Source of the DNA: a candidate division CPR3 bacterium GWF2_35_18
GTDB taxonomy: Bacteria > Patescibacteriota > CPR3 > GWF2-35-18
Direction: 5' to 3'
Assembly (NCBI GenBank): GCA_001771135.1
Contig: MESW01000010.1
Coordinates: 1 to 47,748, forward strand
DNA length: 47,748 bases
Made by a program: the position numbers and the translations under genes
Notes under the pieces: generated by a model
What the model saw: only the letters and a program-made list of their open reading frames with translations
The model's database searches: none
What the model was told of the DNA's origin: nothing
Part shown: positions 1-47,748 of the stretch, piece after piece
Position numbering within the stretch: the first letter of the stretch is position 1
How the letters are laid out: the number at the start of each line of letters is the position of its first letter

Positions 1-2
1 TG

Positions 3-137
3 GGAACCTCTAACGTTCAAGAGCTTCCAGATACCGGTGTCTCTATCATAATTATTCTTTTTCTTACCCTAATTACTTTCTGGTTAGCAGTGAACTTCCG
101 CGTGATTGAAAGATTACAAAAATATTTGAGAAGGTAA
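3..137 (+). CDS. C-terminus (5' truncated) of a cell-wall/surface protein with an LPxTG-type sorting signal
   Basis: Frame 3 reads GTSNVQELPDTGVSIIIILFLTLITFWLAVNFRVIERLQKYLRR*: LPDTG, then a hydrophobic helix, then a basic tail. It is not in the ORF track because the start lies outside the window. Confidence 0.75.
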   Translation, partial: GTSNVQELPDTGVSIIIILFLTLITFWLAVNFRVIERLQKYLRR

Positions 138-141
138 ATGC

Positions 142-567
142 ATGAAAAAAATTGGTAAAAACAAACAAAGTTTTGATCTTTATGAATTGACTGAATCCGA
201 GTGCAAAAATCTATTTGCAAAACAGCAAGCATGTTTAAAAAACACCTATCCACATAAGGGAAAAGGCGGATACTCTTCAGCGGTGATGACTGTTTTGGGA
301 CATATTTACGAAGGAGCTTCTTATGAATCTGACACTCAAAGTTTGACCATGCATGGAGAAGCTGTAGCTTTTACTCATGCGAATCTACACGGTGAATCAG
401 AAGTGATCGCCATTACTGGTCCAAATTGTCATATCTGTAAACAGCTTATTTGGGAAAGTTCTTTGCGTTCGAAGATTGATATTATTGTGGTGATTAGAGA
501 AGAAGGAAAAATCAAGCAGATTCCAATTTCAGATTTAATGCCATATCCTTGGCCAGAGATAAAATAG
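142..567 (+). CDS. Cytidine deaminase-like zinc enzyme
   Basis: HGEAVAF motif plus downstream PNCHICKQLIWE (H-x-E ... C-x-x-C) typical of the cytidine deaminase fold. Confidence 0.75.
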   Translation: MKKIGKNKQSFDLYELTESECKNLFAKQQACLKNTYPHKGKGGYSSAVMTVLGHIYEGASYESDTQSLTMHGEAVAFTHANLHGESEVIAITGPNCHICKQLIWESSLRSKIDIIVVIREEGKIKQIPISDLMPYPWPEIK

Positions 568-571
568 ATTT

Positions 572-1738
572 TTAGATTCTTTCGGGAAGACTTTGATAGA
601 GAGAGAGGTATTTCTTGATAATTTTATTCCAGGTATAATTTTTACTAGTTTTAACGCCACTGCTGGCTATCCGCTTTCTTTCTTTTTCATTCTGAAGTAA
701 GTAAACAATCTTTTTCGTGAGATCGTTAACATCTCCTTTTGTAAACAATAAACCATTTTTCCCATTAACAATAAAAGTTTTCAGTCCGCCGACGTTTGAC
801 GCAATTATCGGAGTACCACAAGACATGGATTCCATGGCCACGAGTCCAAAAGTCTCATGGTGTGAAGGCATGATGGTAATGTCAGCACTATTGTAATAAT
901 AGTGTAGGTCTTGATGCGGTTGAGCTTCACGCATAATGATCTTATTTTCCAATCCACAAGACTTTATGAGTTTCTGCATTTCTAAATAATAGGAATCGAG
1001 TTTGTCTCCACCGGTAATAATAAGTTTAAGATTTGGAATGACATCTGAAAGTTGACACAGAGCTTTGATCAAAATAGGGAGACCTTTGATTGGATCCATA
1101 CGACCGACAAAAAGAAGATATTTGTCGTTGGATGAGAGTCTGAGTTTCTGTAAAGATTCTTTTTTGGTGCAGTCGTAAAAATTATTAAAACAGATTCCCG
1201 GAGGAATAATCTCAATTTTTTGGGGATTGGAATGATAATAATGGATCAAGTCATCTTTTTCATGGCTGGTATTAGCAATAATTTTATCCGCTTTTTCCAC
1301 AATTTTTTGTTCATAAGAGACACGTTTTTTGTCCTCAATATAATCTTTCATATAGTATCTTTTAATCTTTTCTAAAGTCCAAAAAGATTGGACTAAGGGT
1401 ATCTGAAGCTGTTTTTTGACTTCAATACCGACAATTCCGGAAAGATAATAAAAAGCGTGAATAAAATCATACGATTTATTATTAGTAATTTCCTTAGCAA
1501 ATTTTTGGGGATTTTTCACAATTTCATCTCGACTAATGGGAAGTTCAAAAAGATTTAAGTTGTTCTGATTTTTTTGATAGGGAAGATTTTCTTTTTGACT
1601 GCTGGTATAAATATCAATTTTATAATAAGAAGGAAGATGGGTTACGAGGTTAAATAAATTTACCTGTCCGCCTCCAGCATGACTTTTACCAAAGAAGGAA
1701 AATGGTGAAATGGGTAGTGCAATGACTGCAATTTTCAT
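572..1738 (-). CDS. Glycosyltransferase family 4 (GT-B)
   Basis: N-terminal GGGQVNLFNLV; C-terminal PSHHETFGLVAMESMSCGTPIIASNVGG (E-x7-E motif). Confidence 0.9.
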   Translation of the reverse strand: MKIAVIALPISPFSFFGKSHAGGGQVNLFNLVTHLPSYYKIDIYTSSQKENLPYQKNQNNLNLFELPISRDEIVKNPQKFAKEITNNKSYDFIHAFYYLSGIVGIEVKKQLQIPLVQSFWTLEKIKRYYMKDYIEDKKRVSYEQKIVEKADKIIANTSHEKDDLIHYYHSNPQKIEIIPPGICFNNFYDCTKKESLQKLRLSSNDKYLLFVGRMDPIKGLPILIKALCQLSDVIPNLKLIITGGDKLDSYYLEMQKLIKSCGLENKIIMREAQPHQDLHYYYNSADITIMPSHHETFGLVAMESMSCGTPIIASNVGGLKTFIVNGKNGLLFTKGDVNDLTKKIVYLLQNEKERKRIASSGVKTSKNYTWNKIIKKYLSLYQSLPERI

Positions 1739-1779
1739 AGTTTCATTATTTTAACCTAACTTATATTTTTTCACAAACT

Positions 1780-2901
1780 TCAGATTTGAGTAAGAAAATA
1801 AATATTAAGGCACGTTGAAATTATCATTATGGGGATAAGTGTCCACAGAATTTTTTGATGTTTTTTTGCCACTTTTTCCAAAACTCCTCCAGACAATATT
1901 GCTATAAATGGATAAAGAGGAAGAAGATACCATGAGAGTTTTGTTTGGGTAAGGGTAATAATTGAAAAAAATAAACAGATTATTAGAAGTAAAAACTGCA
2001 TAGATTTTTCTTGCAACAAGTTTTTTTCCATAAATAGAAAGATTAAGGAAACGAAAAATAAGATAGCGGTCGAGAAAAAATAAGGCGAGAACATAATTTG
2101 AAAATAAAACCAAAAAGGTTCTCCATGTCCTTCTAGAGGTGTTAATCCGCGGGCGAATAAATGATAGTGAAGGTATTCATTGATAAATTGAGAGTCGAAT
2201 TTCACATACATCATGAAGTGCCAGGGAATGATTGCAAGGGCAATTAAAACTAAAATAATTAGACTTTCTTTTTTCGGGAACGGTTTTTCTTTATTTATTA
2301 TTAGTAACAAAATTAGAGAGATAAAAGGGATTAAGCCCAGAGGTCCTTTTATAAGTATGGCTAAAGAAGAAGCTATAATCCCGAAATACGGTAAGGTCTT
2401 TCGCTGTTTGTAAAATTGATAAAAATCATAAAAAGCAACTAGCATAAAAAGAATCTGCAAAGAATCGGAATCAGCTGAACGAAAATTATGAGTGGCAAAA
2501 ATTCCCGCGGGATTACTAATAAATAGCTGTGTAACAGTTAGGAGAAAAAATCCGGAGATTAAACCAGCCTTTGTTGAATATAGAGATTTTCCAATCAAGA
2601 AAACCAATAGAATTATCAGAAATCCGGAGAGAGCCGAGATAAAACGGAAGCCAAAATTATTGGCGCCAAGAATTTGAACACTTGCCATTGTCAAATAATA
2701 AAACAGAGGTGGTTTTTCAAAGAAGAATTTTCCTTCATATTTCAAAATCAAAGGATTTTCTAAATTCAGACTTTCAGTAACGACTTTAATATTTGTTCCT
2801 TCGTCCCAGCGTTGAATCTCAGGACTTCCTAGTTTGTAAAAACAAAAGAGAAGAGAAAGGATGATAAGGAGGATAAAAAGAAATTTTTCTAGAAGTGACA
2901 T
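1780..2901 (-). CDS. ArnT/PMT-like (GT39 family) membrane glycosyltransferase
   Basis: Multi-TM protein with an acidic N-terminal RWDEGTN loop, FFEKPPLFYYLT and ADSDSLQILFML. Confidence 0.8.
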   Translation of the reverse strand: MSLLEKFLFILLIILSLLFCFYKLGSPEIQRWDEGTNIKVVTESLNLENPLILKYEGKFFFEKPPLFYYLTMASVQILGANNFGFRFISALSGFLIILLVFLIGKSLYSTKAGLISGFFLLTVTQLFISNPAGIFATHNFRSADSDSLQILFMLVAFYDFYQFYKQRKTLPYFGIIASSLAILIKGPLGLIPFISLILLLIINKEKPFPKKESLIILVLIALAIIPWHFMMYVKFDSQFINEYLHYHLFARGLTPLEGHGEPFWFYFQIMFSPYFFSTAILFFVSLIFLFMEKNLLQEKSMQFLLLIICLFFSIITLTQTKLSWYLLPLYPFIAILSGGVLEKVAKKHQKILWTLIPIMIISTCLNIYFLTQI

Positions 2902-2915
2902 TTTAGGAATATTAA

Positions 2916-4985
2916 TTAGTAAACGATCATGGCTGTTTTAAAATAACTCCAACGGTTATTGAAGGTATCTTTACTTAAAGAGATATCTCCACGCCAAGGA
3001 TCGTTGATTAAAATCCGATCAGGATTATCTTTGGTGCCAGTGAAACCTTTGACAATATAAGAGTGCATGCCGCTTACTGCATAGATGTACGTTCCGTCCG
3101 TAGCTGTCCAAGAGATATTAGTTGGAGTTGACCAGCCGTTTTGTCCCCAGACCATGACTGGATTTCCTTTTTCAACTTCTGAGAGTAGATCGGTCAAATT
3201 CCAATTGGTCATAATTTGATTACTGCGATATTTGGAAACTGCGGTTGAAATCGGTTCCCAATAAGTGCCGTAGTTTTCAACATAGCCTTTATGAGGATTA
3301 CCGCTACCTCGGGTTCCCACTATTCCAATTTCGTTTTTCAGAGTACTTTCGGAAACTGAAACTCCGCGATAGCTGAGCATCATTCTCGCCGCGGCAATAT
3401 TACAGGTATAAGATTCGGCCTGAGAATATAAGGGAACGTTCAGAGAAAAAATATTCGGACGGGTAGTAAACTGGTTTACATATTTATTTATTGAAGCAAG
3501 ACCATCAATACTTTCAATTCCTGCTTCAATAGTAACATTATAACTAGTACTGTAAGAGAGGCTGTTTTCCAAGGTAAAAATTAAGGTATTTCCATTCCAA
3601 GAGTAGGTGCCGGAGACAGCGGGAGAAATTTTGAATTTACTTTCAGCTGAAGCATGATTTACTTCCTCATTAAAAGTAATCAAGATTTGCGGATTCAAAT
3701 CAATATTCACAGCATGGAGACCGGGAGAGAAACTAATAACTTCAACTGGCCCGATAGTCTTAAATTGGTATTGGATATCGTTTTCGATAATTCCACCTTT
3801 TTTACTAGCAATTCCTTTTGTCAGAATAATTTGATATTCAGTGTCTTTGTTAAAGCTACTTTTAGGTTTGAAGGTTAACTTTTTTTCTTCTACAAAATTT
3901 ACCTCTCCTTCAATTTCGGGCGTGATTCTAAAATAGGAACTGAAATTATTTGTAGCAAGCTCTTCCCCAAATTCAATCAGAATTTCACGGTCAACTTTGA
4001 CCCCTGTTTCTTTATCACTTGGAGAAACGCTTTTTATAAGAGGGGCAGCGACGGTAGTAAAAGACAGTTTATAAATACTTTTTTCCTCACCCTTTTGAAT
4101 AATCTCACTGGTAACTAAATTGATTGAAACCGGAGTCTGAAAAACTTCCCACTGATAATTCGTATTTTGAGGCAGTTTTTGTTTAGGCTTTATAATGATC
4201 ATAGCGGTTCCATTTTTGATAATCTCAGTTTCAATTTCCGGATTGCTAACTACTTTGTACAAACAGTTATTCGAGTCATTTTTATTTAAATCAAGAACTA
4301 GGAATTGATCGGTTAGAATATCAGTGTCTTCATTTGTAATAGAACTCTCAGTTACTAAAGGAAGGGAGTCACTCTCAAACTCTAAATAGTGTTCGTTTCC
4401 CGGATCAGAAAAAAGGGGATTTGCAATATAAGAAACATAAATCATAACTTTTTGTTCCGGAAGAAAAGATTGTTGCGGAATAAATTCGATTTTTCTGGTA
4501 AAAGGAAGAAAACCAAAATATTTATAAATTTTCCACTCACCCAGAATTTCTGGATTCATGTGCGGATCGATTTTATCTGCATAAATAGGAGAATTAAAAA
4601 TGATGGTAATTGGTTTTCGAGAATCATTGTAAACACTCTTTGCTACGGCCGGTTTGATATTAACAAGGGTATAAAGTCCATATATTGAGAGTGGCAGAAT
4701 TAGTAAATTCAGAATGATAAAGGTGTAGGTTTTTGTAATCTTAATAAAGGAATAAACCGTATCTATTTTGTCTTTTGGGGGAGATTTTTTGGTGTTTGTC
4801 GGTGAAGAATTTGTAGAAGAGTATAGGGGAACGATTGCTTCCAGCGCTTTTTTGGCTGCTCTTTCATTTTTCTTTTTAATTATTTTGCGCGTGATAACAA
4901 AAATATCTACTGCGATAATAGTGATTGCGCAGAGTAATAAGAGACAAAACTGTATTTCAAAAAGATTGTCTGTAATTATTTCCAT
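2916..4985 (-). CDS. Membrane-anchored protein with Ig-like (SbsA/Big_5-like) repeats and a C-terminal C39-like cysteine peptidase domain
   Basis: N-terminal TM segments; repeats of the type SPSDKETGVKVDREILIEFGEEL...TEYQIILTKGI; C-terminal VPLYSQAESYTCNIAAARMML ... GMHSYIVKGF ... INDPW (Cys/His/Asp). Confidence 0.75.
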   Translation of the reverse strand: MEIITDNLFEIQFCLLLLCAITIIAVDIFVITRKIIKKKNERAAKKALEAIVPLYSSTNSSPTNTKKSPPKDKIDTVYSFIKITKTYTFIILNLLILPLSIYGLYTLVNIKPAVAKSVYNDSRKPITIIFNSPIYADKIDPHMNPEILGEWKIYKYFGFLPFTRKIEFIPQQSFLPEQKVMIYVSYIANPLFSDPGNEHYLEFESDSLPLVTESSITNEDTDILTDQFLVLDLNKNDSNNCLYKVVSNPEIETEIIKNGTAMIIIKPKQKLPQNTNYQWEVFQTPVSINLVTSEIIQKGEEKSIYKLSFTTVAAPLIKSVSPSDKETGVKVDREILIEFGEELATNNFSSYFRITPEIEGEVNFVEEKKLTFKPKSSFNKDTEYQIILTKGIASKKGGIIENDIQYQFKTIGPVEVISFSPGLHAVNIDLNPQILITFNEEVNHASAESKFKISPAVSGTYSWNGNTLIFTLENSLSYSTSYNVTIEAGIESIDGLASINKYVNQFTTRPNIFSLNVPLYSQAESYTCNIAAARMMLSYRGVSVSESTLKNEIGIVGTRGSGNPHKGYVENYGTYWEPISTAVSKYRSNQIMTNWNLTDLLSEVEKGNPVMVWGQNGWSTPTNISWTATDGTYIYAVSGMHSYIVKGFTGTKDNPDRILINDPWRGDISLSKDTFNNRWSYFKTAMIVY

Positions 4986-7840
4986 AGTTCGTAAATATCA
5001 TTCATGGTAACATAAAATACCGGTCCTTTATCTTCACTATACAAATGATCGTCAATACTGTTTAGAATAAGCTCCATTTTGGCTTCATCTTGAGATTCTT
5101 TGGATTGAAACCACTGCGGGTGAGATAAATAGACCACGGCTTTAGGGGTATCAATAATTGGGTGATCGTAATTTTGATAAAATCGATTTAACATATTTTC
5201 GCCGCTGTATGCCCATGAATCAGCTCCGTTATTGGGGATTTCCAAAATATTAAAGGTATTATTTGAAGTGATATTCTGATTATTTTTATCCGGATAAAAT
5301 GGTTGTGATAAAGAATTTAAATCCCAAGGACTAGTAAGAATTCCTCCCCAGAGATATTTTTCCCGACCAGAAGCATCGTATTTAAAACCTTGATTTTGTA
5401 GAACTTGTAAAACTTTTTCATCTGCAAACCAACCGCCAGCTCGATATCCACTCGGATTGGAAAATCCGTGAACTTGAAATTGTTTTATTGCCCAAGCGAT
5501 AATTTTCCCCAACTCTTCTTCTGTATAGCTAGTTGTTAAAACGTCGTAACCGTCAGTATTTTTTCCCCACTTTGATTCTTTCCGTACGCTAACTCCGGAG
5601 GCTTCAATTAGATCATAATGCATGTGCAGATGTAGTTGAACCTCATCACCATAAATTTCCTGTCTTTGTTTTACAAAAGAGGTTAGATAGTTAGCTCTTT
5701 CTGCTGAAACCACTGAAGGAAGATAAATCCGCGGATTAAAAAAGTGAGTGAGGGGGATATTATAATGTCGGTTTACTTGAGCCGTAATTGCGTCTAAATA
5801 GCTTTGATTGACATCGAAACCTTCCCAATCAAATGTCCAAGCTACGTAGACCGGAGCCGAAAGATAAAATTGCTGTTTGCTTCCAAGAGGTATGCTTTGT
5901 TCATTTTCACAAAAAATTGTATAGGTATTATAATTTATCTTTTGAAGATCAATAACAGCTTGATATTTTTGCGTTCCAATCTCTTGTAGCTTTTCTCGAA
6001 TGCCAGCCTCAGGAATTTGATAATAGAGATCTTCGGTTTCATTACTTCTAACTTCTACAGTAAAGATTAAAGAGGATAATCCGTATTTCTTTGGTGCGTT
6101 TTTGGTATACCACTGTCGATCGATTGTGGTTAGATATTTTTGATGATAGCTATCTGCGAGGATAATTTTATAATTGGAGATGTTATCTGATTGATTATTA
6201 AAATTATTCTTAGCAATAGGGAAATCGGTTCCATAATAGAGGAAATAACGGTTATCGTTTTTTAAGGGATAAATTTTTTCTTTCAGATTAAAAGTAATTG
6301 TGGTATTTGTCGTTCCCGAATTTTCAATTTTAAAAGGTATTTGGAAGTAGTGGTTATCTAGAAAGTAAACAAGGAGAAGATCTGTACCGTTTTCCTTTGA
6401 TTGTTCTTTTTCGACCATTTCCTGATGATTAAAAGTTAAGGCAATGGAAGTGCTATCATTGATAGCGACAATCGAAGAGATGTTTTGAACATCCAGTTGT
6501 TTAAAGTAATTGTAATTCTGATTAAACCAGGGTAACTCTCCGTTATCGATTATTTCCAAAGTAACAGAAGGAAGTGGTTCAATATTTCTCTGGAAGATAC
6601 GGCTAGGATCAATGGTGCTTCCAAATAGTGTTCCTTTACCGTAATTCAGATTCCAAATAACAATACCAATGAGAGTAAAAGCGAGAATGAAGTGTCTTTT
6701 TTTGGGGCGATATTTTCCTTTTCCGGAAGGATTTAACCGTGGGAGTCTAAAGATTGACGGCGAAATTTTCCAATTTAAAGAGGAGATAAATGCCGAGAGA
6801 ATAAAAAGAACAAATAATAAAAGAGTTACGGTTATTGGACTTGTGAACTGTCTTCCACCCAAATTTTGATATAAGAAGAGTAGTAGTAAATGGACGATAA
6901 AAAGATCGAAGGCGTCCCGACCAAAATAATTCATCACTTCCCAAAAAAGATCAAAGGGTTTAATTTTTTTGGTATTGTCATAGATAAGATAAAGCAAAAA
7001 AACACTAACAACACCTAAAGCTAAAAAGTTTATCGAAGGTGGCCAACGGTGAAGAGGTTCGAGCAGTGGTAGATAATATTGGTTACTGATAAACGAGGCG
7101 AAGATAATAAAAATTGTTAAAATAATCCCCGCTTTGAGTTCCAATGATTCGCGTATTGACAAGGAGGTTGTATGAAAAAGATATCTACCCCAATAAATTC
7201 CAAAAAGAAAAACCGGAAGATATTGAAATAGGGGGAAATAAAGAAGGCTAGCGTCTCCCACAAAAAGAGCCTTGATTTCCTTATACGGAGAAGGAATATT
7301 TAAAGTATATAAAAGCATTCCTAAAAAATAGAAAATGATAGAGATAACTGCTGTGAGCAATAAACTGGAAGAAAGTTTTCGATAAATTTTTCGCAAGACG
7401 ATGCTGGAGAAGCTGAGGAAAATAAACGGAAACAAAAATTCGGTAAAATTGGGAACGTCTTGAAAAATAAAGATAGCAGTAATTTTCCGTAGATCAATAG
7501 GATAGATACTAAATATATTAGCTCTAACGACAAAAGCTAGGATATAAAATCCAATAAGAAGGTAAAATGTTCGGGAAAAAAACTTTTTAGTTTTTTCTTT
7601 TAAAACAGTATTATTTTGAAGATATCCATAATACAATGAAGCGCCAGAGACAAATAGAAACATGGTAAAACAGATAATATTTCCGGTGCGGGCGATTGTG
7701 GTTAGAATTAGATTAGAACTATCATGAAAGAAGAAGATTCCGTGAGCTAAAATCATGAAGATTACTGAAATACCACGGATAAAGTCTAGAGAATCTTCTC
7801 GTTTAATATTAAGGCTTTGTTGATTATGACTTTCGTTCAT
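4976..7840 (-). CDS. Acyltransferase-type multi-TM domain fused to a polysaccharide deacetylase-like domain
   Basis: N-terminus DSLDFIRGISVIFMILAHGIFFF and about 10 TM segments; C-terminus VYVAWTFDWEGFDV ... LHLHMHYDL ... GYRAGGWFAD ... LSHPQW. The listed ORF begins at 7885, but ATG 7840 (MNESHNQQ) is preferred because a candidate promoter lies at 7857-7884. Confidence 0.7.
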   Translation of the reverse strand: MNESHNQQSLNIKREDSLDFIRGISVIFMILAHGIFFFHDSSNLILTTIARTGNIICFTMFLFVSGASLYYGYLQNNTVLKEKTKKFFSRTFYLLIGFYILAFVVRANIFSIYPIDLRKITAIFIFQDVPNFTEFLFPFIFLSFSSIVLRKIYRKLSSSLLLTAVISIIFYFLGMLLYTLNIPSPYKEIKALFVGDASLLYFPLFQYLPVFLFGIYWGRYLFHTTSLSIRESLELKAGIILTIFIIFASFISNQYYLPLLEPLHRWPPSINFLALGVVSVFLLYLIYDNTKKIKPFDLFWEVMNYFGRDAFDLFIVHLLLLFLYQNLGGRQFTSPITVTLLLFVLFILSAFISSLNWKISPSIFRLPRLNPSGKGKYRPKKRHFILAFTLIGIVIWNLNYGKGTLFGSTIDPSRIFQRNIEPLPSVTLEIIDNGELPWFNQNYNYFKQLDVQNISSIVAINDSTSIALTFNHQEMVEKEQSKENGTDLLLVYFLDNHYFQIPFKIENSGTTNTTITFNLKEKIYPLKNDNRYFLYYGTDFPIAKNNFNNQSDNISNYKIILADSYHQKYLTTIDRQWYTKNAPKKYGLSSLIFTVEVRSNETEDLYYQIPEAGIREKLQEIGTQKYQAVIDLQKINYNTYTIFCENEQSIPLGSKQQFYLSAPVYVAWTFDWEGFDVNQSYLDAITAQVNRHYNIPLTHFFNPRIYLPSVVSAERANYLTSFVKQRQEIYGDEVQLHLHMHYDLIEASGVSVRKESKWGKNTDGYDVLTTSYTEEELGKIIAWAIKQFQVHGFSNPSGYRAGGWFADEKVLQVLQNQGFKYDASGREKYLWGGILTSPWDLNSLSQPFYPDKNNQNITSNNTFNILEIPNNGADSWAYSGENMLNRFYQNYDHPIIDTPKAVVYLSHPQWFQSKESQDEAKMELILNSIDDHLYSEDKGPVFYVTMNDIYELWK

Positions 7841-7856
7841 CCGAAATAATTTATTT

Positions 7857-7906
7857 TCTATAGTGAACTCAAAACAAAATGACATTTCCTTTTGAGTTCA
7901 TTTATA
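7857..7906 (-). promoter_or_regulatory. Candidate promoter (minus strand ATGTCA-N17-TATAGA) overlapped by an 11-bp inverted repeat (TGAACTCAAAA ... TTTTGAGTTCA)
   Basis: Arms at 7864-7874 and 7890-7900; -10 TATAGA on the minus strand at 7862-7857, just upstream of ATG 7840. Confidence 0.5.
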
Positions 7907-8048
7907 ACGATTTTCAATTATTAAATCTGACACTCTGTTTTGGAATCGCTATATATTAGAATACCAATTATGGATTATTTTGTACATTCACATAAATTAA
8001 TTACCTGTTTTAATGATAGCTTAAATTTGAAAATCGTACATTTTACTC

Positions 8049-8076
8049 TTGACAAGTATTAGCAGACAGATATAAT
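8049..8076 (+). promoter_or_regulatory. Consensus sigma70-type promoter for hrcA
   Basis: TTGACA (8049-8054)-N16-TATAAT (8071-8076). Confidence 0.8.
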
Positions 8077-8085
8077 AAGTGCTAG
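8059..8085 (+). promoter_or_regulatory. Degenerate CIRCE operator
   Basis: TTAGCAGAC-N9-AAGTGCTAG versus consensus TTAGCACTC-N9-GAGTGCTAA: 7/9 matches in each arm, exact 9-nt spacer, overlaps the -10, upstream of hrcA. Confidence 0.7.
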
Positions 8086-8137
8086 TAAGATTTCTAGTTT
8101 TTTAATAGCTTGGAAATCACACTAAAGGAGGCTTTAT

Positions 8138-8866
8138 ATGCCAGATCTTTCGGAAAGACAAGCAAAACTGCTTCAGGTAATTATTGATGAATATGTGGCT
8201 ACGGCCGAACCGGTTGGTTCAGAAACAATTGTTAAAAAATTTGATCTTGGAGTTTCTCCCGCTACTATTCGTAACGATATGGTTAGACTGGCAGAAGAAG
8301 GATATTTAGAAAAATCATACTCTTCATCTGGTCGTGTGCCGACTCCGCTTGGTTTTCGTTTTTACATCAAAACTTTGATGGCTGAGAAAAAATTACCAGT
8401 AGCTTCCGAAGTCGCTCTACGTCAAAGACTTTATGAAAAGAGATTTAAAGAAGAAGATTTTCTACGCGATGCGGTTTCGGCGCTAGCCACTGAAACCAAT
8501 AAAATGGCGATGGGAAGTATTGAAAACGGGCCTTTTTATTATGCTGGAATTGCGAATATTTTAGATGCGCCTGAGTTTTTTGACATCGATCTAACCAAAA
8601 CTGTTTTGGGTTTACTTGATCAACAGGAATATTTATGGAATATGCTATCAAAAGTAGTTTCTGATGAACCGGTGACTGTCCTTATTGGTGACGAATCAGG
8701 GATGCAGATGATGAGACCTTGTTCGATTGTTTTTTCGAAATATCAGCTTGGAAATAGAGAAGGTTATGTCGGAATTTTGGGACCAGCCCGAATGAAATAT
8801 CCTCAAGTGGTTCCAACCGTGCGTTATATCCGTAATCTAATTGAGGAACTTTTGGGAAATTGGTGA
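8138..8866 (+). CDS. hrcA: Heat-inducible transcription repressor HrcA (short form)
   Basis: N-terminal wHTH LSERQAKLLQVIIDEYVATAEPVGSETIVKKF...SPATIRNDMVRLAEEGYLEKSYSSSGRVPTPLGFRFY; linked to grpE/dnaK; SD aaaggagg upstream. Confidence 0.88.
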   Translation: MPDLSERQAKLLQVIIDEYVATAEPVGSETIVKKFDLGVSPATIRNDMVRLAEEGYLEKSYSSSGRVPTPLGFRFYIKTLMAEKKLPVASEVALRQRLYEKRFKEEDFLRDAVSALATETNKMAMGSIENGPFYYAGIANILDAPEFFDIDLTKTVLGLLDQQEYLWNMLSKVVSDEPVTVLIGDESGMQMMRPCSIVFSKYQLGNREGYVGILGPARMKYPQVVPTVRYIRNLIEELLGNW

Positions 8867-8872
8867 GCTTAA

Positions 8873-9259
8873 ATGATCATGGCAGTAAAAAATACTACTC
8901 GAAATCAAGAAGCCCCATCAAAAAGATTAATGATTGCACTTAATATAATTAAGGTAATTGTAGTTCTTATTTTGGCAGGAACAATTACCTATTTGTCTGA
9001 TAATTTTCACAACTTTGAAATGGTGGACAAAGACGTAGAATATGGAATTTGGCATGGTTTTCCACTTTCATTTTATTTTGAAGGGTATCATATAAATTGG
9101 GGAAATTATCCGGAAACGCCAATTGCAGATTGGGTGAATATTAGGCGATATAATTATGTAAACATGGCAATAGATTTTATCATTTATGCAATTTTTATCG
9201 GGGGAATACTGTATTTAATTGAGAAAGGTTTGAAAAAACTTTTGAAAATTACTTGGTAG
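8873..9259 (+). CDS. Small hypothetical membrane protein with two predicted TM helices
   Basis: Hydrophobic segments IIKVIVVLILAGTITYL and AIDFIIYAIFIGGILYLI; intact ORF between hrcA and grpE. Confidence 0.6.
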   Translation: MIMAVKNTTRNQEAPSKRLMIALNIIKVIVVLILAGTITYLSDNFHNFEMVDKDVEYGIWHGFPLSFYFEGYHINWGNYPETPIADWVNIRRYNYVNMAIDFIIYAIFIGGILYLIEKGLKKLLKITW

Positions 9260-9285
9260 CATTTAATTTTAAAACAAAAATAATC

Positions 9286-9822
9286 ATGTTAAAAAAAGAA
9301 GATCCAAAAACTAAATCAACGCAGACTAAAGAAGAACAAAAGCAAGGCGAAAAGAATAAACAATCTGTAAAGCAAACGGAGAATCAATTAAATCATTTGC
9401 AATCTGAGAATGAGGCTTTGCGGTTAAAAAATCAAGACTTGGAGAATAAGTTAAAGAGAGCTATAGCTGACTATCAAAATTTAGAAACCAGAATTGCTCG
9501 ACAAAGGCAGGAATTAGCAGATTATTTTAAGAAAGATATTGTAGTTAAATTTCTACCGGTTTTAGATAATTTGGAACGAGCCAGTAAAACAATAAACGAT
9601 CAGGGACTAAAATTCGTCGTCAAGCAATTTCACAATCTTTTGGAAGAAGTGGGATTGAAAATCGTAGGTCAGGTTGGGCAGGAGTTTGATCCACATCAAC
9701 ATGAATGTATTGAAGTTGTAAATGGTGATGAAAATAAAGTGATTGAAGTTTTAGAAAAGGGTTATTCTTTGAGCGAAAAAATCGTTCGTCCTGCCAAAGT
9801 AAAGGTGGGAAGAAAGAATTAA
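9286..9822 (+). CDS. grpE: GrpE nucleotide exchange factor
   Basis: Coiled-coil N-terminus then FLPVLDNLERA ... VGQEFDPHQHECIEVV ... KGYSLSEKIVRPAKVKVG. Preferred start ATG 9286 (MLKKEDPK) instead of 9253. Confidence 0.9.
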   Translation: MLKKEDPKTKSTQTKEEQKQGEKNKQSVKQTENQLNHLQSENEALRLKNQDLENKLKRAIADYQNLETRIARQRQELADYFKKDIVVKFLPVLDNLERASKTINDQGLKFVVKQFHNLLEEVGLKIVGQVGQEFDPHQHECIEVVNGDENKVIEVLEKGYSLSEKIVRPAKVKVGRKN

Positions 9823-9867
9823 AATTATAAATTAAACATTATTTAATATTTAAGGAGGAAAATTAAA

Positions 9868-11781
9868 ATGGGAAAAATTATTGGTATTGATTTGGGAACA
9901 ACAAACTCTTGTGTGGCCGTGATGGAAGGTGGTTCACCCAAAGTGATTCATTCAGCTGAAGGTGAAAATACTATTCCTTCCGTTGTGGATCCCTCTAAAA
10001 ATTTGGTGGGAAGAGTGGCCAAGCGACAAGCAGTTGTAAATCCTAAAAACACAATCTTCTCAATTAAACGTTTAATGGGAAGACGCTTTAAAGATAAATC
10101 GGTTCAAAGCGACATGAAATGGTTGCCGTATGACATTAAAGAGGGAAAAAACGGAATGGCAGTCGTTGAAATCGAGGGAAAAACTTATTCTCCTCAAGAG
10201 ATTTCTGCCCAGATCTTACAAAAATGTAAAGTCGATGCCGAAAGTTACTTAGGGGAAAAAGTTACTCAAGCTGTGATTACAGTTCCCGCTTATTTTGATG
10301 ACAGTCAAAGACAAGCGACAAAACAAGCCGGAGAAATTGCAGGACTCAAGGTCGAAAGAATTGTAAACGAACCAACCGCTTCTTCTCTAGCCTATGGTCT
10401 TGATAAGAAAAAAGCCGAAACCGTGGCTGTTTACGATTTCGGTGGAGGAACCTTTGATATCTCAATTCTAGATCTTGGTGAAGGAGTTTATGAGGTAAAA
10501 TCCACAAATGGAGATACTCATCTTGGTGGTGATGACTTTGATCAAAGAATTTTAGACTTTCTAGCCGAAGATTTTAAGAAAAAAGAGGGAATTGATCTTA
10601 AGAAAGATCGACAGGCATTACAAAGACTCCGTGATGGAGCGGAAAAAGCGAAGATTGAACTTTCTTCTTCACAGGAATCAGAGATCTCAATTCCTTTTAT
10701 AACCGCTGATCAAACAGGTCCAAAACATCTTAATTACAAACTGACTCGGGCAAAACTGGAACAGCTTACTGATGACCTCATCCAAAAATCAATTAAACCA
10801 TGTGAAGAAGCTCTAAAAGATGCGAAACTAACAAAAAAAGATATAGATGAAGTGATTCTCGTGGGTGGAATGACCAGAATGCCCAAGATGCAGGAAGTCG
10901 TAAAGAAATTCTTTGAAAAGGAACCGCACAAGGGAATTAATCCTGATGAAGTGGTAGCTGTCGGAGCCGCAATTCAGGCAGGAGTTTTGGGTGGAGAGGT
11001 TACCGATGTGCAGCTTATCGATGTCACTCCCCTAACCTTAGGATTGGAAACCTTGGGTGGAGTTAGAACTCCCTTAATTGAGAGAAACTCGCGAATTCCG
11101 ACTGAAAAAATTCAAGTCTTTTCAACTGCGGGTGATAATCAGACTCAGGTAGAAATAAATGTTTTACAGGGAGAACGTGAATTTGCCGCTGATAATAAGT
11201 CACTGGGACGATTTATCCTTGACGGAATTCCTCCTGCACCACGTGGTATTCCTCAGATTGAGGTTAAATTCGACATTGATGCCAACGGAATTTTGAATGT
11301 TTTAGCTAAAGATAAAGCAACCGGAAAAGAACAAAAGATTACAATCACTGGTTCAACAGGTCTTGCTAAAGATGAAGTGGAAAAGATGACCAAAGATGCC
11401 GAAGCGCATGCTGAAGAGGATAAGAATAAAAAAGAAAAAATCGAAGCCAAAAATGTGGCAGACAATCTTTGTTATCAAGCCGAAAAAACTCTGAAAGATC
11501 TGGGAGACAAGATAAAGCCTGATGATAAGAAAAACATTGAAGAAAAAGTAAAAGAGTTACGGGGAATGTTGGAAACAGCGGAGGTTGATACCTTGAAGAA
11601 AAAGACTGAAGAACTCGGTCAAGATCTGCAAAAGATAGGACAAGCGATGTATCAACAGCAAGGTCAACCGGGTCAAAATACTGAAGAGAAATCTGAAGAC
11701 AAAGGAGATGGAAAGACCGAAGATGACTCCAATAATTCAACCAAAGAGGGCGATGTAAAAGAAGGGGAAGTAGTTGAGTAA
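9868..11781 (+). CDS. dnaK: Chaperone DnaK (Hsp70)
   Basis: [48 protein letters not shown] aaggagg. Confidence 0.98.
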
Positions 11782-11810
11782 TAGAGATTAGATATTATAT
11801 GATATTAAGA

Positions 11811-11839
11811 GTAGGGACAGGGCAATGCCCTGTCCCTAC
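11811..11839. repeat. Perfect REP/MITE-like palindrome
   Basis: GTAGGGACAGGGC-AAT-GCCCTGTCCCTAC; GC-rich island in AT-rich DNA, no U-tract. Confidence 0.65.
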
Positions 11840-11863
11840 ATAGTTTATTTCAAGATAAAATAA

Positions 11864-11885
11864 AACCACAGCTAAAGATGTGGTT
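11864..11885. repeat. Hairpin resembling an IS200/IS605-type subterminal hairpin
   Basis: AACCACA-gctaaaga-TGTGGTT with a CTAAAG-type loop. Confidence 0.35.
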
Positions 11886-11930
11886 GAATTCCTTAAAATA
11901 TTTTGCCGGAGGCGAAAGCGAAAAAGAGTG

Positions 11931-11948
11931 TCACGGATTTATCCGTGA
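11931..11948. repeat. Short perfect hairpin directly upstream of the CYTH gene
   Basis: TCACGGAT-tt-ATCCGTGA, ending 6 nt before ATG 11955. Confidence 0.5.
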
Positions 11949-11954
11949 GAATCT

Positions 11955-12551
11955 ATGCCAATCAAAGAGATCGAATACAAAATTCAGATTACCGGAATGC
12001 AGATGAAAACCTTGGAAAAATGGTTATCAGGTAAGGCAAAGTTTATCAAAAATAAACATCAGATTGATTATTATCTAGAAGATCCGCAGAAACCGTTTAC
12101 TTTTATCAATAAAAAAGGTTTCAAAGATGCGATTGATTATTTCCGAATCAGAATCGATAATAGTGGTGACTCTACCTGTTTAAAGCATTTTCATAAAGAT
12201 AATTTGGGAAACTACACCCATTGTGATGAATACGAAGTAAAAGTTGAAAATGGTATCGAACTGCTAACTTTATATAAAACATTGGGATACAAAGAGCTTA
12301 TTGTGATTGACAAAGAAAGAAAAGTTTATGAGTATCCTGGTTTTGAAATTGGAGTTGATACTGTAAAAGGTTTGGGTAACTTTGTAGAAGTAGAGCTCAA
12401 AAAAGAGGTTACAGATGTTAAAGATGGACATAGATTGATTGAGAAATTATTATTAGAGATAGGGATTAAAGAGTATAATAAACAGAATCGGGGTTACGTC
12501 TCGATGATGCTTAATCCGGACTACGATTTTGCAACTCATGAAGAGATTTAA
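11955..12551 (+). CDS. CYTH-domain protein (class IV adenylate cyclase / triphosphatase-like)
   Basis: EIEYKI (ExExK), YFRIRID, DEYEVKV, GVDTVKGLGNFVEVELKKE. Confidence 0.8.
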   Translation: MPIKEIEYKIQITGMQMKTLEKWLSGKAKFIKNKHQIDYYLEDPQKPFTFINKKGFKDAIDYFRIRIDNSGDSTCLKHFHKDNLGNYTHCDEYEVKVENGIELLTLYKTLGYKELIVIDKERKVYEYPGFEIGVDTVKGLGNFVEVELKKEVTDVKDGHRLIEKLLLEIGIKEYNKQNRGYVSMMLNPDYDFATHEEI

Positions 12552-12574
12552 TTTTTTTATTGTAAAAGGTAATT

Positions 12575-13747
12575 ATGGCTACAAAACGTGATTATTATGA
12601 AATTTTAGGGGTAACAAAAAGCTCTACTGCCAGTGAGATAAAAAGTGCCTATCGAAAACTGGCCTTGAAATATCATCCGGATCGTAATAAAGAACCGGAT
12701 GCCAATGAAAAATTCAAAGAAATTAACCAAGCATACGAAGTGCTTTCGGATACGAAAAAGCGTCAGACTTATGATCAATATGGTCACGCCGCTTTTGATC
12801 AGCAAAGCGGTTTTGGCGGTTGGAATCAGCAGGGAGCTCAGGGCGGATCGTACCGCGTTTATACTGACGGTGACTTCGGTGGATTTTCAGATCCCTTTGA
12901 TATTTTCGAACAGTTTTTTGGTGATACTTCTCCCTTTGGATTTCGTACTTCAAATAGTCGAAGTCGGAGAAATCCTCAAACTGAACATGGTCGAGGAGAG
13001 GATTTACGGTACACCTTAGAAATTCGCTTTGAAGATGCGGTAAAGGGATCAACTCAGGAAATTTCATACAAACGTTTTGAAAAATGTGAAACCTGTCATG
13101 GGTCTGGAGCCAAAAAAGGAACAGGGTCAAAAACTTGTCCCATCTGTCATGGATCAGGTCAGGAACAGCGAATGCAACAGACTATCTTTGGATCTTTTGC
13201 CACAACCAGAGTTTGTAATCGCTGTGGTGGACAGGGAAAGATCATCGAAAATCCGTGTTCAAATTGTCGCGGTACCGGGAGAGTAAAAAAATCAAAAAGT
13301 CTGACAATCAAGATTCCCGCCGGAGTAAATATGGGTACGGAAATTCGGTATACGGGGGATGGAGATGTGGGCGAACGAGGTTCGATAAACGGAGATCTTT
13401 ATATTGCTATCAGAATAAAACCGCACAAATATTTTGTACGTCGTAATAACGATATTTATTTAGAAATTCCGCTTACCTTTTCACAAGCGGCTTTAGGTGA
13501 TGTTGTGAATGTTCCTACAATTGATGGTGAAGTGAAACTAAAGGTGCCTGCCGGTACTCAAACCGGTACTGAATTTAGACTCAAAAATGAGGGGGTTCCC
13601 TATTTATCTAGTAGTACGCGTGGAGATCAATATATAAAAGTAAAGGTTCGAACACCTCAAAAACTGACACGTCGCCAAAAAGAAATTCTTGAGGAGCTGC
13701 AACAAGAAGAAAAGCCTCAAGAGTTCTGGAAACAATTTTTTGGTTAA
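12575..13747 (+). CDS. dnaJ: Chaperone DnaJ
   Basis: J domain with HPD (YHPDRNKE), G/F-rich region, four CxxCxGxG-type zinc motifs. Confidence 0.96.
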
Positions 13748-13917
13748 AATGCTAGATATTACATTACGAGATTAAAATATTGAGATATTAAGTAAAAAGT
13801 TATCTCTTAATATCATGATATTTCTATATCTTTATCTATTTCTTTCCTTTTTTCTTTTCACCTTTTCCTTTTTCTGTTAAGATTATCTTAATCAAAAATT
13901 TACCTTGGAGAATTATT

Positions 13918-15054
13918 ATGAGTGAAGTTTTTTCTGGTGTTGAGAAGCTGGAAGCCTTGAAGTTTGTAGAAGAAAAAGAACAAAGGGAAATTTTAGATCA
14001 GATCGAAGTTATAGCTCCTACTTTGCAAAAAGAAGGGGTTATGTCGGGAGTAATTGTTGATGCCTCTTTGGGAGGATCCAATATCGAAATGGGTCAGGCT
14101 TCAAAATCAAATTTGATGATTGTAGGTTTGGAAAAAGATACGAAACAGACAGAGGAAGCTCTTCAAGACCATGGCTATGGAGTAGAATCTGTTTCAGTTG
14201 GAGACAATAAAAGGCTTTCAATTTCAAAAGAAGGAAGTCAGACAAATGGTTCGTGTGATATTGTTTTTGGAAATATGGTCGAAGGAAATATTGTGGAAGT
14301 AAAAATGGGAGATAAAGTAGTACGGCTCAGAGTAAGTGAAGAGTCTATTGGAATTGGTGGAGTGGAAGTTCCGGTATTATATATTGTAAGTGAAGATGAA
14401 TTGGAACAGGCTTATATAGAAGCTTTAGGAAAAGGTGATTTTGCAGAGGTAAAAAAATTACAGCGAATTTTACAACAAGAAAGAATTGACGTTTGTGAGG
14501 AAAAATACAAGCTTCAACTTGGAGAAAATCAGGAAGGTAAAGCAGAATCATCGACAGAGTTATTAAAACAGCCTCTGATGGATGAGCAGCAGTTACAAGA
14601 AGCTAGAAATTTGGATGTTGAAAGCTGGCAGGAATTTGATTTTGAATATACTTATCCGGGTTTACAAGGACTCATTATTAGTGAACAAAGATTATTTTTG
14701 GAAAAGTGGGAAGAGATGAAGGCTAAATATGGAGATAGAGTCAAAGATAAAATGTCTATGCAAGAGCTTTATAATCTGATGTATGAGGATGGATATTTTG
14801 ATGATTTGGAAGAACAAAGTGATAAAGTAAAAATCTTAGGATCAATTGGACAGATTCAGGGAACTGAAGCTCAAAGTGAATATTCTCAAGAAGATGCTAT
14901 TATTCTTCTGGAGCAGGTGATGTTAGAATCCGTTTCTCGTAATTTGGGTAAAACAAAGGGAGACAAAAGAGTTTTTAGTTTACTTGTACGCACTCGAAAG
15001 TTTGAAACTGCAAATGCCTCTGGAGTTGCATCTACCTCTAAAGGTCAAAATTAA
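13918..15054 (+). CDS. Hypothetical protein
   Basis: Intact 378-aa ORF; no family recognised with confidence. Confidence 0.6.
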   Translation: MSEVFSGVEKLEALKFVEEKEQREILDQIEVIAPTLQKEGVMSGVIVDASLGGSNIEMGQASKSNLMIVGLEKDTKQTEEALQDHGYGVESVSVGDNKRLSISKEGSQTNGSCDIVFGNMVEGNIVEVKMGDKVVRLRVSEESIGIGGVEVPVLYIVSEDELEQAYIEALGKGDFAEVKKLQRILQQERIDVCEEKYKLQLGENQEGKAESSTELLKQPLMDEQQLQEARNLDVESWQEFDFEYTYPGLQGLIISEQRLFLEKWEEMKAKYGDRVKDKMSMQELYNLMYEDGYFDDLEEQSDKVKILGSIGQIQGTEAQSEYSQEDAIILLEQVMLESVSRNLGKTKGDKRVFSLLVRTRKFETANASGVASTSKGQN

Positions 15055-15077
15055 TTAAATAGTAGAAAGGATTTCTT

Positions 15078-15965
15078 ATGGATAACTTTGATCAAAATCA
15101 AAACAATAATAGTTCACAAGTTACAGATAATCCAGTTCCTCATGATCAAACTCAAAATCAATCTTTTGTAACTCCAAGTTCCGATGTGGAAATAGAGAGT
15201 CAGCCAGTATTCCCTAAAGTTGAATCTTCGGAACAAAATATTTCAGATCCTCCTATTATTAAAAAAGGTTACGGAGATAACTATGAAGAGAATGAAGGCG
15301 TAAAAGAAATTCCAGTTTCTCACCTCACAACAGAACAGGTTATTTTTGAAGATACCAAAAATTATCCGCAAGCACAGCCAAAAAATCAAGAGATAAACGA
15401 AGATAATAAGGTGCAAAAAGCAATCGATAAATTAGCAGCAGAAGCTATAAAAGAACCGATTATCCAAAAACCAGCAGAGGTAGCTTCTGTAGAGATTAAA
15501 GAAGTTTCGACGCAACGTATTCCCACAAATATGGAAAGTGAGATAGCTTCTCAGTCCTCAGTTCCACCAATTACTACAGCTGTTGATAATCAAGGTGTTT
15601 CTATGGCAAATGACCAATTTGTCGAAAAACTTGATCTGGAACCGAATGCCCAGCAAGTTTTTGAAGAAGCGGCAAGTTCTGATAACCCTGAGCAAGTTTT
15701 TGACGCGGTAGAGCAAAGCAAAGATGAAAAATTAGCTCAAGAGTTGATTCAAAAATCCGGATTATCTCCGGAAATTGTTCAAAAAGCTTTACAGGAAAAA
15801 ACTCAAAAAATTCAAGAAGAACAATCTTCTGTTCCTCCCCGACCTATTTCTGAAGTAACAACACAAGAGGCCAAAGCAGTTTTGGGAGAAGAAGAATACC
15901 AAAAAGAAGCTCAGGATTTACAATCTATTAATCAACCAAGTTCTGACAATAATAGTAATTCTTAG
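15078..15965 (+). CDS. Hypothetical low-complexity, acidic/Q-rich protein, probably disordered
   Basis: Composition rich in E, Q, S, N, P; SD-like agaaagg upstream. Confidence 0.55.
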   Translation: MDNFDQNQNNNSSQVTDNPVPHDQTQNQSFVTPSSDVEIESQPVFPKVESSEQNISDPPIIKKGYGDNYEENEGVKEIPVSHLTTEQVIFEDTKNYPQAQPKNQEINEDNKVQKAIDKLAAEAIKEPIIQKPAEVASVEIKEVSTQRIPTNMESEIASQSSVPPITTAVDNQGVSMANDQFVEKLDLEPNAQQVFEEAASSDNPEQVFDAVEQSKDEKLAQELIQKSGLSPEIVQKALQEKTQKIQEEQSSVPPRPISEVTTQEAKAVLGEEEYQKEAQDLQSINQPSSDNNSNS

Positions 15966-15970
15966 TTTTA

Positions 15971-17299
15971 TTATTCGTATCTTAGAGCTTCAATGGGATC
16001 GAGTTTGGAAGCGCGTGAGGCTGGATATAAGCCAGCAAGAATTCCAATTAGTACGGCAAAGAAAATACTTCCAACTGCTAATTCCCAGGGAAAGGTAAAG
16101 AAATTTTGAGAGCTTTCACCGATATTTTTCAGGTAGATATTTAAAAATACCTGTAGTCCATAAGCGCTGAAATATCCGAAAAACGCTCCGGCAACTCCAC
16201 CAAGAAATCCAATCAAACCGGCTTCAGTAATAAAAATCATACGGATGTTAGCATTTGTGGCTCCGATTGCTTTCATAACTCCAATCTCTTTAGTCCTTTC
16301 GTAAATAGACATGATCATCGTATTAATTATCCCAATAGAAGCAACAAATAAAGCGATTAAACCAAAAATAGCCAAGACTGCTTGAATGACAATAAAGATA
16401 GTATTAATCATGCCGATAAGATCTTCGACAGTGATTGCATCAAAATCCATTTCCTTAATTTTCTTAGCAACTTCTTTGGTATTACTTAGGTCATCAGTGT
16501 TTACATAAAGAAATGGATATCCGGTATTTTCCAAATAATCTTCTTTTGTCGTATTTTCTTTTTTGGAGACTTTAACCTCAATTTCTTTTTCTAGAGGAAG
16601 AGCATAATTGAGTTGATCTTCTCCAACATCAATTACTGCTACAATTATCTGTTCTATTACGATTTCTTCGCCACCACTATTATTCATAAACATCATTCCA
16701 CCACTACCTTCTTTGGCAAACCGGATATTCAGCTTTTTTCCAATTACATCTTGAGGATTTACTTGATAGGTATCTGTAAAGTGTTGTGAAACTAGGACAT
16801 TATTTTTATTCTGATACCAATTATGCATACTGCCGGCAAGAACACCTTTGATATAAGTATCAGATTCCAAAACGTCAAATCCAAATCCCATGATATTTGT
16901 AATCTCTTTTTCTTGTCCTTCTAATTTGGCACTTTTGGGTATCGACATGGTCATGGGTTGGACTTGAGTGACATGGTCGAACTTGGAAATTTCATCGACA
17001 ACAGTTTGAGAGATGACTTTTTTATTCAGTTCTTCTTCACCAACCAGGGATCCTTGACCGGTTCCCATACTGGAGAAAGTTCCTCCAGACATAGTGCCTT
17101 CTTGCGCTACGGTAATTCGGGTATACTCCATCTGTCCGGTAATCATATTTAAAAGCCAAGTTCGAACCCCAAGTCCGAGAGAGATCATGACTGTCAGTAA
17201 AAAAATTCCAATAAAAACCGCAAAAGAGGTCAAAAATGTCCGGGTTTTTCGACGGGTTAAATTTCGATATGCAATTGGAAGGATATCAATAACTTTCAT
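15971..17299 (-). CDS. MacB/FtsX-like ABC transporter permease
   Basis: AYRNLTRRKTRTFLTSFAVFIGIFLL; ERTKEIGVMKAIGATNANIRMIFITEAGLIGFLGG; GLYPASRASKLDPIEALRYE. Confidence 0.92.
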   Translation of the reverse strand: MKVIDILPIAYRNLTRRKTRTFLTSFAVFIGIFLLTVMISLGLGVRTWLLNMITGQMEYTRITVAQEGTMSGGTFSSMGTGQGSLVGEEELNKKVISQTVVDEISKFDHVTQVQPMTMSIPKSAKLEGQEKEITNIMGFGFDVLESDTYIKGVLAGSMHNWYQNKNNVLVSQHFTDTYQVNPQDVIGKKLNIRFAKEGSGGMMFMNNSGGEEIVIEQIIVAVIDVGEDQLNYALPLEKEIEVKVSKKENTTKEDYLENTGYPFLYVNTDDLSNTKEVAKKIKEMDFDAITVEDLIGMINTIFIVIQAVLAIFGLIALFVASIGIINTMIMSIYERTKEIGVMKAIGATNANIRMIFITEAGLIGFLGGVAGAFFGYFSAYGLQVFLNIYLKNIGESSQNFFTFPWELAVGSIFFAVLIGILAGLYPASRASKLDPIEALRYE

Positions 17300-17304
17300 A
17301 ATAT

Positions 17305-17982
17305 TTATGATTTTAAAATTACACCATCTCTCATTTTAATTTGTCTATCTGCAAAAGCAGCATCTTCCATGTTATGAGTTACAATAATGACGGTTATATT
17401 CTGTTCGCGATTTAATTTTTTGAATAAATTCATAATTTTATCGCCGGTTTTACTGTCCAGATTTCCAGTAGGTTCATCAGCAATTAAAATCTGGGGATCA
17501 TTCACAAGAGCTCTAGCAATTGCTACTCTTTGTGATTCCCCCCCAGAAAGCTCTGCTGGTTTATGATCTGCTCTATCATCAAGTCCAACTTTTTTCAAAG
17601 CTTGTAAGGCTTTTTGTTTTCTTGTTTTTGATCCAAAATTGGCAAAGACCAATGGAAGAGCTACATTTTCTGCCGCAGTTAATATTGGTTGCAAATTGAA
17701 GTTTTGAAAAACAAAACCGATATGTTTATTACGATATTCAGCTAATTTACTATCTTTTAGTTTCGCAAGGGTAATATTTAAAAGAGAAACATTTCCTTTT
17801 GAGGGATGATCGAGTCCTCCAATAAGATGTAATAAAGTTGATTTTCCCGACCCTGAAGGACCAACGATTGCCACAAATTCACCTTTTTTGATTTCCATAC
17901 TTAGATTATCAATTGCATTTATGGTGTTTTTGCCAAGGGTGTAGGTTTTAAAAACGTTTTCAAGTTTAATCATATGCTTCAC
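17305..17982 (-). CDS. LolD/MacB-type ABC transporter ATP-binding protein
   Basis: GPSGSGKSTLLHLIGGLD (Walker A), LSGGESQRVAIARAL, ILIADEPTGNLD. Confidence 0.95.
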   Translation of the reverse strand: MKHMIKLENVFKTYTLGKNTINAIDNLSMEIKKGEFVAIVGPSGSGKSTLLHLIGGLDHPSKGNVSLLNITLAKLKDSKLAEYRNKHIGFVFQNFNLQPILTAAENVALPLVFANFGSKTRKQKALQALKKVGLDDRADHKPAELSGGESQRVAIARALVNDPQILIADEPTGNLDSKTGDKIMNLFKKLNREQNITVIIVTHNMEDAAFADRQIKMRDGVILKS

Positions 17983-18016
17983 TTAATATCAAATTTGATC
18001 AATGATAAATAGGCTA

Positions 18017-18045
18017 ACAAAAAAATAGGTATTCGTAAAGTACCT
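18017..18045 (-). terminator. Candidate intrinsic terminator downstream of NAD kinase
   Basis: Minus strand AGGTA-ctttacgaa-TACCT followed by ATTTTTTT. Confidence 0.5.
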
Positions 18046-18046
18046 T

Positions 18047-18805
18047 CTATTTAAGTAGGTGTAATTTTTGATAGAGGTCGACTTTTTCAGAAAAACGAAT
18101 GATCTGTGCAAAGACATTACTTTTCTCAATTTTAAATTCAGTTTCATCTTTATGATCAGAGATCACTATTCCATCAATGACTAAGTTGCATGAAGTTTTC
18201 GATACAATTTTTATTTTGATTTCAGGAGGAATAATTAGCGGTCTATAAAAACTAGCAAAAGGAGTTACCGGAGTAATAATCAAAGCCGCAATTTGGGGAT
18301 CGATAATACTGCCTCCTGCCGAGAGTGAGTATGCTGTAGATCCAGTAGGGGTAGCAACAATAATTCCGTCCCCACGAATTGCATGTAGTAACTCATTATT
18401 CAGATAAATCTCGCCTTCAAACATCTGTCCGAGATTTTTCTTCGTGATATTAATTTCATTTAAAGCTTCATGTTGGGAGTAGGAGATTTTCATTCTTTTT
18501 TCTATGAAATATTTATTTTGGAGATAAAGTTGCCAGACTTTTTTCCAATCTTTCAAAGAGGCGGAGGCTAAAAATTCCACTCTTCCCGCTCCTAGAGGAA
18601 GTTTTTTTACTTTTGGAAAGGCTGTTTCGGCATGTAATACTGTTCCATCTCCCCCAATTGGAATAATTAAGTCATATTTTTTACTGTTAATATCTAGAGA
18701 ATTTCTGTCGGGAAGAATGTCAGCGTTTATCTCTTTCGCCATGATTCTGGCTTGTTTCTCAATCTCCGGAGTCGTTTTATAAAAAATTAAGATATTTTGG
18801 TTCAT
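18047..18805 (-). CDS. nadK: NAD kinase
   Basis: LIIPIGGDGTVLHA, EALNEINI, GDGIIVATPTGSTAYSLSAGG. Confidence 0.9.
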   Translation of the reverse strand: MNQNILIFYKTTPEIEKQARIMAKEINADILPDRNSLDINSKKYDLIIPIGGDGTVLHAETAFPKVKKLPLGAGRVEFLASASLKDWKKVWQLYLQNKYFIEKRMKISYSQHEALNEINITKKNLGQMFEGEIYLNNELLHAIRGDGIIVATPTGSTAYSLSAGGSIIDPQIAALIITPVTPFASFYRPLIIPPEIKIKIVSKTSCNLVIDGIVISDHKDETEFKIEKSNVFAQIIRFSEKVDLYQKLHLLK

Positions 18806-18832
18806 AATTAATACATTGGAATAACTTCTAAT

Positions 18833-19159
18833 TTAGGAGATAGCATGAAAATAACTAGTAATCCCTAGTAATCCTAAGAAAAATCCGACTAACCATAATG
18901 TCGTAATAATTACTAATATAATGGCTTTTCGAGTCTGCCTTTTTTCAAGATAAAGATAAATTGGGTAAGCTAAAACCAATGAAGAAGTTATAATCGCTGA
19001 AATAATAAAAAGAATCAAAATAAATAATCCAGCGATGATCTCATCGTTATAAGGGATAATCTGACTCAGATTATTCATAATTAAGACGACAAGGCTGCAA
19101 TACAAAACTACACCAATTGCCTGGAAAAAACCGATAGTAATATTTGATAGTTTTTTCAT
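18833..19159 (-). CDS. Hypothetical 3-TM membrane protein
   Basis: Three long hydrophobic segments in a 108-aa intact ORF. Confidence 0.55.
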   Translation of the reverse strand: MKKLSNITIGFFQAIGVVLYCSLVVLIMNNLSQIIPYNDEIIAGLFILILFIISAIITSSLVLAYPIYLYLEKRQTRKAIILVIITTLWLVGFFLGLLGITSYFHAIS

Positions 19160-19310
19160 AAATATCTTTCCTTTAATTATTTGATTCTTAAATTAGTCCA
19201 ATTTGGATATATTCTACTGTATGCGATAGTAAGTAACAAGTTATTCAAAAATAATCTAAAGTTGGTCAAATAAAAAATGAAGATTCATTTTAATTGAATC
19301 ATAAGCGGTA

Positions 19311-19339
19311 TTGTCTCGCTTTGTCTTTTGTGGTAATAT
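19311..19339 (+). promoter_or_regulatory. Candidate promoter for the nusA operon
   Basis: TTGTCT (19311-19316)-N17-TAATAT (19334-19339). Confidence 0.55.
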
Positions 19340-19369
19340 ATTAACGATTTTGGAATAGTGTTTCTTACT

Positions 19370-19400
19370 AAGTGGGAACTTGAGTTACCCACTTTTTTTT
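19370..19400 (+). terminator. Intrinsic terminator/attenuator in the nusA leader
   Basis: AAGTGGG-aacttgagtta-CCCACTT followed by eight consecutive T (19393-19400), only 29 nt before the nusA ATG. Confidence 0.75.
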
Positions 19401-19429
19401 AAGGATAAACTTTTTAAAGGAGAATAATA

Positions 19430-20593
19430 ATGTCACGAAATGAATTTGTAGCGGCTTTAAAACAAGTCTGTGCCGAAAGAGGCTTGGAAACAGAGGTTGT
19501 TCTTGAGGCTTTGCGAGTTGCACTGGTTGCCGCTTATCGAAAAGATCACGATGAAAGTGAAGATCTATCAGCAACGATTGATCCGGAAACGGGAGAAGCA
19601 AATATCTACGAAAAAGAAAAAAATGTTACTCCTCCGGGTTTTGGCAGAATTGCAGCTCAGACCGCAAAACAGGTAATTTTACAAAAAATCCGCGAAGCGG
19701 AGAAAACTGCGATTGTAAGTGATTTTGAGAAAAAAGTTGGACTGGCCGTTTCTGGTTTGGTACAACGTTTTGAGGGACAAAATGTGATCGTTGATTTGGG
19801 AAAAGCTTCAGGAATAATGCCTCCTCAAGAAAAAGTCCCTACAGAACATTATCGACTGAATCAAAGACTTAAAGTTTTAATTAAAAAGATTCGCGAAGGT
19901 AAAAGAGGTCCGGAAATTATTATTTCTCGAAGTGATAAAGACCTTGTGAAACAGTTATTTGATATGGAAGTTCCTGAGATTCGTTCGGGCGCTGTTGAAG
20001 TTGCAGCCATTTCTCGAGAACCTGGTTCTCGATCAAAAGTGGCCGTAAAATCAAATCAACAAGGAGTTGATCCTATCGGTTCCTGCGTTGGTCAAAAGGG
20101 TGTTCGAGTACAATCAGTAACCCGCGAACTTTTCGATGAGAAAATTGATCTTGTAAACTTCTCTGAAGATCCGGAAAAGTTCGTGGTCGCTTCTCTATCT
20201 CCAGCTCGAGTTTCCGATATTAAAGTCAATAAAAAGAAACTTAAAGCAACAGTTTATGTAGGAGAAGATCAGCTTTCTCTAGCGATTGGAAAAGAAGGGC
20301 AAAACGCTCGACTTGCAGCAAAATTAACCGGGTGGAAAATTGATATCAAACAAGAAAAAGATCGGAAAGATCAGGAATCTGACAATGAAGAAGAGGAAAA
20401 AACTGAAGCTAAAGAAGAAACAGAAAGTAATGAATTAATTGCAAGTGGTTTGGGGAAAAGAATAGTTTCTACTTTGGAAAAAGCGGGAATTAAAAGCATC
20501 GAAGATTTGAAGAACAAAGACCCAAAAGAGTTAGTAAAGATTAAAGGATTAGGGAAAAAGGCTTTAGAAGAGATTGAAGCGGTTTTGAAATAA
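19430..20593 (+). CDS. nusA: Transcription termination/antitermination factor NusA
   Basis: S1/KH architecture: DPIGSCVGQKGVRVQSVTREL, LAIGKEGQNARLAAKLTGWKIDI; C-terminal HhH-like repeat. Confidence 0.95.
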   Translation: MSRNEFVAALKQVCAERGLETEVVLEALRVALVAAYRKDHDESEDLSATIDPETGEANIYEKEKNVTPPGFGRIAAQTAKQVILQKIREAEKTAIVSDFEKKVGLAVSGLVQRFEGQNVIVDLGKASGIMPPQEKVPTEHYRLNQRLKVLIKKIREGKRGPEIIISRSDKDLVKQLFDMEVPEIRSGAVEVAAISREPGSRSKVAVKSNQQGVDPIGSCVGQKGVRVQSVTRELFDEKIDLVNFSEDPEKFVVASLSPARVSDIKVNKKKLKATVYVGEDQLSLAIGKEGQNARLAAKLTGWKIDIKQEKDRKDQESDNEEEEKTEAKEETESNELIASGLGKRIVSTLEKAGIKSIEDLKNKDPKELVKIKGLGKKALEEIEAVLK

Positions 20594-20902
20594 TTGAAGG
20601 TTATTACGAAAATGAAAGTAAAAAAAATCCCCTTACGTACATGTGTTGGTTGTGGACTGATTCGACCCAAAAGAGAATTAGTCAGAATGATTGTGGGAGA
20701 GGATGGAAGTTTAAAAATTGATCCTACTGGAAAAGCGAAGGGTCGTGGAGCATATCTGTGTCGAATTTCGGAAGAGATCTTAGGAGTGCAAAGCGGACAG
20801 ATTAAATCACGCGAAGATCAGACTTTTACTCCTAATTCTGAATGCCAACAGAAAGCGACCGAAAAACATGCTCTGGAAAGAGCACTAAAAAAGAGTAAAT
20901 AA
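20594..20902 (+). CDS. ylxR: YlxR-family RNA-binding protein
   Basis: RTCVGCGLIRPKRELVRMIV...DPTGKAKGRGAYLC; between nusA and infB. Confidence 0.88.
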   Translation: MKVITKMKVKKIPLRTCVGCGLIRPKRELVRMIVGEDGSLKIDPTGKAKGRGAYLCRISEEILGVQSGQIKSREDQTFTPNSECQQKATEKHALERALKKSK

Positions 20903-20906
20903 AATA

Positions 20907-22448
20907 ATGGTGAAAAAAAAGATAAATACTAAAAAAACAACAGAGAATATTTTGGTAACCCGTCCTCCAATTGTTACGGTGATGGGGCATGTTGATCATG
21001 GTAAAACTACTCTTCTTGATGCAATTAGAAAAACTAGAATTCAGCAGAAAGAAACTGGAGGAATGACCCAGTCGATTGGAGCATATCAGGTAAATGTGAA
21101 GACAAAAGAGGGAGTGAAACCGATTACTTTTATTGATACTCCAGGACATGCTGCTTTCACGGCTATGCGTAGTCGTGGGGCAAAAACTACCGATATTGTC
21201 GTTCTTGTTGTCGCTGCCAATGATGGGGTAATGCCTCAAACAATTGAAGCTATTGATCACGCTAAACAGGCTGGAGTTCCAATCATTGTTGCGGTAAACA
21301 AAATAGACCTTCCCGATATTAATATTGATAAAATAAAAGATCAGCTTTCAAAGTATGATCTACTTCCTGAAGATTGGGGAGGAAAGACTATCTTTGTTCC
21401 TTTATCAGCAAAATCAGGGAAGAATATTGAAGGACTATTAGAAATGATTTTGCTTTTGGCAGAGATGGAAGAATTGAAATATGATCCCAAGACTCCATTT
21501 TCAGCCGTTATTATTGAGTCTTACCTTGACTCTAAAAGGGGTCCGGTTGCTGACATTGTTGTGAAGTCGGGATTATTAAAAAGAGGTGAGGAAGTTTGGA
21601 TTAATGATCTTTCTGGGAAAAATTTTATTTCGGGGAAGATAAAGGGAATTATTGACGATCATGGATTGCAAGTTTCCGAAGCTGGAGTTTCTATGCCAGT
21701 TGAGATTTTGGGGCTAAAAAGTGTCGTTCCGGTAGGAGAATATTTATATAAAGATAAAATTGAAAAAGTTTTAGAGATAAGCCAAATAAATCCAGAAAGT
21801 GCTAAGAAAAAGGTGTCTCTCGAAGATTTTTTTGGCGACACTACAATTAAAAATGTTGAAGAAGAGCTGAAGTTAATTCTGAAATCAGAAAGCCAGGGAA
21901 CTCTAGAAGCCTTAGTTCAATCATTACAAAAACTCAGTCAAGATAAGATGAAGTTGAGCATTATTCATGCTGGAACAGGTCCAGTTACAGAGTCAGATAT
22001 TCTTCTTGCCAAAGCAAGTCACGCTTATGTTTTTTCTTTTCGATTGAAGCAAGGTGCGGAGATGGTTAGTTTTGCGAATAACGAAGATGTACTCTTTGAA
22101 AATTATGAGGTGATTTATAAACTGATCGAAGAGGTAGAAAGATTACTAAAAGGTGAAGAAAAGCTGAAACGGATTGAAAATATCTTTGGTAAAGCTGAAG
22201 TGAAAGCGGTTTTTATCGGGACAAAGAATCGAAAGATTGCAGGGATTAAGGTAACCGAGGGATTTTTGAAAAAAGGAAAGCGTATCAGAATCATGCGTCA
22301 GGAAGAAAATGTCCATGAGTCTAAAATCAGATTAATAAAACACCTGAAAAATAATGTAGATGAACTAAAAAAAGGTATGGAAGGTGGTATCACTTTAGAA
22401 TCTGATTTCAATTTTGAGGTCTCTGATATCCTTGAGAGCTTCAGTTAA
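20907..22448 (+). CDS. infB: Translation initiation factor IF-2
   Basis: [34 protein letters not shown]; very short N-terminal extension. Confidence 0.97.
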
Positions 22449-22476
22449 ACATCTTCCCCATTTAACTTGTAAAATA

Positions 22477-22505
22477 TTGACATATACTATAGGATGTGGT
22501 AAAGT
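22477..22505 (+). promoter_or_regulatory. Candidate promoter for the DHH-like gene
   Basis: TTGACA (22477-22482)-N17-TAAAGT (22500-22505). Confidence 0.45.
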
Positions 22506-22540
22506 TCTTCGGTTACAAGAAGAAAATTAAGGTTTTATAT

Positions 22541-23446
22541 ATGGAAAATACTACAAATATTGAACAAATAAAAGAGCTGCTTCAGAATGCAATCGAAGTG
22601 ATGATCGCTCTTCCTCTTGGATCAAATAAAGAGAATATCCTTTCGGCTTTAGCCTTACAGGCAGTTTTAGAATCAAAGAATAAAAAAGTATCAATATACT
22701 GCGATTCAAAAGAGGTTGAAAATCTTTCTTTTTTAGAAAAAGCACAACTAATTAATAAACAGATAGCGCCAGAAAATCTGGTAGTTTCATTGGGTTATAC
22801 AAAAGATCAGATTGAAAAAGTTGGATATGAAAGTAAAGATAATCAGTTCAATCTGATTATTACACCCAAAAGAGGTAGAATTGATTCTTCTCAAATTACT
22901 TTTATGACTCAGGGCATTAATACTGATTTAGTTATAGTTTTAGGGGCGAAAAAACTTGAAGATTTAGGTGATTCCTATCTAGATCATAAAGAAGAATTTG
23001 CTTCTGACAAAATTTTTAATGTTGATAATCATGATGGAAATGAATTTTATGGGGCAGTAAATTTCGTTGATATTTCGAAAACAACCTTAGCAGAAGTCTT
23101 GATGCCTATTTTTGATGTTTTAGAAGTAGACTGGAAAAACCAAATTGCAGATTTACTTTTGATGGGTATCTATTTAGGAACTCAGAGTTTTCAATCTCAA
23201 AATATAAATGCGCAAACTTTTATGGCTGTTAGCTCCTTAATCGGTAAAGGGGCGAATTTACAATACGTTGTCACTTCTTTGTATGATAAGAAGAACAAAA
23301 ACGAAGAATTTAAGTCCGATGTTGCCAAGGACTCTTTGGATAACGTTCTTCAAGCTCAGACTCCTCCTACCCCGTTTATGAAGGGACAAGAAGATCAGAT
23401 TCAGATTGAAGAACCTCCCGTATTTCAAAACACTGGAGAGTTTTAA
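22541..23446 (+). CDS. DHH-family (NrnA-like) protein with degenerate catalytic motifs
   Basis: NVDNHDGNEFYGAVNFVD resembles the DHH motif block; overall NrnA-like layout and infB-adjacent position. ORF track start is GTG 22496; ATG 22541 (MENTTN) preferred. Confidence 0.6.
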   Translation: MENTTNIEQIKELLQNAIEVMIALPLGSNKENILSALALQAVLESKNKKVSIYCDSKEVENLSFLEKAQLINKQIAPENLVVSLGYTKDQIEKVGYESKDNQFNLIITPKRGRIDSSQITFMTQGINTDLVIVLGAKKLEDLGDSYLDHKEEFASDKIFNVDNHDGNEFYGAVNFVDISKTTLAEVLMPIFDVLEVDWKNQIADLLLMGIYLGTQSFQSQNINAQTFMAVSSLIGKGANLQYVVTSLYDKKNKNEEFKSDVAKDSLDNVLQAQTPPTPFMKGQEDQIQIEEPPVFQNTGEF

Positions 23447-23495
23447 CACAAGAAAGAAATATCTTTCACGATTTTCGCTTTTAGCGATAGAGTGA

Positions 23496-23520
23496 GAAGA
23501 TCTATATTATGTAGATCTTC
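23496..23520. other. Perfect 9-bp stem hairpin in the infB/DHH-rpsO intergenic region
   Basis: GAAGATCTA-tattatg-TAGATCTTC. Confidence 0.6.
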
Positions 23521-23610
23521 AAACCGCCGCTTGATCCTATTCTTATGACTATGTTAGAATAGAATATAGCGATTCAAAGATAGAATGTTAGATTTTTATA
23601 TTGATAGTTG

Positions 23611-23667
23611 CTATAAGTGAATTCAAAATAAAATAAGGAATGACATTTGTATTGAATTCACTATAGG
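23611..23667 (+). promoter_or_regulatory. Long palindrome overlapping a candidate rpsO promoter
   Basis: CTATAAGTGAATTCAA ... TTGAATTCACTATAG (arms 23611-23626 and 23652-23666); ATGACA-N16-TATAGG embedded. Confidence 0.55.
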
Positions 23668-23717
23668 TAAGTATGACGGATTTTTTACTTTTAAAGAAGG
23701 ATAAAAGGATTTATTGA

Positions 23718-23984
23718 ATGTTAGATAAAAACACGAAAAGCAAAATTATTACTGAATATTCTCAAGGTAATGGTGATACTGGTTCTCCCGAGATTCAGGT
23801 GGCTCTTTTAACTGAAAAGATTAAAAAACTTACTTCTCATTTAAAAATCCATAAAAAAGATAACCATTCTCGTCGTGGACTCATGCAGATGGTCGGTAAA
23901 AGAAGAAGACTTCTTAACTATCTCATGAAAAAAGATGAAAAACGTTATCAAGGCTTAATTGAGAAGCTTGGTCTCTCAAAATAA
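23718..23984 (+). CDS. rpsO: 30S ribosomal protein S15
   Basis: [51 protein letters not shown]. Confidence 0.97.
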
Positions 23985-24117
23985 AGATCACAGTTAACCA
24001 TCTTCGTTTTTCATAAGAAACCAACTTGCTCATTTATACGATTACAAAGTTTTAGATAAAAAGTACCTTAAATGGTATATAAATTAGGAGTAGAGAGATT
24101 AAAAAGTAATTATTAGA

Positions 24118-24193
24118 AACGTTGGACTCAAAGTTCAAAACGGCAGCTTAAACAAAATTTCAGTTGCGATTTTGAGTTTTGAGGTTTAACGTT
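24118..24193 (+). ncRNA. Long near-perfect hairpin in the pnp 5' leader
   Basis: AACGTT/AACGTT, CTCAAA/TTTGAG, TTCAAAA/TTTTGAG, GCAGCT/AGTTGC nested pairings. Confidence 0.65.
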
Positions 24194-24231
24194 ACAAATA
24201 TTTGTCTTCCTTAGTTTCTCTATAAATTTTC

Positions 24232-26397
24232 ATGGCAGAAAAAATTATAAAAGAATTGGAGTTTGCAGGTAAACCACTTATAATTGAAACTGGTTTATTG
24301 GCACCCCAGGCAAATTGTGCTGTCAAAGTACAGTACGGAGAAACAGTGGTTTTAGTAACAGCGGTAGCTGGTTCAGTAAGAGAAGATTTGGGTTATTTCC
24401 CGCTATCTGTTGAATATGAAGAGAAGTATTATGCTGGAGGAAGAATTAGTAGCTCTCGATTTATCAAACGCGAGACAAGACCACAAGATGAAGCGATTTT
24501 GAAAGGCCGTCTTATTGATCGTTCCATTCGTCCATTATTTCCCAAAGATTATAAAAATGAAACGCAAGTTATCGTGACAGTGCTTTCCGTTGATAAAGAG
24601 AATGATCCGGATATTGTAGGTCTGATCGGAGCTTCGGCGGTGCTTTCACTGTCCAATATTCCTTGGAAAGGGCCAATTGCGGGAGTTAGAGTGGGTAAAA
24701 CTGAAACCGGTTATGTCTTAAATCCGGTTAATGGTGATTTGGAAAAATCAACTTTAGACCTCGTTGTTTCTGGTTCCAAAGAAAATATTCTGATGATTGA
24801 AGCTGGAGCCAAAGAGGTAAAAGAAGAAGAGCTTATTGAAGCTCTAAAGTTAGCTCAAACTGAAAATAGTAAAGTAATTACAGCTTTGGAAGAGTTTGTC
24901 AAAGAATCCGGTCAGGAAAAAATGACCTACGCGGTAGAAGAATTAAATACTGACGTGAAAAAGAGTATCCTTGATTTTATTAAAGAAAGTGCTAAAGATG
25001 AGCTTCTTTCTAAAGATCGGGTGGAAAGAGAATCGGCTTCAGGAGAATTTTTAGAAAAGATTTATCTTCAATTTGAAGGTAAATTACCTAAAGAAGACAT
25101 GAAAGAGATTTTTGAAGAAGAGATGAAAAGAATGATTCGGGAAAATATTGTGGAAAAAGATTTGCGTCCTGATGGTCGCGGATTGGAAGAAGTTCGACCT
25201 CTGACAATTCAGGTCGGGATTTTACCACGCACACACGGATCAGGTCTTTTTCAACGCGGTTTAACCCAGGTACTTTCTTTAGTGACTTTGGGCTCGACTT
25301 CTTTACAACAGCTAATTGAAAATATGGAAGGTGAAGAGAAAAAACGATACATGCATCATTATAATTTTCCTCCCTATTCCGTGGGAGAAGTAAATCGTCT
25401 CGGTCCTCCACCTCGCCGTAGTATTGGACACGGCGCTTTGGCGGAAAAATCTTTGATTCCAGTGATTCCTGATAAAGAACTTTTTCCCTATACTATTCGT
25501 GTGGTTTCTGAATGTTTGTCTTCAGCTGGTTCAACTTCAATGGGTTCGGTTTGTGGCTCAACAATCGCTTTGATGGATGCGGGTGTACCTTTGAAAAAAC
25601 CGGTTGCAGGTGTGGCGATGGGAGTCGTTTTTAAAGACGATAAATATAAAGTTTTAACCGATATTCAAGCTCTCGAAGATTTTTACGGCGATATGGATTT
25701 TAAAGTCGCCGGAACCGTCGATGGAATCACCGCCATTCAGCTTGATGTAAAAACTTTGAAATTAACTATCGATATTCTTGCTGAGGCATTAATGCAAGCA
25801 AAACGAGGACGTCTTTTTATTATGGAAAAGATGTTAGCGGTTATTGATAAGCCGCGAGCCACCTTATCCAAATATGCTCCAAAGGTTGAAGTGATTAAAA
25901 TTGATCCCAAAAAAATTGGTGAAGTTATCGGTCCGGGCGGTAAAGTTATTAATAAAATTATAGAGGAAACTCTTACTGAAATTGATATTGAAGAAGATGG
26001 ATCAGTAAATGTTTCTGGAGAAACCGTTGAGGGAATTAAAAAAGCGATTGCGATGATCGAAGGGATTGTTAAAGAGATTATGCCGGGAGAAATATATACC
26101 GGAAAAGTAGTCAAAATCATGGACTTTGGAGCAATTGTAGAACTGTTGCCCAAAAAATCAGGAATGGTACATATCTCTCAGATTACCGATCATCACTTAG
26201 ATAAAGTGGAAGATGCTTTGTCTTTGGGACAAGAAGTGACAGTCAAAGTTCGTGAAATTGATAATATGGGAAGAGTAAACTTGACAATGCGACTTACTGA
26301 CGCGAATAATGGAAGTAATGATGATCGTGGTCCACGTTCTCATGGAGGACAGAAAAGAGATAATTTTCGTCGACCCGATTTTAGAAAAAGAAATTAA
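24232..26397 (+). CDS. pnp: Polyribonucleotide nucleotidyltransferase (PNPase)
   Basis: Two RNase PH domains, KH (GEVIGPGGKVINKIIEET), S1 domain (GEIYTGKVVKIMDFGAIVEL). Confidence 0.97.
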   Translation: MAEKIIKELEFAGKPLIIETGLLAPQANCAVKVQYGETVVLVTAVAGSVREDLGYFPLSVEYEEKYYAGGRISSSRFIKRETRPQDEAILKGRLIDRSIRPLFPKDYKNETQVIVTVLSVDKENDPDIVGLIGASAVLSLSNIPWKGPIAGVRVGKTETGYVLNPVNGDLEKSTLDLVVSGSKENILMIEAGAKEVKEEELIEALKLAQTENSKVITALEEFVKESGQEKMTYAVEELNTDVKKSILDFIKESAKDELLSKDRVERESASGEFLEKIYLQFEGKLPKEDMKEIFEEEMKRMIRENIVEKDLRPDGRGLEEVRPLTIQVGILPRTHGSGLFQRGLTQVLSLVTLGSTSLQQLIENMEGEEKKRYMHHYNFPPYSVGEVNRLGPPPRRSIGHGALAEKSLIPVIPDKELFPYTIRVVSECLSSAGSTSMGSVCGSTIALMDAGVPLKKPVAGVAMGVVFKDDKYKVLTDIQALEDFYGDMDFKVAGTVDGITAIQLDVKTLKLTIDILAEALMQAKRGRLFIMEKMLAVIDKPRATLSKYAPKVEVIKIDPKKIGEVIGPGGKVINKIIEETLTEIDIEEDGSVNVSGETVEGIKKAIAMIEGIVKEIMPGEIYTGKVVKIMDFGAIVELLPKKSGMVHISQITDHHLDKVEDALSLGQEVTVKVREIDNMGRVNLTMRLTDANNGSNDDRGPRSHGGQKRDNFRRPDFRKRN

Positions 26398-27519
26398 ATG
26401 CCTATGAATACTGCCCCAAAATCTTTAAATACAGATTTAAAAGATGATAATTTCCTCTCACAAGAAGTAGATAAGCTGCAAAAACAGCTTGAAGAAGCAG
26501 TCATTCCACCGGAACTTAAAGAAAATGTACGTTTGATGATTCGACGTGTGGCCAATCTTTTTGGCTCTGCAGCTTATGCTTCTGAATATGAAAATGCTTC
26601 CTTATATCTTGATTGGGTAACTTGCCTGCCTTGGGATAGAAGATCAGAAGATAATCTTGATCTTGATCGTGCTCGGAAAATCCTTGATGTAAATCATTAT
26701 GGAATGGAACCGGTTAAAGAGAGAATTTTGGAATATTTAGCAGTTATAAATCTTCAAGATCGAAAACGAAAATTAAAAACCGAAGAGGAGAAAAAAGGTA
26801 AAGTTCATTTCCGAAATAACGTAATCTTTTTAGTGGGACTTCCTGGTATTGGTAAAACTTCAGTTGCCAAATCGGTAGCTGAAGCTTTAAATAAAGAATT
26901 TGTACGTATTCCTTTTGGAGGAATGGGTTCGGCCGTCATTTTAAGAGGTCAATCACGTGTATTTCCGGATGCGGAACCTGGACTAGTCATTAAAAGCTTG
27001 CGTCGAGCCAAAACGAAAAATCCACTAATTTTGCTTGATGAGATTGATCGTGTGGCTGATTCCGCGAGAGCTGAGATTATGGGAGTTTTACTGGAACTTC
27101 TTGATCCAGAGCAGAATAATGAATATCGGGATCATTTTATCGATTATCCTTTTGATCTTTCCGAGGCGATGTTTATTGCAACTGGAAATAATACCGGAGG
27201 TGTGGCGAATGCCGTTCTTGATCGTTTGGAAGTGATACAAATGCCTTCCTATACCGATCAGGAAAAGTTAGCAATCGCGAGAAACTATCTATTTCCAAAA
27301 GAGATGGCAAATGTAGGACTTTCGGAATCCGATCTTCAAATTGATGAAGATGTTTGGGTCGATATCATTCGTCCTCTTGGCTATGATGCGGGAGTGCGTA
27401 TGTTATCGCGTACAATTCAAGGTATCTGTCGAATTGTAGCCAAAAAAATCGTTTTAGGTGAAGGTAAAAGTTTTCGCGTGACTACTGAAAACGTGAAAGA
27501 GTATTTACCCAAGTGGTAA
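26398..27519 (+). CDS. Lon-like AAA+ ATPase lacking both the N-terminal substrate domain and the C-terminal protease domain
   Basis: LDWVTCLPWDRRSEDNLDLDRARKILDVNHYGMEPVKERILEYLAV, GLPGIGKTS, LILLDEIDRV, VLDRLEVIQMPSYTDQEK, DAGVRMLSRTI; ends at residue 373 without the Ser-Lys protease. Confidence 0.85.
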   Translation: MPMNTAPKSLNTDLKDDNFLSQEVDKLQKQLEEAVIPPELKENVRLMIRRVANLFGSAAYASEYENASLYLDWVTCLPWDRRSEDNLDLDRARKILDVNHYGMEPVKERILEYLAVINLQDRKRKLKTEEEKKGKVHFRNNVIFLVGLPGIGKTSVAKSVAEALNKEFVRIPFGGMGSAVILRGQSRVFPDAEPGLVIKSLRRAKTKNPLILLDEIDRVADSARAEIMGVLLELLDPEQNNEYRDHFIDYPFDLSEAMFIATGNNTGGVANAVLDRLEVIQMPSYTDQEKLAIARNYLFPKEMANVGLSESDLQIDEDVWVDIIRPLGYDAGVRMLSRTIQGICRIVAKKIVLGEGKSFRVTTENVKEYLPKW

Positions 27520-27550
27520 AAACTCTTTGTTAGTATAAGATTTTTTCTTT

Positions 27551-27576
27551 AAAACGCGAGCAGTTGCTCGCGTTTT
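27551..27576. terminator. Bidirectional intrinsic terminator
   Basis: AAAACGCGAGCA-gt-TGCTCGCGTTTT. Confidence 0.75.
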
Positions 27577-27600
27577 AATAGATTGAAAGTGTTTTAAATT

Positions 27601-29328
27601 ATGAATGAAATTATGAATAAAAAAATAGAAAATGATGTTAAAGATATAAGTTCAAATAAATATCACGAAAGTATCTCTTTAAAGAAAATCCTGAAAATAA
27701 TCCCTCTTGGTGGAGCCGGAATGGTAACCAAGAATATGTGGATTTATGAATATGGAGAAGATATTTTGATTATAGATTGCGGAATGGGTTTTCCTGATGA
27801 AGATATGTTGGGAGTGGATATGGTAATTCCTGATATCTCATACTTACGGGAAAGAGCTTCTCGAATAAAAGGAATGTTTTTAACTCATGGTCATGAAGAT
27901 CATATAGGAGCAGTACCTTACGTTCTAAAAGAATTATCGATTCCGCTTTATGGTTCCAAATTAACTTTGGGATTAGTAAGAGCAAAACTTCAAGAATATG
28001 AGATGGACAAGGGAGTTATTTTTAATGTCATTGAGTCTGACGATAAAATAAAAATTGGCAATTTTGATTTGGAATTTGTACATCTTGCACATTCTGTTCC
28101 AGACCATTTAGGGGTAATAATAAAAATTCCAGAAGGAAAGATTTTGCATGCTCCTGATTACAAATTTGACTGGACTCCGGTAGACGGTAAACCAACTGAA
28201 GTACACAAATTAGCCAAACTGCGCGGGGAACTTCTTCTACTGCTTTCTGATTGTGTGAGAATTGAAAAAGATGGTTATACTCTAACAGAGAGAGCTATTG
28301 AAGAGACTTTTGAAAAAGAGATGCAAAAGGCTAAGGGAAGAGTTCTAATTACCACTTTTTCTTCAAATATTTCCAGATTACAACAAGCTATAAATGCTGC
28401 CCAAAAATATCATCGGAAGATTGCCTTTGTAGGTAGAAGTATTTATCGCAACATGGAAGTGGCGCAGCAACTGAATTATCTTTCTTTTCCCAGAGATACT
28501 GTAATTGAGCCTAAGGAAATTAAAAAATATAATCCAGATGAACTGGTGATTTTAATTTCTGGTAGTCAAGGTCAATCCAATTCAGCTTTAGCTCGAGTTG
28601 CCAACGATGATCACCCGATGGTACAGATTCAAGAAGGAGATGTGGTGATTTTTGCTTCTGATCCGATTCCGGGAAATCTGGATTCTGTTTACAAAGTTAT
28701 TGATCAGCTTTCAGAAAGAGGTGCCGAAGTTCGATACAGTGAGATTACTGATGATGTTCATGTCTCAGGACATGCGGCTAAGGAGGAGCTGAAATTTATG
28801 CTTGGTCTGACGCTGCCGAAGTTTTTAGTGCCGATTGGAGGCGAAATTCGACACGGCAAAATGTTTGCCGGAATCGCCAAGGATATGGGAATTCAAGAGA
28901 CTTTGATTATGAAAGAGGGAGATACTTTAAGAATTGAAAATGGGAATTGTAAATTAGGAGAGCGGATAAAAACTTCTGAAGTGATGATTGACGGAGCCGA
29001 TCTTGAGAATATTCAAGATATTGTAATTCGTGATCGCCAGGTCCTTTCTAAAGATGGAATATTTCTAGTAGTTGTGACTATTGATAAAAACGCGAAAACC
29101 TTGATTTCTGAACCAGAGGTTGTTTCGCGCGGTTTTGTCTATATGAAAGAGGCCGATAAAATCTTGGACGATACAAGATCAATCGTGATTCAAACGATTA
29201 AAGGAAAAATCCACGAAGACAGTGATCCAAAGTTTTTACGTCGACAGCTCATCACTGCTTTAGAGAGATATATCTATAAGCAAACAGAGATGAGACCGAT
29301 GATTTTACCGGTTATTATTACGGTCTAA
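27601..29328 (+). CDS. rnj: Ribonuclease J
   Basis: LTHGHEDHIGAVPYVL, SVPDHLGVIIK, VSGHAAKEELKFML; metallo-beta-lactamase/beta-CASP. Confidence 0.95.
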   Translation: MNEIMNKKIENDVKDISSNKYHESISLKKILKIIPLGGAGMVTKNMWIYEYGEDILIIDCGMGFPDEDMLGVDMVIPDISYLRERASRIKGMFLTHGHEDHIGAVPYVLKELSIPLYGSKLTLGLVRAKLQEYEMDKGVIFNVIESDDKIKIGNFDLEFVHLAHSVPDHLGVIIKIPEGKILHAPDYKFDWTPVDGKPTEVHKLAKLRGELLLLLSDCVRIEKDGYTLTERAIEETFEKEMQKAKGRVLITTFSSNISRLQQAINAAQKYHRKIAFVGRSIYRNMEVAQQLNYLSFPRDTVIEPKEIKKYNPDELVILISGSQGQSNSALARVANDDHPMVQIQEGDVVIFASDPIPGNLDSVYKVIDQLSERGAEVRYSEITDDVHVSGHAAKEELKFMLGLTLPKFLVPIGGEIRHGKMFAGIAKDMGIQETLIMKEGDTLRIENGNCKLGERIKTSEVMIDGADLENIQDIVIRDRQVLSKDGIFLVVVTIDKNAKTLISEPEVVSRGFVYMKEADKILDDTRSIVIQTIKGKIHEDSDPKFLRRQLITALERYIYKQTEMRPMILPVIITV

Positions 29329-29350
29329 GTTGCAGTATAATATATCCTAT

Positions 29351-29734
29351 ATGCCTGGGAAGAAAATACTAATTATTTTAATCTTTATATTACTATTTGG
29401 GGGATTATACTATTTCCGTGAAAAAATATATGTTACATATGTGGATGTAATTTTAGATAACAGATACCATGGGGTTGCTTGTGAGAATTTGCCAAGCTTG
29501 AGTGATGTAGATAAGGTCTTAAGGAATAAGGAAAACCTTGTTAATAGAATAAAAAGTATCCGACCGGATGAAGATGAGAATCATTCTTACATTTCAGTTG
29601 ATGTAAATGAACCGTGTGCCAACAAAGGTGAAATAATGATTCGGTATCCCTCTCATGATGATCGAGTAAAAATTGAGATAATCTTAAAAGATGATTCTTT
29701 TGACGGAATCCCGTATAATTTAATTAATAATTAA
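29351..29734 (+). CDS. Hypothetical single-TM protein
   Basis: MPGKKILIILIFILLFGGLYYF signal anchor; ATG 29351 preferred over the listed 29330 start. Confidence 0.55.
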   Translation: MPGKKILIILIFILLFGGLYYFREKIYVTYVDVILDNRYHGVACENLPSLSDVDKVLRNKENLVNRIKSIRPDEDENHSYISVDVNEPCANKGEIMIRYPSHDDRVKIEIILKDDSFDGIPYNLINN

Positions 29735-29744
29735 CTCATAATTT

Positions 29745-32039
29745 ATGTCAAGAAAAAGAAGAGGTCGGCCAAAAAGTTATAGGAAGCACAAAAGTCGTTC
29801 CCGTGGCTCGGCTTTTAAAATAAAACTAAAAAGTAGTAGCATTCGTTCTATTTCGAGTGTTCTACTACTTAGTGCTGCACTTTTGACTTTACTTTCATAT
29901 GTTGGTCAATCTATCGGTCCGGATAACATTCTACAGGATCTTTTAAACCGTTATTTTGGTCTGGGAGCAATTTTTATCCCCTTAATTTTAACTATTTTTG
30001 GTCTCTATTTAACCGGAGTGAAGTGGGGATTTTCCCGGGCGAATGTTTGGGTCGGTCTTACCATTTTCCAAATTGCTTTTATTTCTCTAATTTCTCTCTT
30101 CCAAAATGCTACCGAAATAAAAGACGGAGGAATAATCGGACAATTTGTAGCTTCAAAATTAAGCACAGTATTTTCGAATCTGGGAGCTATTATCCTAATT
30201 TCAACCGTGCTTTTTGTTTCTTTACTGATTACTTTAGATGCCTCTTTAACGGAAACTTTGAATATGATCGGAAATACTTTAGTAGGGTTTTTTAAAGTGA
30301 TCAAAGAAATTTTCACGCATTTATTTAATAAAGAACAACAAATTTCTTTAAAAGACATCAAAGCCAGTAATGAAAACACATCAAAATCGTTACCACAGGT
30401 AGAGGAAAATTTAGCTACTGATAAAGATAAAAAAGAGATGAAAGTTATTGATCCTTCTCTTCGTCAGGTAACAGATTCAAATCAAGCATCGATGAAAAAA
30501 GAAAAAGAGAAAACGGAAAATCTAGATGGGCTCAAAGAAGAAACTGTTTTTGCCAATCTTCCGGTTTCCGATAAGGTTTGGGAATATCCTCCTTTGTCTC
30601 TGCTTTCAGATAAGCCTCCGGTTCCTGCTGATCGTGGAGATATTAAACAGAATGCACATAAAATAGAAAAAGCTTTAGATTCTTTTGGAATCAGGGCAAA
30701 AGTAATTGAAGTTAACTGTGGTCCATCAGTAACACAGTATGCTTTGGAGCTTACAGAAGGAACAAAAATTGCCAAAGTTACCGCGCTTGCCAATGATTTA
30801 GCCCTAGCCCTGGCAGCGCCAACAGGAACGGTCAGAATTGAGGCTCCGATTCCGGGACGATCTTTGGTAGGAATTGAAGTTCCAAACTATTCGCCGACAT
30901 TGGTAACGCTAAAAAATACTTTGCAATCAGAATCATTCAAGAAAAATAAATCAAAGCTTTCTGTTATTTTGGGGCACAATGTTTCCGGTCAGACAGTTTT
31001 TGATGATTTGAGTAAAATGCCTCATATACTTATTGCCGGAGCAACTGGAAGTGGAAAAACGGTGTGTTTAAATTCTTTCCTTGCGGCATTACTCTTCCAA
31101 AATGCGCCTCATGAACTGAAATTTATTATGGTCGATCCCAAAAGAGTAGAGATGGTTCAATATAATGGAATTCCCCATTTACTGACTCCAGTTATTACCG
31201 AAGCCGATAAAGTACTTTCGGCTATGAAATGGTCGGTAGCGGAAATGGAACGGAGATACAAACTTTTCCAAAAAGCGAGAGTGAGAAATATTATTGCCTA
31301 TAACGAACTCTCTGGTTTTCAGGCTATTCCCAACATTGTTGTTGTTGTTGATGAGATGGCTGATTTAATGATGTATGCTCCGAAAGACTTTGAAGGAACA
31401 ATTTGTCGTTTAGCTCAAATGTCACGGGCTACCGGTATTCATCTTATATTAGCGACACAAAGACCATCAGTTGACGTTATCACCGGACTTATCAAAGCAA
31501 ATATTCCTTGCCGTGTGGCTTTTAATGTGACTTCTTCAGTTGATTCTCGTGTAATTCTTGATCAACCTGGAGCCGAAAAGCTGCTTGGTCGAGGAGATAT
31601 GCTTTATCTTCCTCCAGACAAAGCAAAACCGCAACGAATACAGGGAGTTTATGTTGCCGATGAAGAGCTGAAAGCGCTTCAGGATTTTCTCAAAGAAAAA
31701 GGAGCCGATCAAGTCGAATATCATGAAGAGGTAACAGAATTTGCTCCTCAAAAAGCTCCGGGCAGTATTGAAGGTGTGGAACCTGAGGATGATCTTTTTG
31801 AAGAAGCGGTAAATATTGTTTGTTCTCATCAAAAAGCTTCAGCGTCATTACTCCAAAGACGTTTGCGAGTAGGTTATGCCAGAGCAGCACGACTTCTTGA
31901 TCAGCTCCAACAACGTGGAGTTGTTAGTGAAGCGGATGGAGCAAAACCACGGAATATTTTAATCAGTAGTCCGGAAGAATTTTTTGGTTCTCAAAAAGAA
32001 GCACAGGAAGAACAGCCCATTACGGAGGCAGATCAATGA
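29745..32039 (+). CDS. ftsK: DNA translocase FtsK/SpoIIIE
   Basis: Four N-terminal TM segments, GATGSGKTVCLNSFL, VVVVDEMADLMM, ATQRPSVDVITGLIKANIP, C-terminal gamma-like winged helix. Confidence 0.95.
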   Translation: MSRKRRGRPKSYRKHKSRSRGSAFKIKLKSSSIRSISSVLLLSAALLTLLSYVGQSIGPDNILQDLLNRYFGLGAIFIPLILTIFGLYLTGVKWGFSRANVWVGLTIFQIAFISLISLFQNATEIKDGGIIGQFVASKLSTVFSNLGAIILISTVLFVSLLITLDASLTETLNMIGNTLVGFFKVIKEIFTHLFNKEQQISLKDIKASNENTSKSLPQVEENLATDKDKKEMKVIDPSLRQVTDSNQASMKKEKEKTENLDGLKEETVFANLPVSDKVWEYPPLSLLSDKPPVPADRGDIKQNAHKIEKALDSFGIRAKVIEVNCGPSVTQYALELTEGTKIAKVTALANDLALALAAPTGTVRIEAPIPGRSLVGIEVPNYSPTLVTLKNTLQSESFKKNKSKLSVILGHNVSGQTVFDDLSKMPHILIAGATGSGKTVCLNSFLAALLFQNAPHELKFIMVDPKRVEMVQYNGIPHLLTPVITEADKVLSAMKWSVAEMERRYKLFQKARVRNIIAYNELSGFQAIPNIVVVVDEMADLMMYAPKDFEGTICRLAQMSRATGIHLILATQRPSVDVITGLIKANIPCRVAFNVTSSVDSRVILDQPGAEKLLGRGDMLYLPPDKAKPQRIQGVYVADEELKALQDFLKEKGADQVEYHEEVTEFAPQKAPGSIEGVEPEDDLFEEAVNIVCSHQKASASLLQRRLRVGYARAARLLDQLQQRGVVSEADGAKPRNILISSPEEFFGSQKEAQEEQPITEADQ

Positions 32040-32977
32040 GAACTGTGGGTGAGCTTCTCAAAAAAAACCGTGAGAGTCGCAACTTTTCACTAAGCGATGT
32101 TTCCAAATTAACCAAAATTAGGATTAATTATCTAAAAGCGATTGAAGAGTCAGATTATGAAGTTTTGCCTGCTCCAGTTTTTACCCGTGGTTTTATTAAA
32201 AACTATGCCGAGTTTTTAGGTCTTGATGTTCAGGAAGTCTTAGCATTTTTTAGACGTGAATTTGATGAAAGAAAAGCAAAGAAAAAACCTAGTCTTAAAC
32301 CTCCTCAGCCAATTCGAAAAACTTTAGAGATTTTTACTCCATCTAATTTTATTATTACGATTGTGAGTATTTTGGTGATCGGATTTTTGGGATATTTATA
32401 CATTCAGTATCGTTCTTATTCAAAATCTCCAGAGCTATTTATTAGCAAACCAACCGATAGAGTACAACAAACTTTGTCATATACAGAAGTCGTTGGAAAA
32501 ACTGATGAAGACGCAATTGTGAAAGTAAATGGACAAACAATTCGTTCTGCTGGAAATGGAAATTTTTCCGTGACTGTTGATCTATCTGAAGGCGAAAATA
32601 AGATTCAGATTTCGGCTGTAAATCCTTTAGGAAAGGAAACTGTTGAGACAAGGACGGTTTACTATCTGGTTGAGCAAGAAGTAGCTAATAATGAAAACCA
32701 GGAAGATAACATTAACAATGAAGTAGAAACAATTGAAGGTGTTGAGATTGAAGTTTCTGTTGGTCCTAATGCCGCTTGGATCAAAGTTACCACAGATGAG
32801 GTTGATTCTTTTGAAGGGATTTTGAATCCTGGAGTTACGAGACTCTTTACAGCGCACGAAAGCATTAGACTTCGAACTGGTAACGGGGGTTCTACAAAAA
32901 TTAAGGTTAATGGTGTTGATCAAGGATTAATGGGAACAGAGGGAATGCCGGTTGAGAAAGAGTATAAAAAAGAATAA
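32036..32977 (+). CDS. RodZ-like HTH membrane protein with extracytoplasmic Ig-like region
   Basis: GELLKKNRESRNFSLSDVSKLTKIRINYLKAIEESDYEVLPAPVFTRGFIKNYAEFLGLD, TM helix, beta-rich tail; ATGA overlap with ftsK. Confidence 0.8.
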   Translation: MRTVGELLKKNRESRNFSLSDVSKLTKIRINYLKAIEESDYEVLPAPVFTRGFIKNYAEFLGLDVQEVLAFFRREFDERKAKKKPSLKPPQPIRKTLEIFTPSNFIITIVSILVIGFLGYLYIQYRSYSKSPELFISKPTDRVQQTLSYTEVVGKTDEDAIVKVNGQTIRSAGNGNFSVTVDLSEGENKIQISAVNPLGKETVETRTVYYLVEQEVANNENQEDNINNEVETIEGVEIEVSVGPNAAWIKVTTDEVDSFEGILNPGVTRLFTAHESIRLRTGNGGSTKIKVNGVDQGLMGTEGMPVEKEYKKE

Positions 32978-32988
32978 ATAAAAAGGTA

Positions 32989-33882
32989 ATGAAAGCAAAA
33001 CGCCATTTTATAAAAGTAGATGGACATGAATGGGCATATTTGCGTTATGGTAGTGGTAAACCGTTCATGCTGGTGCATGGATTCTTCAATTACGCCAATT
33101 TTTTTAACGAACTAGGGGATAATCTTTTTTCTGATTTTGAACTTATCATTCCCGATTTACCGGCTTTTGGTAATACAAAGCCGTTAAAAGAAGGAAATAT
33201 TTATCAAAATATTGCCAAAGAGTTAGTTAATTTCACCAAAGAATTAGGTTTCGAAAAGATGAGCTATTTTGGCAACTCTTTAGGAGCAACTGTACTTTTA
33301 GAGATGTCTTTCAAAAATCCGGACATTATCGATCATCTTATTATAAATAGTCCTTGGTGGAGAAAAAGAGGTGTTACTATAGGAAAGTTGGAAGAGTTGG
33401 AATACAAATTAACAAATCTGTCTCCAGATTTACTTAAATTACTTCAAAATCAAAACACCATGAGATCACTACTAAAAATATTAACCAATTGGAATCCAAA
33501 GCTAGCTGAAGTTTTTGGGAAAAACGAAGAGATGATTCTAGATTCGATGGTGAGTTTAGATGTTAAAGGTTGTGTAGAATTGTTTCATTCATTACGAAAC
33601 GTTGAGCTAGATAGCAAAATTAAAAAAGCGAAATTCCCCTTAATGATTGTGGCTGGAGAAAAGGATAAAGTGATTCCTCTAAAAGAAAATATTACTTTGG
33701 CTAAAAAGATAAGGCCATTACTTATTGTGGTGATGAAAAAAGAAGGACATGAACTTATCTTAAGCGGAGCTAAAAAACTGGCGAAACTAATAAAGTATTT
33801 TATTTATGAACGTCCTGAAAAAGTATATACAAAATTTCATAAAGACAAAGATTTTGAGTGGGTTTTTGGAATTAAAAAATAA
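32989..33882 (+). CDS. Alpha/beta hydrolase
   Basis: FMLVHGFFNYANFF, YFGNSLGATVLLEM (GNSLG nucleophile elbow), late His in KKEGHELIL. Confidence 0.85.
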   Translation: MKAKRHFIKVDGHEWAYLRYGSGKPFMLVHGFFNYANFFNELGDNLFSDFELIIPDLPAFGNTKPLKEGNIYQNIAKELVNFTKELGFEKMSYFGNSLGATVLLEMSFKNPDIIDHLIINSPWWRKRGVTIGKLEELEYKLTNLSPDLLKLLQNQNTMRSLLKILTNWNPKLAEVFGKNEEMILDSMVSLDVKGCVELFHSLRNVELDSKIKKAKFPLMIVAGEKDKVIPLKENITLAKKIRPLLIVVMKKEGHELILSGAKKLAKLIKYFIYERPEKVYTKFHKDKDFEWVFGIKK

Positions 33883-33888
33883 AAAAAT

Positions 33889-33917
33889 TTGACCAGTTTA
33901 AAAAGAAACATTACAAT
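33889..33917 (+). promoter_or_regulatory. Promoter for the glmS leader
   Basis: TTGACC (33889-33894)-N17-TACAAT (33912-33917). Confidence 0.7.
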
Positions 33918-33966
33918 TAATTAAATTTTAATTATAAAAGGAGGACGTTAAGAGTAAAAAAAATCG

Positions 33967-34173
33967 AGCGTGTGGCCCGCTCAGAGATTTTGCTAAGCAA
34001 AAATCTTGAGCGGGATACGAGGAAGAGGGGGTCGATATCGTATCGGCCAATCGGACCGTTTCTTATTAAAAATAGGAGCGAGTATCAGCGGAAACCCTCT
34101 GGGTGTGCGAACATCCAAGAAAAGATTAAAATCAAAAACAGCTAGTAATAACTGACATTCAAAGTTTTAATCT
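33967..34173 (+). ncRNA. Candidate glmS self-cleaving ribozyme (divergent)
   Basis: In the glmS leader: AGCG (33967-33970); P1 CCCGCTCAGAGATTTTGC/GCAAAAATCTTGAGCGGG (33976-34014); ACGAGGA (34017-34023); P2 AGAGGG/CCCTCT (34024-34029 / 34095-34100); GCGG (34088-34091); P3 GGGTGT-GCGA-ACATCC (34101-34116); P4 AGATTAAAA/TTTTAATCT (34123-34131 / 34165-34173) enclosing P4.1. Confidence 0.65.
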
Positions 34174-34265
34174 ACTTCGTTCTTGCTAAAAACTCAGGCA
34201 AATTCTCATTTGTATTTATTTTAACTTAACTTTAGGAGATCAAATTAAGATTTGATTATATTTAT

Positions 34266-36020
34266 ATGTGTGGAATTGTAAGTTATGTTGGTAACAAAGA
34301 TAATGCGGTAGAAATTGTTTTTGAAGGTCTAAAAAAACTTGAATATCGTGGTTATGATTCTTGGGGAGTTTTTGCTCCTGGGAAACCGAATTTTATTTTA
34401 AAAAAAGTGGGAAAGATTAGTGACTACGAAGAAAGTAACTGGCCAAAAGGAAGTATTGCTTTTGGGCATACGAGATGGGCTACACATGGAGGAATTACAG
34501 AGGTAAATACTCATCCTCACTACTCAGCTCACCATAAAGTAATTATTGCTCAAAATGGAGTTATGGAAAATTATTCCGAGGTTAAAAAAGAGCTTCAAAA
34601 AAAAGGATATAAGTTTATAACCGGTACGGATACCGAAGTGATAGCCAATCTTTTTGAGATGTATTTAAAAACGCAAAAAGATCTCAAACAAGCGGCCAAG
34701 TCTGTCTTTGACAAAATTGAGGGAAGAAATGCGGTAGTTGTTTATGATCTGGAATCTCGGAAATTACTTGGTTTTCGTAACGGGAGTCCGATGGTTTTAG
34801 GTGTTTCTAAAGAGGAACTTTTTCTAGCTTCGGATGTAGCTCCTTTTATAGATACCACTCAACAGGTTGTTTTTTTGAATGATGGAGAAGCTGTTCTTAT
34901 TGAAGACGGTAAGTATGAAATTATTGATCTTACAAGTTTAAAAACCGTACATCGAACAGAAACTGTTTTAGAGATAAGTAGTATTGCCAATGAAAAAGGA
35001 GATAAAAATTCATTCCTAGAAAAAGAGATTTTTGAACAGCAATTTATTTTCAAGGAAACTTTGAAACAAGATGAAAAAAAAGTCACTCAAATCGCGACGG
35101 TAATTAAAAACGCCACAATGGTTTATTGTATTGGAGCTGGAACTGCTTATCAGGTTTCATTTTGGGGTGCCGGAGTTTTGCAGAAAATCGGAGGAAAACA
35201 GGCTTTCCCAATGATCGCTTCCGAATTTGTTTCGCAAAAAGATTTCTTACAAAAGCAAGACGTTTTAATTATTGTGAGTCAGAGCGGAGAAACAGCCGAT
35301 ACTCTAGAAGCAATAAATGCAGCCAAAGAAAAAGGTTTGAAAATTATTTCGTTTGTGAATGTTGAAAGCTCTACAATCTGTCGTCAGTCAGATTATGTTC
35401 TGCTGCATAGAGTGGGAATTGAGAAGGCTGTGGCTTCAACAAAGGCAGCTCTTGCGCCGATGTTTTTGTACTATCTTGTTGCCGAAAAAATGGCTAAAGT
35501 CAAAAATAATCTTTCGAAGGTAACATCTTTATTATCAAAATATGTAAATAAAGATCTAGAGCAAAAAGCTCGAAATTTAGCTCGGCAAATTTACATTAAA
35601 GAAAATATGTATTTAATTGGTAGAGGAATGAGCTATCCAATTGCCAGAGAAGGTAGTATTAAGATTCAAGAGTTATCAAATATTCATGCTGAAGGGATTG
35701 CGGGAGGAGAATTAAAACATTATGCAATCTCTTTGATTGAAGAAGGTATACCTTGTTTTGTCATTGTTGGTGAAGATGAGGAGCGTAAGCATATCCTTTC
35801 TAATGCTATGGAAGTCAAAGCACGTGGAGGATTAATTATTGGTTTTGATGATCAAAAAAATGACGTTTTTGATCACTATTTTCCGTTACCGAGTTTAGGA
35901 ATATTGAAAGGAATTTTTGCCTTAATTCCACTGCAGATGATAGCTTATCATTTAGCTTTATTCCGCGGTTGCGATCCTGATTATTGTCGGAATTTAGCCA
36001 AAAGCGTCACGGTAATTTAA
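34266..36020 (+). CDS. glmS: Glutamine-fructose-6-phosphate aminotransferase
   Basis: MCGIVSYVG N-terminal Cys amidotransferase, two SIS domains (VSQSGETADTLEAI), C-terminal NLAKSVTVI. Confidence 0.96.
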   Translation: MCGIVSYVGNKDNAVEIVFEGLKKLEYRGYDSWGVFAPGKPNFILKKVGKISDYEESNWPKGSIAFGHTRWATHGGITEVNTHPHYSAHHKVIIAQNGVMENYSEVKKELQKKGYKFITGTDTEVIANLFEMYLKTQKDLKQAAKSVFDKIEGRNAVVVYDLESRKLLGFRNGSPMVLGVSKEELFLASDVAPFIDTTQQVVFLNDGEAVLIEDGKYEIIDLTSLKTVHRTETVLEISSIANEKGDKNSFLEKEIFEQQFIFKETLKQDEKKVTQIATVIKNATMVYCIGAGTAYQVSFWGAGVLQKIGGKQAFPMIASEFVSQKDFLQKQDVLIIVSQSGETADTLEAINAAKEKGLKIISFVNVESSTICRQSDYVLLHRVGIEKAVASTKAALAPMFLYYLVAEKMAKVKNNLSKVTSLLSKYVNKDLEQKARNLARQIYIKENMYLIGRGMSYPIAREGSIKIQELSNIHAEGIAGGELKHYAISLIEEGIPCFVIVGEDEERKHILSNAMEVKARGGLIIGFDDQKNDVFDHYFPLPSLGILKGIFALIPLQMIAYHLALFRGCDPDYCRNLAKSVTVI

Positions 36021-36064
36021 ACAGATAATATATAGCTAGAAGATAGTTTGCATGAAATGATTTT

Positions 36065-37156
36065 CTAGCTTATAAGTGTTTTTAGTTCTTTTCCGGGTAA
36101 TCCTATTTTTTTCAAGCGTATTACAGCGGCATGATGAATGATATTATCGGGAGGAATATTTTTTAGACAGGTAATGAGTTTTTTAGAAAAAAGAGTGTAT
36201 TCTCCAGTTAATCTTTCTAGGGCATATAAGATTGCTTCTATGGTTAATTCTTTTTCAGCTTCTTCATATGCTTTTTCAATTTTTTTATAATCGATAGGAT
36301 GATTTATCTCTTTTTTAGATTCTAATTGATGGAGAGAATCATTCATTTTTTGCATGTAAGAGTTAAAGGAAAGAATTTTTTGATCAAGATCCTTATTAGT
36401 TTTTACATTTTTCTTTAAATAGTTTGAGAATAACCAGGTGAAACTAATAACAACATCTTCCGGAAATTCTGAAAAAGGAAGAATATCATTTATGTCTCCA
36501 TATCTTCCGGCAAGTAAAATCATCTCGGCGATCTTTTCCGGTTTTTGGATTATTTTTTCAATTTCTTTAATCTCTTTTGTTTTAATTTTCTCAGAATCTC
36601 CATTTAAAAAATAAAGTAGCTCTTTTGATCTTTGAATTTGGTGTTTGGCTTCATCGTTAAGATTTCTTTTTGCAATTACAGTTTCCTTTTCGGTCACTTT
36701 TTCATAACCACCATAGATGATTCGGATCGATTGCAGATTTAGCTTACGAATTTCATTCTTAATAGCTTCAGGATCATTTAATCGATCGATTATCATAAAT
36801 ATTGAGCTAAAAAGAGTGAGAATTTCTTGTTCCTTAACGTTTGGGAAAAACTCAATACTACTGAATCTAAATTTTATGAAATAACCAAACAGTTTTTGGA
36901 GACTTCCAGAATCGGGAGAAAAAGATTTATTGTTTACAATCAGCATTCCTTTTTTTTCTTCAATGAATAATGTTTTTTGAGTTTTTGTATACTCATGAAG
37001 CATCGAGAGAAAATCAGTGATACATTTTTCAATGACCGGATGTTCTGTTTGTGAGCCTTTTCGATAAAGAGAAATAGTATTAATAATTAAAGATACTTGT
37101 TGGAGAATATTGAATTCTAAAGGTTTATGATCAAGAATAAAAGTATTTTGGGTCAT
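36065..37156 (-). CDS. Hypothetical protein with an N-terminal module like those preceding HEAT/HD signalling domains
   Basis: ILQQVSLIINTISLYRKGSQTEHPVIEKCITDFLSMLHEYTKTQKTLFIEEKKGMLIVNNKSF...SSIEFFPNVKEQEILTLFSSIF. Confidence 0.5.
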   Translation of the reverse strand: MTQNTFILDHKPLEFNILQQVSLIINTISLYRKGSQTEHPVIEKCITDFLSMLHEYTKTQKTLFIEEKKGMLIVNNKSFSPDSGSLQKLFGYFIKFRFSSIEFFPNVKEQEILTLFSSIFMIIDRLNDPEAIKNEIRKLNLQSIRIIYGGYEKVTEKETVIAKRNLNDEAKHQIQRSKELLYFLNGDSEKIKTKEIKEIEKIIQKPEKIAEMILLAGRYGDINDILPFSEFPEDVVISFTWLFSNYLKKNVKTNKDLDQKILSFNSYMQKMNDSLHQLESKKEINHPIDYKKIEKAYEEAEKELTIEAILYALERLTGEYTLFSKKLITCLKNIPPDNIIHHAAVIRLKKIGLPGKELKTLIS

Positions 37157-37178
37157 ATAAATTCCTTTCGAAATTGAT

Positions 37179-37703
37179 TTACCATTTGATTAAATACTCA
37201 AAATTTTCCGGAGAAATTGTACGAGAATCGATTTGTGGTACAACACCGAAATATTCAAAAGCCGCAAGCCATATTCCTTGGTAATGTTTAATATGGTAAG
37301 GATTGTTTTTCGTCCTAATTTTGATAGTATGGGAGTCTAATTCCTGAACGGTAATTTCAAATCCAGAAGTGACGGTGGAAAGCATCTTACCGAGATTACT
37401 GATTCCTTTATATAGATTATTTCCAATCAGTGAAAACATTGTTTTTCCAATGACGCTTTTGGTATAGGTTTGGAATGCTAATTTCCCTAGGTTTATATAC
37501 GCTTCATCATTAGCGGTTCCGTAGAGAATTTCACAAGAGGCTTTGGCAAATTTCACATCAAGTTCCATGGGATAATCTTTAAAAGCAAAAAAATCGACTT
37601 GACCAACTTTTTCCTTTAGTTTCTGAATTCCAGGTTCGCCTTTTTCTTTTTTAATTATGTTCACGATATTCTTAAGGAATAGGCCTTTTGTTTTTCTTTC
37701 CAT
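37179..37703 (-). CDS. DUF2378 (TIGR02265)-like protein
   Basis: LAFQTYTKSVIGKTMFSLIGNN ... HYQGIWLAAFEYFGVVPQIDSR...FEYLIKW. Confidence 0.5.
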   Translation of the reverse strand: MERKTKGLFLKNIVNIIKKEKGEPGIQKLKEKVGQVDFFAFKDYPMELDVKFAKASCEILYGTANDEAYINLGKLAFQTYTKSVIGKTMFSLIGNNLYKGISNLGKMLSTVTSGFEITVQELDSHTIKIRTKNNPYHIKHYQGIWLAAFEYFGVVPQIDSRTISPENFEYLIKW

Positions 37704-37744
37704 GAATTAATTATATACTTTTTTGATTTTATAGGAAAATACCC

Positions 37745-37772
37745 TTGACCGAAATTATAATTTTGGTAAAAT
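37745..37772 (+). promoter_or_regulatory. Candidate promoter
   Basis: TTGACC-N16-TAAAAT upstream of ATG 37801. Confidence 0.55.
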
Positions 37773-37800
37773 AAGAACATAGTTTAAATAAATACTGCCC

Positions 37801-38169
37801 ATGTCTTCACTTACAGAAATCCTTCTTATTATTGTAGTTACTACTCTAACTCTCACCCTTACTATTATAGGTGTTCAGCTTTTCCTGATATTAAGAGATG
37901 TTCGTGAAAGAATTATCAAGCTTGATCCAATTTTAGATAATGTTGTTGTTGAACAGGAACATCTAAACGAGATTTTAGTTTCTGCCAAAGATTCTTCAAA
38001 AAGAATAAACGAAACCACCAGCTATCTTTCTGATGAAGTAATTCATCCGATTGGGAATATTTTGTCGGCTGTAAAAGGAATAAGTCAGCTTATTGAGCCA
38101 TTTCGCGCGCGTCGTCAAACGCGTCGAGATTCTTTAGAAGAAGATTACGATGAAGATGAAAGGATTTAA
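37801..38169 (+). CDS. Small TM coiled-coil protein (DUF948-like)
   Basis: N-terminal TM helix then helical region and acidic tail; next to a YtxH-like gene. Confidence 0.55.
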   Translation: MSSLTEILLIIVVTTLTLTLTIIGVQLFLILRDVRERIIKLDPILDNVVVEQEHLNEILVSAKDSSKRINETTSYLSDEVIHPIGNILSAVKGISQLIEPFRARRQTRRDSLEEDYDEDERI

Positions 38170-38172
38170 TTT

Positions 38173-38694
38173 ATGAGTCATCAAGAATCATCACTAAGTG
38201 GTTTTATTAAAGGAATTGTACTTGGAGGGCTTATCGGAGCCGGTGTTGCAGCCTTACTTACTCCTCAAACAGGAGAAGAGACCCGAAAAATGCTGAAGAA
38301 AAAAAGTAAGGATATGGAGAAAAAAGCCCGTCGTTTTGTGGAAGATGTGTCAGAGAATTTAGAAGAGAACAAAGAAGATTTACAAAAAGATCTCCAAAAG
38401 AAAATAAATGCGGTTTCTTCCGTGATCGAAAAGAAAGCGGATAATATTAATGCTTTTCTAGATGACAAAAATGTTCAGCACGCTGTGACTTCAACCAAAA
38501 AATCTTTAGATGAGAGTCGTAAAGCTCTGGAAGATCTATGGAGTCGAAGACTGAGTCGAGTAAAGGAAGAAGAACCTCGTAAAAAAGAAGCTTCAGTAAA
38601 GAACACTAAAGATAGTAGTGAGGTGGAATTGGCTCGCAAAATTCTATCTCGTGCTTCAGGTAGAAGTTTCTATAAAAAATCTTCACGAAGATAA
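38173..38694 (+). CDS. YtxH-domain protein
   Basis: FIKGIVLGGLIGAGVAALLTPQTGEETRKMLKKKSKD. Confidence 0.8.
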   Translation: MSHQESSLSGFIKGIVLGGLIGAGVAALLTPQTGEETRKMLKKKSKDMEKKARRFVEDVSENLEENKEDLQKDLQKKINAVSSVIEKKADNINAFLDDKNVQHAVTSTKKSLDESRKALEDLWSRRLSRVKEEEPRKKEASVKNTKDSSEVELARKILSRASGRSFYKKSSRR

Positions 38695-38753
38695 ATAAGC
38701 CTATCAGTAAAATTCTAATTTTTTCAGCCTTTTAGTTTTTACGTAAATTTTTA

Positions 38754-38782
38754 TTGTTTTTTCCCTTATCTTATTCTAAAAT
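38754..38782 (+). promoter_or_regulatory. Candidate alaS promoter implying a leaderless transcript
   Basis: TTGTTT (38754-38759)-N17-TAAAAT (38777-38782), 6 nt before ATG 38789. Confidence 0.5.
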
Positions 38783-38788
38783 CAGATC

Positions 38789-40648
38789 ATGTTAACTCCT
38801 AACGAACTTCGGCAAAAATATCTCGACTTTTTTGTTAAACAAGGACACAAAATTATTCCTTCAGCTTCTTTGTTGCCTGAAAATGATCCCACCACACTTT
38901 TTACCAGTTGCGGAATGCAACCACTGGTGCCATATTTACTCGGGAAGGAACACCCACTTGGAATGAGGTTAACCGATTCTCAAAAAAGTTTTCGTTCTAA
39001 CGATATTGAAGAAGTGGGAGATAATCGACACACGACTTTCTTTGAAATGCTGGGTAATTGGTCTTTGGGTGATTACTTTAAAAGTAAACAGCTACCTTGG
39101 GTGTTTGAATTTTTGACTTCAGAAATTAAACTAGACCCGAAGAATCTTTATGTTACAGTGTTTCGGGGTAATAAAAATATAAATATTCCACGTGATGATG
39201 AAGCGATTAATATTTGGAAAAATCTGTTTAAAAGTGTAGGAATAGAAGCAGAAGTGGTTGACGGTGCAGAGAAAAAAGGCTTAGGAAATGGAAGAATATT
39301 TTCTTATGAAGATAATTGGTGGTCGAGATCCGGAATTCCGGATAAGATGCCAATTGGTGAACCAGGTGGACCGGACTCCGAAGTGTTTTATGATTTTGGC
39401 GCAGATTTAATGATTCATGAAAAATCTCGATTTAAAGCTCAAAAATGTCATGTAAATTGCGATTGCGGTCGATTTCTAGAAATTGGTAACAGCGTCTTTA
39501 TGGAGTATGTCAGAACGGAAAAGGGATTTGAAAAATTACCCAAAGCGAATGTGGATTTTGGCGGTGGATTTGAAAGAATTCTGGCAGCCATAAATAATGA
39601 CCCGGATGTTTTCAAAACAGAACTTTTTCAGCCAATTATTCGTAAATTAGAAGATCTAAGTGGGCAGAAGTATGAAGGTTTTGAAAATAATAAACGACCG
39701 TTTCGGATTATATCCGATCACATTAAAGCGGCAACTATGCTTGCTGCTGACGGCGTTTTCCCCAGTAACAAAGATCAGGGATATTTTTCGCGCCGATTAT
39801 TGCGCCGTTCCGTTGTTTACGCGAAAAAATTAGGAATTGATAAAAATTTCCTTTCCGATTTAATTCCGGTTGTCACGAAGATTTATGCTGAGGTTTATCC
39901 GGAAGTAAAAAAACAGGAAGGAACAATTCAAAAATATTTTTCAGAGGAAGAAGAGCGATTTAGGAAAACATTAAATCATGGACTTAAAGAATTTGAGAAG
40001 TTAATTACGGATAATCTAAAGAAAATAAGTGGGAAACAAGTTTTTGATTTATATCAGTCTTATGGTTTTCCAATTGAACTAACTGTTGAACTTGCGGAAG
40101 AAAAAGGTTTAGATGTGGATTTTGTTGAATTCGAAAAAGAGAAGCAGAAACATCAAGAAATTTCTCGCGAAGGAGCAAAGCAGAAATTCTCTGGAGGTCT
40201 TGCGGATCAGTCTGAGCAGACTACAAAACTTCACACTGCAACTCATCTTCTTCATCAGGCACTCCGAAATATTTTGGGCGAACACGTGAAGCAATCCGGT
40301 AGTAATATTACTCCAGAACGATTACGATTCGACTTTTCGCATCCAGAAAAGATGACGCCGGAGCAGATCACAAAAGTCGAAGCTGAAGTAAATTCTGTAA
40401 TCCAAAAAGACATACCGATTACGATGGAGATAACGACAGTTCCCGAAGCGAAAAAAGCTGGAGCTCTGGCTCTTTTTGAAGATAAGTATCAGGATAAAGT
40501 GAAGCTATATAAAGTTGGCTATTATTCGGTGGAAGTTTGTGGAGGGCCACATGTAGAGCATACGGGAATTCTGGGTAAGTTCCGAATTAAAAAAGAGGAA
40601 GGAATTGGTCGAGGATTACGAAGAATCAAAGCGGTATTAGAATCATAA
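38789..40648 (+). CDS. alaS: Alanyl-tRNA synthetase, short form without the C-terminal (C-Ala/DHHA1) domain
   Basis: LRQKYLDFFVKQGHKIIPSASLLP...FTSCGMQPLVPYLLG; editing-domain HTATHLLH and CGGPHVEHTG; ends soon after the editing domain (619 aa). Confidence 0.95.
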   Translation: MLTPNELRQKYLDFFVKQGHKIIPSASLLPENDPTTLFTSCGMQPLVPYLLGKEHPLGMRLTDSQKSFRSNDIEEVGDNRHTTFFEMLGNWSLGDYFKSKQLPWVFEFLTSEIKLDPKNLYVTVFRGNKNINIPRDDEAINIWKNLFKSVGIEAEVVDGAEKKGLGNGRIFSYEDNWWSRSGIPDKMPIGEPGGPDSEVFYDFGADLMIHEKSRFKAQKCHVNCDCGRFLEIGNSVFMEYVRTEKGFEKLPKANVDFGGGFERILAAINNDPDVFKTELFQPIIRKLEDLSGQKYEGFENNKRPFRIISDHIKAATMLAADGVFPSNKDQGYFSRRLLRRSVVYAKKLGIDKNFLSDLIPVVTKIYAEVYPEVKKQEGTIQKYFSEEEERFRKTLNHGLKEFEKLITDNLKKISGKQVFDLYQSYGFPIELTVELAEEKGLDVDFVEFEKEKQKHQEISREGAKQKFSGGLADQSEQTTKLHTATHLLHQALRNILGEHVKQSGSNITPERLRFDFSHPEKMTPEQITKVEAEVNSVIQKDIPITMEITTVPEAKKAGALALFEDKYQDKVKLYKVGYYSVEVCGGPHVEHTGILGKFRIKKEEGIGRGLRRIKAVLES

Positions 40649-40662
40649 ATATCTTTCCTTGC

Positions 40663-40691
40663 TTGCATTTCTGATTTTTCCCTTTTACAAT
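40663..40691 (+). promoter_or_regulatory. Candidate promoter for the ftsA/pilM-like gene
   Basis: TTGCAT-N17-TACAAT, 11 nt before ATG 40703. Confidence 0.45.
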
Positions 40692-40702
40692 GGTTAGTAT
40701 AT

Positions 40703-41950
40703 ATGCAATTTTTCAAACGCAAACCCAAAGACAAAGCATATCTCGCTCTTGATATCGGCTCCGAATTTGTAAAAGCCGTAGTTTTTAACGTCAAAGAGGG
40801 GAAAGTAAACGTACTTGGATATGGCAAACATCGTCAGGATTCCACCTCAATGCATGAAGGTCTTATTAAAGATTTAACTCAAGTTACTGAAAATTGTGAG
40901 TTGGCGATCACGCAAGCGGCTCTGCAAGCTGGTATCCGTCCGGCTGAGGCAGTTGTTGGGATTGCTGGTGAGCAGGTTCGTGGATTTACAACCTTGATTC
41001 AATTTGAAAGAGCCAAGCCTGATCAAAAAATCTCGGAAAAAGAGATGACGAATATTATTGAGAAGATTCAGGAAACATCTTACATAAATAGTCTAGACCA
41101 GATGAAAGAAGAGATTGGGAATGAGGATTTGGAGATAAAACTTGTTAACGCCGCTTTGACTCATATCATGATCGATGGAGAAAGGGTGGAAGATCCTTTG
41201 GGTTTCCGAGGTAAAAAAATTCAAGTGGGTGTTTTTAACGCCTATACTTCTTTGGTTTACTTAAGTCACTTACAAAAAATCGCTTCGAAATTGGAAGTCG
41301 AAATTTTAGCAATTGCGGCTGAGCCTTATACTTTAGCGGAAGGAATTATGCCGGAAGATGATCTAGATTATGAAAGTCTTGTTATTGATATTGGTGGAAG
41401 TACCACTGATGTTGTTGTTATTAGGCATCAAGATGTTGTTTCTACAAAGATGTTTGCTTTGGGTGGACAGATAGTTACTAAAGAAATTAGTGAGGCTTTT
41501 CAAATACCTTATGATGAAGCGGAAGATCTCAAAAATAAGTATTGTGAGAAAAAAATTGACGATGAAAAACAGCTAAAAAAATTGGAAGAAGCAATTACAG
41601 AATCTTTGACTCTTTGGGAAGTTGCTCTAAAAATTACTTTAAAAGAGTTTGCCGATTTGGAATATCTTCCCAGTAATATTTTGCTTGCAGGGGGTGGAAG
41701 TTTGTTACCTGAAATCAAGGAAATCTTGAAAAAGGTCGTTTCCGATGAAGAATTTCATTTTGCCAAAGAGTTTGTGATCAAGAATTTAACGCCACAGAGT
41801 TTTGGATATCTTTCCGATCAAACGGGAAAATTAGAATCTACCCAAGAGGTTGTTCCTCTTAGCTTAACGATGATGATTTTAGATCTTTTGGAAGAAGGAC
41901 AAAATCTTGATCAGGCAATGAAAAAAGGAATTCAAGTTTTTGAAAAATGA
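40703..41950 (+). CDS. FtsA/PilM-like actin-fold (SHS2) protein
   Basis: YLALDIGSEFVKAVVF, SLVIDIGGSTTDVVVI, ILLAGGGSLLPEI. Confidence 0.85.
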   Translation: MQFFKRKPKDKAYLALDIGSEFVKAVVFNVKEGKVNVLGYGKHRQDSTSMHEGLIKDLTQVTENCELAITQAALQAGIRPAEAVVGIAGEQVRGFTTLIQFERAKPDQKISEKEMTNIIEKIQETSYINSLDQMKEEIGNEDLEIKLVNAALTHIMIDGERVEDPLGFRGKKIQVGVFNAYTSLVYLSHLQKIASKLEVEILAIAAEPYTLAEGIMPEDDLDYESLVIDIGGSTTDVVVIRHQDVVSTKMFALGGQIVTKEISEAFQIPYDEAEDLKNKYCEKKIDDEKQLKKLEEAITESLTLWEVALKITLKEFADLEYLPSNILLAGGGSLLPEIKEILKKVVSDEEFHFAKEFVIKNLTPQSFGYLSDQTGKLESTQEVVPLSLTMMILDLLEEGQNLDQAMKKGIQVFEK

Positions 41951-41974
41951 GATCTTAACTTTAAGATAAATAAG

Positions 41975-43702
41975 ATGTTAATTTATTTAGAAAAACAAGA
42001 AAGCTTATATGACATTTTGAAAAAGATTAAAGCTTCTACCGAAGAAGGTCTTGAGCTTGTTGTGCCAGAGTATGCTTATCTTTCCAAAAACAGTCTGAAT
42101 TTTAAAATTATCAAAGAAGCAACTCTTAGTTATAAAAAGAAACTACATATAGTAACGACAGATAAAATCGTAGAGAAATTAGCCAAAAAAGACGGTATTC
42201 GGGTTTCGGAAAAACCACTTTCAAAAGAAAAGGTACATTGGGAAAACTATTCTGATACAGAGGCTGAAAAAATAGCTGAAGCAACTGAAAGTGAAAAGAA
42301 TAAGGAGATTGTTGAGGCTAAATCTGAAGAAATTATTTCTCCTCAAGTTGCAGATCAAGGTTTGATTATTAATCGAACGGAAAAAATGGCTGAAGACGAT
42401 GATGAAGATGAAATTGAAGTTCTGGAAAATGTTGTTGATGTGGATCAAAAAACTCCAGAGGAAAAATTTGGTAAAGGTGGGAAAAACAAAAATTACAAGA
42501 AAGCCAAAAGTTTCGGTAAAATCGCGGCTATCTTTATGCTGATCTGTTTAATATTTTTAGGAGGACTCGCAGCAGTTGTTTATTTTGTTTTGCCAAAAGC
42601 AACTGTCGAGATTATTCTAGCCGGTAAGGATATCTCTGCAGAAGCAAAAATTACCGTTGATGCCGGAGCAATTGATGTTAATAAAGAGACAAAGGTCATT
42701 CCCGGTTCGGTCATTTCTGTAGAAGAAACTGGACAAAAGACGATTTCGGCAACTGGTAGAAAAGAGATTGGAGAAAAAGGTTCAGGAACTGTTACGGTTC
42801 AGAACTTTGAGCTTGAGGATACTCTCTTTGCTTCCGGAACATCATTTACTGTTTATACTGGAGAAGTAGGTGCGGGTTTAATCTTCACAGCCACTACTGC
42901 TTTTACGGTTCCCGAGGGCACGGAAACAATTGAGGATAATGACGGAAGTCCTCAAAAAATTATTACTCCAGGAACCGTGAATGTTTCTGTAGTTGCCGCA
43001 GATATTGGTTCGAAATATAATCTGGCTGCGGATACTAATTTTACCGTTGGACAAGAAGCATACACCAGCTTCCGTGGGATAAATAATGATGCCTTTGCAG
43101 GAGGATCCTCACAAGAAGTTTCCATTGTGGCAGACGCGGATCATGCCAATCTTTTTACACAGCTTACAAATGAGCTTTATACCAAAGCAGCGACTGATCT
43201 CCAAAGTAAACTAGTTGGTGATCAAAAGCTGATTCAAAAATCAATTTCCAATAAAGTGATTTCTCAAGTTTATGATCAAGGAGTTTCGGCTGAAACGGAT
43301 AAGGTAACTTTGACCTTAAAAACAGAAAGCCGTGTGACTTTTTATTCTGAATCGCAGTTGAAGCAGGTTGTTAAAGATGCCGTACAGGCAAAAGCTCCGG
43401 AAGGATATTTTGTTACCGACAAAGATTTAATCGTCAGCTCGGAGTTTTTAAAAGCCGAAGATAACGGAAATCTTACCTTTAATGCCAAGGCTAGAACGAC
43501 TATTTATCCGACGATTGATGAGGCTCAACTACGTCAATCATTAAGAGGAATTACTCCGGCTGAAGCAGAAGCCTATTTGAAAGGAATGGATAAAGTTTTG
43601 GGATACAACATTTCTGTCTGGCCTCCGTTGCCTGATTTTATTCGTCGAATGCCTTTTATTGATACTCGTTTAGAGATAAAGACCACCATTCAAGGGGAAT
43701 AA
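41975..43702 (+). CDS. Single-TM protein with baseplate J-like extracytoplasmic domain
   Basis: TM IFMLICLIFLGGLAAVVYFVLPKATVEI; TVTVQNFELEDTLFASGTSFT...VVAADIGSKYNLAADTNFTV pattern. Confidence 0.65.
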   Translation: MLIYLEKQESLYDILKKIKASTEEGLELVVPEYAYLSKNSLNFKIIKEATLSYKKKLHIVTTDKIVEKLAKKDGIRVSEKPLSKEKVHWENYSDTEAEKIAEATESEKNKEIVEAKSEEIISPQVADQGLIINRTEKMAEDDDEDEIEVLENVVDVDQKTPEEKFGKGGKNKNYKKAKSFGKIAAIFMLICLIFLGGLAAVVYFVLPKATVEIILAGKDISAEAKITVDAGAIDVNKETKVIPGSVISVEETGQKTISATGRKEIGEKGSGTVTVQNFELEDTLFASGTSFTVYTGEVGAGLIFTATTAFTVPEGTETIEDNDGSPQKIITPGTVNVSVVAADIGSKYNLAADTNFTVGQEAYTSFRGINNDAFAGGSSQEVSIVADADHANLFTQLTNELYTKAATDLQSKLVGDQKLIQKSISNKVISQVYDQGVSAETDKVTLTLKTESRVTFYSESQLKQVVKDAVQAKAPEGYFVTDKDLIVSSEFLKAEDNGNLTFNAKARTTIYPTIDEAQLRQSLRGITPAEAEAYLKGMDKVLGYNISVWPPLPDFIRRMPFIDTRLEIKTTIQGE

Positions 43703-43726
43703 ATCTGCAGCTAAAATTTAAGTTAT

Positions 43727-44131
43727 ATGAATTATTTAGGGATTGATTTTGGAGAAAAGAAAATAGGATTGTCTCTTTCTGCCGGAGAGATTGCCCGGCC
43801 TTTTTTAGTATTAAGAGTAAAAAGCCCGGAATTGGGAATAGCCGAGATCAAAGAAATTTGTGAAGAAGAAGAGGTTGAAAAAATAATCGTGGGATTTCCA
43901 GAGTCAGATAAAAACTCGGAAATTGCCGCGAAAATAAAACAGTTTGCTGCAAATTTATCGCAAGCGATAAATTTACCTCTCGTTTTTCAAGATGAAACCC
44001 TTACTTCTTACGAAGCGCTACAGAAGATGATTGTTTCTGGCAAAAGCATGAAAAAGAGAAGGAAAGAAGATGCTTTTGCCGCGGCGATTATTCTTCAAGA
44101 CTATTTAGATAAATTAAAAATAAAAGAATAA
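43727..44131 (+). CDS. ruvX: Putative Holliday junction resolvase RuvX/YqgF
   Basis: YLGIDFGEKKIGLSLS, IIVGFPES, FQDETLTSYEA, KKRRKEDAFAAAIILQDYL. Confidence 0.92.
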   Translation: MNYLGIDFGEKKIGLSLSAGEIARPFLVLRVKSPELGIAEIKEICEEEEVEKIIVGFPESDKNSEIAAKIKQFAANLSQAINLPLVFQDETLTSYEALQKMIVSGKSMKKRRKEDAFAAAIILQDYLDKLKIKE

Positions 44132-44144
44132 AGATCAAAAACAA

Positions 44145-45155
44145 ATGAAAAAAAAGATATTTGTAATCGGAATAGTCCTATTTATTTTAATTGCAGGAAT
44201 TGGGGTCAGTTTCTATCTCTTCAATTTTTACCAGACTGCTCCGTCTACTGAGATCATTACTTACCCGTTTACTATTAATGAAGGTGAAACCGTAAGTACT
44301 ATAGCCAAAAATCTTCAGAGTGAAGGTTTTATTCGAAACGAGTTGATGTTTCGCTATATTGTTAGGAAAGAAGGACTTGTTTTACAGGCGGGAGAGTATC
44401 AACTTGCCAAAAACTTAGACGTGAAGAATTTAGCCTCCAGACTTACTCTGGGAACGTTTGATACCAAGATTACCATTATAGAGGGATGGCGGAGGGAAGA
44501 AATTGCCGATTATCTTTTTTCAAATAATGTTTTACCGGAAATTACGGCTAATGAAACAGATATTTTTTCCTTACGACTGAATATAATTAACAAAATCAAA
44601 GAAGGATATTTCTTTCCGGATACCTATGTGTTGCCAAAAAATACCAATTTATCTCAGCTTATCCAAATTGTAAAAGACAGTTTCAATTCAAAAGTGGAAA
44701 GTGAGATGATTAGCCAATTTCAAACTCAAGGACTGACTGTTGATGAAGCGGTGATTTTGGCTTCAATTGTGGAGAGAGAAGCCAGGACTGCTGAGTCCCG
44801 GAAAGTTGTCGCCGGAATTCTTTTGAAACGATGGCAAAATGATTGGCCTTTGGAAGCGGATGCCACAGTGCAATATGTGATTGCCGATCGTGATTGTATC
44901 AATAAATCAGATTGTACTTGGTGGACAAAAGAGATTACCGAAGATGACCTGAATCTCAATTCTCTTTTTAATACCCGTAAGAATTTGGAATTACCACCTG
45001 AAGCAATCTGTAATCCGTCTTTATCTTCTTTACAAGCAGTAGCTGATCCTACCGAAACTGATTATTGGTTTTACTTAACCGGTAATGATGGAAAGATGTA
45101 CTATGCGGAAACTCTTGAAGAGCATAATGAGAATATTTCTAAATTTCTTAACTAA
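44145..45155 (+). CDS. mltG: Endolytic murein transglycosylase MltG
   Basis: N-terminal TM; IIEGWRREEIADYL, EGYFFPDTYVLPK, ILASIVEREAR, EADATVQYVI, YFYLTGNDGKMYYAETLEEHNENI-type C-terminus. Confidence 0.92.
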   Translation: MKKKIFVIGIVLFILIAGIGVSFYLFNFYQTAPSTEIITYPFTINEGETVSTIAKNLQSEGFIRNELMFRYIVRKEGLVLQAGEYQLAKNLDVKNLASRLTLGTFDTKITIIEGWRREEIADYLFSNNVLPEITANETDIFSLRLNIINKIKEGYFFPDTYVLPKNTNLSQLIQIVKDSFNSKVESEMISQFQTQGLTVDEAVILASIVEREARTAESRKVVAGILLKRWQNDWPLEADATVQYVIADRDCINKSDCTWWTKEITEDDLNLNSLFNTRKNLELPPEAICNPSLSSLQAVADPTETDYWFYLTGNDGKMYYAETLEEHNENISKFLN

Positions 45156-45214
45156 GTTTTTATATTTAGTCTGAATTGCATCTTGTAAAGCAAAATGTTA
45201 TCTTAAATATTGAA

Positions 45215-47748
45215 ATGCCCAAATTATTTAAAAAAACTTCTGTTTTCATATTATCTTTTGCTTTGTTATCTTTAAATATCAGTTCTTCATTTATTCAGAA
45301 CAAAATTATCCAAGTTAATGCGATTAATGAAACTAGTACTCCGGCAACTATAGTAGTCGGACAAAGTGGATTTAGCAGTTGTGATGGTAGCCCGAATCAA
45401 GGGAATCCAGAAAAGGGTTTTTTTAACGCAGTGGGAAGTATGATTGCTGGAAATAGGTTATATGTATCGGATTACGGTAGTCACCGAATTTTAATTTATA
45501 ATACGATTCCGACTTCAAATTATACTTCACCTGATGTAGTTATTGGACAACAAAATTTCTGTGATCGTAGTCAAAATCAAGGTGGTTTAGTGACAGCTTC
45601 AACTCTCTTTTATCCATGGGGAGTCTTTTCTGACGGTAACAAGTTATTCATAGTAGACCGTTCCAATCACCGTGTTCTTATTTACAATACTATCCCGACT
45701 TCTAATAATGCTTCTGCTGATGTTGTAGTTGGTCAGCCTGATATGAGTAGTAATACTGTGAATAATGGTGGTATAAGCGCTAGTACTCTGAATTATCCGA
45801 ACGGTGTTTTTTATGATGGATCTAAATTGTATATTTCTGATAGTGGAAACCATAGAGTGCTTATATATAATGCTTTACCAACTTCAAATGGAATAAGCGC
45901 GGATGTAGTTGTAGGTCAACCTAACATGACTAGTGGAACTGCTAATAATGGCGGAATTAACGCAAATACTTTAAATGCGCCTTCTGGAATATATTCTAAT
46001 GGTACAAAATTATTGGTTTCAGACAACAGCAACCATCGTGTTTTAATTTATAACACCATTCCAACTAGTAATAATACCTCTGCGGATGTAGTTGTAGGTC
46101 AACCTAACATGACTAGTGGAACTGCTAATAATGGTGGTATTAATACAAATACACTTAATTCCCCACAATCAATTTTTTCTAATGGTACTAAGTTATCTAT
46201 AGCTGATAGAGGTAATCATCGAGTATTAATATTTAATACAATTCCGAATTCCAATAATGCAAGTGCTGATGTAGTTGTCGGACAACCTAATATGACTAGC
46301 AGTACTGTAAATAACGGAGGTATCGGAGCAAATACTTTAAATGGTCCATATAATACTTTTATAAATGATTCCAAAATGGTAATTGTTGATGTATTTAATC
46401 AGAGAGTACTAATATTTAATACGATTCCGAATTCCAATAATGCAAGTGCAGACGTAGTTGTAGGTCAGTTAAATATGACTAATAATATATATTATGGGTC
46501 TTTAGGTCCTGATTCGAATACACTTTCAACTCCTTTTAATGTTAATGCTTATAATAATAAACTTTTTATTGCTGATCGAAATAATAATCGAGTTTTAATA
46601 TATAATACTTTGCCGAATTCCAATAACGCTAATGCAGATGTGGTTGTAGGACAGCAAAATTTTACAAGTGGTAGTATTAATCAGGGAGGATCAGTAGCAG
46701 CAAATACATTAAATAGTCCAAATGGGGTTTTTTATGATGGGAACAAATTGTTTATTAGTGAATACAATAACCATCGAATTCTAATTTATAATAATTTACC
46801 AACTTCCAATAATGCAAGTGCAGACGTAGTTGTAGGTCAACCTAATATGACTTCTGGAACTGCTAATAATGGGGGAAGGAATGCAAATACTTTAAACCAA
46901 CCACATCATATATATTCTGACGGTATAAGACTTTATGTGGCAGATTATAATAATCATAGAGTTTTAATTTATAACACCATTCCAACGAGTAATAATACTT
47001 CTGCAGATGTAGTTGTAGGTCAACCTAATATGACTTCTGGAACTGCTAATAATGGTGGAATCGGAGCAAATACAATTAATCGTCCGTTAGGGGTTTGTGC
47101 TGTCGGTGGTAAGTTCTTTGTGGCGGATACCAACAATAATAGAGTTTTAATTTATAACACAATTCCAACTAGTAATAGTACCTCTGCAGATGTAGTTGTA
47201 GGTCAACCTAATATGACTAGTAATAGTATTAATCAGGGAGGATCAGTAGCAGCAAATACATTATACATGCCATATGGTGTCTACTCGGATGGTACAAGAT
47301 TATACATAGCAGATTCATACAATAATCGAATACTAATCTATAACAATATCCCTACTTCTAATGATGCAGTAGCAGATATTGTTGTTGGACAGCCAGCTAT
47401 GACGACTAATATAGCTAATAACGGAGAATCTGAAAACAGTCAAAGAATTAGTAATCCTGCTGCTGTTTATTCTGATGGAAGTAATTTATATATTTCAGAT
47501 AGGGGTAATGAACGCGTATTAATCTATCCTCTCGGTCCTCAGAATGACAGTATGAGTACTCCAAGCTTCAGTAACAGTGAAACTATTAATATCACCTTAA
47601 CAGCGGATGATGCTAAAGAAGTAATGATCTCCGAGGATAATAGTTTTACGGGAGCAACATGGGAAACATACTCAAACAGTAAGGAATATACCTTAAGTAA
47701 TACAACTGAAGGAACAAAGACAATCTATGTAAAGATGAGAGATTACGC
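45215..47748 (+). CDS. Secreted NHL/beta-propeller repeat protein, 3' truncated by the window
   Basis: Open frame from ATG 45215 (MPKLFKKTSVFILSFALLSLNISSSF signal peptide) to the window end; 12 copies of a [A]DVVVGQPNMTSGTANNGGINANTLN-P-G-Y-DG-KLYISD-NNHRVLIYNTIPTSNNTS unit, then an Ig-like segment. Absent from the ORF track because it has no stop in the window. Confidence 0.85.
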   Translation, partial: MPKLFKKTSVFILSFALLSLNISSSFIQNKIIQVNAINETSTPATIVVGQSGFSSCDGSPNQGNPEKGFFNAVGSMIAGNRLYVSDYGSHRILIYNTIPTSNYTSPDVVIGQQNFCDRSQNQGGLVTASTLFYPWGVFSDGNKLFIVDRSNHRVLIYNTIPTSNNASADVVVGQPDMSSNTVNNGGISASTLNYPNGVFYDGSKLYISDSGNHRVLIYNALPTSNGISADVVVGQPNMTSGTANNGGINANTLNAPSGIYSNGTKLLVSDNSNHRVLIYNTIPTSNNTSADVVVGQPNMTSGTANNGGINTNTLNSPQSIFSNGTKLSIADRGNHRVLIFNTIPNSNNASADVVVGQPNMTSSTVNNGGIGANTLNGPYNTFINDSKMVIVDVFNQRVLIFNTIPNSNNASADVVVGQLNMTNNIYYGSLGPDSNTLSTPFNVNAYNNKLFIADRNNNRVLIYNTLPNSNNANADVVVGQQNFTSGSINQGGSVAANTLNSPNGVFYDGNKLFISEYNNHRILIYNNLPTSNNASADVVVGQPNMTSGTANNGGRNANTLNQPHHIYSDGIRLYVADYNNHRVLIYNTIPTSNNTSADVVVGQPNMTSGTANNGGIGANTINRPLGVCAVGGKFFVADTNNNRVLIYNTIPTSNSTSADVVVGQPNMTSNSINQGGSVAANTLYMPYGVYSDGTRLYIADSYNNRILIYNNIPTSNDAVADIVVGQPAMTTNIANNGESENSQRISNPAAVYSDGSNLYISDRGNERVLIYPLGPQNDSMSTPSFSNSETINITLTADDAKEVMISEDNSFTGATWETYSNSKEYTLSNTTEGTKTIYVKMRDY
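45342..47531 (+). repeat. Tandem ~183-bp coding repeats (about 12 units)
   Basis: Recurrent near-identical blocks such as gcagatgtagttgtaggtcaacctaatatgact...ggaactgctaataatgg. Confidence 0.85.

Follow-up and report, generated by a model that had tools for sequence, protein, structure and literature searches.

We observed that the gene at positions 26398-27519 (+ strand) of the window, by which we mean the whole 47 748-nt stretch analysed (contig MESW01000010.1 of the candidate division CPR3 bacterium GWF2_35_18), encodes a stand-alone, protease-less Lon-type AAA+ ATPase of 373 aa. We refer to this gene, its product and its homologues as X. Judged from its sequence, X works on the Lon chassis and is not a Lon protease, because it lacks the protease, the N-domain and the pore grip of Lon and falls below the curated cut-off for the Lon family. 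The reading that we favour, holding it with even confidence, is that X represents a Patescibacteria-specific family of Lon-related AAA+ proteins and would act as an ATP-driven remodeller or switch of a partner, for which the RNA-decay/translation cluster is a first, weakly supported guess.

The ORF of X is intact. Pfam searches of the protein gave matches to AAA (2.2e-18) and Lon_lid (2.3e-11), the remaining matches being only to generic AAA-type families; no match to Lon_C, the Ser-Lys protease, was found in Pfam, and no match to the Lon N-domain was found in Pfam or NCBIfam. Against the lon model TIGR00763, X scored 347 bits, short of the curated NCBIfam cut-off of 608 bits; the aligned part spans positions 251-570 of the 795 in the model. 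It is likely that automatic annotation mislabels X as Lon protease. The alignment to E. coli Lon runs from residue ~237 to residue ~582, and the stop codon of X coincides with the boundary between the ATPase and the protease of Lon (~E. coli residue 582). Among solved structures, the top matches by sequence were Lon AAA+ modules; identity to LonA is about 35-45%. The AlphaFold2 model of X has the Lon AAA+ fold (mean pLDDT 90.5) and its top Foldseek matches were all Lon, with TMt of 0.90 to the Lon AAA+ domain 6n2i and TM by query of 0.72-0.83 for the LONP1 and E. coli Lon AAA+ structures (7krz, 7p0b, 6n2i). The folds of these human and E. coli modules are like that of X, and X ends where their protease begins.

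These results bear out the initial annotation, made from the sequence alone, in its description of a stand-alone Lon-type module with neither protease nor N-domain. It had also placed the beginning of the protein in the Lon linker at LDWVTCLPWDRR. The linker is indeed kept; the start point is not there, as LDWVTCLPWDRR occupies residues 71-82 and is preceded by a stretch of ~60 residues from the helical segment of Lon. The N-terminal part (residues 12-76; 26431-26625, + strand), with helices predicted by AlphaFold2 at residues 12-33, 38-53 and 60-76 and with the alignment to E. coli Lon starting at ~237, is what is left of the helical/linker region of Lon; the actual N-domain is missing. No coding remnant of a protease was found in the 81 bp between the X stop codon and the downstream gene rnj; a strong hairpin is present there instead. 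As only these 81 bp separate the two genes and they make up the hairpin, a frameshift remnant is excluded, in agreement with what had been claimed.

Conservation of residues was assessed by comparing 83 X sequences with 12 Lon sequences. The catalytic residues of the ATPase are invariant (83/83) in X: K153 (E. coli K362) of the Walker A motif GLPGIGKT (residues 147-154; 26836-26859), D214 and E215 (E. coli D423/E424) of the Walker B motif LILLDE (residues 210-215; 27025-27042), sensor 1 N264 (E. coli N473; 27187-27189), the arginine finger R276 (E. coli R484; 27223-27225) and sensor 2 R334 (E. coli R542), which is located in the Lon lid subdomain (27247-27516); all of these features are on the + strand. 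Thus, the Walker A and B and arginine-finger-like motifs noticed initially are confirmed, along with both sensors. The lid also carries residues specific to X, namely W320 (81/83), P326 (82/83), G328 (80/83), N365 (82/83) and D330.

Could X be a Lon pseudogene in decay? We consider the probability of this negligible. One genome, G028, does have X split into two overlapping frames (G028:C1:555265-556294). This explanation is ruled out by the intact ORFs, by the 83 sequences with the same boundaries and by low dN/dS; an alignment of 31 X sequences has 35 invariant columns. The dN/dS values in close X pairs, about 0.05-0.13 (approximate, as synonymous sites are near saturation), indicate purifying selection. 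As to the split gene in G028, its genus mate G006 has an intact X, and the split could be either a frameshift or a sequencing error.

The part of the motor that does differ from Lon is the substrate grip. It was known that the substrate of Lon is held by the tyrosine of pore loop 1 together with the hydrophobic residue next to it, and that the Y565A or Y599A mutation in LONP1 lowers degradation (PMC8163871, PMC8913295). In X, pore loop 1 (RGQSRVFPDAEPG, residues 183-195; 26944-26982, + strand) has lost the Tyr398-Ile399 grip. The Tyr398 position, occupied by Tyr in 12/12 Lon sequences, has in X 17 F, 9 N, 8 H, 8 L and many other residues, with an entropy across X of 3.65 bits; the pair of an aromatic and an aliphatic residue (Tyr followed by Ile/Val in Lon) is present in 12/12 Lon sequences versus 2/83 of X. 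Lon Met/Leu402 is replaced by a glutamate (Met402 by Glu193 in the window's X) in 81/83 sequences, so that the loop reads as an acidic [AS]-E-P-G; the mean net charge of residues 188-196 is -1.75 in X versus +1.0 in Lon. In the pore loop 2 region (residues 219-228; 27052-27081, + strand) the aromatic residue of Patescibacteria Lon is absent, F/Y being found in 11/12 Lon sequences versus 1/83 of X. The early observation that the window's loop reads RVFPDAEPG instead of the Lon consensus therefore stands, the loss being family-wide, and the segment does differ as supposed, the aromatic-hydrophobic grip having gone in 81/83 sequences. All in all, X is predicted to be a living ATPase whose threading element of the Lon type has been taken apart.

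The unfoldase function proposed initially becomes doubtful for this very reason, as the grip that Lon needs for threading is gone in 81/83 sequences. In a broader form, X would be a protease-less unfoldase or disaggregase threading its substrates by means of the unusual acidic pore loop. The complete motor and the Lon ancestry agree with such a role, and an aromatic residue is retained at the Tyr398 position in 23/83 sequences, so some threading may remain in a part of the family. Still, with the aromatic-aliphatic pair surviving in only two sequences, with the Tyr position so variable and with the substrate-capturing N-domain absent, we regard this role as possible but unlikely.

The genome to which the window belongs (1.14 Mb, 97% complete) has a separate full-length lon gene, located at G000:C3 and encoding 781 aa; the check for such a gene elsewhere in the genome, suggested initially, thus gave a positive answer. 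In a Lon_C search of this genome the true domain was found only in the 781-aa lon, along with two further weak, short partial matches in 470- and 515-aa frames. Since the only true Lon_C sits in the full-length gene, a split Lon with X as one half is ruled out; with no protease remnant downstream, so is a frameshifted Lon.

A partnership with a protease encoded elsewhere is another matter. X could be the motor of a two-component protease, acting with ClpP, HslV or a stand-alone Lon protease domain, or within mixed hexamers with Lon. X retains the Lon motor; 36 of the 104 genomes with X also have a full-length Lon, the window's genome included; and ClpP is common in the phylum, while no ClpX above cut-off was found in any of the 46 sampled genomes (46/46). 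Such a role is at odds with the lost pore grip, with the 57 X genomes that have no Lon and with the lack of any stand-alone Lon_C in the 16 X genomes searched; HslV was found in 0/30 genomes. ClpP was not found in the window's genome (G000), nor in G158, G139, G187, G033 and G313. Four of these six genomes have Lon. In the other two, G033 and G313 (95-98% completeness), X is present and Lon, ClpP and HslV were all not found; hence to call X the motor of a split protease would be too simple, and as a general rule the role of a motor for ClpP, HslV or Lon is ruled out. A general protease partnership is unlikely, and we give the two-component reading little probability. Genomes with neither ClpP nor a ClpX above cut-off have, in themselves, an unusual proteolysis repertoire.

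In a survey of 381 sampled Patescibacteria genomes, with stand-alone homologues defined as those of about 340-510 aa, X was listed in 104 genomes: 57 without full-length Lon, 36 with a listed full-length Lon and 11 undecided. A listed Lon with no listed X was found in 10 genomes, one of which is G028 with its split X. Among the Patescibacteria genomes sampled, X is commoner than full-length Lon. We also scanned GTDB contigs with the X profile and considered the best 80 matches listed. The best 17 of the 80 were all stand-alone; among these listed matches 16 carry CPR/Patescibacteria titles (Shapiro-, Ames-, Levy-, Davies-, Gottesman-, Roizmanbacteria, WWE3 or Patescibacteria group) and one is titled only 'bacterium'. 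The other 63 of the matches listed were full-length Lons of other bacteria, extending 142-281 residues beyond the match. By these searches, and among the matches listed, the X family has so far been seen only in Patescibacteria (CPR), though a few members may exist in other lineages. A virus origin of X was considered and rejected, as 80/80 of the relatives kept from viral contigs were full-length Lon; 79 of these fit the canonical loop pattern and the remaining one reads YIGSMVG. The 11 matches in phage records had <45% identity. No earlier paper on such a family was found in the open literature, subscription journals aside, and in the main text of the Tn-seq paper on S. epibionticum neither Lon nor AAA is named.

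A phylogeny of the AAA domain, also called for at the outset, was built from 38 X and 30 Lon sequences (11 from Patescibacteria and 19 others). In this unrooted tree X is monophyletic, its own clade apart from every sampled Lon, with a branch supported at 100/100 and all 30 Lon sequences on the other side. X sequences from Lon-bearing genomes did not group with the Lon of their own genome. Together, these two observations argue for a single ancient origin of X, and not for repeated truncation of resident Lon genes. X shares its ancestry with the Lon motor; a sister of Lon and a derivative of Lon both fit the unrooted topology.

In the window, X is preceded by pnp (PNPase; 24232-26397, + strand; Pfam RNase_PH, KH and S1), whose TAA stop abuts the X ATG, and followed by rnj (RNase J; 27601-29328, + strand; Pfam RNase_J_b_CASP and RNase_J_C). 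The hairpin between X and rnj (AAAACGCGAGC...GCTCGCGTTTT; 27549-27578, + strand) is terminator-like, with an MFE of -23.6 kcal/mol and a z of -5.77 for 27535-27600, and is not listed by a simple terminator scan. Its location 3′ of X suggests that the pnp transcript of this genome ends with X as its last gene. The window ends within a large ORF (45176-47746), which consists of repeated VVGQPNMTS...LIYNTIP units that look NHL-like by eye.

To count linkage, genes within 2.5 kb and on the same strand were considered at 83 X loci from 38 families. The recurrent order is nusA-infB-rpsO-pnp-X-[UDG4]-rnj-ftsK; pnp upstream together with rnj downstream was observed at 40/83 loci, in 18/38 families. 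In the X tree as drawn, the branches on either side of the deepest split have kept the pnp-X-rnj arrangement, which suggests that X came to lie between pnp and rnj early on. At 19/83 loci none of pnp, UDG4 and rnj accompanies X. In family f19 (L117, L122, L124, L125, L130, L136, L138 and L140), where X is not at pnp/rnj, it adjoins a convergent cluster resembling VirB4/PrgI-type secretion genes (named by eye). A ~310-aa uncharacterised protein is often encoded between pnp and X (L063, L086, L090, L097, L101, L107 and others); in L107 it has a zinc-ribbon-like start followed by a hydrophobic segment.

From the position between pnp and rnj a role in the RNA degradosome had been suggested. The position itself recurs as counted above; the inference from it is weakly supported. 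The order pnp-[UDG4]-rnj-ftsK is the ordinary one in Patescibacteria and is also present without X, e.g. rpsO-pnp-UDG4-rnj-ftsK in L225, L230 and L232; pnp and rnj are near-universal (63/63 and 61/63 genomes). As the same cluster exists in X-less genomes, it is independent of X, and in several lineages X is found outside it; a place next to these genes therefore argues only weakly for a function in RNA decay, and the case for a degradosome role from synteny alone is weakened.

The linkage of X to UDG4 is nearly as strong as its linkage to pnp or rnj. X might thus be tied to the family-4-like uracil-DNA glycosylase and take part in DNA repair or nucleic-acid remodelling, not in RNA decay. A UDG-superfamily gene lies immediately downstream of X at 28/83 loci and within 2.5 kb downstream at 35/83; X and UDG4 occur together without rnj in family f78 and others. 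However, UDG4 is located between pnp and rnj in X-less genomes too, no UDG4 adjoins X in the window, and the acidic pore-loop segment is unfavourable for threading nucleic acid. We therefore consider this function distinctly unlikely. In the f78 loci (L092, L099, L103, L105 and L106), X is directly upstream of the uracil-DNA-glycosylase gene and rnj has moved away.

Returning to the remodeller or switch that we favour, X would assemble into a ring; as the invariant arginine finger acts in trans, this ring is probably a hexamer. Much of the oligomer contact in Lon may come from domains that X has lost. The ring would hydrolyse ATP, and the resulting conformational cycle could remodel or switch a bound partner without passing a polypeptide through the pore hand over hand, and the acidic [AS]EPG loop may serve as a new contact site. 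The partner would most likely come from the RNA-decay/translation cluster, i.e. PNPase, RNase J or a target of these enzymes, an assignment that is weakly supported. If one had to guess, proteins of RNA decay and translation would rank first and UDG4-linked work on nucleic acids second. One could speculate further that X founds a novel type of AAA+ machine, in which a non-threading, Lon-derived ring, by means of its acidic pore and ATP cycling, drives RNA decay or maturation by RNase J and PNPase in Patescibacteria and takes the part played by helicase motors in known degradosomes; to this version we give only a small chance.

X shares with LonA (TIGR00763, MEROPS S16) the AAA+ core, the lid, the Walker, sensor and arginine-finger residues and the tail of the helical linker; it differs in having no N-domain, no Ser-Lys protease and no Tyr-Ile/Val grip, in its acidic EPG loop and in forming a separate clade. 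The LonC or Lon-like protease of Meiothermus, which retains the protease and has no functional AAA+ motifs (PMC3391209), is, like X, a Lon relative missing half of the machine; the two are mirror images, with the protease only in LonC and the ATPase only in X. BrxL of BREX systems is an AAA+ protein that has been likened to Lon and described as binding DNA in an ATP-dependent manner (PMC10164562); by this description it is set apart from X, BrxL being a distinct defence factor and X lying among housekeeping genes.

The Lons of the literature cited here carry the ATPase and the protease in one chain or, as LonC, the protease only, while X is the motor only. The X family may be seen as a natural separation-of-function experiment, in which the ATPase residues were frozen and the grip loop was freed from constraint. 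Patescibacteria genomes are reduced, so every conserved gene of unknown role in them is informative; X is probably a repurposed molecular machine that has kept the ATP motor and lost both the cutting of proteins and the usual grip on them.
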